The notes under the pieces are model-generated. The model did not search any database. It worked only from the letters and a program-made list of their open reading frames with translations, and had not been told where the DNA came from. A DNA stretch of 64,000 nt, from the NCBI GenBank assembly GCA_025765615.1, contig JAIVFJ010000009.1:558001-622000 (forward strand). The letters are read 5' to 3'. Positions 1 through 64,000 of this stretch are shown here, piece by piece. The translations under genes and the position numbers were made by a program. Origin of the DNA: Zopfochytrium polystomum (taxonomy: Eukaryota; Chytridiomycota; Chytridiomycetes; Chytridiales; Chytridiaceae). Within the stretch, counting starts at the first letter, position 1; each line of letters opens with the position of its first letter.

Positions 1-291
1 AGCGACGGCGGTAAGGGTTGCGAAGAGGGCGAGGACGACGACGAGGAGGAAGAAGGAGAGTTTGATGTGGCCCGCTGCTGCGGCGGGGGTGGCGGCAGCT
101 CGGAATGACAGGGAGGTGCACGAGGGGCAGTGGTGGCGGGAGCAGGAATACGGGCGTGCGGTTTCGCGGGAAAAAGAGCAGGCTTTGCGGCCGCGTCGGC
201 GGCGTGGGCGGCAGCTGCTGGTTGTAGTTGAGCGCTCTCTGGCCTTCTGAGCCAGAGCGTCGACGGCGACTGCGAGGGCGGCTGAGGCCAT
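1..291 (-). CDS. N-terminal part of a low-complexity protein with one membrane helix (runs off left edge)
   Basis: An ATG at 291 opens 97 codons that stay open to the window edge. The product starts with an Ala-rich stretch (MASAALAVAVDALAQ), then an Arg/Ser/Cys-rich segment containing STTTSS, then a hydrophobic helix (KLSFFLLVVVLALFATL) at about residues 77-93. The same order (Ala-rich start, S/T-rich patch with STTTSS, basic stretch, K(L/F)S...FLLLVVV helix) recurs in the gene starting at 7420 on the same strand, so I infer a small paralogous family. The family is not recognised. The helix may be a signal anchor. Frame choice rests on the paralogy and on C/G-rich third positions; the C-terminus and any introns lie outside the window. 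Confidence 0.5.
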   Translation of the reverse strand, partial: MASAALAVAVDALAQKARERSTTTSSCRPRRRRGRKACSFSRETARPYSCSRHHCPSCTSLSFRAAATPAAAAGHIKLSFFLLVVVLALFATLTAVA

Positions 292-338
292 GCTGGCGGC
301 CATTATGAAGGAAGTGGTTTCTAATGACACCCACCAGT

Positions 339-371
<33 letters not shown>

Positions 372-729
372 CCAGAATTTATCTATTCGTAACACCCTGG
401 ATACATCCCAAAGCTGGGCTGAGCCAACCAAAGTTCCACCAGCAACGGGGAGACACCGGATATGTGTGTGACAAGGGACACTTTGGAGAGGAAGAAAAAA
501 AAATAAAAAGAAAAAAACCATCGATTAAAAATATTGTGCTGGGTAGAGCTTCGCGCGTATTTTTTTTTTTTTTTTGGTTTTTTTTTTTTTCTGCTGGGAA
601 TTGCTTGGGTTTGGTGGGGGGAATGTCTAAAACGGAGGGAGATTGTGAGAAACTACAGATGTCACAACACATCAGGCCGAGAAAATAAATAAATACAGAA
701 ACGCAAGCTGGGCGAGAACGGGGCTGGCT
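292..729. other. Intergenic, with long T tracts
   Basis: No supported gene. It contains a run of 30 T (340-369) and two adjacent T runs (560-575 and 578-590). Confidence 0.7.
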
Positions 730-1835
730 TTACCAGTCGCCGTCAAACTCCACCTCCTCCTCACCCTCCTCTCCCTCACTCTCCTCGCTCTCATCCCGAG
801 ATTTCGTCGTCAGTCGATCCGTCCAACGATTCCATCTTGTCTGATTCCTCCCTCTCCTGCGTTTTAGCCACAGAAGGTCCATTCACCGGAGCAGCGGAGC
901 TGGCCGAAATATTTGGAGCAACGCCGCTCAAATGTCGTACATAGGCTCATACTCCAGCTTTATATTCACCAGGAAGCACAATTTTGAAAAACTCATTCAG
1001 TCTTGGGCAACTGTGACGAAACTGCTGTGTTGCGAGGCATCGAAACTCGCAAATCCACTGGTAAATGTGTTCGTGACAAGCGCCAATCCTCTTGACAGCT
1101 CGATCGATAACAGGATCGAGACTCACTGGCGTCAGAAAACGAGGTTCTCTGCGAAAGCCTGTGTCAGCTGCGACCCATTTGTCAGGACCAAGGAGAGGCA
1201 CTAGCCCCTCACGAGTGATTCGGAGGTCTTGGTGGGATCTGCGAGGAAAGCTGTCACTCACCCACACAATCTTGAGGTGACAATACGAGCCGCTTGTGCT
1301 TATGGGAAAAGTCCAACTTCTGTCAGTGGCGCTGCTCCGGAATTTGAATGTCGATGCTGTCAGCGTACATCGAGAACTGCAGCAAAGACCAGTCGCAACA
1401 ACGATCTTCAAGGGAGAACCGAGGATGTTGAAAAGTTGGAGGAGGCAAAGCTCGAAAGTCGTGAAAGAAGCTTACATGCACAATTTCGAGAAGCGCTTGC
1501 AAGCCCGACAAAGATCAGTTCAACCAAGTTTGGGCCCGAACACCAAGAGTCCTCCAGGCCACGTACTGGGTGTGGTCAACTTTCAAGAGGTACAGAGCGT
1601 AGAGAAGATGAATGGGCTTTGTTGTTGGGTGGTTACCCAGCACTCAGATGCGCAACCAGAAATCGTCGCAAACTTGCGCTGAAACTCCAAAAAAGGCTTT
1701 GAAATTGTCGGCCACATTCGTTTGGCGGTGCTTTGGCTTGTCGATCGCCGTGAAGTGGTGGAGGAAGAGTGCTTCCCAATCGACAGAAAGTTGAAACGTC
1801 ATTCTCGCGTTATGTGGGCGGTGGGGCGTATGCAC
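730..1835 (-). pseudogene. Decayed DDE superfamily transposase (Tnp4-like) relic
   Basis: Read on the minus strand, several frames together give a DDE endonuclease-type protein. An upstream part has FGVSAQVCDDFW and then LLYALYLLKV, typical of the helical region of these transposases. A middle part has SIDIQIPEQRH and KIVWVSDSFP. The catalytic end has KWVAADTGFRREPRFLTP, then EHIYQWICEFRCLATQQFRHS, the conserved C-terminal motif. An acidic tail (EEGEEEVEFDGDW) 5' of a TAA at 730-732 may be the original C-terminus. The reading frame is broken by stops (for example the TGA at 947-949) and several frameshifts, so this copy is dead. No terminal inverted repeats were found; the (GA)n tract at 1866 lies just upstream. 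Confidence 0.75.
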
Positions 1836-1863
1836 GACTGTGGTGAGAGAAGCTTCTTTATAA

Positions 1864-1865
<2 letters not shown>

Positions 1866-1955
<90 letters not shown>

Positions 1956-1960
1956 AAGAA
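1866..1960. repeat. (GA)n microsatellite
   Basis: About 45 nearly perfect AG units with two small interruptions near 1937 and 1956. Confidence 0.95.
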
Positions 1961-2368
1961 AACAAGACAGCAGGGAGAATAGCGGTCTGAGCCAAAATAA
2001 AACCAGAACAACTTATCATGCGGACCCGTGTTTACAAATAACGGACTCAGTTTTTTGATCAAAATATTTAAAAGTGAATGAGAAGCTCTGTCGGTAGTCC
2101 AGTGCTTGTCCAAATGGGGGCCAGCCAGATAGACAACAACCAGAATTGAAAGGTTGAACCAATCAATATGACTGCACAAGAATACGATGCAAATACGGAG
2201 GGTTGGTTAGTCATGCTACCAAATTCCCCCCCCGGACTTTAGGAAGCGTGACCTGTTGATCAAATTCAATATTTGTCTCATCTTTATGGAACACTGAGTT
2301 GGAAACTAACCTCTGGAATTGCACCAGATCCATAAATGTCAAACGGGAAACCTTTTGAGTGTTAGGCA
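1961..2368. other. AT-richer spacer without a supported gene
   Basis: A short open stretch on the minus strand (2211-2396) has no recognisable domain and is not called. The composition is clearly AT-richer than the flanks, as in the adjoining retroelement relic. Confidence 0.5.
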
Positions 2369-2768
2369 GAACTGACTGGTTAGCAGCAAGAGGCACAAGA
2401 CAGTCCAGAACCTATTGTGACTGTCAGTTATTGTTCTCATGATGCCCATGGGAGAGCGAGCCACCGCCAATGCAGACCTGGGCGCTGGCTTGCGCTGTTG
2501 ACAAATACTCTGAGTATTAAGTGGAACAGAAACCCAGTGTCAACAGTTTTCCTCCTCCTCTGCTCAAGCAGATAATATAGGGGAGGTTTTTACCCTGTGC
2601 CAGTCATGCTTGCCTAGCAGCTATTATAGCATGCATATCATCATGTATCAATAATTCATAACAGAGTTTTTCTCTTTCTCTCCAAGTTGGGGAGAAGGAA
2701 CACCCACAAACACACATCTCCACTTCATTCACTCCTTCCACTCACTCACTCAGAGTAGACTGTTTACA
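2369..2768 (-). mobile_element. copia-type LTR, copy 1
   Basis: A segment of about 400 bp that recurs at 48661-49051 with scattered substitutions and small indels and with matching ends on both sides. On the minus strand it starts TGTAAACAGTCTACTC directly after the stop codon (2770-2772) of the copia pol relic, where a 3' LTR is expected. Shared internal landmarks are the TGTTGACAAATACTCTGAG block near 2498 and the GCTCAAGCAGATAATATAG block near 2562. The outer end (GAACTGACTGG on the plus strand) does not end in a clear CA, so the exact terminus is uncertain. Confidence 0.7.
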
Positions 2769-2936
2769 ACTAGAATTTTTTGATGTTGAGACTTGCAACA
2801 TCAGCTGCTCGAGATACATCTTTGAATCCTCTGATTCCAGGTAGATCTCTGAGATGAAGGAATTGCTTGATCGGCTATGATTTAGTGAAAATGTCTGTCT
2901 CAGACAGGCCATAGACCAACTTCATCTGACCAGCAG

Positions 2937-3245
2937 TGTTATTAATCACCCTCTGGAAACCTCTGGAACCTTCTAGAACATTCCTTCATGGAACCTCGTG
3001 GAACTTTCTGGAACCTTCTTTGCTTTCCTGACTTGTCTTGTTGTCATTGGTATCATTGATATCATTGTGTTACTAATTGCTCTTTCTGGAACTTTCTTTG
3101 AGTCTTGACAAGGAAGACTCTCAAAAGGTATAAAAGGGGGATGGGGGACCTTTTTCCCAGCCCTCAAGTGAATTATTTTTCCGATACAATCATCACTCCT
3201 CTCTGTTCCTTGTCTGTCTTGTCCTGTCCTGCCCTGTTCCTGACA
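2937..3245 (+). mobile_element. Solo LTR (309 bp) with heat-shock elements, nested in the copia relic
   Basis: The segment starts TGTTATTAATCACC and ends GTTCCTGACA, giving the TG...CA ends of an LTR. The flanks AGCAG (2932-2936) and ATCAG (3246-3250) agree at four of five bases, consistent with an aged 5-bp target duplication. It splits the minus-strand copia pol reading exactly between FIEELI and AGQMKLVY. In plus orientation it has an HSE cluster followed by a TATA box, the layout of a U3 promoter. No internal coding region accompanies it. An AATAAA at 3264-3269 lies just outside and is probably chance. Confidence 0.7.
2956..3135 (+). promoter_or_regulatory. Heat-shock element cluster plus TATA box
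   Basis: Perfect alternating GAA/TTC pentamers occur at 2966-2983 (GAA-TTC-GAA-TTC, with a further in-register GAA at 2956), at 3001-3018 (GAA-TTC-GAA-TTC, with GAA at 2991) and at 3084-3096 (TTC-GAA-TTC). A TATAAAA box lies at 3129-3135, about 33 bp after the last element. These are textbook HSF-binding arrays. They sit inside the solo LTR, so the likely role is heat-inducible transcription of the parent retroelement or readthrough into nearby DNA. Confidence 0.75.
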
Positions 3246-4101
3246 ATCAGTGATCAATTCTTCAATAAATCACATCTTAATCTCTAGGTGCTTAACTCCT
3301 TATGATTAAATGGGTTGGTTGAATAGCGATTGTAGACCTGTTGTCTTGAGCGATAGGAATCGCTCCTTTGGTGTGAAGTTGAAGTTCATTCAAGAGATTC
3401 CTTATTCACAATGCTTCTTTGCAAGCTTCAGCAAAGCTTCAGTGGAACTGAGTGGAATTGTTTTCTGGATAGTTGATGACCAGTTTGTTAAACAGCCAAA
3501 TACCAAGAAAGAATAACCAGATCTTGATCTGCTTTTGGTTTCCTCACCATAACTGGTATTGGTGTAACCAGTAGGTATCATGTTTTCAGGAATGGTTCCA
3601 ATGGATTCTTCATCCCATGGTGAAAACATAAGAAGGTCAGTCCAAGAATTAATATCTCAAATCATAGCAGCTAGAAATGGTCCTTCTAATGCCCCCTTCA
3701 TGTTTCCAATGTAAACATCAGATTGTTTGGTTTTCAAACCTACTTCAGTTGGTAATCTAAACATATTAACTGTGATACATACATCAGAGTATCGGGCTCT
3801 CTTGGCCGACAGCGACTTGCACGAATACAGTTTGTTCCTGTTCCAACGTATCTCCACAATCCGCCACTGCATGATTTTTTTAATTTACTGAAAAGGTTTT
3901 TGAATTCCATGGGTGGCTGGTTGGCTGTGTTCCGGTTTTCTTCTCGATTTGGAAAACGGCGAAATCCGATTCTTGCTTGTTTGACATAGTTTTTGAAATT
4001 TGGTCAAACTGGCATCACGCGGTGCTCGCTCGGAGATTGCCTTCCGATTTACTTGTTTGGGGGGTGCTTGCGTGTGGCTTTGCGGGATTGAAAACTTTTG
4101 A

Positions 4102-4107
<6 letters not shown>

Positions 4108-4196
<89 letters not shown>
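4108..4196. repeat. (CT)n microsatellite
   Basis: About 43 uninterrupted CT units, plus-strand orientation. Confidence 0.95.
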
Positions 4197-4199
<3 letters not shown>

Positions 4200-4454
4200 C
4201 AGAAAGTTCATTTGGAATTGAGACTCGTTCGTTCCCTTCCACGATCAAAACCACAAATATTTAAGAAAGGAAAAAAAAAATCGATCAATCCAAAAGTGTG
4301 GTGTTTGCTTCTTGTCTGACGTCAGCCGTCAGCCCCTTGTCGCCGTCGTCGGGGCCTCATCTTATCTTCGCTCCGCCCTGCTTTCATCCATACCTACGCT
4401 CCCTCCCTCCTTCCTTACCCCCCCTACCACTGCCTGCGCCCCCTCACCACGAAG

Positions 4455-5180
4455 ATGCCGCCGCCGCCGCCAGCCCACATTCAGCAACCAACGGACCACT
4501 CCACCACCACACGCCTGCCCCCGCTTCCAACGCTGCCCGCCGTCGACCTGGAGAACGCCATCGCAGACGCCATCGCCGTCTACGACACCGACGCCGACAC
4601 CGACTGCGAATACAGCGACGACGACCACGACGACGATGCCGGCCCCGACTCAACCGTCGTTGTCCACGTAGTCGTCCACGTAGTCGTGCTCCAACTCGTC
4701 GACGGGAACCGCAGCGCCCCGCTGGCAGTCGAAGCACCGCCAGCACCGCCACCCGACCCCCTGCACCCGCCAAGACCCGCCTCGCACAAGCTCCTCGACC
4801 GCATCCAGCCCGACCATCGCAGACTGTCACTCATTCCCCTCTACAACAACGCCAAACCCGCCTCGCCGCCCGCCACCGACAACGCCGCCGCCCGGACTCA
4901 CCGACGCTTCCGCCGAGTCGTCTTTGCCAGTTTCCTCTTCCTCGTCGTCGTCATCGTCGCCCTCGCATTCCCCCTCGCCACCGCCCCCGCCGCGCATCTC
5001 TTCCGACCGCCTCCGTCAATCGCATCCGACCACGCACCGGCATCGTCGGCGTCGTGCCGCACAACAGCAACAACCGCCACGTCCGCCCTCGCCGCCGGCC
5101 TGCGCCGCGCCGCCGCCGCCTTCGCCGCCGCCGTGTTTGCTCCACAGGCGCAACACCCGCCGCCAGGTGCCCGGCGGTGA
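4455..5180 (+). CDS. Low-complexity acidic/proline-rich protein with one membrane helix
   Basis: An ATG at 4455 opens 241 codons with strongly C/G-biased third positions. The N-terminal half is Pro- and Thr-rich and carries an acidic cluster (EYSDDDHDDDAGPDS) at about residues 53-67. A hydrophobic segment RVVFASFLFLVVVIVALAFPLA lies at about residues 151-172, preceded by basic residues (RTHRRFRR), so the acidic N-terminal half is probably cytosolic and the Ala/Ser/Thr-rich tail outside or lumenal. No known domain. It resembles the genes at 1-291 and 5904-7420 in having one FLxLVVV-type helix amid low-complexity sequence, but alignable similarity outside the helix is weak. The end could extend through an unseen intron. 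Confidence 0.55.
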   Translation: MPPPPPAHIQQPTDHSTTTRLPPLPTLPAVDLENAIADAIAVYDTDADTDCEYSDDDHDDDAGPDSTVVVHVVVHVVVLQLVDGNRSAPLAVEAPPAPPPDPLHPPRPASHKLLDRIQPDHRRLSLIPLYNNAKPASPPATDNAAARTHRRFRRVVFASFLFLVVVIVALAFPLATAPAAHLFRPPPSIASDHAPASSASCRTTATTATSALAAGLRRAAAAFAAAVFAPQAQHPPPGARR

Positions 5181-5903
5181 GTGGGCCGGCGGTGAAAACA
5201 TTGGGTGTTTGGTGGGGAGGCCCAGCCAGCATTAAGAAAAAGAAAGCAATTAAATAAAGTCAAGAGAAAGCTCTCATTTGGTCGCAACTCCAAGTGTTCA
5301 GAACCCCCCTTGTTTCGTGCATTGTCCCCTTTAGAATATAGTCCATCATTCGTCCTGTCTTAAATCGCGGCTGCAAACAGTTCGGGTCCATGTTGATTTT
5401 AGTGCTAAAATTCGGGACGTTAAGGCTCTGGTGTGGGGACTATATGGCTCTTTGAAAGGGAACGGTGCCCGTTCCATACTGGCACCCCAGGCACTCAACT
5501 ACCAGCACTTTGATTTTCGCTCGGTCAATGCTCATTGATCACGCACTGCCAGTCAAAAGTCGGACCGTGAGCGTCCATGTTTTAATAGGACCAACACGTC
5601 CAGCAATAAACGCCCCCATTTGAGGAAACATAATTAGCAGTGCTTGCTCTCCACCACTATAATCAAAGTTCTTGAACCCCCATTCCACTTCAACCGTCTA
5701 ACCTGATCAAGGTCTCTGTTCGTTTTGGACACGGCTGTTGGGTTTCGCGGAAAAATGCCCTCACTTTTTTGTTTCAACCTTCTTTTTTTTATTTCTTTTC
5801 TTTTCATTAGATGATATCAAACTGCAGTCTCGTCGTTTTTTAGTTCTCGGCCTCTCGAAGCATCTTGGCTTCTTTGGCAAAACTTCCGTGCCGCGAATCG
5901 TGT
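5181..5903. other. Intergenic, no gene seen
   Basis: Only short unconvincing open frames. It probably holds the 3' ends of the convergent genes at 4455-5180 and 5904-7420. Confidence 0.5.
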
Positions 5904-7420
5904 CTACTTTTTTTTACCTGTTGCAGGCTGCTGCCGCTTCGACGCAGCCGGCGCCGTCTTTCCACTCGCGCCGGCCTTTGCGCCGGCCTTTGCCGCGCCG
6001 GCGCCGCCGCCCGTCTTGCTGCTGCCGGTGCTGCAAGAGCCAGCTCCGCCCGCCCGCCGGAAAAGACGGCCGTGGTCGCCGGCCGGCGCGCGGAACGAAA
6101 ACTTGTACCACTGGCACGATTCTTTGATCATCTCCTCCCCCCACTTTTGGGCATTATCCGCGTCTTTCTTTTGGAAGGGCGTCTTGATTTTGCTGGTCTT
6201 TTCGGCTTTTTTTGATTTACATGCAGTGAGTGTTTTGTGTTGTTTGTGGCGGGTGTGTGTGTGCGTGCGAATGTGTATTTTTTAGAGTCCAATTGAATAC
6301 CCAACGTGAGAGGGGAGGGGAGGGGGGGGGGGGGGGGGGGGGGGGGGGTCTTAACCTAATTCCCAGTCCACCAGCGTGTATTTCGGTTTTCCCTAGAGAG
6401 TAAAAGAGAAAAAAAGGGGGGTAGAGGAAAAGAAACAAAGAGATAGACAGCGCTCAGAACTTGAAAAGGCTAATCAAAGCAGACCTGCCGCCCACCGTAC
6501 CAGCGCGTTCTCGGACACGCGAATATTAGCAGGCTGTATGTCGTTGTGCGTGTAACCCGTCTTCTTCTGCTGCGCGTTGACCTGCTTGATGATGTCGGCG
6601 CTGTTCGGCTTGTACAGCCCCAGCCCAGGGTTCTTGCTCTTGCGCGCCAGGTACTTGTTCAGGCCTTCCGTCCCGACTTTTTTCTGCACGGTCTCGGTCC
6701 CGGCGTGGGAGATCAGTTGGCCGGCTAAGGGGGGGTGGGGCGGGGGTGTTTTAGAGTTGTCATGCAAAGAAGGGATAAACAGCGACACGACACCAGCTTG
6801 AGTGGCTGCAACTCCGTCCGGCCGCGCTTCGTCCAGCGCCTTCTTGTAAATGACGTCGTTGCCGCGGCTGTCCTTTGCCTGAAACACTTTCTCCTTTTGA
6901 GGGGCCTTCCGAGCTTTTGGGTGACGTCCCCCATTCGGTTAGGGTTTCGGTTTTTTTTTTTTTTCCCCGATGTTGTTGTTGTTGTGTATGGTGGGTTCTC
7001 GAATCAGAGTCGCTAGGCAGGCAAGGGATGGAGTGGGACGGGGAAAGGCGGTGCTTGGAAGTTGCGCAAACAACGCCTCGGATGCTTCACCTTGACTTTC
7101 GAGCTTCCGACCGTAACCCGGTCTCCCGTCTTTGGGGTGCCGTCGTCGCTACCGCCGTCTCGGTTGCCGGCTGCGAGCACCGTGATGGGAGTTTCAGCAA
7201 GGGCCGCAATGAGGAGAGGGACGACGACAAGGAGGAGGAAGGAGGAGGAGAATTTGGTGTAAGCGGCGGGGGCGACAGCTCGGAGGCGGCTGCGGGAACG
7301 CAGGCGAGCGGTTTGGTCGCGGAGGCAGGAGCTGCTGCTGGTAGTGGTGGAGGGGGTGCTCTCTCTGGGCCAAGCTAGGGCCATGGGGGAGGCGGCGGCG
7401 ACGGCTGCAGCAGCGCCCAT
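5904..7420 (-). CDS. Probable four-exon lysine-rich protein with an N-terminal membrane helix; family not recognised
   Basis: Proposed exons (minus): 7420-7075, 6913-6794, 6724-6501, 6197-5904, 327 aa. Phases agree at all three joins. The 6913/6794/6724/6501 boundaries have good GT-AG signals and a CTAAC branch-like site, while the first donor (GTTGTT at 7074) is weak, so the N-terminal exon could be a separate gene. Exon 1 carries an Ala-rich start, STTTSSSS and a helix (SSSFLLLVVVPLLIAALA), like the partial gene at 1-291. Exons 2-4 are lysine-rich, with blocks such as GTEGLNKYLARKSKNPGLG, SADIIKQVNAQQKKTGYTHN and DNAQKWGEEMIKESCQWYKF, and end in an Ala/Gly/Lys-rich tail. A conserved-looking protein, but I cannot name it. 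Confidence 0.5.
6322..6348. repeat. Poly-G run (27 G)
   Basis: Uninterrupted G on the plus strand, inside the proposed last intron (6198-6500) of the minus-strand gene. Confidence 0.9.
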
Positions 7421-8312
7421 TGGTTGATGCAAAACCCACCCGCCTCGATGACTGAAGCGGAACGATTGTTCGAGCTGAAGCAACGCAAACACCCGCGAAA
7501 CGCTTTCTCGGGGCGCGATTTCAAGCAAGGGGGGCAGGGGCTCAGCCCTCACGGGAAATCGTCGGAGAAGAAAAAAAAAACAACAAGGTTGATGAATTGA
7601 AAACGAGCAGGGAGGCGAAGGCGGGCGGGAGCGGGGGGTAGGAGAGCGGGTTGCACCTGGGCAGTCCGCCCGACTTTCCCAACCAAGCATCGCGTCGTCT
7701 CGAGAATCCGACCCTCATCAGCCGGAGGTGCAAAAAAAACAAACAAAGCTCGTTACAGAGACCCCATTGCCGCCTGATTATTTTTTTTTTTTTTTGGTGT
7801 TACGTTGGTATTTTCCCACTTTGCTCGACACCCCCTTCGCCTCCGGCGGTCGGTACCAATAGGCTATCTGCAGATTGTGACTCAACGCCGCGTCAACGAG
7901 ACATTGCTCAAGGTCCCGCAGCGCGTTCTTCTGTTTTGGGTTTGTGTCTGTCGGTCTAGCGTCTCGTGATTCTAGAACACCCCTGCCTTTAGTCGTGTGC
8001 GCTCGCCGCAATAACCCCGCTCCCTCAACACCTCCACCGCCCCCAACCTCCAACCACCTCCTCGATTTCGAGGATACCCGGCCCCAAATAGCGGCTGTGG
8101 TGTATTGTCAGTTCTTCTTTTTGTGCTTTTTGAAACCCTAGCGGGCAAAGACGGCTCTGTTGTATGGTACATTCCCCCAGCCATGCGGCTTTGCGGTTAC
8201 AAGTATGAAAGAAATGGATGTGCGGTCAAAAAGGGGTCAATCTTTTCTTCTCCACCCCGAGAAACAGCTGAGGTTGGCAGCCCTTGGGCGGTGGTGGGGG
8301 GCTGGGGGGAAA
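7421..8312. other. Intergenic, no gene seen
   Basis: GC-rich upstream region of the 5904-7420 gene and downstream region of the 8313 gene. No supported coding sequence. Confidence 0.5.
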
Positions 8313-9216
8313 CTATCCAGAGTGGGGGCTCAGTTTTCCGACTTGCACAGGGCTCGAGGGAGAAGAATGGAAGTCTCCTCCTCCTCCGCCCTGCGGCCCC
8401 ACGACCATCTTCTTCCCCTCGGTCGTCGTCCTCGCTCTCGACCCACCACCAACCCCGACACCGCCAGCATCCGCCCGCGCCCCCCACCGCTCCCAGATCT
8501 CCCGCAGCTCCGCAATCTCGTCGACACCCGCCGCCGCCACCGTTGTCGTCGGTCGTCGCTGGACCGCGCCGCCGCCTCCGCCGCTGTCAGTAAGCCGCTT
8601 CCCACCACCGCCCGCGGCCCCCCCCGTCCCCGCCGCCGACCGAGGCACCGAAAGGTAATCCGCTCCGCTTACCCCGCCCCGCCGCACCGCAAGCCACCCC
8701 TCCGACACCGCAGCCCCGACCGTTGGCGACGGTGTGGGCGGCGGCGGCGCCGTGACGCGGATCGTCGGCACCGATACCACCGCCGCGGGCGACGACGCCC
8801 GTCTCGTCGCCGCCGCCGCCGCCGCCGACAACGCCAAGCCGCCGCAAGAAGCCCCGGCGGAGAAACCGACGACGGCGCACTCCAACGACGTCGATGACGC
8901 CAGCGCCGTGCCGCTGTCCACTACCTCGGACGCGGTCGTCGGAATCGGGCTGCGCGGCCACCCCGTATAGTTGCAGTCGTCGTCGTCGTCCTCGTCGTCC
9001 TCGTAGTCGGAAGTATCGCTCGCGCCGCCGCCGTCGCAGATTCGCAAGCCGAGCAACTCCCGCCGCCACCGCCGCCGCCGACCCCGGCCGCGTCCGCCGG
9101 CGCCACTTGGAAGCGTCCGCGCGCGACGCACTCCTTGCAGACCCGACGGTTTGCGCCGGTTTCGGAGTCGGTTCGTCTGGCGGATGTGGCGCTGATGGCT
9201 GTTGTTGTTGGTGTCG
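8313..9216 (-). CDS. Low-complexity acidic protein, frame interrupted
   Basis: The minus frame 9131-8313 has consistent C/G third positions and includes an acidic block (SDTSDYEDDEDDDDDCNY), an Ala/Ser/Pro-rich middle and a charged helix-like segment (GVDEIAELREIWERW), ending in a Gly/Ser-rich tail. Upstream coding-like sequence lies in a neighbouring frame (RRVCKECVARGRFQVAP near 9140-9090). The switch falls in a GGCGGCGGG stretch near 9090, so one base is missing, or an intron exists that I cannot place. No ATG is visible in the main frame. No domain recognised; the start is uncertain. Confidence 0.4.
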
Positions 9217-9313
9217 CTGTTGTTGCATGAGTCAAAAAAGGCGAGGGCGCGGGGGAAGGAATTCGTCGGGGGGTGAGGGAGGGGATTCCCCAGACGTCGT
9301 GTTGTGTGTGTGT

Positions 9314-9317
<4 letters not shown>

Positions 9318-9366
<49 letters not shown>
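9318..9366. repeat. Poly-T run (49 T)
   Basis: The longest homopolymer in the window. Confidence 0.95.
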
Positions 9367-9368
<2 letters not shown>

Positions 9369-9480
9369 GTTGGTTACCTCTCCGGTTGAGGGCAGTTGAG
9401 GGGATCGCGAGTTTTTTTTCGCATTTTTGCAGTCGTGAAGTCATAAAAGAGCGAAAAAAAACTCGCGATGCCCCCCTCCC

Positions 9481-9990
9481 CTGTTTACTTTCAAAAATCG
9501 CAGGAGGCAACGACGCGATTGTCGGAGCGCAAACCACCCCGCGTTCGCGGTTACGGGCCCTGTCAAAAAACGTAACGGTATTGGAAAAAACAGCCCTTCG
9601 AGAACCGCGCGCGCGCGTAAGATGTGTTTTGTTAACAGTTGTCGGAATGTCCCGAGGGTCACTCCCCGTAGGTTTTTTGCTAGCTTGCTTTTTTTTTCCC
9701 GTTTGCGTTTATGAAAGGTACAATAGTAAATGGGGAAAACTTGCGATTGCACCCCCTCTCTCAAAAATCGCAGGTGGCAATGACGCCCTTGTCGGAACGC
9801 AGACTCTCCACCCGTTCACGGTGAACCGTCCGTCCACCCTCCCAACGGCCCGCCTGTCAAAAACGCGGCGATGATGGAAAACCAGCTCCCCTTCCAGAAC
9901 CGGGCGCACGCGCGTTTGGCGTGCTTTTCGTTGACCGTTGCCGGAATATCGGAGGGTGGTCGGGGCATTTTCCCCTTTAGAAAACAACGG
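9481..9990. repeat. Two diverged tandem copies of a segment of roughly 230-270 bp
   Basis: The blocks at about 9490-9715 and 9755-9990 align. Both begin with a tract ending CAAAAATCGCAGG, then GGCAA(C/T)GACGC, TTGTCGGA(A/G)CGCA, later CTGTCAAAAA-C, a (C/T)TTC(C/G)AGAACCG block, a GT(G/T)TTT(T)CGTT-like block and GGAAT(A/G)TC(G/C)GAGGG. Neither copy has a convincing gene. They could be decayed exons, because an in-frame AGGNDA(I/L)VG reading recurs, or a plain local duplication. Confidence 0.6.
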
Positions 9991-10258
9991 CGCTTCCTCA
10001 ACGATCTTAGCATGCAAAAGATGGGAAAGTCCGAAACCAGCATTTTTCATTTCAATTTGATATCACCACAACTTGGAAACAAGCGACCCTCTCCCTTCGT
10101 CGAGTAGCAGCCCCTCGGTCAACCACCCTGCAAGCCCCTCGCCACGCTTGGAACGGAGGTCCCTCCCCCACGCACCAACACCACCAACATACGACTGACG
10201 GAGGCGCATGCAGAGGAGAAACCAACCGCCGCCGTCCGTCCGTTCGTTGGGCGGCGCC

Positions 10259-11382
10259 TCACAAGCCCTTAGACTTTGCCAGCGTGCTCACTGGCCCGTC
10301 AGCTTCAATGACCTCGACGTGCTCGTTGGTGCTGAGGGTGGCTGTGTCATGTTTGGTGGTGGAAAAAGGTTCGAGTTAGCTTGTTTTTCATGCCAGCGCA
10401 AAGTGAAGCTAACAAGAACGTCCGAAGCAGGCTCGCGCGTGGAAAGCACAGTGATACACGCTCAGGTGCTCATACGCCAAAAGCACCGGCGGGGTAGCCA
10501 ACCGATTAAGTAAATAGCACTCAACTGAACACGTTGTCCGGCAGCGTCGCCGCAAATCCCTTGATGGCCGTCGTGTACCGGTGCGTGACGGTGCCGCCTG
10601 CGGGGGTGGGTTTTGCGAGGGGAGGGATGAGTGGAAATGGCGCGAGTTCATGTCAGCGGCCGCATCATCGAAGTGCCGGCGATCGAATTCCGACTCTTTC
10701 GTTTCCCGTGACTCCCAGCAAAGGATCGCAGCAAGCGTCTGCCACCTCCCCCCGATCCCATGCACCACTGCCTAACCAACCTCTCATCCACGCCCCGCCA
10801 ACCAACCAAACCAAAAAAAAAACCCCCCCCACACCCTCTACTCACCGTTAGCAGTCACGTCCGCGACCGCTTTCTCCACGACGTCGTCGGCCGTGCCGGA
10901 CTTGAACATGACAATGACTTTGCCTGGGGTGAGTTGCGGGCCGACGGATGTTTTGGGGGTGAGCCCGTTGAATCAATGGGGATCAGGAGGGATGGGGAGG
11001 GGGGACATACGGGGAGCAGGGGCCATCGAGAATGCCCGATTGGGGATAGGTGGGTGGGGTTTGCGGGGGAAGGAAAGGGCCTCTTGAATTGGGGAGCACG
11101 CGATGTGGCCGGCCAAGCGAGGAGGGTGTTGCGATTGGGCGCCCCACGATCCCGAGCCCGTGCCGCTGCTGGGGCCGCCCACCATCACCGTACCACCCAC
11201 CGCCTTCGGCAGCACACAAACGGGGCAGCTCGTAATCCTCTGCCCGATGAACTCGCGCATGCGACGCAGGAGTGATGAGGGGGGGAGAGAAGGAGAGGGC
11301 CAATCGATCGCTACAATACGAGGGGGAGGGGGGGGCACGGTGTCGGGTGTGCGAGGGAAGGGTCAGTCGACTCACTGCTCAT
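10259..11382 (-). CDS. Inhibitor I9-type (proteinase B inhibitor 2-like) small protein
   Basis: Four exons on the minus strand: 11382-11376 (only 7 nt), 10923-10846, 10597-10526, 10341-10259, giving 79 aa. All phases agree and all introns are GT-AG (first donor GTGAGT). The protein is a stand-alone I9 fold: SSKVIVMFKSGTADDVVEKA (strand-helix), then GGTVTHRYTTAIKGFAATLP (the diagnostic I.H.Y....GFA block) and NEHVEVIEADGPVS. Such proteins inhibit subtilisin-type vacuolar or secreted proteases (yeast PBI2) or act as detached propeptide chaperones. There is no signal peptide, so cytosolic or vacuolar action is likely. The length matches PBI2 (75 aa). A TATA box lies at 11497-11504. Confidence 0.85.
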
Positions 11383-11496
11383 GACGACGACGGCTTGGGT
11401 TGTGTGGTTTCGCAAAGGGAATGAATGAATTTGATTGGGTTGTGGCTGATCGCTTTATTTAAAACCGGATTTGTTAGGGTGGCGCTCGCTGCTCGC

Positions 11497-11504
11497 TATT
11501 TATA
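11497..11504 (-). promoter_or_regulatory. TATA box of the I9 inhibitor gene
   Basis: TATAAATA on the minus strand, 115 nt upstream of the ATG at 11382. The position suits a short 5' UTR. Confidence 0.55.
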
Positions 11505-12943
11505 CGGACCGAGTGGCCCCAGCCTTAATTCGAAAAGAAGAGATACCCTTCAAAGTCGAAGAAGAAGAAGAACAAGAGGAAGGAGAAGTCGACGACGGAG
11601 GGAGGAGGACCGAGAGGGTTGGGCCCGTAAAAGGAACAAGACGTGTGAGGTCGTTGCGTGGGGGCTGAAACCGCAGAGAAGAAAGGGGGACAGCTATTAA
11701 TAAACCAAAGACTTTGGCGCCGCAGTTTCTTCCTCTCGACCGGGGCAAGCGCAGGTGATTGAAAGCATTTCGTGGGGAAGGGAGGGAGGAATGATGCAAA
11801 GGACCTGCATTGGTAATCGATTGTTGTTTTTTTTCCTGGGGTCGCGTCCCCACGAACGGGACGAAGCAGAAGCGCTTCGTTGGGGGAGCATGTCTCGTTC
11901 CGCAGGTGTCGTCCACCGCTGCCCTTCCCATTATGGCTTGAGGCTTTCAACGTTGTCGGGATGTTGCAAAAACGAACCGCTGGGTCGAGCAAACTTTGTT
12001 CATTCAGGGTACACCCAGAGTTGAACAAAAAAAGCACAAAAAAAAAAAAAAACTCGGATATCCGAGATATGGCCTAGGTCGCTTGTGGGCGCTTTGAATT
12101 TGTGAACCTCTCCAGATTTCGAGAGAGCACCTTTGCTGACTTCCCGCCTTTATTTAGGAGGTTTTTTTTTCTTTCTTTTCTTTCCCGGCAAATGCATGTC
12201 AAAATTCAAAGTTTGGGGCCGCGAAAACGATGCCTCGTTACGTCGGTGCTGAGCCGAAGACATTTCTCCTACAAAGTAACCACCCGCTAGTACGAGAGCG
12301 GGATGGTCGGTGGGTTCGAATTTCGGGTGGTTTGGCGGCCACTTCGAAGCGCCGACTTGCACCAGAAAATCGACCAAGAACAAAGTTAAGGAAGGACATT
12401 GCTTTGCCGCCGCGCCCTATTCGAATAGACAGCACGCATCGCGGGCAGCGCGGCAGCACAAAGATGGAGGGCTTTGCAGAGCATTTTCATTCATTCATTG
12501 GTACCTTGCTTTTTCTTCCTCCCATAGCATGGGCGTCCAACTCTCAAAAAATTGCCAGCGAAAGAAGAAAAAAAAAAGTTCACAGCATTTAGATGCACTA
12601 GGCACGAAAGATCTCCGACGCAAGACGAGAAGAAGAGACTCCCACGTAAGTACAATACTAAGCCGTCTTTCAAGTGGGCAAGGTCTTCCGCACTTTTTTT
12701 TTGGCCAGTTCCGCCGCCTTTGAAATTGAAACGGTAAATGAAATTGTTTCAAAGAGCGGCTTCCAAGCGAAAGTACAGCGGAACTGAGACAGTCGCGTCC
12801 GGTCTGCTCCACGGAACTGCGGTGGCCACCGGTGTACGTGGCCGGCGGCGCGCCTTAACGACTTCTTCGGTATGGATCTGAAGTCCCTTTTCAGGGAATC
12901 CAACAGTAATCGCACTTCGATACCATCGCCCGGATTACCCAAT
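11505..12943. other. No supported gene
   Basis: Mixed-composition sequence with short open frames on both strands and no recognisable domain or convincing splice structure. It may include promoter and decayed material. Confidence 0.4.
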
Positions 12944-13643
12944 TTACACTTGCTTGGCAGGACCGTCAAGAAACGTGTCTGCAGGTACTTGAGTTCCAAA
13001 CGACCACATGATCTTCAACCCCGATGACGAGCTCCGCAAACCAACGACCGATTTGATCGTTTCGCTTTCGCGATTGATGGAATGGAACACCGTGAGAAAT
13101 CCGTGACGTAGACCGGCTTCGTTCAGAGCGCTTTTCCCGAACTGGGTGCCTCCACTCGCACTGAAGGCCTCATCACACGCCTCAACAAGGATCGACCAGA
13201 TCTCCCCAATTGGGCCTTCCCAGTGAGCTCCACAACTAGTTGAGCAGCAGCTTCCTGAGCAGCAACTACTTGACCAGCAGCTACTTTTGTGAGTCTTACA
13301 GTCGGACACGTACGTGAAGATTCCCTCAACTATCATCTGCGTGATATGCGAGTTGTAGACCGCCTACTGGTATCACTCAAGAAGCGTTTCCAATGAGCGA
13401 CGAGTGTCACCAACCGGTCTTCCAAATGCTGCAAGACCGCGGCTTCGCAGCGCCATTCCGCAACCATGAACGCGTCGCAAATGCGGTCGGTGTTGTCGCA
13501 GACCCATTCGGAAAATGAGCTCTCCGTACATTCGCCTTGGCGTGCGCGGATTGTGCTTTGGCTCCCCAACCCACAGTGTTAGCGCCCCGGGTTTCCTGCC
13601 GACCAAACAAGCGAGCGCTCACCTGTCCGGTCGGTGCAAACAA
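12944..13643 (-). pseudogene. Unrecognised coding-like remnant
   Basis: Two minus-strand readings look protein-like. One (about 13569-13333) includes ESSFSEWVCDNTDRICDAF and AAVLQHLEDRLVTLVAHW. The next (13336-12944) includes EIWSILVEACDEAFSASGG and LRHGFLTVFHSINRESETI. They lie in the same order but are separated by stops, and a Ser/Cys-rich repeat (CCSGSCCS) intervenes. I cannot assign a family; this may be an old gene relic or two exons. Confidence 0.3.
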
Positions 13644-14056
13644 GACGTCGCCTCGAATTTCTGTGATCGGGTGGGAGGGTTATTCATATTCGGAAAATGC
13701 AAACAATGAAAAGCACCAATGGACTCCCTCTGCTTTGCGAGGTGTGCGCGAAGCGTGAGTTTCAAACAAAAATACGTTCATTTGTTGACTGTCCAGCATC
13801 GCATTTTACCAAAAAAGGGAAATGATGTTTGACGGTAATAAACAGCACAGGGTAATTAGTCCTTCGTTCCAAGCAAGAAAGAACAGTTTTGAAAAACGGG
13901 GGTGAATAGATTTTTTTTTTCGCAAAGGGACAAGCGATCGATCGATCCCTTTTTCTGTGTGATTTGACATTGGCCATGGCTGGGCGGTTAATTTTGAAAT
14001 TGACGAGGAGCAGGCGTTTTTTTTTATAAATTCGTTTTTCGCCCCGTTCGAAAAAA

Positions 14057-16975
14057 ATGTCTTCACCTTGGAAGATCAAGCTGCCGCCACAACTGTTTGG
14101 CCAGAAAAGCAACACCAACGAAGACTCTCACGAAGGAGGTGGTGCTGCTGACAACTACCACCACCACCACCACGACGACTACAACAACAACAACAACAAC
14201 AACAGCAACCACCAACACTACTACTACTCGCAAGGATCGGCCGAGGAGCAGCCGCTGTCACCACCACCACCACCACAACCACTACCCCCTCCGCGCGCCT
14301 CGTCGTCGTCGTGGAACAACAACAACAACCACAATCCACAACTGCAACCGCAACAGCAACCGCAACTGCTCGCAACGCCCCTCATCGTCGTTCCGCGCAC
14401 CTCCAGCCTGCAACAACCCCACATCCCATCATCGCCCCCACCCCCCCGCACATCCTCGTCGTTCTCCCCTCCCGCTTCGCCACAACAACCTCCCCTGCGA
14501 TCTCCGTCGCCCAGCCCGTACCCTGCCCCGCAGGTCCTGACGCCGCAGCCACAGCTTCAGCCCTCCCGCCGCTCCTGGTCCCCCGACTCGTCGGCGCACG
14601 GCAGCAGCAGATCGTCCCTCCCCTCGCCACCTCCGCCGACCCCGATCCACCCGCCGAACCAGACCGCCCCGGTCTTTCTCACAACCATGCAGCAGCAGCA
14701 ACAGTTCCACCCGGCGATCCCCGCCACGGCGGCCGCCCCCCTCACCGCCAACAATCCAAACAACCACATGATCCACCACACGGCGACGCAGCCCTTCCTC
14801 GGGGCCGACCCGGCCGCCCTGCAGGTCGCCTCCCGCGACACGCTTTTTGCGCGCAACGGCTACCAGCTCAAGCCGTTCGACCTGGTGCTGTTCCTCGGCA
14901 ACGACCCCGTCGCAAAGTTTATCAAGAACGTGCAGCTGAACAAGGTCGTGCCGGACCTCGTGCGACGTGAGTAGTCGTTGTGGTAGTAGTGGGTAGTTTA
15001 GTGTGTCTGCTGCGTCATGTCACGCAGGGATGGGGATGGACGGTTGGACGAGGGACCAGCGGCCCAAATAGCCTTGGCACGGAACCTGGTGGCTGTGTGC
15101 GACGGACTCCGTCAGCGCCGTCAGCGCGTGTGCACTCATCACGTGACTGTTTTCTGTCTTTTTGTCCCTGTCTCTGACGTCACTGCGCCCTTCATCTCTC
15201 AAACCAAGCCTTCCACAACCTATGGACCCACTCGGGCATGCTCATCGACAGCTCGGTCCTCCCTCTCCCCTTCCTCGTCCCGGGCAAGCTCTACCTCTAC
15301 GAGTCCGTCTTCTCCGGCACCGTCGTCGGCTACACCTACTCGCGCGTCCTGCCCCTCGACGACCACTACGACCCCAAACGCGGCTTTCACCTCGGCCCGC
15401 AGATTCGCGACTTTGAGGCCGTCGTCGACGAAGGGGAGTCCGACGTCGGCATCTGCCCCCTCAACCCGCGCTCCAGGCAGATCATCGAGGACAAGCTGCG
15501 GAGGGAACCCAACTTTTTTTTGGACATGTACGTCAAGTACAAGGATTACGGATGTGAGTTTTTTGACGTGTTTTGTGTCTGTGGAGCTCTTTCTTTCTGG
15601 TCACGGTGACTTCGCCCGTCGCTAACGTAAAAAAAAAGATCCCCTCACAATCCTCCCGCAGCTTGCGGCGGCCTCGGACGGCCTTCACCGAGACATGACG
15701 CGGTTGTCAGAGACCTTTGCCGGGGCCTTTTCCTCCAAAAAGGAAAAGGACGCGGCGGCCAAGAAAAAGGAGACCATTTTCTGCTCCGAAATGGTCGCCG
15801 AAATCTACAAGTCGTTTGCGCTCCCGAGCTTCATCAACCTCAAGGCCAACGAGTTTACGCCGCTCGAGGTCGAGGTCGCCCCCGAGTTTGACGGCCTGGT
15901 GTTTTACGCAAAGGAGAACAAGGTCAAGCTGCTGGCGAACGGGTGCCACGTGCCAAAGGATCGAAAGTGAGCTCTCATTTTTTCCCTCTTTCTTGTTTCC
16001 CTGTTTACCCTCCCCCCGCCTTGCTAACAAGAAAAAAAAATGAATAATCACAGAACAACGCACTTTCAAAATCTGGTCTCGACGCTTCTCCAGCTCCCCA
16101 ACTGGGTCGACGTGCCGCCCGGCGGTGGGATTCCGCCCAACACCGAGCCCATCGGCACAGACCACAAGGGCCGCCTCGTCTACATTGCCCGCGTCCGCAT
16201 CGGCACCTCCATCCAGAACGGCATGCTCCTCGGCGCCGCCCCCGACGGCACCGACCTCTCGGACGAGGCCGCCGCCATAGCCGAAGAGGAAAGGTATGCA
16301 AACCAAAACGGCGGCGGCGCCGCGAACGCGTACCAGAAAATCGGCTCGGCGTTCAGAGGCGCCATGGCGTCGTTCGTGCCGTCTTCGTCGTCGGCAGCGG
16401 CGGCAGCACCGGCCGAGCAGGAGCAACAACAGCAGCCGCAGCAGCAAAAGGGCTTCCGCGCCGGCTCCGTCACCAACCTCTTTGGCGGCCTCGTCCGCGG
16501 CGGCGGCGGACCCTCCGCACCGGCAACCTCACAACCCGCAACCCCGCCACCGCCCCCAGCCGCAGCACCCGCCGTCGACCCCTCCTACCCGCGCATCCCC
16601 TACAACTCGCGCTCCCTCCCCATCAAATACGGCCACACCCTCCTCGGCTCCACCCGCGGCCTCCGCTTCGTCCCCTGCCTCCCCGGCGGCCGCATCCCGC
16701 CCAACCCGCTCCGCGCCGGCGTCGAAGAGGACCCCTCCCAGTTCCTCTACGTCGCGAGGGTCCTCCTCGAGCGCCAGAAGCTGGCCGGAATCAATATCGG
16801 GTGGACCCCGGTGCAGCTCGCCGAGGGCGCCGTCGTCGATTGGCATAACCTGGGACAGGGGAGGACTGTGGCGGTCGGCAAGTGTGGGGAGCATTTGGGG
16901 GGCGCGTTGTTCGCTATTGGCGGGAGGGAGGTGGTGGTGAGGGATCATTTTGATGTGTTGTGCTTTCAGACGTAA
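14057..16975 (+). CDS. Permuted papain-fold (YiiX-like) cysteine hydrolase fused to DM9 repeats
   Basis: Four exons, 14057-14966, 15209-15553, 15639-15966 and 16054-16975; all junctions are GT-AG and in phase; 834 aa. Residues 1-250 are disordered (His/Asn/Gln/Pro runs). The catalytic domain spans about 265-500: LKPFDLVLFLGNDPVAKFI, then WTHSGM with His311, YESVF with Glu335, and FCSEMVAEIYKSF with Cys467, the H-E-C order of permuted NlpC/P60-like YiiX enzymes. Two DM9 (DUF3421) motifs follow: GGGIPPNTEPIGTDHKGRLV at about 548 and GGRIPPNP...FLYVARVLL at about 735, with a Gln/Pro/Ala linker between. Such enzymes act as amidases or acyl-ester hydrolases; DM9 domains bind mannose-type glycans in known cases. 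Substrate unknown. No signal peptide is seen. Confidence 0.8.
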
Positions 16976-18789
16976 GGGTGTGGGTGGGGGATAACCAAAG
17001 AGAGACTGCGTTCCGTTTTGCGGGGAGTGCTGCTTTCCTCGTTTACTTTTTCGTTTTCTTTCTTTTTTTTTCCCTCCTCGCCCTTCGTTTTCCCCACCTT
17101 TCGCTCTGGTCTGCTTTTGCGAGGGCGGGCCAGCTCCAGCCCGTCTGGGGGCCTTTTTTGGATGGATCGGGCCTTTTGGTTTGGGCTTTTTCCGTCCTTG
17201 CTTGAACCGCTTCCCCCATAAAATGCCCATTTAAACTTCCCCACTAGTCCTTCGCCAATTTTTTTCGTTTCTTCTATGGGTAGAAACCACAGCCCCTCCC
17301 TCCCTCCATCCCCCACCAAACGTATTATTCACTCTCTCCTCTTTTTGATTCATTTTTTGTTTTTTTTTTTACCGTTCCCCACGCAAGAACGAGAAAGAAT
17401 GGAAAACGCCCCCCCGCCGACGGTGGGAAACCCAAGTAGTTACATCAAGGGGAGCCAAAAAAAAAAAAAAAAAACCACCCCCTGAGGTGTTGTGATCCAG
17501 CTTGGCCCCTTTGGTTTGAGGGGCGGTTGTGTTGGTCGAGCCCCTTTTTCTTTTGTTTCTTAATGCTTTTTGGGGGTTTTGGATGGGGGTAGTCCCGTCG
17601 TCATACGTCACCCGCAGCAAAGGTAGCGTGGGGGGTGGGAAGGTTTTGGGCGGGTTGAAGAGACGGTTTTTTTTTTTATTTTCCCGTCCATGAACGAGCG
17701 TGCCTTTTGCTGCATTGGTTCGGGGTTGAACCGCTAAGCTGTCAATCAGCTTCTTTTTTTTTTTTTTTTTTTTTTTCCTTCTTGTTTTGTGAGCCGGCAC
17801 GGGCCCGTTACACGTGCAGATACACCGCGCACACACACGTACGGCGACTTTACCCTTTTGTTTCTCATTTTTGGGTTTGTCCAAAGCGGCGGACCCGGGT
17901 TTGTGCTTAGGCGGAGGTCTCTCTCTCTCTCTCTCTCTCACTTTCGGTCTCTCTCTGCGACGGCTGGCGGATCATTCGAAATGCAGCTCAACAGCCGGCT
18001 ACGGCCATGCAAGCCCAACCTGATTTTACCCCTATCCTTTTCTCTCTCTGTCTCTCTCTGTCTCTCCCTCTCTCTGGCTGTCTCTCTCTGTCTCTCGCGG
18101 TCTCACGGGAACGAGTTGCTTGCTTGCAAAACCTTCACAGTGAACGAACGGCTTGGGGGAGGCGAGGTGAGTGTTACGCGCCGGAGTGGGGAAACGTCTG
18201 AAATCGAACCGGAATCGAAGTGCTTTTCCCCGCTTCTCTCGAATCGAACGAAGATGATTGATTGGCTGGCGATGATCTCTTGCCGTTTTCGAGCTGATTG
18301 GGTCCCAAGCAACCAACCCCTGCCCCCTGATTGGGAGGGAGCCGTATGATCAATCTTCTTTCTTTTTTTTCTTCTTCTTTTTTCTTTTCTTCTTTGGGGT
18401 TTGCAGTTTTTACCAAGGAAACAAACCCCTGGAAAAGCCCTATGTCGCAGCTGAAACAACGAAGAAAAAAAAAATTTTTATTTTCTTCTGTCTGTCTGTC
18501 TGCCTGTCAGGCTATAGGGGTGTCTGTCTGTCCGTCTGTCTGTCTTACACTCTTGATTGGTCGGTCCATCATTCATCATCAACGTGAATCACGCGGCCAG
18601 GTCGTTGGTCTGTCTGCCGCCCTCTCTCGTCTGTTTGAGAGTGCGTGCGTGCTTTCTCTCTCTCTTTCGTTTCTGTTCTCTCCTCTCGTCTTTTTTTCGT
18701 CATTTTTCTTTTTCTTTTTTTCTTTTCTTTTTTTTCCCTCTGAATTCTTTTTCTCCTTCGCATTGAAACGAACAAAAACGCTCCTCGCT
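16976..18789. other. Long intergenic region rich in T, CT and GTCT tracts
   Basis: It holds the 3' flank of the DM9 gene and the upstream region of the 18942 gene. Poly-A at 17459-17474, poly-T at 17754-17776, several CT-rich microsatellites (17920-17939, 18041-18100, 18656-18668) and pyrimidine-rich stretches. No supported gene. Confidence 0.6.
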
Positions 18790-18796
18790 GTATAAA
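18790..18796 (+). promoter_or_regulatory. TATA box
   Basis: TATAAAT about 150 bp upstream of the ATG at 18942, followed by an AC-rich leader. Confidence 0.5.
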
Positions 18797-18941
18797 TCCG
18801 GCCGCCCCCGCTTTCTCCCAGCACCCTCCAGCAAAGCGACCGCAGCAGCACCTCGTAGCCTACTCTACCTTCTACCAAACTTCTGCGACTCTCCATCACA
18901 CTCACACACACACACCCTCACACACACACTACAAAGAACAA

Positions 18942-19709
18942 ATGCTCGGCAGTGGACACCCCAAATCCCCCTCCCTCGGCGCAACTCCCGGCTCGCCCGC
19001 CCTTTCCGACATCCTCGGCGGCGGCGGCCCCACCCCCTCCAGCCCCGTCTACCAGGTCCGCGGCGGCGGTCACCCCTCCCCGACCCTCGAGGCTGCTATC
19101 TCCAACAAGCGCGCCTCGATCCACGCCGCCGCCGCCGACACCCACCCCATCGACGTCCGCCACACCGGCCCCCGCATGGCCCACAACGCACAGCACTCCG
19201 CCACAGAGTCGGCCCTCCGCGCCGCCGCCGCGACCGTCGAGTCGACCGAGATCCAACCCGCCACCGCCGGTCCGAGGCACCCGCCGGCGTACCCCGCTGG
19301 CCACCCAAAGTCGCCGACCCTCGGCGGCAGCGGGAGCCCGAAGCTGTCGTTTGCCCAGAAGAGCCCGACCATCCCGGGGTCCCCGTCGCTCGTGTACCAG
19401 GTCCGCGGGTCCGCGCACAGCCACCACCAGCCGTCGCCGTCGCTGCGTAGCCCCGGCCTCGGGGCGGGCAGTGGCGAGGTGGCCGAGATCGATGTGAGGG
19501 CGACCGGCGCGCGGATGGCGCACGGCGCGCAGCACGGAAAGGAGGAGGCCGCGAGACGCGCGGCGGCCGCCGGCGTTGCGACGACCGAGGTGGCGCCCGG
19601 GACCGGGCCGAGGCACCCGCCGGTCAAGCCTGCGGCGCAGCAGCAGCAGCAGCATGCGCACGAGTCGGCGCCGGCGCAGCATGGGCTTGGGTTGGGAGTG
19701 GATCTGTGA
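18942..19709 (+). CDS. Ser/Pro/His/Ala-rich protein with an internal duplication
   Basis: Single open frame, 255 aa, with strong C/G third positions. The protein consists of two related halves. Each contains HPKSP(S/T)LG, SP(V/L)VYQVRG, later E/P-(I)DVR.TG.RMAH.AQH, an Ala-rich helix (AAAA..V.(S/T)TE) and GPRHPP. Half 1 spans about 6-118 and half 2 about 119-235; a Gln run (QQQQQ) follows. No known domain, no signal peptide and no membrane segment. The conserved DVR-TG-RMAH-AQH block suggests a repeated functional motif. A TATA box and an AC-rich leader upstream suggest a well-expressed gene. Function unknown. Confidence 0.75.
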   Translation: MLGSGHPKSPSLGATPGSPALSDILGGGGPTPSSPVYQVRGGGHPSPTLEAAISNKRASIHAAAADTHPIDVRHTGPRMAHNAQHSATESALRAAAATVESTEIQPATAGPRHPPAYPAGHPKSPTLGGSGSPKLSFAQKSPTIPGSPSLVYQVRGSAHSHHQPSPSLRSPGLGAGSGEVAEIDVRATGARMAHGAQHGKEEAARRAAAAGVATTEVAPGTGPRHPPVKPAAQQQQQHAHESAPAQHGLGLGVDL

Positions 19710-20361
19710 AAGAAAGAACAGACCGGAAACCGGAAGCGGGAGGGAAAAAGAGGGATCCGAGTCCTCCGGATCGCATCGCAAGCATCTTCTTTCTGTTTCG
19801 TCACTCGCTCGATCCCATCCATTCGTCTTGTTCGTTCCCTCTCGCCCACCTTGCCCCGACCGTACTCTCAACGCCTCTCTCTCTTTCAAGGACATGACCT
19901 GTTTTCACTCGAAACGCCTCAGCAGTCTACTACTCTCTCTTTCTCTCTTAGCCTCTCTGTCTCTCACTCTCTCTAACGAGTCGTATAACTTTTGAACGAT
20001 ATACCTTGGCTGTTCTTCTTCTTTTTGCTTTGCTTTGTTCCTTACCCTGCCGGCCACTCCGCCGCCCCTCGTTCGGTTGATTGATTGATCGAGACAGAGG
20101 AGCGCGGAAGTGGAGCGAGAGAGGTAGAGAGAGAGGAAGGGTGAGGCAAGCCCTCACCATTTCGTCTCTCTCTCTACCTCTCTCAAGCCTCAAACAGGAA
20201 TATATTATCAAGTTCAAAAGGAACTCGTTTTTACGATTTTATGCGCGAGTGTTGCGGAGTCGTAAAACGGGCACTGGCCATCTCGCTTGACAAGTGTGCA
20301 TCAGACACGTCACCGAAACAGTTTAGCCGGCTCTCTCGAAAGGTCCTCATACGTTTAGTGA
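19710..20361. other. Intergenic with CT-rich tracts
   Basis: No supported gene. CT-rich segments around 19876-19975 and an AG/CT-rich palindrome-like stretch around 20110-20190. Confidence 0.5.
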
Positions 20362-20709
20362 CTAGAAGAGTGGTGAGCCCATCCAGTCGCCGGAAGTGAA
20401 GGGCAAAGGGACGCATATCGTTTTTCTCGTTATGGTAACGAGGTCTTCCCTAATGTAGTTTGGGTTGTCTTCACCATCAATGAGAATTGTAATGAAATTC
20501 TCGTTGAGGAAGCCACGGGCCCCGTTTGTGGTTTTTCTTGAGTCTTGAGATGTGGTGGGAGCTTCCATGCAAGTGAGGTTCGTGGCAGCGTCGATTTTCG
20601 TCTTGTCATCCTTACTGCAGAGGGTAACGAGGCTCCGGCCCAGGTCGGGAAGCCTGAGAGTGTTCAGGGACTGGACTTCTTTGTTCGTTCGTTCCAAACC
20701 GTCGGCCAA
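20362..20709 (-). CDS. Possible coding fragment, unrecognised
   Basis: An open frame on the minus strand reading LADGLERTNKEVQSLNTLRL, then LPDLGRSLVTLCSKDDKTKI and later FLNENFITILIDGEDNPNYI, ending GSPLF. It looks more protein-like than chance but starts next to a T/A homopolymer (20727-20752) and has no ATG in frame. It may be an exon or relic. No domain assigned. Confidence 0.3.
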   Translation of the reverse strand: MADGLERTNKEVQSLNTLRLPDLGRSLVTLCSKDDKTKIDAATNLTCMEAPTTSQDSRKTTNGARGFLNENFITILIDGEDNPNYIREDLVTITRKTICVPLPFTSGDWMGSPLF

Positions 20710-21418
20710 GGCTGCATTGTTGGAGGTTTTTTTTTTTTTTTTTTTTTTTTTTTCTTCTTTTTTTGGATCGTGTTGGTTGTGAGGAAGGTAGAAACGCGGG
20801 CACCAGACCTTTTCTCTTTTCTCACGACATTCTGCGCAGGTTTCCCTAATGTCTTTTTGGTTTGGGGGCTGGGCGTCTCAAGTTTTCTTAGATTAGGGTC
20901 TGTGCGAATGTTAACTTTGGGCTGCGGAGTTCTTGAGAGTGAAGGTCTTTTGTGCTCGATCCAAGTAGAGAGCGTCGTGGGTGGGTCGCGTCCGTCCCTT
21001 TTATTCATTCCAGAGTTCTTTTGGTCAAGGTCCTCGGCCTGGCTTCTTGTTTTTGAAGTCCTATCAACGTCGTTCTTGATAAGCGTCAAAGTTCCGGGTC
21101 ACCTTCGGTAGCACTTCCGTCCGAGAAAGGTGTGCAAGGAACGCTGGATTCCGCATCAATCAAAAAAAAGGGTGGGTTTGAACGAAAAATAGTGCAACCG
21201 GTCACCCAAAAACTCTCCTCCTCCGTTCGCGACGAATCCTTTTCGCAAAACTTCCTTCCACCAAATGCCCCCCTTCTCAATGCTTAAGAAAGTGGAACGG
21301 CTCGGTGAGCGCACTTCCGAAAGATGGGAGGACATACTATCTCCTTCGCACGCTCACGCTCTGGAGTGTGCCATGCTCACTCAGAGTTATCGAAACAATA
21401 GTGGGCGTAAGAACCCTT

Positions 21419-21488
21419 GCGTCAGCCGGGAATCGAACCCGGGGCCGCTGCGTGGGAGGCAGCGATTTTGCCACTAAACTACTAACGC
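21419..21488 (-). tRNA. tRNA-Gly (CCC), copy 1
   Basis: Minus strand. The acceptor stem GCGTTAG pairs with CTGACGC; the anticodon stem GCTGC/GCAGC encloses the loop CTCCCAC (anticodon CCC); the T arm is CCGGG-TTCGATT-CCCGG. 70 nt, no intron. Identical to the copy at 26007-26076. Confidence 0.93.
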
Positions 21489-21667
21489 TGCTGATGATCG
21501 TGGGATCAACAACTATTATAAAGTAAACTAACAGCAGCAAAGCTTTCAACAGTAGACTGCGCCGTTGAAGGCGTTCACCGGTTTCTTTTGACTGGGACGT
21601 GCCACCAGAAGTCCGACTGTGGAGCAGCTATTCTGCCGGAGATGAAGTTCTCTCAGAGAGGGAAAAC

Positions 21668-21696
<29 letters not shown>
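21668..21696. repeat. Poly-A run (29 A)
   Basis: Plus-strand A run between the tRNA-Gly and the acidic-protein gene. Confidence 0.9.
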
Positions 21697-21699
<3 letters not shown>

Positions 21700-21775
21700 G
21701 TTCCAGACAAACATCTCTTGTTTAATGACGTAAGAACGACAGGGCAGCCAGCATGGTTCAACATCATCGCGAAAA

Positions 21776-22524
21776 TTAATCGTTGTCATAAAATTCATCC
21801 TCCACGACCTCGACCTCCTCACCGTCAAACCCGTCATCGCCAAATTCGCTCAGTCATATCATCGTCCACAAGCTCCTCGATGCGTGCGTGGCTTCATAAC
21901 GAATGGGGGGGTGGATCAATCAAGACAAAAAATCCGGCTAGCGAGTTTCTAACACCTCTTACCGCCTCGTGGCCCTCTTCGCCTTGAACTGCATCCTCTT
22001 CTTCTTCCTCTCCCTGTTTTTCCCGCGCTCCTCTTGCGCCAGAGGCTTGCAGCCGCGGTCGACGAACCCGCCGGCCTCTTCGATCCGGCCGGCAATGCAC
22101 CGCGCACCTCCACCCGTCGTCGACCGCATCGTCATCAAGTTCACCCAACACATCCTCGGCAATCATCACCGCATTCATCCCCTTCACCTTGAACGGCCAC
22201 AGCGACTGGTCTCGCGGCGGTACCTCGCGCCTGTTCGGGTCGACCGGGCACGACTTTTTCTTTTCCTTTGGCGGACGGCTTTTTCGGGAACGCCTCTGGG
22301 AAGCGCTTGTCGCCGCAGCTGGCCCAGCTCGACTGGACTCGCGGGCTTTGCGCTGGAGCTTCGGGGTGGGGGTGTTGGCAGGGCGCGACGGGCGAGCGCG
22401 ATGGCGCGTTGATGGGGGTGCCCGCTGTAAGGTGGTCCGTGTTGTGGGCCTTCGCGGTGGCGGTGGCGGCTGGGACGACGGCAAGGAGGCCGAAGCGGGC
22501 TGGTAGGAGGAGGTCAAGCTTCAT
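21776..22524 (-). pseudogene. Signal-peptide protein with an acidic C-terminus, frame broken three times
   Basis: An ATG at 22524 begins MKLDLLLPARFGLLAVVPAA, a likely signal peptide. Coding-like sequence then continues but switches frame by one extra base near 22255 (an A run), near 22113 (GGG) and near 21847. Blocks in order are CGDKRFPEAFPKKPSAKGKE; SCPVDPNRREVPPRDQSLWP; VKGMNAVMIAEDVLGELDDD; GRIEEAGGFVDRGCKPLAQE; and a basic RERKKKRMQFKAKRATRR. A GTAAGA donor after ATRR gives an intron, then RIEELVDDDMTE and an acidic end (FDGEEVEVVEDEFYDND). If the three bases are errors this is an intact gene. Family not recognised. Confidence 0.5.
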
Positions 22525-23112
22525 TTCTGCTGTCTTCGGAGGGGGTGCTCGCTTTTTCTGGGGGTGTACGTCAGATTGAGAGGATGTGAATCGACTCGCA
22601 AGGTGTGGTGGGGGGAGGGCGGTAGCTTCTTCGCTGAGTTCGCTGTTTAGATTCGTAGGCAGGACCTTTTTCCCCTGCAGCTGACAGCCGCAAGCAGTCG
22701 TCTCTCGTCAGTCTGTCAGTACGTGCAGTCGGTTGATGGCCCACCCCAAGCACCACGCCCGCCACGAACAAGCTCCTGAGTGCTTTTTTCCTTCCCCGCG
22801 TCGCTCTGGACGCTTGCATGAGTGGCGTCGAGGAGATCAGTTGCCTGACGTCCAGCTTTCCCCTCGTCTAGTGCAGTTCGTTTTAAATACGCCTGTCAGC
22901 AAACCAGTGGCGATGCGACAACATGCAGATTCCCCGAAAAAAAGTTGGATGGATGCATATGAGCGAGTACTACTTTCAGAATTTACTATTTCAATCATGA
23001 AATGAAAACTTTCAAACACAGTACGAGTCCAAGCCGTGACAACTGATTGCAAGATAAAGAAAAACGGTGCATAGAAAAAGAGCTTGTAACCACGCAAGTC
23101 CTCCCAACCTCC

Positions 23113-24987
<1,875 letters not shown>

Positions 24988-25063
24988 CTATGCGGGTTAG
25001 GGAAAGCCTTTGGGACTGATGTGCGCGCGGGCAGAGTGGGGCGGTAGGAAGGGAGTGCGCACT

Positions 25064-25070
25064 CTTTATA
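25064..25070 (-). promoter_or_regulatory. TATA box of the sulfatase gene
   Basis: TATAAAG on the minus strand, about 80 nt upstream of the ATG at 24984. Confidence 0.5.
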
Positions 25071-26006
25071 TTCAGTGGGTAGCAGGCGATGCTGATGCGA
25101 TGCGATGCGGGCGGGGGCGGATGTGCGTGGGGCTCACCCAGCGGCGGCAGAGTAAACTCCGCTTTCTGGTTGGTGGTGTGGTGCAAATACAAGTATGTCG
25201 CGATGCAAAAATAAATGGCGCAATCTTTTGCTGCCGCCGGCCCTCGTTCGCGCAATTGCAATATTTCCTCGAAACAACACCGAGCCCGCCATCGCGGAAG
25301 CGCGGGACTCGCGGAGCCTCCGACTGCCTGCCGAGGCAGCGTTATCTCCATTCGTTGCAAATGTGCTCCTTTTGATGGAGGAATTCGAGATTGCAGATCA
25401 CGTCAGGAGGTCTGCGGAGCGAAAGCGCCACTGCTCGCGGGCGGGTGGGGCGCGGGTCAACACTGCGAATGATGCGCAATAATATTTATTTCCTCTTATC
25501 CGCCGTTCTTTCATAGATCCCATTCCAACCACTGCGGCGGAGTATTCAGTAATTGGTGGGGTGGCTATCGCTGGGAGGCTGGCGGGGTTGGCGACGAGTC
25601 CAGGCAAGGTTTGGCGTGCTTTGCGCTTCCCCCCAAAATAATTGGTAGATCGCCTGGTGAGAAGGACAAAGCGTCCTAGGTCTACTACTCCATGCGACTG
25701 GTAGAGAGGATCGAACGCCAACCAGTACCATAGTTTCAAGCGCACGAGATCCGATATGGTTTGAGCTTTCCAGCAGCGACACAGTGCCTTTGGGCCTCCA
25801 TTTGAACACTTCCCCTTCGCAGATATCCTGCAACCACAGATTGTCAGAATTGATGACTTTCGTTTGCAAACAAGCACAATTTGTTTAATCGGGGTCTAAC
25901 AAATTTTAGATTCGACATTTGCTAACCATGCGCTCAGCAGAGGTTCCCCGAAATACTGAAATCTCTGCTCTCGTTCGCCGCACCACAGGCTGAACGAGGC
26001 ACAGGT
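25071..26006. other. Intergenic, with possible decayed coding pieces
   Basis: Minus-strand open stretches near 25546-25869 read INSDNLWLQDICEGEVFKWR in one frame and continue in another. No domain recognised; possible old relic. Confidence 0.35.
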
Positions 26007-26076
26007 GCGTCAGCCGGGAATCGAACCCGGGGCCGCTGCGTGGGAGGCAGCGATTTTGCCACTAAACTACTAACGC
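26007..26076 (-). tRNA. tRNA-Gly (CCC), copy 2
   Basis: Same 70-nt sequence as 21419-21488, same strand, about 4.6 kb away; the flanks show no similarity. All arms pair as in copy 1. Confidence 0.93.
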
Positions 26077-26686
26077 TGATGTAGGAGGGGTGAAAGAAAT
26101 GATACATAACATTAGGTTGTGTACCAAGCAGGACATAAATCTCTTGATCTCGCAACTGTCTTCCAATGGTAGTAAGGGGAAAATCAGTGACGGAAATCGG
26201 TCGTCGAGCAGAGCTCCTGCTAGATCGCAACTATGGCCATCTGTTTCCATAGGAATATAGAATTCCGAGTGGAAAAGAGAGTGGCGCGCGTGCAACCGTT
26301 GCTGCTGGCGCTGGAGCACCTCGTCCAAGTTACTCTGTTGTTTAATAAGCTGATGAGCTTCTTTGCACTTAACGACGCTGCATATGCTCGAAATATCCAC
26401 CACGAACCGAAAAAATGGAGGATCCTATTTTGGCGACCCAAGCGTGCCTTATTTTCTCACCCTTTGACCTAAATGATTTATTCTCTCGCGTGGGGGAAGA
26501 GCAAATTGTGGGTTCTCACTGAAGCACAACTTGACGTCCCACTTGATATCAACCGCATACACCCCACCAACCCCCTTTCTACTCTGAGAATTTCACCGGA
26601 TTTTCATCCCTGCTGGCGAAGGTACGAGTCACTGTTTCACACTGCTTACCCATCAAAACCTTTCCATCCCTTACCATTTTCCCTCC
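26077..26686. other. Intergenic, unresolved
   Basis: A minus-strand open stretch (26403-26062) reads CKEAHQLIKQQSNLDEVLQR but overlaps the tRNA region and has no known domain. No gene called. Confidence 0.35.
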
Positions 26687-28762
26687 TCACCAAAGCAACC
26701 ACGCGAACCCCACACCCGACACAGCCCATGCCAGCGCCACCGCGCCCCTCAATAAGGGTGCGGCCGCGGCACTGGCCAGGATACCTGACGCGCGGGACAA
26801 CGGCGCCGCGGCGGCGGAGGACGCGACGGAGGTCGGCGTCGCGGTCGGCAGCGTCGTGACGCCGCGGGACGAGCTCACGGTCGCCGTCGTCCCGGCGTCC
26901 GCACTCAACCCGTACACCGTGAACTCTGCGACGCCCGCGGCAAAGTCCGCCTCGTGGTTGTTCACGTCGTTGACGACCCTATCCACCGCGACCCTGACGT
27001 ACCGGTACTTTGTCGCCGCCGCCGCCGCCGCCGCCCCACCGGGCCACGCCGCGCTGAAACCAACGTCGATCGCCGTCGACATGTTTGCGAGCAGGTCGAA
27101 CCGCGCCGCGTCGTTGGACCCCAGCACCGTGTACTGCACAAACGTCTCGGACCCGTGCACCATCTTGAACGTCAGGTCCACCTGCGCGATCGCAGCCGCC
27201 GCCGGTCCGAGATCGACCGTGACCCAGAACGGGACGGTCTTTGGCGCGTAGACGGCGTCAGGGTCCGACGAGGTGCCGTCGTTGGCGAGCGGCAGCGCCG
27301 CGGACGGGTCCGACGCCGTCAGCGGCTTGCCGACGGATACGATGCGGCCGGCTTGGATGCCAAAGAGCGCTTGGTCCGCGCGGGAGGGCCCGTTGTCGGA
27401 GTAGGCGACAGAGCGGAAGAAGTGGTACCACGCGAAACCGCCGTTGGTGTTGACCGGGAGCATCAGGCGGCGCGTCGGGCCGCCCGGGGTCGGCCAATTG
27501 GACGACCACCGGTCGGCGAACATGGCCATCGCGGGTTGCTGTTGCGGGTTGGTCGCGACGGCGAGGACCGCCACGCCGCCGGACTGCGCGCCAAAGGTCG
27601 CCGCGTTGGCCACCGCCTGCGCGGCGTCAGCCGCCGGCCAGGGCCCGGCCATGGACTTTGCGGCGACCACCTGCGGCGCGGACGGCAGCCACCCCGACGC
27701 GCGCGACGTGAAGAGGTAGTACCACCCGTCCGCGCCTTTCACCGTCGACGGCGCCTCGCGGAAGCCGCCCTTGTTGATCGTCGCCAGCAGCGCGTCGACC
27801 TTGGTCCAGTCGGCGGAGAGCTTGTACACGTTCATGTCCGTGTTGGTGTTGGTCGCCGACAGCACGTACGCCGCGCCGTCGTCGTCCGCGAAAAAGTCAA
27901 GGTCCCTCGAGTCGTGCCCGAGCGGCGCGTACGCGCCGTCAAACGTCAGCTGCGCGTCCCCGGGCGCCTTGTGCGCCGCCGCGACCCACCCCAGCGCGTA
28001 GTCCTGCGCCCGCTCAAAGTGCGCCCACATGACAATGTTCCCCGTCGTGGGGTTGACCCGGAACCGGATCCGCTCCAGCTTGCAGCTGTAGTTTGCCGGC
28101 GCGCACAGCACCGAGCCCGTTAGCACCGTTTTATTTCCCGTGAACGTGTACCCGTCCGGCGACGTCTGCTCCACCAGCCGGCTGACGCTGCCGTTGGCGG
28201 CGGTCTCGTAGAGGTAGCTGTAGTACAGCCCCGTGGTTTTCGAGTAGACGTCGGACCGCAACGTCGCGGTGGACGGCTTCGAGTTGTCGTAGACCATGTA
28301 CTTGACGCCGGCGGGGGGCACGAACGGCGTGACCTGCACGGTCACGGACATGTCGACGATCACCAGGTGGGGAGCGGTCGTGTTGAGGGCGAGGACGGTC
28401 AGGTTGCAGAGGCGCCCGACGGGCAGGTCGTAGACGTCGACCGTGTTGCCCGTGACGTTGTCTGCGACCACGGTGGTGGTGTTGAGCAGCACGCGGTAGG
28501 CGGTGGCGTTTTGGAGGGTCGGCCAGGCGAGCTTTGCGTTGTTGACGGGGATGGTGGAGGACGGCGCGGTGGGTGCTGCGCCGGTGGCGGCGGAGGCGGC
28601 GTCCTGGAGCTGGAACAGCTGGGCGACGAGCGCGAACTCTGCGGCGACGGGCGGCGTGGCAGGCGCTAAAGCCAACAGGAGGACGGAGAGCAGGAAGTTG
28701 AGCTGGAGGTACAGGAGAGGTGTGTGGCGGCGCAGGACCGCGACTTGCGATCGTCGCGCCAT
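26687..28762 (-). CDS. GPI-type GH43-like glycosidase with a C-terminal F5/8C-type carbohydrate-binding module
   Basis: Start chosen at the ATG at 28762 (MARRSQV), just before a signal peptide whose core is LNFLLSVLLLALAP; 691 aa, no intron. The middle (about 185-470) matches the five-bladed propeller enzymes of the GH43 exo-galactanase type: YMVYDNSK, RIRFRVNPTTGNIVMWAHFE, HDSRDLDFFADDDGAAYVLS, FREAPSTVKGADGWYYLFTS and YHFFRSVAYSDNG. A discoidin/CBM32-like module follows (VPFWVTVDLGPAAAAIAQVD ... KYRYVRVAVD). The C-terminus is Ser/Ala-rich with a final hydrophobic stretch (GAVALAWAVSGVGFAWLLW), a GPI-attachment type signal. Many N-x-S/T sites. Probably a cell-surface enzyme on galactan or a related polymer; catalytic residues were not mapped one by one. 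Confidence 0.8.
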   Translation of the reverse strand: MARRSQVAVLRRHTPLLYLQLNFLLSVLLLALAPATPPVAAEFALVAQLFQLQDAASAATGAAPTAPSSTIPVNNAKLAWPTLQNATAYRVLLNTTTVVADNVTGNTVDVYDLPVGRLCNLTVLALNTTAPHLVIVDMSVTVQVTPFVPPAGVKYMVYDNSKPSTATLRSDVYSKTTGLYYSYLYETAANGSVSRLVEQTSPDGYTFTGNKTVLTGSVLCAPANYSCKLERIRFRVNPTTGNIVMWAHFERAQDYALGWVAAAHKAPGDAQLTFDGAYAPLGHDSRDLDFFADDDGAAYVLSATNTNTDMNVYKLSADWTKVDALLATINKGGFREAPSTVKGADGWYYLFTSRASGWLPSAPQVVAAKSMAGPWPAADAAQAVANAATFGAQSGGVAVLAVATNPQQQPAMAMFADRWSSNWPTPGGPTRRLMLPVNTNGGFAWYHFFRSVAYSDNGPSRADQALFGIQAGRIVSVGKPLTASDPSAALPLANDGTSSDPDAVYAPKTVPFWVTVDLGPAAAAIAQVDLTFKMVHGSETFVQYTVLGSNDAARFDLLANMSTAIDVGFSAAWPGGAAAAAAATKYRYVRVAVDRVVNDVNNHEADFAAGVAEFTVYGLSADAGTTATVSSSRGVTTLPTATPTSVASSAAAAPLSRASGILASAAAAPLLRGAVALAWAVSGVGFAWLLW

Positions 28763-29014
28763 AATGTGAATCGGCGGCGACGGCGGCGGGGCTGAGGCGA
28801 TTCCCTGCCCTTTGTGCGGTGCGGTGCGGTGCAGGTGCGGTGGGCGGTGCGGTGTGTGCGGCAGAGGCGGAGCAAGGTTTTGAGCAGCTGGACTGGACCG
28901 CACGTTTGTCTGCTTTTGTCTCTGTCTCTGTCTCTGTCTCTCCTTGACATCTTTTTTTGGACGTGGACAAACACGTGCATGAAATGCGCGCCCCTTCGGC
29001 CTCCAAACAAAAAA

Positions 29015-29052
<38 letters not shown>

Positions 29053-29699
29053 ATGGACATGGAGCCTTCTCTTGCTGCTGCTGCTGCTGTGTCCCGCCTG
29101 GAGCCATAATGGAGTCGGGCAAGCGGGTTAGGGCCAGCAGGCGTGGCGGAAGCCTTGTCCTTCCTTGGGTTGCGCCAAAGAGGCGGCTCCTTCGTCGCAT
29201 CGTCGGACTGAAAAGATTCCAAATTTTAGAGGGAAAACACCGCAGCGAGTAGCTCCGTGAAAAAGGACAAGTATTTCAGGACAGAATTCGCTAGCTTGGA
29301 TCATTGGAAAATGTGGGTGCTATTGTGTGAGGGAGCCGAGTAGAGAGAAAAGACTAATTTTTCACTGAGAACCCGCGACGCGGCTGCGATGAGGCGATCA
29401 TTTGTCTTATATCGACGAAAAGATCCTATCAGTGCAACGAGCGGTGGCAACACTGTAATCCCTTCCGGGGGAGCTCGCCGTTGCTGTCGGATCTCTTCCC
29501 GCGCCTTGTGGGTTCACAGGCTCTGGGTTTGTTCCAATGTTGAGGATCGCCCCCTTCCGAAAACAGAAGCCCCGTGTGGACCAGCCTCCTGCGTCGCAAG
29601 GCGCAGCACTGAGACGGGTCTTGAATAGCTGCCGCACCGCCCGAGGCTGGACAACAGAGCAGGGAAAAGGCACAGCACGGGACGGTCTGGGGACGCGCC
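28763..29699. other. Intergenic plus 5' internal part of a retroelement fragment
   Basis: Poly-A run at 29018-29050. The stretch from about 29390 to 29699 lies immediately downstream (minus orientation) of an LTR primer-binding site and is probably the leader of that element. No coding region is supported. Confidence 0.45.
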
Positions 29700-30050
29700 G
29701 GTCCGAGTTGGGCACCAGATGTTCCTCCACCCGGGTTGAGGGACCAGCAACTTCTCTCTTTTATTGGGTTACTTCTTTTTCACTCCGCTCGGAGAACCAC
29801 GGCCAGCTATCACCCACACAGGACTCAGTGTGCTGTTTGCTGTCCAGAAACCTCAGATAAAACGCCCGGATCCTGCGCTACGCTAGGAATGTTTAACCTT
29901 CGCCATAGGTGGTATGTAGACATTGAAGATGCCTGTGCGCGAGTCTGGACCAAACATCAATCTGGTCGATGGTCGCGGTTTGAAAAGCCAGTCCAGCTCG
30001 GCTGCATCACTGGAGGAAAATTGCAAGAGTCGCAATTGGTTCGTGCAACC
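29700..30050 (-). mobile_element. LTR retrotransposon fragment: 3' part of an LTR plus primer-binding site
   Basis: On the minus strand an AATAAA (29765-29760) lies about 40 nt before an LTR-like end (GGAGGAACA at 29720), followed after two bases by TGGTGCCCAACTCGGACC (29717-29700), which has the form of a tRNA primer-binding site (TGG...CAAC). This is the layout of a 5' LTR end. The LTR start was not identified; 30050 is an estimate. No gag or pol follows, so this is a remnant. Confidence 0.55.
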
Positions 30051-30235
30051 TGACCAAGATCAACCAGGATAGCCAAGTATGGCCTCTGTTTCACGCGATG
30101 TTGTTCGGTACGGTGACGGCACCCCGGTCCTTCGGGCGGAGTCATCGCTCCAAGCGCACCTTCCAAAGAAAACAAAGAGTAAGAGACCAGTGTGGGGAAG
30201 TAACGCGAAACGACTTTGCTGATCTCGAGCAGAAG

Positions 30236-31210
30236 CTAGCGACGGCTTTCACGCTTCCTCGCTTGGTGTAACAGCCCCCACTTGAAGATCGGCGGTGCTG
30301 CTCGGGCGCTCTCAAAAGTCTGCACCAACTCGTCCGTCGCGCCGTCCCACACTTTTGCCTCGGAGGGCGACGCCGAGAACATCATCGCCCCGATCCACCC
30401 GACCTCCGCGACAGAATTATCGTGACCGCGCAGCACCATCCTGCACATGCCCACCACAACGTCCAACACCCTGACCACCCTGTCGTGCGACCCCGTCAGG
30501 ACCGTCCGCCGTCGGCCGCCAGCTCGGCGCACTTGACCCGGTGTGGCGGTGGCAACGACAAGCTCCGGACAGGGCTCCCATCCGACCGACCGGCGCAGCA
30601 CCGTCACGTTGCTGTGAACCATCGCAACCACGTACTCGCCGCCGAGGCCGACGATGAGCGAGCCGCGCGGGATCGCGAACCGCCGCTCCCGCGGGGCGTC
30701 CGCTTAGCCAGCACCGGTCCAGCGCCGCGGACCCGTACAGCTGCTTCCAGGACGCCGCCGATCGGCCGCCGCCGTCGTCGTCTGCGTTCGCGTCGTGCGG
30801 CGGCGCAACTGGGCCAGTTGCGGCCGAATCGTGGGACGCGATCGCACGCTGCGGACGCGGCTTGCACCAGTGGGATAGTAGATCGGGCGTTGCGCGAGGC
30901 GAGGACCGACCAGTGCTTGGATACGCAGCATAGGCGGGCGAGGGTGCGGGCGTCGGCGATGGACGCGAGGATGCGGCGGGTGATCTCGGGGAGAAAGGCG
31001 GGAGAGGCGGTCGCGCGGATCGAGGTGGGACTGGGTGGGCGCGGTCGCGATCGAAAGTGTTCGTTAAGATTGTGGGGGGGATAACGATGATTGTCTCCTT
31101 GCTTTCCGAGACACAGCAACGACGCATCTGGGCCGGGCTTCGAGGACAGTTGTGCTGCTGCAGATGAATAGAATACCTGAGGAGGAGCAGGGTGAGAGCA
31201 GAAGATCATC
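30236..31210 (-). pseudogene. F-box/WD-repeat protein, frame broken twice and short
   Basis: ATG at 31210. An F-box helix motif LPEITRRILASIADARTLAR, then LCCVSKHWSVLAS, lies at about residues 63-95. The reading then needs the loss of one base near 30834 (GGG on the plus strand) to reach ASWKQLYGSAALDRCWLS, the W-K-x-L-Y block found after F-boxes, and of another near 30694 (GGGG) to reach PRGSLIVGLGGEYVVAMVHS and WD-like units including SASPSEAKVWDGAT. Only about three WD-like units are present, fewer than a closed propeller. F-box/WD proteins are substrate receptors of SCF ubiquitin ligases. It is either decaying or contains two one-base sequence errors. Confidence 0.55.
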
Positions 31211-31508
31211 GCGCCGCGTGGGACCGAGCAGGCCCCACCGTCCAATTAGGATGGCATTCCGAGTCCTTCCTTCACCACTGCCCGTGCCCATTGGGGCGAC
31301 CTAGCGGAAAGTTGGCACAATCATTGCGCGGCGTTCCCCAAAATGTTTTTCTTTCTGTACTGATTCCAGGAGTTTTTATTACACGCTTCGAATGCTTCGA
31401 AACACCAAAAAGGAAACGAGAAAATGTGCAAATGGTGAAAGAAAGGGAAAAAAAAAGGGTGGTGCTGCGCCCATCCGATATTTCGGCGGACGGCGCTTGA
31501 TTTGTTCT

Positions 31509-32002
31509 TCACTCGGCGGCCACCTCCGCAGGTGCCTCGGCAGCCGCACCGCCGCCGCCGCGACCTGCGAATTGGAGAGGAGGGTAACGGGAAAGCGGGA
31601 TGGGTGGTAGGAGAAAGTTGTGAGCACTCTGAGGGAGTGGCTATCGTGGTGGTGGTGCTGTGGGGAAGAGAGCATATGCCGCCAACCGCACGACGGGAGC
31701 ATAGGATAAACCCAAGAGCTCACTTTCAACCGAGCCAGCAGCAGCCCCACAACAGCGGCAGGCGGGCCTACACCACACCGCAAAGAAAAACGCTCACCTC
31801 CGCTAAGCTTGGCCCTGACTCTTCCGACCAGGCCCTTCGCACCGCGGATGCCCTTGCCGCCGAGGCCCCTCGCACCGCGGAGGGCACCGCCCACCCTCTC
31901 CTTGATACCGCGGCGCGCGAGCGCGGCGCTGTCGATGGGCGCGGCGTCGACGAGGGCGAAAGTCGCGATGAGGAGCGTGACGAAGAGGACGAGGAAGCGC
32001 AT
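31509..32002 (-). CDS. Secreted cationic peptide precursor 1
   Basis: Two exons, 32002-31798 and 31564-31509, phase-1 intron (GTGAGC...TCGCAG), 86 aa. Residues 1-20 (MRFLVLFVTLLIATFALVDA) form a signal peptide. A short propeptide APIDSAALARR ends in a dibasic Arg-Arg, a Kex2-type site. The mature part (about 32-70) is Gly/Ala/Arg/Lys-rich with no acidic residue after Glu35: GGALRGARGLGGKGIRGAKG, then LVGRVRAKLSGGRGGGG. A short acidic end (AEAPAEVAAE) follows. Exon layout, signal and tail match the gene at 32955-33501. By layout this resembles precursors of cationic membrane-active or matrix-binding peptides; the function is inferred only. Confidence 0.75.
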
Positions 32003-32132
32003 TGTGGGTTTGGGGGGGTGTGTGTGTTGTTTGGAAAGAGTGAAGGGACAGGGGTAGGTTTTTTTCTGGGTGGAGGGCTGCTTGCGTTGTTGGGTGGGTT
32101 GTGAGGAGAGGGAAGGTAGTCGGGGCGATGGG

Positions 32133-32140
32133 TTTATATA
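32133..32140 (-). promoter_or_regulatory. TATA box of peptide gene 1
   Basis: AGTATATAAACCC on the minus strand, 131 nt upstream of the ATG. The same 13 bases stand 126 nt upstream of peptide gene 2. Confidence 0.7.
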
Positions 32141-32954
32141 CTCCGCTTGTTCTGCTCCCTCCTTTTGGGCTGAACCGCTTCCGGTGCCCCGCTCGCACCA
32201 AAATAAGTCAGCTTTGGTGGTGTCCGGAATCCGTCCGTTTCCGGCAAGAAAACGAATTGTAAGAAAAACGTGCAAAAAAAAAAACAGACACGCCTCGTTT
32301 TGGAAATGTGTCTGAGCTGCCGCATGCATGAAACACGGCACAGCCAATAACTTGGTGCGGGCTGAGGCGAGCAACCCCTGACATGTTACCAAGAGAGACA
32401 GACAGCCGAAGCAGCAAACTGGAGGTGGTCTGTGGACGTCGCAGTTGTGCAATAACACATGACAAAAAGCGAGAAATCGCTGGCAAAATGGGATACGTGA
32501 CTGTCAAACCGTACTTGCTATGCATCCTGACGTCGGCGACGAGTCGACGACTCGACTTGGTCTGCTCAGCCCCCAACCCACGACTTCGAACCAAAAAAGA
32601 ACCACCCTAAACCAAACTCGCCTTCATAAGCGACAAGTTGGTGTGCCTGAGCGGCATTCACTCAGCGTTGCCCCAAAATCCGAATCAGGGTTCTCTCGTC
32701 TTTCTTCATCCCGTTGCGGGCGTTCTCTTTTTTTCGGTTTCAAAAGTTTTTTTTTTATTACAAAGGCGCATGCAGAAAAAGAACGAAATTGGTAGGCGAA
32801 AAACGGCGCAAAAAAAGTAATAGTTGAACGAGAAAGCGACCAGATCCGCGCTGCTGTGCACCCTAACAGAGTGCAAGAGAGAGAAATGATCCGAAACCCC
32901 GACCAACAGTGCCGACGGTCCACCCCGAAGGCGCTTGTATCGAGAAAAGTTCGT
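32141..32954. other. Intergenic between the two peptide genes
   Basis: No supported gene. Confidence 0.5.
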
Positions 32955-33233
32955 TTACTCTGCGGGAGCCTCCGCGGGGGCTTCGACGGCTGGAGGGGCA
33001 CCACCGCCACCTCCTCCGCGGCCTTTTTACGGTTTTGCGGTGGAAGATGGAGAAGACAGGGGGGACGGGGACGGGGAGGATATAAAGAACATGGGAAGAC
33101 AGGGGAGTTTGTTAGGCGCCGGGAAATCTGCGGAAGGGGGGGGAAAGGGACCGCCGGAGGTGGAGGTTGGGGGGGCTCGGCGGCTGGTTCAGTCGTGCCC
33201 CCTTGCGCAGACCGCGAGCACACAGGATCACAC

Positions 33234-33265
<32 letters not shown>

Positions 33266-33501
33266 CACCCCAGCTCGCACTACTCACCGCCAAACTTGCC
33301 CTTGATCTTGTTGAACAGGCCCTTGCCCGCGCCAAACGCCTTTTGTCCGAACCGCTTCATGCCGCGGCCGATGCCGCCAATCTTCTCCTTGAAGCCGCGG
33401 CGGTCGAGGGCGGCGGCGTCGACGGGCGCGGCTTCGACGGCGGCGAAGGACGCGAAGAGGAGGCAGAAGAGCGCGACGAGGGCGAAGAGCGAGAAGCGCA
33501 T
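32955..33501 (-). CDS. Secreted cationic peptide precursor 2
   Basis: Two exons, 33501-33288 and 33022-32955, phase-1 intron (GTGAGT...AAAAAG), 93 aa. The signal peptide is MRFSLFALVALFCLLFASFA; the propeptide APVDAAALDRR ends in Arg-Arg; the mature region GFKEKIGGIGRGMKRFGQKA and FGAGKGLFNKIKGKFGG is Lys/Gly/Phe-rich and strongly basic, with a second internal Lys-Arg; then RGGGGGAPPAVEAPAEAPAE. It is a clear paralogue of the gene at 31509-32002, in the same orientation 1.3 kb away, so a tandem duplication. Predicted secreted and Kex2-processed. The Phe-spaced basic stretch could form an amphipathic helix. Confidence 0.78.
33237..33264. repeat. (CA)n microsatellite in the intron of peptide gene 2
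   Basis: About 14 CA units just downstream of the 5' splice site. Confidence 0.9.
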
Positions 33502-33626
33502 TGTTTTGTGCGGGAGTTGTAGTTGGTTGAGGAGAAAGTGGCAACGGTGGACTCGACGAGGGTGTGAGAGTATGTGATTGTGTTGGGTGCTGATGATGGA
33601 GGTTGGGATCGAGGGCGGGGGGAGGG

Positions 33627-33634
33627 TTTATATA
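33627..33634 (-). promoter_or_regulatory. TATA box of peptide gene 2
   Basis: AGTATATAAACCC on the minus strand, 126 nt upstream of the ATG at 33501; identical core to gene 1. Confidence 0.7.
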
Positions 33635-33639
33635 CTGGC

Positions 33640-34469
33640 TAGCCTAAACCATTGCAACCTGAAACCAATCCACCGAGCAACGCCGAAACGCTGAAAAAGG
33701 AAGACAAGGAAACGGCTATCTCGAGAGCGAAGAGACTTGTTGCTCTTTGGAAAGAGTTGATGAAAAGTAAAAAATTTTTAGGCGGACTTTGTGTCTCATC
33801 CACCCGCGTGGGCATGAATTGCGGCTCGGCTCGTGCGTGGATTTGGCACGGGCTGAGCCCTGAAGCAGAACAGACAGGGCCGACCCACCCACGACAAGAC
33901 AGGCAGGCGGGCAGACAGACACGCAGTGGAGTTGTTCCGCAAAGAGAGAGAGAGAGGGCGGGGCTGAGCACCCGCGCCCAAGGCCACCTCTCGGTACTCT
34001 GACTCCCCGCCTTCGCCCAACAACCGTCGAGGCGAAGCGAGCGCGGCTCAGCCCGCAATGTCTCGTCTCGTCTGGAACGCCCACACCGCTGTCTCCCGCA
34101 CAACAAATCATTGCTCCCAATTTGCCAAACGCTCAGCCCCCCGGCCAACCCCGAATTACACAACTAGTTCCCGTCTTCGATTCCTTTTGTACGTGCGCAT
34201 AAAGAAGAGGCTCCGCCGCATGTAGACCGGACCCGAGCGGATTGCGACCGGCCAGCTGCGTGATTGATGTGACTCTTTTTTTTTTTTTTTGATACGTTGT
34301 CCTAGGTATCTCGCCTCTATTTACCTCTGCATCGCATGCCACCACCAGAGTTTCGCTGCCACAATGGATGGCATGGGAAACACACGCACGTGTGACATTC
34401 GAAAATGGTCTCGCGAAGGTAAGGTTGCGAACGGAACGGTTCCGCCAAGCCATGGCACTCGACTGAAAC

Positions 34470-34500
<31 letters not shown>

Positions 34501-34998
34501 GCGGGTGGCATCAGTGATTCTGGTCGTCGAAAGGGACGGCTGAAAGTCAAAAGATTGCGAACATTCACCCACAGCGGTTAGAAAAGGCCGACCAGGTCAG
34601 TCGCGCCTCAACAGAACGTGACCCGTCGGCGGCCAAACTCCTTCCCGCCTTGCTCATACTCAATGAAGCTCAGCTTCCCTTCATTGAGCATTTAAACATG
34701 ATGTGCTCCTTATATCGAAAGGACTCACTCGCCAGCAGCGAACTAGGATATAAGCAATTTCGAAACCTACAGCCAGCGATTCCAATCACAAGTTGCCACG
34801 CTCAGCAACTCTGGTGGGCTGATATGTGATGAGAGCTGCGCTTTGTGGGTGGGGGCTGGTGACAAAGCGCAGGCATCCTCGCTTTTTCTTCGACCCGCCG
34901 AAGTGGAGCGTTAAGCCAAAAATGTTTCTTGCGCAACATCTCAATATTTTGTTTTCTTTTTTGGGACATCAAAAAATTTGTCCCTGTGATAAATGCAA
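33640..34998. other. Intergenic
   Basis: No supported gene. Poly-T at 34275-34290 and a poly-A run of about 30 at 34470-34498. Confidence 0.5.
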
Positions 34999-35070
34999 AG
35001 CAGCGTAGTGTAGTGGAAGCACGTTGGGCTCATAACCCAAAGGTCGAACGATCGAAACGTTCCGCTGCTA
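34999..35070 (+). tRNA. Initiator tRNA-Met (CAT)
   Basis: AGCAGCG pairs with CGCTGCT, giving the A1-U72 pair typical of eukaryotic initiators; the anticodon loop CTCATAA sits on TTGGG/CCCAA; the T loop ATCGAAA has the initiator form (A in place of T54). 72 nt with discriminator A. Confidence 0.92.
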
Positions 35071-35540
35071 ATCAGAGCACGTGGTCCTGAATGCGGTCTG
35101 GTAGTCCATTTCGTTTGATTGTCAGCAGATTTGGAATGGATACTCAGAGGCTGAAAGCGAAGCACGTGCGAGAGCAAAGCGACCTCGGAATTTTCGTAGA
35201 TCGAAATCATTCTTGCATAAAAAAAGGACCATCTTTCCCAGTGAGGCAAAAGCAGAGACAAGTGAGAAAAATGTAAGAGACCGACCATGATGTGCAAGCA
35301 AATGCCCCGATGCATTCCCCGAGACCATCCTCGTGCTTCTCTTGGGGGTTTCTTGTTCACTGGCGCCACAGAAAGTAGTGTGCGCATGATTCGTGCAGAT
35401 GCAGACACTTAAAAAAATTTTGTCTGAACAACCCCCATCTTGAAAAGGGCTGCATTGAAGCGGGTTTCCCCAAAGGTCCTCAGTTGTTGAAGGCAGAAAT
35501 GTCTTCGCGTTATATATTGTAAGGGAATATACTTAATCAA
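35071..35540. other. Spacer between tRNA-iMet and tRNA-Ser
   Basis: No supported gene. Confidence 0.5.
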
Positions 35541-35622
35541 GTCCTGTTGGCGGAGTGGTTAACGCGGTGCCCTGCTAAGGCATTTCCCTTTGGGAGCGCA
35601 GGTTCGAATCCTGTGCAGGACG
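35541..35622 (+). tRNA. tRNA-Ser (GCT)
   Basis: Acceptor GTCCTGT/GCAGGAC; anticodon loop CTGCTAA (GCT); a long class-II variable arm (TTCCCTTTGGGAG); T arm CAGGTTCGAATCCTG. 82 nt. Confidence 0.94.
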
Positions 35623-35868
35623 CTATGACTGTGATGTGATACCTTGAGCTGACACTCATTTCTTTACATTTCCTTCAGCTTTGTGCCGGCGCGGATTTTT
35701 CGTGAATCTCAATCCTTGAAGGGAAACATGGCCAAAAAATCTCCTTATTTATTCATTGGAGCGTCTGGAGACGAAATTCCCTTCAACCTCTGCGCGTCGT
35801 GTCGCGCGCGTCATTTCATCCAAACAACGACGCAAACATCACATCCAGACCTGTTTTTTTTTTTTTCC

Positions 35869-38133
35869 TCAGTCGCACTGGGGGATCGTCACGCCGTCCT
35901 TGAGCCTCAAGTCCTTGTCAAACAACCCCCAGCTGGCCTCGCGCACGCTGTACGCCTCCTTCCACGGGCAGTCGAACGCCTCGAACCAAAAGTACCGTAT
36001 CCCCGCCCGGTTCGCGGGGCACACCCACAAGTTCAGAAACGCGTTCATGTTCTCCACCGTCGGCACGCTCGCCTGGTAGCTCTCGTTCACGGGCGCCGTC
36101 GGCCACCCGATCTCGCTGATCATCGCCGATTTCCCCGTCTGGTTCGCCAGCCAGTTTAACCCCGTGCCGGGAGAGTTTAGCGACTTGATCGCAAAGTCCC
36201 ATCCGGCGGTGGGGAGCACCCCCGCGAAAAACGGGTGCACGTTCCCCCACGCTTCGTCCGAGTGCGACAGGATCGTCGGGTACGTCGACCAGCTGTCCGC
36301 CACGTCCGTCGTCACAACCGATATGTGCCCGTACCCGTTCTCCCGCAGCCACCCGCGCGTCTTGTCGATCTCCTTGCCCAAGAACGCGACGGCCTGCGGC
36401 CCTTTGTCCGCCGCGCGCAGCAGCACCTCGTTCCCGACGCTGATGTACGAGATGTTCGCGCCGCCGTACTTTGCAACCACGCGGTACAGCTCCCGCCGCT
36501 GCCGGCTGATCATCGCCACGTCGTTGTCCTCCCACAGCGTCAGCACCACGGACAGGTTCGCGTTCAGCAGCCGCACCGCGTTGAGCGTAAAGTCCGCGAC
36601 GAGGCAGTCCATCCCGTACAGCCGGATCCGCGTGGTTAGTTGCGACATGAGTTTGACGTGGTTGAGAACGTCTTGTTGGGTGATGTAGCAGCCTTGGTCG
36701 TATTGCCCGCCAAAGGGCGGCGTGTAGTCGAGCCCGTAGAGTGACTTGTGGAGGTCCGGGTTCGGGGAGAGGGTCAGGTCCAGCGGCTTTTGGAGCGTGG
36801 AGGATGTGTGGGTGGAGTAGCGGATGAAGTAGACTGTCAGGGTGCCCGACTGAGGAGGTGGGTTAGTGCTTCGTTGGATAATGGTCGCTGCAAGTGCAAG
36901 GAAGTCAGGTTGGATCGGGGGGGACTCACCAGGGCTGCCAGAGTGATGAACGCGAGAAGAATGAAAAACACGCGGCCGTTCTTTGCTGTTTTTTGCGATG
37001 GAGAACAGGAGGTCAACGCTCTTTTTGTCGGGGGGCCGGAGTTTCAACCGCGCATTTTTTTTTCGCTCACCAGTCCGCAGCCGGTCCATTTCCTCCCTCC
37101 GCCGCCGCAGACGCGGCGACGACACCTCCGCGTCGAACGCCTTTGCCGGCTTTCCCTTCCCATCGCCTTCCTCCCCCCACGCGCCGACATCATCGTCCTC
37201 GTCCGACTCGGAGTCCGGCATCGCAAACGACGAATGCGACACGTAGCTCCGCAGCATCGGCCTCCCACCGTTGCCGCCGCCGCCGCCGCCCAGCCACGAC
37301 GACGTCTGCACCGACTCGCTAGGCGAGACGGCCCGCGCCGCGTCCCCGAACAACAACGACCCGGGGCTCGCTCGGCCCCCTACTGCAGACAGGGACACCG
37401 CGACGCTGCCGCCTCGCGCGTGCTGATGATGCTGATAATGATGATGCTGGGAGCGCGCGGACTCGGTGCGCGAGACGGACCAGCCCGCTGCCGCCGCCGC
37501 CGCCGCGGGGGACCCGGCGGACGCCGCCGGGGTGCAGCCGGACGTGCTGCCGTACCGTCGCACGCCAATGAACAACGACGAAGGCGACGACGACGAGGAC
37601 GCCGACGAAGCCGACGACCCGCGTCGCGTCCGCGGTTGCGGGGTCGACGCGCCGCCGCCGCTGGGCAGGACTGGAGACGACGACGACGACAGGGAAGACG
37701 ACGACCCTCCCGCGTGGGATGCCGACGTCAGCCAGTGGTACGCGCTGGCCGACTTCGACAGCGCCCCCGCGTCGGAGCCGCGGCGCGAGTGGAGCGGCGG
37801 GGTCGCGCTTCCGGCGCCATTGAGGTTGTTGGTGTTGGTGCGGTCGTTGTGGTGGTGGTGATGCACGACGCCGACGGCGGCGGCCTTGGAGGAGGCACTG
37901 CTGCTGGGGGTGGTGGAGGCGGAGGTTGCGTGCGAGGAGGAGGCGGAGAGGGTGGGAGCGGGCGGGGTCCCACTGGCGGCGGCGGGGGTGGACGAGCGGC
38001 GGTGCGAAGAAGACGCGGGGCCCCCGTCGCTGGGGTCGCCGCTGGTGGAGTCGGCGGACGACGACGGAGAGGGAGCTGGTGTTGAGTCGTCGGGGGATGG
38101 GAGCGGGGTGTTGGGAGTGCTGGATGGCGGCAT
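35869..38133 (-). CDS. Membrane-anchored GH17 beta-1,3-glucanase-type enzyme
   Basis: Three exons, 38133-37071, 36985-36930 (56 nt) and 36849-35869; phases agree; 699 aa. The first 350 residues are a Ser/Ala/Pro/His-rich disordered region with an acidic patch. The small middle exon encodes KNGRVFFILLAFITLAAL, completing a membrane helix (about 360-382) with SGTLTVYFI, so the protein is a type II anchored enzyme. The C-terminal domain (about 400-699) is GH17: KSLYGLDYTPPFGG, RIRLYGMDC, ISVGNEVLLRAA with the acid/base Glu514, and SEIGWPTAP with the nucleophile Glu619. The likely role is cell-wall beta-1,3-glucan hydrolysis or remodelling at the surface. Read without splicing, the helix is lost. 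Confidence 0.88.
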   Translation of the reverse strand: MPPSSTPNTPLPSPDDSTPAPSPSSSADSTSGDPSDGGPASSSHRRSSTPAAASGTPPAPTLSASSSHATSASTTPSSSASSKAAAVGVVHHHHHNDRTNTNNLNGAGSATPPLHSRRGSDAGALSKSASAYHWLTSASHAGGSSSSLSSSSSPVLPSGGGASTPQPRTRRGSSASSASSSSSPSSLFIGVRRYGSTSGCTPAASAGSPAAAAAAAGWSVSRTESARSQHHHYQHHQHARGGSVAVSLSAVGGRASPGSLLFGDAARAVSPSESVQTSSWLGGGGGGNGGRPMLRSYVSHSSFAMPDSESDEDDDVGAWGEEGDGKGKPAKAFDAEVSSPRLRRRREEMDRLRTGERKKNARLKLRPPDKKSVDLLFSIAKNSKERPRVFHSSRVHHSGSPGESPPIQPDFLALAATIIQRSTNPPPQSGTLTVYFIRYSTHTSSTLQKPLDLTLSPNPDLHKSLYGLDYTPPFGGQYDQGCYITQQDVLNHVKLMSQLTTRIRLYGMDCLVADFTLNAVRLLNANLSVVLTLWEDNDVAMISRQRRELYRVVAKYGGANISYISVGNEVLLRAADKGPQAVAFLGKEIDKTRGWLRENGYGHISVVTTDVADSWSTYPTILSHSDEAWGNVHPFFAGVLPTAGWDFAIKSLNSPGTGLNWLANQTGKSAMISEIGWPTAPVNESYQASVPTVENMNAFLNLWVCPANRAGIRYFWFEAFDCPWKEAYSVREASWGLFDKDLRLKDGVTIPQCD

Positions 38134-38237
38134 TAGTAGTAAGAAGGGTGCGGAGGGGAGGGGCGAGTAGTAGTAGTAGTGTAGTGTGTGACTCCTTTTG
38201 CGAGCAGCAGCAGCAGCAGGAGTTTTTTCTTTTCTTT

Positions 38238-38307
38238 CTCGTTCCTTTCTTCTTCTTCTTCTTCTTCTTCTTCTTCTTCTTCTTCTTCTGCTTCTTCTTC
38301 TTCTTTA
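38238..38307. repeat. (TTC)n microsatellite
   Basis: About 20 TTC/CTT units in the leader of the GH17 gene. Confidence 0.9.
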
Positions 38308-38421
38308 GCAAGCCCCGACGCGCCGCGTGGCGTGCATGAGAGATCGATAAGCCTCAATCTGCAGTCTCTCTCTCTCTGTCTCTGTCTCTCTCTCTCAGTT
38401 GTTTACTTGTTCTTTCATTCT

Positions 38422-38504
<83 letters not shown>
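38422..38504. repeat. (CTGT)n microsatellite
   Basis: About 20 tetranucleotide units with one variant unit near 38487. Confidence 0.95.
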
Positions 38505-38691
38505 TTCCCTGTGCGTGCATTGATCGTCGCTGCTGTCTCCGTGTGTGTCTGTCCCCCGCTCCTTCCCCTCCCTTTTTTTTCGCGCGTCATCTCCAATCAA
38601 TCAGCTAATGCGCGGGGGCTTGGTTTCTCTGAAATGGGGCTGGGTTCGTTCGCTCTCGGCTGCATGTGGGGCTGACTGGGTGGTTGGCTGA

Positions 38692-38745
<54 letters not shown>
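38692..38745. repeat. (GT)n microsatellite
   Basis: About 25 GT units followed by a degenerate GT/GC tail. Confidence 0.95.
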
Positions 38746-38747
<2 letters not shown>

Positions 38748-39532
38748 TGTGTGTATCTGTGTGCGCGTGTGAGCGTAGCTTGTGTCGAGACGCATCGGGT
38801 GAATTCACCCGACCGCGACGACTCAAAACGTGCGTCCGCCTCCCCCGCGCGTGCGAAACGCGCAGGTCAGAGAGGGTGTGGCTGGCTGGCTGGCAGGCCC
38901 ACCAAGCAACCTTCTGTCTTTCCGTCCATCTCGTGCTTTCTTTCGTGTCGGTCACCCCCCTCACGTCGAAGCGCGATCGCTATCTTCTCTCTCCGTCTCC
39001 ACGCCCAGCCATGGTTTTTTTTTTTTGCACTGTTGTCCGTCCCCGCTCTCCTCCGCGATATTCGATACCTGGTTGGGTTTGCTTGCAGGGCTGGCACTGT
39101 GGCTGACTTGCTCTCTACTTCTGTCTGTCTGTTTGTCTGTCTGTATGGGTGGACTGTATGCGCTTCAGCGCAGGGGTGACGATCTATGACGACAAAATGA
39201 CGGATGGCCGGGGGGAAGGCACCACACGGTTCGCAAAGCAGCTTTAAAGAGAAGGGTCAGGCCACTGTGCCACACTTGTGCCACACTTTTTCACGTGCAT
39301 AACCCAATTGAAAACACAAGGTGTGATCACTTACCCCCTTCCCCAACGCCCGGCTCCATCCGTTCGACCACATTGCGAGGTGTGTATTTACCTTCCTGAC
39401 CTTCTTGTACGTAATTGACACCCCGACCCACCCACCCTCGGCTCGGCTCGACTAAATGGACCACATGACCTGCGGCACGGGCTTGGGATTCGCCGAAACG
39501 ACGCCACCCAAACCTCCCTCACCAACCCCCTT
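38746..39532. other. Intergenic
   Basis: No supported gene; shorter TCTG and T-rich tracts. Confidence 0.5.
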
Positions 39533-40619
39533 TCACAGTTTCGCCGCAGCCCCCATCACGCCCGTCCGCAAAAGCGGCACGGCCTCCCGGTACATCTCCT
39601 CCTTCAACCCCCGAATTGCGATCCCGGCCCTCGCCTTGGGCGCCACCTTGCGCGCCAGCGCTTTCGCGCCCGCAATCGTCTCCGCGCTACCCGTGTGCGC
39701 CTCGTCCACGAACCCGCCTTTGATCGCTTCGGCCTTTTTTTTGGGGGGGGGTCGCAAAAAAAATAACAATAAAAAAGGAAATCAATGATGGTTGTTGTAC
39801 AAGGGGGAAAAGGGTTTGGTTTTTTTTTTTTTATTACCGCCGAGAACCGTTCTCCGAGCAGAATCATCCGCGTGAGGTACGCCGGGGACGAAACTTTGGC
39901 TCGGATGAGCGACATCAGGGACGCCGGGATCGCCATCTTGAGGTCGATCTCGTTCATGCAGATGAACCCGCGGTCGGCGCGCATCACGCGAAAGTCGTGC
40001 GCGAGCGCCAGGAGGCAGCCACCGGCGAAGGCGTGGCCGGATACGGCTGCCGGGCGATGCGGTTGATACGGGCGGCGCGGGGTGGGGGAGGGGGAGGGAG
40101 GGGCGTCAGAGTTAGACGGAGTGTTCAGTGGAATAGAGCCATGAGGGAGTTGATAGTTGCCTGCGACGGTCGGGATGCGGAAGGACACGATCCGGCCAAG
40201 AAGCTGCGACGCCTCGCTGAGGAGCGTTTTGCCCAGACAGGGTGAGACGCCAAATCGTCGGAAACGCATCAGAGTTCTCACATCAAGTATTGCCCCGAGA
40301 TCAACGAAAGATCCAAACCGTTGCTAAAGTACTGCCTCGCAAACAAGAGGAAAGAGTTAAACCTCACTATGAGCACCATCGGCCTCGCCCGCCCGTGAAG
40401 ACGGTGTCTTACCTTGGACGCAGGGTCCACGACGGTGACCAGCGCCGCGTCCTCGGCGTCGCCGGCGTCCTCGACCGTCTTTTCGATGTAGTCCAGCGCG
40501 GCGTTGAAGCCGTCCAGGAACGCCCGCGTGAAGCGGTTCTCGCCGTCCAGGAGCGCCACGACGAACAGCGGGCCGTCGCGGGTCAGGACCACCGATGTCG
40601 AACTTGTCAGGCCGGGCAT
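39533..40619 (-). CDS. Peroxisomal enoyl-CoA hydratase/isomerase family protein
   Basis: Five exons: 40619-40413, 40331-40282, 40216-40161, 40046-39838, 39733-39533; all phases agree; 240 aa. Intron 3 uses a GC donor (GCAG|GCAACT), the other introns GT-AG. Crotonase-fold motifs: YFSNGLDLSLI (oxyanion hole), PTVAAVSGHAFAGGCLLALA, HDFRVMRADRGFICMNEIDL and GERFSAAEAIKGGFVDEA. It closely resembles the delta3,delta2-enoyl-CoA isomerase branch, with NEIDL near the catalytic glutamate. The C-terminal tripeptide AKL is a PTS1 signal, so it acts in peroxisomal beta-oxidation of unsaturated fatty acids. Isomerase versus hydratase activity cannot be settled by eye. Confidence 0.88.
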
Positions 40620-41011
40620 GGTGGCGTCGGTGGCCCGAAATCAATGTGAGATTTTTCTCGTTTTCTCAATCCCATCCCCCGCCTGCAGACAAAATACATT
40701 CGTTGGCGGGGTGGTATCGAATCATGATCATCAAAAGAACCTTCGACTCGCAAACCTTCTCCTTGTCGGTTGAAACCCAAAGCTTTGCGTGCGCAAGCTG
40801 GCGAAAAAGGTGAAAAAAGGAGCAGGCGTTGCCCGGCGCTCGAGAAGTTGTGGGCGTGAGCTCAGGGAGCGCAACGCCTGGCTGCAACGCTGCTTGCGAG
40901 GGAGCTGAGGTTGTGGGATTGTCAGACCCAAAAACCCATCGTCGAACTTGTCAGTGTGAGGCGTGGCTGATCCATTCTCGAGATTTTTTTTTTCCACTTT
41001 TCGCTGCGACG

Positions 41012-42439
41012 ATGAAGCGGCTGGTGGCGTACGACCGCAGCGATGACGACGACGACGACGAGGACGCCAACGGCGGGCCTGGCCGAGCCGCGAGGGGCGC
41101 GGCGAGGGCGGCAGCACCCGCAGCAGCATCGGTCGGCGGCGGGATCGAACGGATGCGGGGCGCTGGCGCGTTGCGGGAAAAGGGTGCGTTCGGGATGCCG
41201 GCACTTCGTCCTCTAACCCCCCGCACGCGCTCGCAGCAGCAGGCTCCCCGCAATCCAGCGCCCCTACGTCGACTCGGTCCGATCCGTCGTCGCGCGCAAA
41301 GAAGGTCAAGAAAGAGCGGTAGGTGTGGAGCGGGACTTTTGGAGGGTGGCGGTTCCTTACACAATACGGTTTTCAACGTCAGTGGCACCGGCAAGCTACC
41401 CGCGCCTGTTCTCCCCGATGGACTGCGCGACCGGTACAAGGAGAAGGGTGAGGTGGTTGGCACCAAGTAATCTGCGAACGAACTTTTTTGTTTTTTTATT
41501 TCTTTTTTTTCCCTCACAGTGGAGGCGAAGCTCCACGCATCGTCGGGACATCCCGTCACGTTCGTCCCTGGGAACTGGTCGACCGTGGTTTTTGTGGCTG
41601 GTAAACTACCCGATGCCCCCACAGCAGGGAAATAGTCGCTCCCGCTCATTTCCTAGGTTTTGTTTCGAACCCACCTTTTTCTTTGTAAAAATCATCATGG
41701 AGTCAGGTGTTCCGACGAATTCTCCGCGCTCGTGCAGGAAGTCTTGACCGAAGCGACCCGCCTTGTTCCGTCGCTTACGCCTGTCGCGCCGGGCGGCGGC
41801 GGTCTTCACATCAGTCTGTCAAGGACGATTTTCTTGAAGGCATTTCACGTCGACAAGTTTAACGACGCGTTGAAGGAGGGCGTCGTTGACTGCAAGAGGT
41901 GATGGCCCCGAGGGGAGGAATGAAGAGCGGTGGAAAACGGCTGACGAGCCAAGGCAGGTTTTCGATTTCGTTCACGCGATTGAGCTGTTACGTGAACGAC
42001 GACGGAACGAGATCGTTCTTGAGCTTTGACGTGGGCGCTGGTCACGCTGACGTAGGTTTGATTAGATTCCGCCTTTTTGCCCTGCCTCTTAATAACTTTT
42101 GATGCCCAGCTGGCATCGGCTCTGTCGCGCGTCGACGCTGCTGTCAAGAAACTCGATCAACCCACATTCTATGAGGTAAGCGACTTGGTCGTCTTGAGGC
42201 ATCAGGGGTGCTTGCAAATGTCCTGCCGAAGTGACTTGGACCCCGTACCCCTCAACACAAAGGACCCCAAGTTCCACGCGAGCGTCGGCTGGGCGCCGGA
42301 CAAGGCGGCCCTGGACGACCGGATCGCCGACGAGCTCGACGTCAAATTCGCGCGCCGCCTGTCCGAGTTTTCGTTCTACGTCACCGAGGTCGTTTGCCGG
42401 ACCATGAACAGGGATTTCAAGTTTCCGTTGCGTGCGTGA
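41012..42439 (+). CDS. USB1: U6 snRNA phosphodiesterase USB1 (Mpn1)
   Basis: Eight exons: 41012-41183, 41237-41318, 41383-41447, 41520-41600, 41703-41898, 41958-42051, 42110-42175, 42263-42439; phases agree; 310 aa. The acceptor before exon 5 (ATGGAG at 41702) is the least certain. An acidic N-terminus (DRSDDDDDDEDA) and a basic patch (KKVKKER) precede the 2H phosphoesterase fold. The two catalytic HxS motifs are HISLS (His169, Ser171) and HASVG (His257, Ser259). USB1 trims the oligo-U tail of U6 snRNA and leaves a 2',3'-cyclic phosphate end, protecting U6 for splicing; it is nuclear. The length fits fungal homologues. Confidence 0.92.
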
Positions 42440-42794
42440 TGTTTGTGGGAATGTGGGTGGGAGCCGGTGGCGCGGAAGTATTTTCAGCTTAACACTGTTC
42501 GCGATGTTTTGCACCGACAATTGGGGGGCTGTGTGTGTGACAGCGCGGGATGACTGCTCCTCCACCCTTACCCTCCTCCTCCTCCTCCTTCCCTTCCCCT
42601 CCTGTCCGAGCGATGCCTGCCATCCATCGTTAGGCGGCGTCTTTCGTCGTGGGGTCAGGCCCGGCCAGCTCGATCGATCGATCGTGGTCGGTGGCACCCC
42701 ACCATTCAGCCCGATCCCAATGAAAAAGTTTTTTTCGACGGATGTGCGAAGTTGGGACCGGAAATCGGTTTGTTTACACTTTTTGTTGCAAAAG

Positions 42795-45639
42795 ATGTCG
42801 CCCTGTTCATCCCCTCCAAGCCCGGCCCCGACCTCACTACCCAGCCCCGCCCTATCCGCCTCCGCTGCGTCCACGACCGCAGCACCGCATCTGCCCGCTA
42901 CTGCTGCCTCGTCATCGCTCTCTTCGTCACTATCATCGTCATCGTCATTATCATCATCGTCGTCCGCTGTCGTTGCTGGTGCAAAGGCGAAACCCCGTGC
43001 ATCCTCCGCCGCCTCCTCCTCCTCAGGCGCAGTATCGTCGACGCGGCCCGCCGCTCTCACAAGAAGATGGTTTACTGTTTGCATTCGATCCCCAGGCCTC
43101 CGCACCCAACCCTGCCTCCATAATCCCAGCTTTCACCCAACCTCACCCATCCCCTCCCTCACGATAATCCCCCCGCGCCCAAACAGGTCCTGCGAAACCT
43201 GCCGCCGCCGCAAGCTGAAATGCGAGGGCGAGCGCCCGACTTGCTACTACTGCGCAACCCGCAACTTTGAGTGCGTCTACATCGGCACCCGCCTGCGCGC
43301 CGACATTGACGCAAAAAAGCGCGCGCGATCCCAAAAGCTGTCGCTTCCGCGCCCGACGCAGACGCAGACGCCGCTGGACCCGAGAACGTGGCAATTTGCC
43401 GTCCAATCGGGAATCCCGTCCGTCTTTGATCGGTTCCCGCTCCCGATCGCAATGACCCCGCCGCCCACCAGATCGTACGACGTGCCGTTCCGCCCGCGAC
43501 CGGACGCGCCGGCGCGGGAAGAGCTGGATTTGATCGAGGAGTTTTTCGAGCGCGCCACGTTGGTGTCGGGCGTCATCCACAAGCGGACGTATTTGTTAAA
43601 GTTCGAAACGATGCCGTCTTACCTTCGGTTAGTAGGGTGATTTCTTCCAAACTTTTTTGTGTGCTTATCTCGGTGGGATCCAACCAGGTACGCCGTCTGT
43701 GCGGCCGGCTCGGGCAACCTTCCCTTCTCTCCCAGACGCCAAGAGGTGACCGATTGGTATGCGGAGCAAGCAATCACGGGACTCGACGTCGCCCTCAAGT
43801 ATCCTTGTTTTGAGTGCATGCAAGCTCTTCTCATTCTTCCAGCTACACCCTCATGTGAGTGCCAGACGCTGTTTGGACGGGTTCGTTTCCAATCAACATC
43901 GGCGTCTTTCCTTCTTCTTCCGCAGACACTGCGCCAGGGTACCATTCAGAAAACTTGAAAAAGCTGGTAAGGAGAACCTTCTGTTTGAACCACCTACTGA
44001 CTGATCGGGCAATCGTCGCAGGCTGTTTTCCTTCGGCTGAATATCGACCCCGATTACCTTCCCGATCTGGCGAGTTTGAGCTGGGCAGAGAAAGAGGCGC
44101 GACGTCGGTGTTGGTGGCATCTCTATATCGAGGATCACAGTTAAGACCGGATTCGATATTGAAGCGACAGAATTCTAAACCTTGCCACTCACTCTCATTT
44201 TCTTTCGCTGTCGCACAGCTTTCAGCACCGTGCTGTACCGCACACCTGCCCTGAACCAAAGCATGTCAGCCGTAAAACCCGCGTGTCCAGAAGGACTTTG
44301 GACATGCTCGAAGCCTGTCACCTCCCCCAGCACCGCGCCGAACTACACGGTCGACGCGTACAGCCCCGTCAACTGGCACGCCAAACTCGTCGAGATCTTC
44401 CACCGCGTGGGTCAGACCTCCCGTGCCTCCTCCGACGACGTCAGCGGCGGCGACCAGTCGCTCCGGCTTCGCGAGCAGGAGCTCGAAGTGGAGCTCCTCG
44501 GCTGGTGGAGCACGATCCCGGCGTCGTTCTGGCGGGTCGTCGAAACCGACGACGACCTCTACGAGGCGATGGTCGACGACCCCGGTACCTGGCTGTACGC
44601 TATGAACCTCTTCTTCCTGTACCACAGCGCCGTGTGCTGGCTGATGCGTCGCAAAATGCTCGTCTACCTCCGCGACCTGTCCTCCGCGACAACCGTCTCC
44701 GCCGACTCCCAGGAGGACGAGCTCGACCAGCTCGACAACCAAGCCGCGTTCGCGATGGCGCTGCGATCCGCGGAACGCATCGCAAGACTCATATCGCTGT
44801 TGAACCGCACCAACGCGTTCACACACCGCCTCCCGGACCTCACCGTCTACTTTAGCTCGCAAGCCGTCGTCACCCTCCTCAGCGCCCACCTCGCCCTCTC
44901 CACCCGCTCCACCCGCCACCGCTACTGGCACTTTCACATCGGCGGCGCCTCCGACACCGGCGTCTCTCCGTCCCCGCCGCTGCTCGACCCGTCCGCAGAC
45001 GAAATCGGCGCATGGGCACAGTGGATCGAGTACTACCTCTGGCTCCTCAAATCCATGACCTCCTCCCGCACCGTCTCCCGCCTCTTCGCCCGGTTCTTTT
45101 ACAAACTCGCCGACAGGGCCCGCCTCGGCGACTGGCGATACCACGACGGCATCGACGCAAACAGCTCCTCCCTCCTCCAGGACGTCGGACTCCCCGACGG
45201 ACCCGGGGACTCTGGGAAGGTGCCCGCGAGACACCCGGCGGACGCCAGCGCGAGGCCGTACGCGGAAACGGGGAACGTGATGGTCTTAACGGTGCGCAGC
45301 TTTATTGGTGCGTTCCGCGCCGCCACGGAGATCGGGAGGGCCGCCACACCGCCCCCGCCGCCGCCTCCGCCGACGACGACAACGGCGCCCCCGGACTCTG
45401 CGTTGCTTGGGGGAGGGCTGACGTCGTGGTCCGCGATCGACCTTGCGCAGTGGGCCGCCGCGACGACGTCCCCGACCGCGGGGAGCTTGCCGCAGGTCGG
45501 CTTCTTCGTGACGGGCAACGGGATGATCGGCGCGGACGGCGGCCTGCGGGAGGCCGGGGAAAAGGCTTTGGCGGCTGGCGCGGACGGCGGCTCGGATATT
45601 GCCGAGTGGCTGGACTGGCTGAGCACCCGATCGCATTGA
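42795..45639 (+). CDS. Zn2Cys6 (Gal4-type) transcription factor
   Basis: Six exons: 42795-43069, 43187-43627, 43688-43854, 43926-43966, 44022-44139, 44219-45639; phases agree; 820 aa. The first donor (GTTTAC) is weak. A Ser/Ala-rich start precedes the zinc cluster SCETCRRRKLKCEGERP, then TCYYCATRNFEC: six cysteines with spacing 2-6-6-2-6. The Fungal_trans middle domain follows: EELDLIEEFFERATLVSG, CMQALLILPA, NIDPDYLPDLASLSWAEKEA, then RRRCWWHLYIEDH. The C-terminal half is helical with a Pro run and acidic tail. The class is essentially fungal and binds CGG-type sites as a DNA regulator. Target unknown; no obvious metabolic cluster next to it. It lies 355 bp after USB1 in the same direction. 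Confidence 0.9.
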
Positions 45640-46017
45640 CGGCTTCAAGGGGAGGCACCGGACTTGGTAGTTTCCTCTTGCTATGTTACTTGTAGGATTT
45701 ATTTTGTCAACACAAAAAAAAAAAAAAAAATAATAGATTGCATCATATTTGTTTCAGATTAACCACTCCGCGCCTTCCCTTCGTACCCCCACACCACCTG
45801 AGCGTTTGGGGCGGGTTTACCGATTACCCCTCGTGTTCGAGGCCGTGTTTGGTTTTGAACGGAACGACCACGATACAAGCGTTGAAGCTGCCCGGGGGGC
45901 TAAAAGAAAGGAAGAATTGTCTCGTTTTATTTCCAACCATCCACTTCGTCGACTTTATCACACGCACTCACACGCACACACTACACACACCGAGACATCC
46001 ACTTAGGCGAAACCCAA

Positions 46018-47644
46018 ATGCGAGTATCCCTCATCGGCCGACTCTTGATGATGGTGCTGGTCAGCAGCACGATCAGCGCCAGTGGCTTGACGGCCATGGC
46101 CCAGATCGAGTCGGCCCTGCGTGATCGCAACGCCTCGCGGCCCCCAGACTCGTCGTCGCTCTTCGTACTGGGGAGCGTCTTCTTCACTCACTGCCTCAGC
46201 TTTTCCACCTACTTGGCGCTGCTGGACTGGCGCGAGCTCGGCTTGCGAAGGTTTCTGGAACCGCTGGCAGTGTTTGGGCTTGGCACCGTTTCGTACGCCG
46301 CGCTGTCGGCGGCTTTGGTCGCGTTGGCGACCCAGAAAACGGCGGTCGTGGTTGTGGCGCCGTTTTTGCGGGTTTTCTGTAGGGTTCGGCGATTGACGGA
46401 AGCGCGTGCTGCGAATCGGCGACTAAAACTTGTTTTTCCCGAATGATCGCCACCCCCAATTCAGGTGTGACGTTCACAACTTTTTCAAATTCACCAAGCT
46501 GCCACCAGCCCGGTTTGGCCAAGCTACTCGAGTACCTTTGCTTCGCCATCGTCGACGCCTTGATCAACGCCGCGTCAATCTGGCTCGCCGCTTTCCTCGT
46601 CAGCGTCCCGGACTTGGCCGACGCCGCGCACGTTTCGAGCGTCCTTATATCCTTGCCGCTCGTCATCGCGACGCTGGCCCTCGAGCAGCTGGCGTACTGG
46701 CACATTGCCAAAACAATCGACCGAACAATGTTCGCCGAAAACAGTGTTGAGGAAAAGATCCGCTCGGCGTCGAGCGCCGTGGTCGCATCCATGGCTACAC
46801 TGGCGGTATCAAAGGACGCGGCGCGAAATGCGACGGCGACGGGGACTCTGAAGACCAGCGCCGTTTTTCACAAAGTTTTGCCCGCGATGATCGTGACTGC
46901 GTGTGAGGATCTTTTTTTTTTTTTCCGGCACACTTGAACAAAATGGCTAACCCGCAAACAGTCTATCACACCTGCGCAGTCGCCACAACCCTCAGAGCAT
47001 CAGCAGACCAAGAGTCCGGATTTTACCTAGTCGCGGCGGGGCTAGTCCTGTTCCAACCGATGCAAAACCTCCTCGTCCTGCTCTGGCTACTGTACAAGTC
47101 ACGGCACGACGCAGCCCTCCCACCAATAGAAAGAACGCTGCGAATCGTAAGCGATCGGTACCAGCCCCAAATCATCGTAAACCACCGGCTGGCCAGCCAC
47201 TGCGCCGAAGCCAGCGCGCTGCTGGGAGTCCTCTTCTTCTTCGTCCCCGACACCCGAGCCCAGCGGCTGGCCGACGCCTGCACTGACAGGTTCGCGTCGC
47301 TCCGGGCGGCTCGAGTGGGGGGGCGATGGGCACTCATCGTTCTCGGCGAGCTCTTGGTCGACGCTGGGCTCTACTGCTTTAATGCCTGGCTGACCCGATG
47401 GCGCGGATCCGGCCGCCTGGGCCGCGTGCGCGACTTGGTTTCGATTTCCGCACCGGACGGCGTGGACGACGGGGACGACGAGGCGAACAATGCGAGACCC
47501 GCCGCCGCCGGGGAAGCGCAGTTTGTTTGGTTTTTGATCGCGTGCACTCTTGGCTTTTCGTCCTGCGTCAGCGTCTGCGCCGGTGTGGCGTACGTCAAGG
47601 GTCTGTTTGGAAGCCAAGCGTGCAATATGATTGGGGCCGGGTGA
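46018..47644 (+). CDS. Multi-pass membrane protein of unknown function
   Basis: Three exons, 46018-46378, 46465-46902 and 46962-47644; phases agree; 493 aa. About eight or nine hydrophobic helices: GRLLMMVLVSSTISASGL; FVLGSVFFTHCLSFSTYLAL; FGLGTVSYAALSAALVALA; YLCFAIVDALINAASIWLA; VSSVLISLPLVIATLALEQL; YLVAAGLVLFQPMQNLLVLL; ALIVLGELLVDAGLYCFNAW; WFLIACTLGFSSCVSVCAGV. A Lys/Arg-rich stretch and an acidic loop (DGVDDGDDEANN) lie in predicted loops. No motif ties it to a known transporter or receptor family. It follows the Zn2Cys6 gene in the same direction, with 378 bp between them. Confidence 0.75.
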
Positions 47645-47934
47645 GCCCCGGTGGGTTTGTGGAGTCCTGAATGGTCCGTAGCCGTCTAGGATCGTACCCT
47701 TGAGAAAATAATCATTTCGAGGCCCGGCCGACGCTGACGCGGAGGGACCATGCACCAAAGCGCCGACAAGCTGCGGGCACCAGAACGGGGAGGGGGGTAT
47801 TTAGTAGTGGAGGGAGGCTGGGGATCTTTCTTTTGAACCACTTTTTTTCTGCGTTCTTGAACATTTCCGTTGCTTTGCGGATGGAAAGAAGTCGCCTATC
47901 ATAATTTAGTTTGACGTATTGGTTAAGTAGTAGA

Positions 47935-48008
47935 GCTACCGTGGCGCAACTGGTTAGCGCGTGCGGCTGTTAACCGCAAGGTTGGTGGTTCAAGTCCACC
48001 CGGTAGCG
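47935..48008 (+). tRNA. tRNA-Asn (GTT)
   Basis: Acceptor GCTACCG/CGGTAGC; anticodon stem TGCGG/CCGCA with loop CTGTTAA (GTT); T arm GGTGG-TTCAAGT-CCACC. 74 nt with discriminator G. Confidence 0.94.
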
Positions 48009-48660
48009 ACAACACGGTGACCACAACGCTAAGGCTGCACTTCACTGCTTGGTCTTGCTTGCATGGTTCACTTAACTGCATCCGCTCCTGCCGGTGATGC
48101 TTTGTTGGGGAAGCGGCACTGTATTCCTGCATGAAAGCTTTTGAAGTAACTCCTTATCCTTCTCTCAGTTGACTGAGCATCTGCGTTTTGCAGCTTGAGT
48201 TTCGCACTTTGGCTTCACAATGAGTCAGCAAGCCGCCCACACATCTTCCTGTTTCGAACCTCGATGTTTATGACAGCCCGTCCGTCAGCCTTATCAGTCT
48301 TTCGCGAAGCAGATCGAACCAGGACTGGCGCACTGAAGAAAGATATAGTTGAGGGGCGCGTTCTGGGGACGAGCGAAAAGAATCGTTCGAACGTGTCTCC
48401 AGGAGGTAAAATCACGCAAAGGCCCATCCGCTGGCTGCTTGTTTGGCAATCTCTGCATGGCTTTGTGTCTTCGGGGACTGGCGCGGCCAAACCCAGCAGG
48501 AAAAACAAAAACTCCGCGCCAGGCGGAGACAACTGGACTATCCACTATCCATATTTTACATGGAATGTTGAAACAGCTCCCAGACAGAAAAGTCACTTGT
48601 GTTCAAGATGGATGCAGCTGCACCCCATCACGCCTGAAAATTCTTACTTGCTGATAGGTG
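48009..48660. other. Intergenic, no gene seen
   Basis: Short open frames with no domain; transition into an AT-richer zone. Confidence 0.5.
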
Positions 48661-49051
48661 GAACTGACTGGTTAGCAGCAAGAGGTACAAGACGGACCTG
48701 AACCTATTGTGACTGTCAGTCATCATTCTCACAATGCACATGGGGAGAGTGAGCCACCATCAATGCAGAGGCGCTGACTTGCGCTGTTGACAAATACTCT
48801 GAGTATTAAGTGGAATGGAAACCCAGTTTAAACAGTTTTCCTCCTCCTCTGCTCAAGCAGATAATATAGGAGAGGTTTTTCCCCTGTGCCAGTCATGCTT
48901 GCCTAGCAACTATTACAAGGTGCATATCATCAATAATTAATAACAGAGTTTTTTCTCTTTCTCTCCAAGTTGGGGAGAAGGAACACCCACAAACACACAT
49001 TTCCACTTCATTCACTCCTTCCACTCACTCACTCAGAGTAGACTGTTTACA
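48661..49051 (-). mobile_element. copia-type LTR, copy 2
   Basis: About 391 bp matching 2369-2768 end to end with scattered differences. On the minus strand the LTR start TGTAAACAG is directly preceded by a purine-rich GGACAAGGCAAG, which has the form of a polypurine tract, so this is a 3' LTR or a remnant with a few internal bases. No pol sequence recognised beside it. Confidence 0.7.
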
Positions 49052-51005
49052 CTTGCCTTGTCCATGATATCAATCATAAGACTTTGCTTACTTATCAACA
49101 GTATCAGTGTAGTGCCCTGCAGAAGCAAGCTGAAAGCGCTGGGGACAAAGGAGAAGGACGAGGCTTTTTCAACACTGTCGATGATTAGTTTCTTCGGCGC
49201 CTTGATGACTCTGTAAAAAATAAGTTCCTTTATGTCTTATCATTAAAAGGAGGGGTGACCTACGACCTGTTCAACAACAGTGTGGATCGTTGCTTTCGAA
49301 GTGACATTGGGTTGCACTTTACTTTGAGCAAGATTTTGTCCCTGCAGGTTGGTCAGTATTGTTGCCTTATTCTTCTTGATGTTTGTCTCACAATAGAAAC
49401 CCAGAGCGATATGCAGAACTCCTTGATATTTTTGCAAAGCGCTCTCAAAAACTTCCAACAGATTTGCGACCCATTCCACTTACACTTGAGTCATATTTTG
49501 AAGGACAAAGCACCCGATTCAAAAGAAATGACTGGGCTTTGACTGAAGGAGACAAGCAAGTATGACGACGTTGCAACAGCACGGATGAAATCTGCAAGAG
49601 TTACAAAGTCAGTATCTATTGATGGCACAAGAAGATTTGCTAAGCGACTGAAGATGTGAGTGAAGAATGGTACTGTGAATCTTAAAGAGTGCCATTTGCT
49701 TGTCTTTGCAAGAAATGAGATTGGTGAGTGATTGCTCAAATCTCTGCGGTAGCATTCGCTGGTTTTTTCTGACATATCAATGTTTTGGGGAAATAGAAAT
49801 AGATTCTTCGTATCCTCTGAGAATCAGGCACAGATGACGACGTTTCTCTTGCATATTGCAAAGCAGAATATTGAAAAGAGAGATGGAGCGTCGAATGAAA
49901 TGGAGAGCACAGGAAACATCGATGACGATACAATTTCTTTGGAGAGCTGATGATGCGTCTGAAGGAAGAGAGCCGGATTTCGTTGAAGTGGAGAGAATCA
50001 ATGCTGTATATAGTGAGATGGAAACTTCTCTCAATCAAGGTACTGCAGCTTATGGCGTAAGTATGTTGCACAGGCAGCTGCAAAATCTTCAAGCATCGAG
50101 CCTATTTGAAGATTCTCATTTTCTTGACCCCAGCATGTCCGAAAAGAGTGTTTCTGCCGCTCCCCAAGCTGACTTGCCGCCAAGTGCTGCAACTGAAAGT
50201 CTTCAAGGAAACCTAATCAAACCCCATGGCGGCATTTATATTACGGAGAAACATATTAGCCAGATCATGCAATTTGCTGAAACAAAAAGGAAAGGAAAGT
50301 ACAACTGGAAGATTGTTGTCAATTTTGCTGCAACATTGGACAAAGGCTACGGGAATATTAGGTCTGACACACTCCACCAGAAGAATGCAAGGTCAAGCTT
50401 CTCGTCGTCAAAATCATCAACGCAACTCGACCCATCACATGCTTTGTCCAATACAATTCCAGCCCCAGATATTGTGGCGGTTGGAAGTAGTTCTTGTCAG
50501 CATTCTGAAGCAGCTACTTTATCATTGCCGATCGCTTCCACCAACAAAGTTCCTCTATCTTTGCCTCATCTGGCTGCGACAGAGACTTTTAATAGTCAAG
50601 CTGCATTGCCCATGGCTGGGCTAGCGAAAATATCTGAGAACTGTTCACTTGGAGCTTCCAATGTTAGTCTTAAGACAACGCTATCTGCAAATGATCCAGC
50701 TCCAATTTCCAAGGCTCAATCAGGTTAAGCTTTGCGAGAGCTGTAAAAAAGGAAAAAAGGATGTGATGGATCTGACAAAGACTGTGATAAAAAACGTGTG
50801 AAAGTCGTCAGCAGCAGCGGTATGCAGTCAATTTCTTCGTTTTTCACTCCAATTCAATCAACCGGAGGGGTAGTGGGACTTGAGCGACTTGATAAAAGTT
50901 GTGAAGCACGTTTGCACAAGAGATATCAATTTACTCGCCTAAGAACCCTCATTTTGAGTGAATTTAAAAAAGAGCCAGATTTAAATAGAACAAGGTCTTG
51001 CCAAA
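49052..51005 (+). pseudogene. Broken AT-rich gene with a zinc-cluster-like cysteine motif
   Basis: Coding-like sequence on the plus strand passes through several frames: NPERYAELLDIFAKRSQKL and FEGQSTRFKRNDWALTEGDK; RMKSARVTKSVSIDGTRRFA; MFWGNRNRFFVSSENQAQMT; then a 290-codon stretch from 49856 to 50728 with DFVEVERINAVYSEMETSLN, HGGIYITEKHISQIMQFAET and KYNWKIVVNFAATLDKGYGN; and finally CESCKKGKKGCDGSDKDC, like half of a Zn2Cys6 cluster, then VKVVSSSGMQSISSFFTPIQ. Stops and frameshifts separate the pieces, so it is a relic. The AT-rich codon use is like the NLR at 59643 and unlike the GC-rich neighbours. Family unknown; a DNA-binding or transposon-related protein is possible. Confidence 0.45.
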
Positions 51006-51269
51006 CTCCAGCTAATTATATCGCCTTATTTCGACGCCGTCGGAAACCCTTTTGCAGGCGGCACCTGCGGCCACCAATAGCCACAAGCAGACATTCCGAA
51101 AGACAGACAGACAGACACAAATCACACACGAGCCTGCACCCCCCATCGCCACTCTTATCCCTCAAGCATCAGCACTCTGAAAACAAGCTTCAGGCATCAG
51201 CCTCAGGATTCGTAACGTCAAGCGGCAAAGCCTCCGCCCCAAACGACTTGAGTATTGCAGACGACAAGC

Positions 51270-52850
51270 AGCGCCAGCCTGATGTCCCTGTGCTGTCCAA
51301 CACCGAGTTTGTCCCCTTCTTTGTCGCCTCGCCCTCGCAGTGTTCCTCGCCGCGCTCGACCAGGTCTGTGGGAGTTTCGCGGGGGCTGCACTTTCTCTTT
51401 CGAGTGTCGTGTTCCTTTCGCTAAAAAACTGCTACCAGACCATCGTCGCCGTCGCGCTCGGTGCCATCGCCCAGGAGTTCAACGCCCTCGGCCAAACCAC
51501 CTCGATCGCGACCGCCTACTTTCTCACGGCGATGGACAGCTCGCGGACATCTTCGGACGCTTTCTCTTTGCGATCATTGTGTTTGAGATCGGTAGCGTAA
51601 TGTGCGGAGCTGCCGTCAGCATGAACGTGAGTGGCGCTGTCTGTGTTTGTTTGAATCGAAGGTCAGAGTATGATCCGACGGGTTTCCTCTTTGATTCCAC
51701 GTAGATGCTCATTTTGCGTCGAGAGCGATCGCTGGACTCGGAGGCGGCGGCATCTTTTCGTTTGCGGTCATCATCATCGCGGATATCGTCCCCGTGAAGG
51801 AGCGCGGAAAGTACATGTCGGCGCTTGCTTTGGTTTCGCGTCAGCCGCTGGTACGAGCTGATCCTTTCAACTGTTTCGCGATTATCGCTTGCAGGGTGTG
51901 ATCACCGTCGCCGCCGTCGTCGCGCTCCTGAAGCTCCCCATGATCCAGGACGGCGACGTCTGGTTGTCTTTGTCGCGAATCGACTGGATCGGAACATTCC
52001 TCCTCGTGGGAGCTGTCATCTGCATCCTGATTCCGCTGCAGGGTGTGGGTTGCCTTTTCGCGTGGAAGGATCCATCTGCTTGTCGTTGGTGGGGTTCTTA
52101 CCATCGTATTCTTGTATGTCGAAGCCAACTGGGCGGCGAATCCAGTTATCCCGCTGTCCATGTTCAAGGACATCAAGCCTGACGTCGCTCTTTGGCGGAT
52201 GCGCGTTCTTCGCTGCACCATCCAGACCGTCATCCTTGTCGCCCAGTTCACCGCCAGACCCGACCAGCTCGCCATCGTCACCGCAAACGTCAACTTCTTC
52301 CAGACCATCGGCGCCGTCCTGGGCCTCGCCATCTGGTCCGTCACCTTCAACAGCAAGCAGCAGGAAAACGTCTACGCCAACCTGGCCGCGCGAATCAGAC
52401 CCTGACGTTCACTGTGCCGTATGTCCACCACAACACGTTCTTCCAGAGCGCGTCGTTCATTAGGACGGCTATCCCGTCCGAGGAGCAAGGGCCCGTGATC
52501 CATGGGTATGTGCAGACCCTGCAGCTGATGTTTTCCGCCGCGGTCGCGTTTGGCGTCCTCCGTACCGAAAAGCGCAACTTTGTCCTCTTCGACATGGCCA
52601 CGCACCCGGTCTCGGACCCCTTCGTCAAGGAAAAACTCATCCGCCGCTCCGTCGACGTGCTCCTCAGCCGCGGGCCGGCGCCCGACCAGCGGACGGTCGC
52701 GATGCTCTGGGCGGCGAACGCGGCGAAGTGCTGGAGAACGCTTTGATAAGAATTTCAGCCACGCGCAGAGGGAGCAGGCGTTTGTCAAGGTGGACGAGAT
52801 GTTGCAGGAGTATGTGGAGTGGTCAAACCCTAAGGGGGCGCGACGGAGGT
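51270..52850 (+). pseudogene. DHA2-type (14-helix) MFS drug transporter relic
   Basis: Plus-strand pieces in order: LAALDQ near 51350, split by an insertion or intron from TIVAVALGAIAQEFNALGQT; SIATAYFLT; the AMDSSRT-to-QLADIFGR region in another frame; FEIGSVMCGAAVSMN; RAIAGLGGGGIFSFAVIIIA, then DIVPVKERGKYMSAL. The usual GPLLGG...WRWCFYINLPIG block is missing before GVITVAAVVALLKLP. Then IDWIGTFLLVGAVICILIPL, NPVIPLSMFKD, a large deletion, NVNFFQTIGAVLGLAIW and a C-terminal piece (EEQGPVIHGYVQTLQLMF). Motif order matches DHA2 multidrug antiporters. Loss of several helices plus frame changes make it non-functional. Confidence 0.7.
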
Positions 52851-52921
52851 GATGGCGGCGGTGTTTTCGGTGTATCCAAGGTAAGAGAGAGAAAGAGAGA
52901 GAGTGTGTGCTGTGTGAGTGT

Positions 52922-52928
52922 GCGTGTG

Positions 52929-52977
<49 letters not shown>
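52922..52977. repeat. (GT)n microsatellite
   Basis: About 20 GT units in the 3' flank of the DHA2 relic. Confidence 0.95.
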
Positions 52978-53820
52978 ATACACTTCTCGTCGTACACAGT
53001 GAGTTTTATTCTTTTGTCATCCCCCCGCATTTCTCACAAGGCGGAGCCCCCGAGGGAAGTGAAATGGTGGGGTACACGTATGTGTTATAGCCCATGAACG
53101 CTGGAATTGCTCTCAAATAATATGCGGAACGAAGAAAGGACGGGCACCTAGAAAGACGGCCGGACTCAACTGCCAACAACTAGGACTGCGGAAAGACGTT
53201 TAAAAGTCCCATTGAGTGGCGGGGGCACAGCGGTGTTTGGAGGCGCAGAGGGCTAAGAGATTCGGCAATGACCTTCTCGGTTTCGCAAAGGAAAAATTTT
53301 TTTCTTTCGTGGGAGCCGTGGAGGAGGCGGGAATGCAACAAGGGCCACTGGAGGAGCCTCCTTTGGCAGGGTGGCACCGAAATGAAGACTGAAAAAAAAG
53401 GAAAACAGCCCACGTCCCACGCCCAGGGCGAATATCATTGGTGCCAAGGTTGACTGAATAAGCAGCAAAATAAGCAAATGCCAATCTAGAATGGCGTCGC
53501 CATTGGGGCAATTTCAATTTCCTGTCTGGTTTTGGCTGAGAGACTGGGCATCTGCTCGCTCCATTTCCTTATCGTCCACACATTGTCTCGTGGCTGAGTT
53601 GGCACGAGAATTACGCCACCAATCGCCTCCTTGGAGCCACCGTCGTCGCGCTACCGAGGACCGACAAAGAAATGAACTGCGCTCGAACATTGACAAGGCA
53701 GACAGAGTCGCTCATCTCCCCAAACCCACCACAGCAATAAAAACAAGAAAAAAGAAACCAAAAAAGAACCAGACCATCATCCCCGCCCCCCAACACAACA
53801 CAACAGTCCCAACTTCGCAA

Positions 53821-54420
53821 ATGGCATTCTTCTCCCCAATGATGCCCATCATGCTGCCGCCGCCGCCGCCGCCACCGCCCTTCTTTGCACCGCCGTTCGT
53901 GCCGCCCTTCGTGCCAATTCCTCCGCCACTCATTCCGAATCCATTGATCCAGCAACAGCAGCTGCGCAATCAAAGACAGTTCGTTGCCGACGTTCGTGGG
54001 GCCGCAGCGCCGTGGGAAACGGCGCCACTCGTGGCAGCCCACAAGATGCGGCTCGAGGTCTCTCGATGCTCGTGGCGCGTGTTGACGCTGTACCACCAGA
54101 CCGACAAACGCGCGGCGCGCTTGATCTTGGCGAGCAGGAAATTCAAGCCGGGGCGGGACGGAATCGCTGGAGGCGGGATCTACTTTGCTGACTCGCCACA
54201 GGCGACGTACCGCAAGGCGCACAGCCGCGGTGTGATACTGAGAGCGAGAGTGAACCTCGGGAACGTAGGCGTCCTCCACAAAGACCTGAATTTGTACAAG
54301 ACCAATTATAACGACGTCATTGCGCAAGGATTTGACGCCGTTGTGCTGGAAGGCCTCCCATCCGGTACGGAGTACATAGTGTTCGATCCAGACCAGATTG
54401 AACATGTCGAAATGCTTTGA
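53821..54420 (+). CDS. Small PARP-type (H-Y-E) ADP-ribosyltransferase domain protein
   Basis: The frame is open from 53491, but the ATG at 53821 (MAFFSPMMPIM) is preferred because the upstream part is unbiased leader sequence. 199 aa. A Pro-rich head ([18 protein letters not shown]) is followed by Gln-rich linker and a compact ART fold: VLTLYHQTDKRAARLIL with His92, KFKPGRDGIAGGGIYFADSP with Tyr121, RARVNLGNVGVLHKDLN, and SGTEYIVFDPDQIEHVEML with Glu184. The H-Y-E triad and the GGGIYFA block are the PARP-branch signature, permitting NAD-dependent ADP-ribosyl transfer. The protein lacks zinc fingers, WGR or helical regulatory domains, so target choice is unknown. It lies between two transporter relics. 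Confidence 0.8.
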   Translation: MAFFSPMMPIMLPPPPPPPPFFAPPFVPPFVPIPPPLIPNPLIQQQQLRNQRQFVADVRGAAAPWETAPLVAAHKMRLEVSRCSWRVLTLYHQTDKRAARLILASRKFKPGRDGIAGGGIYFADSPQATYRKAHSRGVILRARVNLGNVGVLHKDLNLYKTNYNDVIAQGFDAVVLEGLPSGTEYIVFDPDQIEHVEML

Positions 54421-54914
54421 ACTCTGTTGGTATACGCATTCTGTTTTCATGAACGCCTCATTTGATTTTCCGCTTCAGTATCGCAAAAAAAATTGTTCTT
54501 TGCCAACCTCCAGTTAGCCCACTGGGACTCCTCATTCGCTGTTACTCTTTCTCTTGTCAACCTGTTTTGCCTTGAAGACCAGGACCTCTCTTCTCTTTCG
54601 ATTCTTTTCTTTCTCCGTCGCGCCTTCTGGACCTCTTGTGCGAAACCATTATTAAGACTCTTCGCACTCTAAACATTCTTGAAAGATTCCATTCGTCCTG
54701 GCTGGAGTTAATCGCCTCGCTCGCATGTTTTAAATACAAAGCGAAAAAAAAAAAAAAAAAAAAGCGAAACAAACGCCCTTGTGTTTTTGATGTCGTTTGA
54801 CTTGTTCCCAGCCGGAAGCGGGGGGCGAGGAGTGCTGATGAACTCTCCGCGATCTACTTAGCGTGTCACCTGGAATTCCATAACGCCAGGGTTTCCTCAG
54901 TCGGGGCATTACAA
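54421..54914. other. Intergenic
   Basis: No supported gene; a poly-A run of 20 at 54744-54763. Confidence 0.5.
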
Positions 54915-57900
54915 CCCCAGATGGCAGAATCATCCACTTGTTTATGGCAGTGGCCGTTGGCGTCACACTGCTCCACCGGCTCATCGACAACGCCGTCTTC
55001 GCGTCCTTGGAGTGATCGTCCTCACTGTTTCCCACCAGGGCCTCGTTCTGAAATCCTTGGCGCCGATTCAAAAGAAGCTGTACGGAGCCAGCGACGCGCG
55101 ATTGAAGGCCATCCGCGAGTTGCTCTGCGGCGTCGGCGCCGTCAAGCGTCTCTATAGGTCGCATCCGCGACTTTCTCTTTGCGGCCGAGTCGGACCCGCT
55201 CAAGACGCTTCCCGCAGTGAACCCCAGCGATGCAGACGCAGCCGCTATCGCCTCTTTCAAGTGGGAATCGGTCGTTCCGGACGGCGCCGGGCCGAAAGGC
55301 GGCGGCGACGCCAAAGAGGGCAGCGGCGACAAAAAGGCGTCCGGCCAGCCGCCAAAGGCTCGAAACTCACGCTTCGCTGGCCGAAACCGCCCGCGCAGAA
55401 AAAGCCGCCGCAGGTGTCGACGGCGGCGACGCTGGGCGGTCGCAGCAGGCCCGTTCTTTGAGAACCTGGCAAGTCGAGCCTGTTGTCTGCGATCATTGGC
55501 GAGATGACGCCCGTCGCGGCGGCGGCGACGACTCCGCCCACGCCGACGCCGTCGCCGCCGCCGCCGCCGCCGGTCGAGATCCGCGGCAGGGTGGCGTACG
55601 CGCCGCAGCAGCCGTGGATTGTGACGGACACGGTGGAGGCCAAATCGCGTTTGCGGGCGGGAGACCGGAGCTCGCGGGCTTTGGCCAGGCGTAGCGGGAG
55701 GCGAAGATGGACGCGGCGATCGAGGCCGCGATGCTCAAGGCGGATTTGGCGGCTCTGTCGGCCGGCAGGAAGACGCTGATCGGGAGAATTGAGAGGAGGA
55801 CAGCAGGCCAGGCTTTCTCTTGGTTAGTGGCGAGGAGGGGAGGTTGGTCGTTTTGGCAGCCCCGGCGGTCTTTCGTTCTGATCCACTGTTGTTTGTGAAT
55901 CTTACGCAGCTCGAGCGGTCTACGACGATGCGAATATTTTTGGTAAGGAGGAATGGGCCATCCCTCCGTATGAAACTGACGAAACACTACACAACAAACG
56001 TAAAACCCTCTCCTTGCCCATTTCAAAAAGGATGATCCGCTGTCAGCCCTCGACGCCAGGGTCGGCACGGCCGTCTTTTCGCGCAGCATCAAGGGCGCCC
56101 TCGCCTCCAAAACGGTCGTACTCGTCACGCGCCAGCTCCACTTCCTGCCGTTCGCCGACCACATCGCTGTGATGCAAAAGGGCCGCATCGTCGAGGAAGG
56201 CAAGTTCGAAGCCCTGGTCGCAAAGCCGGACGGAGCGCTGTCGGAGATGATGGCGGGCTACGGCGTGCACGGCGGCAAGGACAAGGGGTCTGGTGCTTCG
56301 CAGAGCAGCGTGCTGGGAAAAGAGGCGGCGCTGGCGGGTGGGACACACGACGGTGAGGGCGCGGAGAAAGAGATCGGCGAGGATGGCGACGACCGCGACG
56401 AGGAGGCATCCGGTGCGGTGGGGCAAGATGGCAACATTATGAAGGAGGAGGAGCGCGAGAGGGGCACCATCAGCAAAAAGGTGTGGCTCAGCTTCTTCAG
56501 GGCTGTCGGCGGGTGGCCTTTGGTCGCGACTATTTTGACCGCTTCGGCCCTCAACAAAGCGGTTGGGGTAGTGACCAGCCAGTGGTTGACTTGGTGGACC
56601 CACGGTAAGTTCAACGACAGCCTTGGCCTGGCTGGGTACACAAAGGTTTCTGCTGGGCTCACAGCGGCTACAATCCTTGGCTTGTGTGAGTTCCCTGACT
56701 TTTGTTGTCGGTTGTTATTCTTATCAGGACTGGCGCGATGCCCAGTCACCGTCAGCTTTTTGGCCGTCGCCGGTGGATACACCGCATAACGCGTCTTCCA
56801 GCCGATCGGCCGAATTTAGAATCGGCTAAGCCGAGATGTTGATTTCATCGACCAATATCTCTACCTGTTCTATTTCAGCACGATGTTGTACGTGCTCCAG
56901 CTGATCGCCCCATTAATCTTGCTGGTTATTTACTTTCCAATTCTATTGGGTAAGCGTAGTATTTACAACACACCAGAAAAAGGCGTTGCTAACTGGTTGC
57001 AACTCGCACGGGCTGAATAGCTATCATCGTTCCCATCATGGGTGTTTACTACGTCATCGGCCTCTTCCACAGAACAACCAAACGAGAACTCCGCCGCTTC
57101 GAATCAAACTACCGCTCGCCGCTCAACGCCCATATGTCAGAGACGCTCGCAGGCCTCCCGACCATCCGCGCGTTCCAAGCCTAAGACCGCTTTGTCGCGC
57201 GCCAACGCGTCCTCACCGACCTCTCGAACACGCCCCGATTTCTCAACCTGTGCACGCCCATTTGGGTCACCGACCGCATCGAGCTGCTGGCTGCGTGCAT
57301 CGCGCTAACCATCTCGCTCCTCGGCATTTCCGGGAAAGTCAGCCCGTCGTCCATCGGTTTGACGTTGACCTACGCGCTGAGCATTATCGATATTGTCGGC
57401 GGACTGGTTCAAAATTACGCCATGGTGGAATCGGAGGTGCGGGAGGTGTTGGTTAAATTTCTTTTGTTCTAACCAAACGTGTCGCACACCTGCCGCTTCC
57501 CCGATAACCACCTGGAATGAACAAAGATGAACTCGGTGGAACGCCTCGAGTATTACTGCACCGAGATCCCAAACGAGGCCGCGAGAGCGCTTCCAACAGA
57601 CCCAGACCAGTCATGGCCCTCTGACGGTGAAATGGTGTGCGGTACCCAGTCGCCCTGACCACGCCGTCCTCCGTCCCCTTTCACGCACACACATTGCACA
57701 CACCCTTTCTTCCCCACAGACCCTCACATCCCTGGTGATCCTCGTCTCCTTACCCTTACAATTACTTTATCACAGATTGGTGTCGTCGGCCGCGCGGGCT
57801 CAGGCAAGTTGACGCTCCTCTTGGCAGTCTTCCGCCTGACCGAGCCGACCTCAGGCGTCATCTCCATCGACGGCCGCCCGACGACCGAGTTGGGTCTCGC

Positions 57901-58578
57901 GACGCTGCGCTCGCGGCTGCAGATCATCACGCAGGAGCCCGTCCTGTTCGCCGGCACTGTCCGCTTCAACCTCAACATCGAGGAGCGCTGCGTAGATGCC
58001 GAGATCTGGGCCGCGCTCGACTCCGCAGGGTTGAAGGACGCCGTGGCGGAGATGCCGGGGAAGCTGGATGCGATGGCCGAGGAGGGCGGAGCAACCTGTC
58101 GGTCGGGCAGAGGCAGCTGATGTGCTTGTGTCGGGCAATGTAAGAGGGGAGCGGGCGGGTGGTTCTGTAAACTCTGTCCGCCATCCCCTTGCCGTCGGGC
58201 TATTTTATTTCAAGTCTGTCTGACGTTCACAACACTTCCAACCCGAAACCCCGCCCACCCCACAGCCTCAAAAAGTCCAAGCTCCTCTTCCTCGACGAGG
58301 CGACGGCCTCCGTCGACCGGCGATCCGCGCGCACTTTGCGGACGCCACGGTCGTCTCCGTCGCACCGGCTTCACACTGTGGCGGGCTTTGACCGCGTGCT
58401 CGTGTTGGACGGCGGGCGCGTCGCCGAGTTTGACGCGCCAGCCGCGCTGCTGGATAAACCCAAGAACGCCGAGGGGGCCGGCGGAGTGTTTCGGAGCATG
58501 GCGGAGGCGGCGGGTAAGGAGAACTTTGAGGCGCTGAGGGACGCCGCGAGGAAGGGATTCCGCGTCAAGGAGGACTGA
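54915..58578 (+). pseudogene. ABCC (MRP-type) transporter relic
   Basis: Plus-strand pieces keep the ABCC order: TMD1 loop APIQKKLYGASDARLKAIRE near 55060; NBD1 GKSSLLSAIIGEMTPVA near 55465 and GRVAYAPQQPWIVTDTVE; the NBD1 signature region is missing; ARAVYDDANIF, an intron-like GTAAGG...AAAAAG, then DDPLSALDARVGTAVF and TVVLVTRQLHFLPFADHIAV near 56035-56190. TMD2 follows with SPLNAHMSETLAGLPTIRAF and a TAA at 57182. NBD2 has a Walker A with Leu where Ser/Thr is required (GRAGSGKLTL near 57790), TLRSRLQIITQEPVLFAGTV, a frame-shifted LSVGQRQLM near 58095, and LFLDEATASVD. Deletions, the stop, the shifts and the Walker A change indicate a dead copy. Confidence 0.75.
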
Positions 58579-59642
58579 AGTAAGGTAATGGTGCACTGGT
58601 CACAGGGTAACGCTTTAATGGAAATCGACTTCTTTTTTTCTTTCTTTTTTGTTCGTAAAGCCCTGCATGCAAGTTCCTGTTCCTTCCACGACCCCTCTTG
58701 GCTCTCCCTCTCATCAGAATTATGTTTGTCGTGCAGTACTACAGTAAAATGTGTACGAACGAAAGAAAACAAAACAAGCTTCCCGCACAAACATGTACGT
58801 GCGTGATAAATAAAGGTGTTCGCTCAAGTGTGGGTTGCACGCAATGGAGAACTCTCCAACCTGGAAAAAAAAAAGGAAAGGAAAAAAAAGAAAGAGAAAA
58901 TTTTCGTCGACAAAGGTGAGAGGAGCCAGGCATTGGGCGACGCACCCTTCCCCCGTTGCAGGGTAGCCGCCACCACCACCGACGTTCTGGACACATGGAG
59001 GCTCAGATGGATCGGGCGACGCTGGATCGCATCCTCCCCGAATCATGATCTGCCCCATCACAGACTCGGCCCGCCGGCCACGTTGTGGGGTTGGGCGATG
59101 CTGGATCGGACAAACCGCCCCCATGGCTCGGTCGAATAGATGTTCCGGGACACAAATGACGAGTGAGTGAGTCACCTCCATTCGCTGTTTAGATATTAAG
59201 CAACTGACCAGTGGACCGCACCGCTTCACACCCCCTCATCCCAGCACTCCTCCAAAATCCCCTCTCTTCAAAAGTGTCGAAATTTCGCAACTGTATGATC
59301 CATGATTAACTGTGGTAAGCAATTGCAGGGAAGGGGGGGCGATTGACTGATATTGACTGATGAAATTTTCGACCACTTCTTTGTTGTCACGTATTTGTAA
59401 CCATCCAAACGCCTCAACAGTCTCCACCCACCGAGTATCTGTCTCCATCAACATTTTCTTGACCATCTTTTGCACTGATCACAGGACAAGTTGACGAATG
59501 AATGCACTTAATAAGTGCTCTACTTCCAAATTCCTGAGCGTCTCCTACACTCTCCCCACTTCAAGCATTAGTTTACCCTCCCAAATCTAACACTCAAGTC
59601 CTCTTTGCAGAACCATATCACAGAGTACGCTTTCAGAGAATA
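58579..59642. other. Intergenic upstream of the NLR gene
   Basis: No supported gene. Composition shifts from GC-rich to AT-richer near 59200. This region should hold the NLR promoter; no clear TATA box or regulatory motif was recognised. Confidence 0.5.
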
Positions 59643-62600
59643 ATGACCAGTCAAGCAACTGCTTGGACTGTGACCTTTGTGCATGATGGCCTTGGAAGGA
59701 AGGTCCGCATTCCGGCAACCACTGACTTTCGTGGGCTGCATCAGCTTGTTTCTGCCAAATTCCAGACCTCTTTTGCCAAAGAGTTGGTGTATGTGGACTC
59801 CGCCACCAACGATGAAACTGTCCTTGACGAGGATGATGATCTACCCAGTCTGCTTTCTCAGAATTTCAAGTGGAAAGTAAGAACCTTTGTGTATTGCCTG
59901 CACTTCTTTCTTTGTTGCATCTTCTATTTGTTCTCACAATTGTGCAGGTGGTTGGTGCTATGAACTCCAGCCCCACTGGAACCACTTCTGCTGCTGCTGC
60001 TGTCACAACTCCAGAGGTTAATCCAGAGAGCAATGTGACGAAGTAAGTGCAAATGCTCCTCCCAATTTCTCTTTCTTCACCTGACATTGATCATCCTATG
60101 AACCTTCACAGATTTGTGACCGAAGCCAGAGAAGTGTACAGCCGCCGCAAGACTGATTTGAAGACTCCAATCATTAGTCCAGATATTTCGCTTCCCATTT
60201 CCAGCTTGCCTAAATTGGAGAAATGGTTGACTCCTTTCTCTGATTTGATGGATATTGAGAGGGAGGCTCTCCTGAAGGACGTCCTTCCTGGATCAAGGCA
60301 GTGGCTGTTGAAGAAAGTTTTTCAGTTCTTGTCTCCAGATGATGCTGCAGCAGCCAACCCCAACAGGGTGATGTGGTTGAAAGGTGTTGCTGGTATTGGC
60401 AAGTCTGTAATGGCTGCCATGGTTTCCAGGGAGTTGCAAGCCCAGGGCATGCTGGGTGGCCTGTTCTTTTGCAAGCATGATGACAAGCGTCGCAGCAGTG
60501 CACGCAACCTGGTCTTGACTTTGGTGTTTGGTCTTGCAAAGTTCAGTTATCAATTTGGAGAGATCCTGCTTCAAGTCAAGCAAGACAATCCAGATATTCT
60601 GTCCAAATCTGTATTTGAGATGATGAAAGTTTTGCTTGTTCAGCCATTGGAGAAGGTTGTTGCTGCCAGAAAGCTGGATACACTGGTGGTACTGGTTGTC
60701 GATGCCCTTGATGAATGCAGTGTTGTTGGGAAGAGGAATGAGATTCTTTCAGTATTTCAGGAGCTGAACAGGCTGCTTCCTGGTAATGTGAAGATGCTGG
60801 TGACTGGACGACCTGAAGTAGATATTGTGAAAGCCTTTAAGAAGATTCCATTTGAAGAGATTGAGCCAACGGCAGATGAGAACACTCAGGACCAGATTGA
60901 GTTCACAAGAGATTTCCTCAGGTCTTCAAATGCTGAGCAACCTGTTGTTGATGAGGGGTCTGAGATTCTGGTGTCAAGGTCTGCTGGAATATTTGTCTGG
61001 CTTGTGACTGCTTGCACTTATCTGTGGAAATTAGAGACTGAAAAAGTCACTATTGAGAAAATTAAAGACCTTCCTGACGGTGACAAGATGGATGGATGCA
61101 TTGACTCAATGTATGACAGAATATTCAATGGCATCCTCCAATTTATCAGAGGGAGTCATTTGGAAAATCTTCTTCCTGCTGTGCTGTCCACCATTGTTCT
61201 TGCCTATGAGCCTCTAACTGCTGCTGCAGTCGTATCTCTGCTGGACAAGGAGGAACCTGAAAATGTCATGACGTGCATCCGCATGCTTGATCCCATTCTT
61301 GTGCTTGATGGTTCAACCATGAAGATTAGGATTTTCCACAATTCTGTCAAGGACTACTTGACAACTCCAGAAAGATGCAAGCTGTCTGTTCAGATTGACC
61401 TCAAAAGCATCCACTCTGAACTTGCAAGTGTGTGCATCAGTGCAATGAGCAAAAATCTGAAATTTAATATGTGTGACCTGCTATTCTCTGATTTCTACTC
61501 TGAGATCCCTGATTTTGATGAGAGAGTGGAGAAGGGAGTCCCTGAGCCTGTCGGATATGCGGTGAAGCACTTCTGGGAGCATTGCTTTGATTCCTCAGTG
61601 GAAACTACAGGCAAGACAAATGACAAGGAGGAGAACTTGAAGAAAATTGCAGAGGCAACCTCTCCCATACAAGGCACAAAGGCCAAAGAAATCAAGTCCA
61701 TTTCCAGCTCCTTCAAGAGGAAGGACTGGGCAAAACATGAGTCCGAATTCAGTGCTGAGTTGAAGGAAGGTTCAGTCGAGGGTGCTGCGCCTGTGTCTGT
61801 GACTTCTATCAGGAAAGTATTTCAGATTGACGAGACACTGTTGGCTGAATTAGAAGCTCTTCTTGTGCAACATGGACATCATTACCTTGAAGCATGCAGT
61901 TTGATTGATTCACTTACTTTGGTGATTCCAGCCATGACCAAGCTCCAGAGTCTGGTCACTATTCCTGGAAAAAAACGATTGCACACCCTTATGGAAGACA
62001 TGAAAAGGGTTGTGCAAAAGTTTCTCATTCCACTGAAGGCATCTGCGTTGCAAGTTTACTTCACAGCTGTACCATTCTCCCCAAGTGACTCTGAATTTTT
62101 TAAAACATTTGTCCAGAATGTGCCTGGAAGTGTGTCATGCCCTAAAGTTGTAAAAGGGCAACCAAAATCTTGGTCTTCCTGTTTAAATATTCTGGAAGGA
62201 CACTCTGGTTTTGTCGAATCTGCAGCATTCAGTCCTGATGGGCAGTTTGTTGTGTCTGGAGGTCGGGACAAGACAGTCAGGATTTGGAATGCTTCCACTG
62301 GCCAGGAGCTGCATAAGCTGGTGGGACACTCTGATTTTGTCAAATCTGCAGCCTTCAGTCCTGATGGGCAGTTTGTTGTGTCTGGAGGTCGGGACAAGAC
62401 AGTCAGGATTTGGAATGCTCACACTGGCCAGGAGCTCCGTAAGTTGGTGGGACACTCTGAAGTTGTCAAATCCGCAGCCTTCAGTCCTGATGGGCAGTTT
62501 GTTGTGTCTGGAAGTGAAGACAAGACAGTCAGGATTTGGAATGCTTCCACTGGCCAGGAACTGCATAAGCTGGAGGGACACTCTGAATTTGTCACATCGG

Positions 62601-64000
62601 CAGCATTCAGTCCCAATGGGCAGTTTATTGTGTCTGGAAGTGAAGACAAGACGGTCAGGATTTGGAATGCTTCCACTGGCCAGGAGCTCCGTAGGCTGGA
62701 GGGACACTCTGAAATTGTCGAATCTGCAGCCTTCAGTCATGATGGGCAGTATGTTGTGTCTGCAAGCGAAGACAAGACAGCCAGGATTTGGAATGCTTCC
62801 ACTGGCCAGGAGCTGCATAAGCTGGTGGTACACTCTAGGACTGTCAACTCCGCAGCATTCAGTCCTGATGGGCAGTTTGTTGTGTCTGGAAGTTCTGACA
62901 ATGCAGTCAGGATTTGGAACGCTTCCTCTGGCCAGGAGCTGCATAAGCTGGTGGGACACTCTCATGTTGTCGACTCTGCAACATTCAGTCCTGATGGGCA
63001 GTTTGTTGTGTCTGGAAGCGATGACGAGACAGTCAGGATTTGGAATGCTTCCACTGGCCAGGAGCTGCATAAGCAGGAGGGACACTCTGATAAAGTCACA
63101 TCTGCAGCGTTCAGTCCTGATGGGCAGTTTGTTGTGTCTGGAAGTGTTGACAAGACAGTCAGGATTTGGAATGCTTCCACTGGCCAGGAGCTGCATAAGC
63201 TGGAGGGACACTCTGATTCTGTCAGGTCTGCAGCATTCAGTCCTGATGGACAGTTTGTTGTGTCTGGAAGCGATGACGAGACAGCCAGGATTTGGAATGC
63301 TTCCACTGGCGAGGAGCTGTGTAAGCTGGAGGGACACTTTGATGTTGTGAACTCTGCAGCATTCAATTCTGATGGCCAGTTTGTTGTGTCTGGAAGTGGA
63401 GACAGTACAGTCAGGATTTGGAATGCTTCCACTGGCCAGGAGATGCATAAGCTGGTGGGACACTCTTCTGAAGTCTACTCTGCATCATTCAGTCCTGATG
63501 GGCAGTTTGTTGTGTCTGGAAGTTGGGACAAGACAGTCAGGATTTGGAATGCTTCCACTGGCCAGGAGCTGCATAAGCTGGTGGGACACTCTAAGTCTGT
63601 TGAATCTACAGCCTTCAGTCCTGATGGGCAGTTTGTTGTGTCTGGAAGTGAAGACAAGACAGTCAGGATTTGGAATGCTTCCACTGGCCAGGAACTGCAT
63701 AAGCTGGTGGGACACTCTGACTTTGTCAAATCCGCAGCATTCAGTCCTAATGGGCAATCTGTTGTGTCTAGAAGTCGGGACAAGACAGTCAGGATTTGGA
63801 ATGCTTCAACAGGCCAGAAGTTGCATGATCTGGCGGGGTTTTCTGCATTTAGTGATGATGTCGCTGCTCCAAGCATGTCACACAATTGCAGTGCCTGGAT
63901 TTGGACAGGAGAGCCGCTGCAGAGTAAATCTGTGATAAAAAATGGTGTTTGGTTCATCTTTGATGTCGCAAAAGTCTGTTTCTGGCTTCCGCCCGAGTTA
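59643..64000 (+). CDS. PB1-NACHT-WD40 NLR-type receptor (runs off right edge)
   Basis: Exons 59643-59876, 59948-60042 and 60112-64000 (open), phases agree; at least 1406 aa. Residues 7-78 form a PB1/ubiquitin-like domain: WTVTFVHDGLGRKVRI with a basic cluster, then LVYVDSATNDETVLDEDDDL, an OPCA-type acidic motif. Exon 2 is a Thr/Ala/Ser linker. A NACHT NTPase follows, with Walker A GVAGIGKS (201-208), Walker B LVVDALDEC (304-312) and a sensor-like VTGRPEVD. A helical region with FHNSVKDYLTTPERC spans up to 800. From 804 there are 13 WD repeats of exactly 42 residues, then a degenerate blade. In fungal NLRs, ligand binding by WD repeats drives NACHT oligomerisation and the N-terminal domain signals, often for nonself recognition. 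A PB1 head is unusual. Confidence 0.88.
62192..63829 (+). repeat. 13 tandem 126-bp WD40-repeat units
   Basis: Exactly 13 x 126 bp in frame with no indel. The consensus unit reads L(V/E)GHSxxVxSAAFSPDGQ, then FVVSGSxDKTVRIWNASTGQ and ELHK. Differences concentrate at position 2 (V or E), the two residues after GHS, the residue after the next V, and the residue before DKT. The nucleotide backbone is nearly identical between units, which implies recent duplication or ongoing homogenisation. Because all units share the same length, the other frames also stay open, so long shadow frames on both strands here are not genes. Confidence 0.95.

What the first reader, a model, noticed from the sequence alone, without database searches (positions are those of the whole stretch)
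59643..64000. NLR with a PB1-like N-terminal domain instead of a usual fungal head
The architecture read from the spliced frame is PB1-NACHT-WD40. Known fungal NACHT-WD40 proteins mostly start with HET, HeLo/HELL, Goodbye, patatin or phosphorylase-type heads. PB1 domains oligomerise head-to-tail (p62, Cdc24/Bem1), so an NLR with both a basic face (GLGRKVRI) and an OPCA-like acidic motif (LDEDDDL) could signal by PB1 filament growth or recruit a PB1 partner. That would be a signalling mode not typical for fungal nonself-recognition receptors.
Basis: partly seen in the sequence, partly recalled or inferred. Interest (0 to 1): 0.88.

Follow-up and report, generated by a model that had tools for sequence, protein, structure and literature searches.

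The report
PB1-headed fungal receptor missing its TIR
The genome of a chytrid fungus holds at least 75 gene loci in which a predicted PB1 clustering domain, a TIR domain and an immune-receptor-type NACHT domain follow one another, and the gene found here is a close relative that appears to have lost its TIR domain, so it would likely have to act through its TIR-bearing relatives.

Summary
The architecture is real. The gene (exons 59643-59876, 59948-60042, 60112-64078, the stop lying beyond the window) encodes 1431 aa: PB1-like head, NACHT (NPHP3_N), WD40. The genome is that of the chytrid Zopfochytrium polystomum. The head alone scores below Pfam's PB1 cut-off (17.0 against 23.6 bits), but 33 of 37 representative heads of its family match PB1, and the window head models as a PB1-like beta-grasp (pLDDT 90). 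None of the 37 matches Crinkler.

Of 116 head matches in the genome, 75 are followed by a TIR domain and then NACHT; the close relatives C397 and C270 carry the TIR, and the window copy has an in-frame deletion of it. Such loss appears to have arisen at least twice among seven close copies. The two faces are half right: the first OPCA acid is kept in 72 of 72 distinct heads, the type-B lysine is absent (0 of 72), and the tandem basic pair important for PB1 filaments is kept in 60.

Best reading: a TIR-less sensor that likely co-assembles through PB1 with TIR-bearing siblings. Main rival: a decaying copy. New variant of a known kind.

The parts
59643..59876 (+). Exon 1: PB1-like head (residues 1-78)
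59877..59947 (+). Intron 1 (GT-AG, 71 nt)
   Evidence: same position as intron 1 of deposited model P0001
59948..60042 (+). Exon 2 (95 nt): start of the linker exon fused to the end of the last TIR exon
60005..60012 (+). Approximate junction of the TIR deletion (852 nt fewer between the two intron ends than in C397 and C270)
60043..60111 (+). Intron 2 (GT-AG, 69 nt)
   Evidence: same position as the last intron of P0001
60112..64000 (+). Exon 3: NACHT and WD40 part; continues to a stop at 64078 outside the window
60290..60811 (+). NPHP3_N / NACHT NTPase (residues 170-343)
   Evidence: NPHP3_N E 1.4e-25, above its cut-off
60383..60406 (+). Walker A, GVAGIGKS
   Evidence: read from the sequence; motif recalled
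60683..60715 (+). Walker B, LVVLVVDALDE
   Evidence: read from the sequence; motif recalled
62198..63830 (+). WD40 repeats: 12 complete units of 42 aa and a further one; variable mainly at unit positions 4, 5, 7 and 23

Best explanation
The gene encodes a PB1-NACHT-WD40 receptor-type protein that appears to have lost the TIR domain found between PB1 and NACHT in its closest relatives, and it likely signals by co-assembling, through PB1 and NACHT, with siblings that still carry the TIR. Shown: the architecture, the large PB1-TIR-NACHT family in the same genome, the in-frame absence of the TIR exons, the kept OPCA acids and tandem basic pair. Inferred: the WD40 repeats would bind a ligand, ATP-dependent NACHT oligomerisation would follow, PB1 domains would stack front to back, and the TIRs of the recruited siblings would then be brought together and cleave NAD+ to cause cell death. 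The window protein would be the sensor or seed and not the executioner.
Against: No expression, binding or activity data. The type-B beta-1 lysine is absent in all 72 heads, so the basic face is weaker than in p62 or NBR1. Of six short-gap TIR-less loci only two (window, C257) keep an open frame of 1000 aa or more around NACHT, against 52 of 76 TIR-bearing NACHT rows (75 loci, C47 counted twice; Fisher p 0.17), which hints at decay. Private changes on the window's NACHT branch lean to synonymous (18 N, 13 S, ratio 0.41, p 0.015), but the truncated copy C63 leans more so (8 N, 14 S), so this does not tell live from decaying; the head alone gives 3 N and 3 S. Further deletion products (C59, C72) show that the family loses parts often. 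The TIR model is of middling confidence (68.7; the other four models 50-57) and Foldseek gives it no match at E <= 0.001, although its top 17 rows are TIRs, best E 0.033. In-frame joining of two deletions is expected by chance once in nine.
Confidence: 0.45

Rival explanations
1. Decaying copy: the TIR loss is a step of pseudogene formation, and the still-open frame is only young.
For: Four of the six short-gap TIR-less loci have an open frame under 1000 aa; C79 is a 99.8% copy of the window gene over 2200 bp that is cut off inside the NACHT exon; C63 ends just before the WD40 part; many head matches are fragments or deletion products. No deposited protein corresponding to the window gene was among the 12 hits.
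Against: The window copy keeps 1431 codons, Walker A and B and 12 complete WD40 units without a stop; the excess of short frames is not significant (p 0.17), and 24 of 76 TIR-bearing rows are short as well.
Confidence: 0.3
2. One reading: the window PB1 signals on its own, by polymerising or by recruiting a PB1 partner outside the family (for example the NBR1-like PB1 or tail-anchored PB1 proteins of the same genome).
For: The genome encodes such PB1 proteins; OPCA acids are kept in the window head and could dock a lysine-bearing PB1.
Against: The same head sits in front of a TIR in at least 75 sibling loci, so siblings of the same type are the nearest candidates; no gene joining this head to another kind of domain was found among the heads that could be read on.
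Confidence: 0.13
3. Brake: a TIR-less member poisons or titrates TIR-bearing assemblies and dampens the response.
For: Same PB1 and NACHT without the putative effector.
Against: Nothing in the sequence separates a seed from a brake.
Confidence: 0.1
4. The head is another ubiquitin-like fold (Crinkler, RA, UBL), not PB1.
For: By structure alone RA, FERM and UBL chains tie with PB1 within one Z unit.
Against: By sequence PB1 is matched by 33 of 37 heads; TUG-UBL1 and Ufm1 by three each, RA by one and Crinkler by none; no Crinkler match in the genome, although the control was silent too; OPCA-type acids at the expected place.
Confidence: 0.02

Closest known systems
AsTIR19 of Arachis stenosperma (PMC9786959, passages read): N-terminal PB1_UP2 with TIR and NB-ARC, a truncated plant NLR with a potential integrated PB1
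   Same: N-terminal PB1 together with TIR and an NLR NTPase, as in the window gene's siblings
   Different: A plant gene, NB-ARC and not NACHT, described as truncated; two proteins (AsTIR19 and AsTIR57) reported with PB1, against 75 loci here; the window gene lacks the TIR
Fungal NACHT-WD40 NLRs such as HET-E, HET-D, HET-R (HNWD) of Podospora anserina
   Same: NACHT followed by WD40 repeats with high internal identity and a few variable positions
   Different: HNWD proteins carry a HET head (PMC12881547, passages); here PB1 with TIR in siblings and PB1 alone in the window gene
TIR-domain NLRs of Chytridiomycota, mentioned in one sentence of PMC9815663 (section 17)
   Same: TIR plus NLR in the same phylum; P0007 of Nowakowskiella has NPHP3_N and WD40 and a TIR_2 match just under the cut-off (25.8 against 28)
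   Different: 'PB1' has 0 occurrences in that paper's main text; the P0007 N-terminus does not match the PB1 head
PB1 filaments of p62/SQSTM1 and AtNBR1 (PMC6978347, passages)
   Same: Fold, OPCA acids, two basic residues in strand beta-2
   Different: Beta-1 lysine missing; the window pair is R-K, not R-R; fused to an NLR
SARM1 / TIR-1 (oligomerising SAM domains beside a TIR)
   Same: As a way of working only: an extra clustering domain next to a TIR
   Different: Different clustering fold, no NACHT; comparison from recall apart from the TIR fold match

Membership tests
PB1 domain (PF00564) | Score over Pfam's curated cut-off for the window head alone | tested here: not met
   17.0 bits against 23.6; 15.9 in a 109-aa context
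PB1 domain (PF00564) | Homology shown through close family members over the cut-off | tested here: met
   19 heads of the same family are over the cut-off, e.g. C143:11166, 64% identical to the window head; 33 of 37 match PB1 at E <= 1
PB1 domain (PF00564) | Beta-grasp fold of the PB1 type | tested here: met
PB1 domain (PF00564) | Type A: OPCA acidic motif | tested here: met
   first acid 72 of 72; an acid in the middle part 55 of 72; three or more acids in the second cluster 65 of 72; all three parts 51 of 72; window YVDSATNDETVLDEDDDL
PB1 domain (PF00564) | Type B: beta-1 lysine | tested here: not met
   K in 0 of 72 distinct heads, R in 3; the two comparison PB1 exons C2 and C8 have K there
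Filament-forming PB1 (p62, TFG1, AtNBR1) | Tandem arginine in beta-2 | tested here: inconclusive
   two basic residues in 60 of 72, R-K in the window head; whether R-K suffices is not said in the passages read
Filament-forming PB1 (p62, TFG1, AtNBR1) | Polymerisation in vitro | not testable with these tools
   needs purified protein
Fungal STAND/NLR protein | NACHT-type NTPase with Walker A and B | tested here: met
   NPHP3_N 90.9 bits over cut-off; motifs read. PF05729 itself 25.3 against 26.7
Fungal STAND/NLR protein | C-terminal superstructure-forming repeats | tested here: met
   WD40 PF00400 559 bits; 12 units of 42 aa
Fungal STAND/NLR protein | Role in nonself recognition or cell death | not testable with these tools
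   needs genetics in the fungus or a heterologous host
TIR-NLR | TIR domain in the window gene | tested here: not met
   no TIR match; head-to-NACHT gap 234 nt against 579-1449 nt in the 75 TIR-bearing loci
TIR-NLR | TIR domain in sibling genes | tested here: met
   P0001 TIR_2 31.2 bits, cut-off 28; the shorter models P0014 and P0015 reach only 17.6; fold ties to RUN1, RPP1, SARM1 by VIA, model pLDDT only 68.7, Foldseek best E 0.033
TIR-NLR | Catalytic glutamate / NADase activity in sibling genes | tested here: inconclusive
   E of the LLE motif invariant in 23 of 23 aligned TIRs; its match to the catalytic Glu of plant TIRs is from recalled motifs, activity not tested
Crinkler (PF20147) | Pfam Crinkler match in the head | tested here: not met
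   none of 37 heads; none in the genome, but the control genomes were silent too

The most novel reading that the evidence does not exclude
A chytrid runs a split, inflammasome-like system built on PB1: TIR-less PB1-NACHT-WD40 sensors nucleate PB1 filaments onto which dozens of PB1-TIR-NACHT-WD40 siblings assemble, so that one ligand recognised by one diversified WD40 array switches on a shared polymer of TIR enzymes. PB1 filament growth would then be a further polymer logic for fungal NLR signalling, beside amyloid motifs, and the TIR deletion would be a route by which executioner receptors turn into sensors.
Probability: 0.2. Interest if true: 0.86.

Novelty: new variant of a known kind. Interest (0 to 1): 0.62.

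Why it matters
Characterised fungal NLRs come mostly from Dikarya (recalled), and a 2014 survey reported no NLR hits in chytrids (PMC4986451, passages). Here a chytrid genome carries a large family that couples a filament-type PB1 to a TIR and an NLR, together with natural TIR deletions. That gives a test bed for how a clustering domain and a TIR work together, for whether effector-less receptors act through effector-bearing relatives, and for an evolutionary parallel with the PB1/TIR/NB-ARC protein reported from a wild peanut relative (PMC9786959, passages).

Tried and rejected
Crinkler head: no match; alone proves nothing because its controls were silent. 'PB1 replaces the usual head': rejected, since siblings have PB1 and TIR. 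'Three independent TIR deletions': reduced to at least two, because C63 differs from the window type by what looks like a further 12-nt loss between two CCAGAG repeats and shares the neighbouring Asn codon; C144 may be another loss but was judged by distance only. A stand-alone effector with this head as partner: four divergent heads that had no listed TIR or NACHT match (C110, C113, C428, C40:146858) have TIR-like exons downstream when read by eye; the 22 heads with neither are treated. PB1 head in another genus: head/TIR searches returned only Zopfochytrium proteins (1 and 4 hits), with only about 8000 candidates each scored; the N-terminus of the Nowakowskiella protein P0007 does not match. 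PDB profile search with the TIR alignment: no hit at E <= 1. First TIR alignment A2 was misaligned and dropped. Telomere repeats: an 18-base TTAGGG pattern had no match in 121 loci, so nearness to contig ends (KS p 0.006 for 53 heads on 35 contigs over 200 kb whose length I had seen) is not shown to be subtelomeric. A first figure of 49 and 44 bits for the match of the head profile to the PB1 exons C2 and C8 was dropped: those two exons were inside that profile; the figures now given (27.8, 23.0) come from a profile without them.

Counting limits: one search gave 118 rows; two rows that are exon 2 of C9 and C79 were dropped, leaving 116, of which two at C17 lie side by side and may be one locus. 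The TIR list used held the 150 listed of 193 matches, so TIR absence is overstated: of the nine head+NACHT rows without TIR, C11 and C14:528974 do have a TIR exon (loci L055, L054), and of the 22 with neither six of the 18 that I could read on do. Seven NACHT rows or more belong to heads found only with the second query. A second, divergent head query adds 17 heads, 133 in all, still a lower bound. Distinct-head counts (72) come from 77 full-length heads in the fetched loci, not from all 133. Frame lengths are the tool's stop-to-stop frames around the NACHT match, not gene models.
Full report
What is there. Two GT-AG introns join exons 59643-59876, 59948-60042 and 60112 onward into one frame of 1406 aa up to the window's end, which stops at 64078 on the same contig (1431 aa). 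Pfam finds NPHP3_N/NACHT and WD40. The head alone reaches only 17.0 bits against PB1's cut-off of 23.6. Walker A GVAGIGKS and Walker B LVVLVVDALDE are intact (read). The window is G000:C9:558001-622000 of an 80.16-Mb assembly. The organism is Zopfochytrium polystomum, Chytridiales: eight of its nine deposited proteins met here (P0001, P0002, P0004, P0005, P0013-P0016) lie on contigs with exactly the lengths of C18, C118, C19, C11, C428, C669, C14 and C110 (for P0003 I saw no contig of that length), and P0001 is reproduced exactly from C18. No protein identical to the window gene was among the 12 hits.

The faces. In 72 distinct heads the first OPCA acid is present in all, three or more acids of the second cluster in 65, a tandem basic pair in beta-2 in 60, and the type-B beta-1 lysine in none. 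In the passages of PMC6978347 that I read, the tandem arginine of beta-2 contacts the OPCA acids and carries a large part of the filament interface energy, assisted by the lysine. The head therefore keeps most but not all of a polymerising AB-type PB1. Whether it polymerises is not known.

The missing TIR. P0001, a deposited sibling, has a TIR_2 domain over its cut-off between head and NACHT (31.2 bits). Joining the coordinates of the head, TIR and NACHT searches gives, for 116 head rows: 75 with TIR and NACHT downstream, 10 with TIR only, 9 with NACHT only, 22 with neither. The head-to-NACHT distance is 579-1449 nt in the 75 and 234 nt in the window gene. Three of the nine have gaps over 1 kb and two of these do have a TIR exon, which leaves six short-gap, TIR-less loci: C9 (window), C79, C63:260114, C257, C182 and C144. 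Of the 22 with neither, 18 could be read on: six have TIR pieces, C59 jumps from the linker to the second half of NACHT and WD40, C72 jumps to WD40, and ten show nothing of the family in the 0.03-2 kb held. A TIR-bearing sibling, C175, splices without a stop to 1660 aa of PB1-TIR-NACHT-WD40 (splice sites placed by homology to P0001). The TIR model is of middling confidence (68.7); Foldseek finds no match at E <= 0.001 but its top 17 rows are TIRs, and the 50 VIA rows shown are TIR-bearing entries, led by RUN1, RPP1 and SARM1 (by title, except that for 8fex the TIR is inferred from the system). The Glu of the LLE motif is invariant in 23 of 23 rows. That this Glu is the catalytic one is inferred from recalled plant motifs.

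How it was lost. In a subclade of seven (C9, C79, C63, C257, C182 without a full TIR; C397, C270 with it) exon 2 of the window gene is the start of the linker exon joined in frame to the end of the last TIR exon. C257 and C182 share another junction, which keeps the C-terminal part of the TIR stretch, also in frame (exon 251 nt; window 95, C63 86). C63 is best read as the window type with a further 12-nt loss. So the TIR was probably lost at least twice here, each time in frame, which chance alone would give once in nine. C79 is a 99.8% copy over 2200 bp that is cut off in the NACHT exon.

Alive or decaying? Of the six short-gap loci only the window gene and C257 have an open frame of 1000 aa or more around NACHT, against 52 of 76 TIR-bearing NACHT rows (75 loci; Fisher p 0.17). 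For life: the full frame of the window copy and its intact nucleotide-binding motifs. Undecided: private NACHT changes lean to synonymous on the window's branch (18 N, 13 S, ratio 0.41, p 0.015; head 3 N, 3 S, not significant), but the truncated C63 leans even more (8 N, 14 S, p 5e-5), and the branches mix time before and after the losses. Pairwise dN/dS against TIR-bearing C397 is 0.31 for the head and 0.36 for NACHT, not higher than between the TIR-bearing C397 and C270 (0.58, 0.41).

The sensor end. Twelve WD40 units of exactly 42 aa are nearly identical except at positions 4, 5, 7 and 23. Strong internal conservation of fungal NLR repeats is described in PMC4986451 (passage), and for HNWD genes concerted evolution with repeat exchange in PMC12881547 (passage). 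This fits a diversifying recognition surface, by analogy.

How it likely works. The most economical model is co-assembly: the WD40 part recognises, NACHT oligomerises, PB1 stacks with the PB1 of TIR-bearing siblings, and their TIRs are activated by proximity. Everything after the anatomy is inference. The strongest rival is that the copy is decaying.

What is known. 'PB1' has no occurrence in the main text of the four fungal NLR papers in which I looked for it (PMC4986451, PMC9815663, PMC10197012, PMC12881547), and searches for PB1 domain with NLR/fungal/TIR, with NACHT, and with TIR-NBS-LRR/integrated domain returned 3, 4 and 1 papers, none of which looked from listing, or for PMC9786959 from passages, like a fungal case (the library holds open-licence papers only). 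PMC9815663 states that TIR was reported in NLRs of Chytridiomycota (section 17). PMC9786959 reports a protein with N-terminal PB1_UP2, TIR and NB-ARC in a wild peanut relative (passages). So TIR-NLRs in chytrids and PB1 beside TIR-NB in a plant have precedents; a large PB1-TIR-NACHT-WD40 family in a fungus, and TIR-less PB1-NACHT-WD40 derivatives of it, were not found in print by these searches.

Noticed in passing
window 58318-59642: The upstream flank, including the end of an ABC-transporter-like frame (read by eye), is shared at about 82-92% with TIR-bearing and TIR-less siblings (L012-L016), so the genes seem to have spread as larger duplicated blocks; the C79 copy shares only the last 215 bp.
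   Followed up: partly
L041 (C59:26650) and L031 (C72:101227): Two further deletion products: a head and linker joined to the second half of NACHT plus WD40, and a head followed by WD40 with no NACHT in the held sequence. Frames not checked.
   Followed up: partly
G000:C18:514975 and C18:529002 (L023, L024, L102): Two head+TIR genes with identical heads lie 14 kb apart; the first (P0001) stops early in NACHT and is deposited as a 469-aa protein.
   Followed up: partly
L120 (C428:20916-21131) and P0013: The deposited model P0013 (two TIR_2 stretches and NPHP3_N) starts at the first TIR; a divergent PB1-type head exon lies just upstream, so the model may lack its first exon. The second TIR near the C-terminus is unusual.
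   Followed up: partly
L003, L005, L006, L007: PB1 proteins over Pfam's cut-off with a hydrophobic C-terminal stretch, apparently tail-anchored (by eye); one lies on the window's contig at C9:36348, outside the window.
   Followed up: no
L004 (C115) and L008 (C248): Near-identical PB1 exons with a downstream ZZ-like zinc finger, resembling NBR1/p62; ZZ read by eye, not by a profile.
   Followed up: no
P0007, Nowakowskiella sp. JEL0407: Protein with a TIR-like part, NPHP3_N and WD40, and a 288-aa N-terminal part that has no significant Pfam family and no match to the PB1 heads.
   Followed up: partly
window 21418-21488, 26006-26076, 34999-35070, 35541-35622, 47935-48008: Five tRNA genes, two of them with the same score.
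   Followed up: no
53 heads on 35 contigs over 200 kb whose length was seen: Heads lie nearer to contig ends than uniform placement would give (KS p 0.006); this may reflect repeats that break the assembly.
   Followed up: partly
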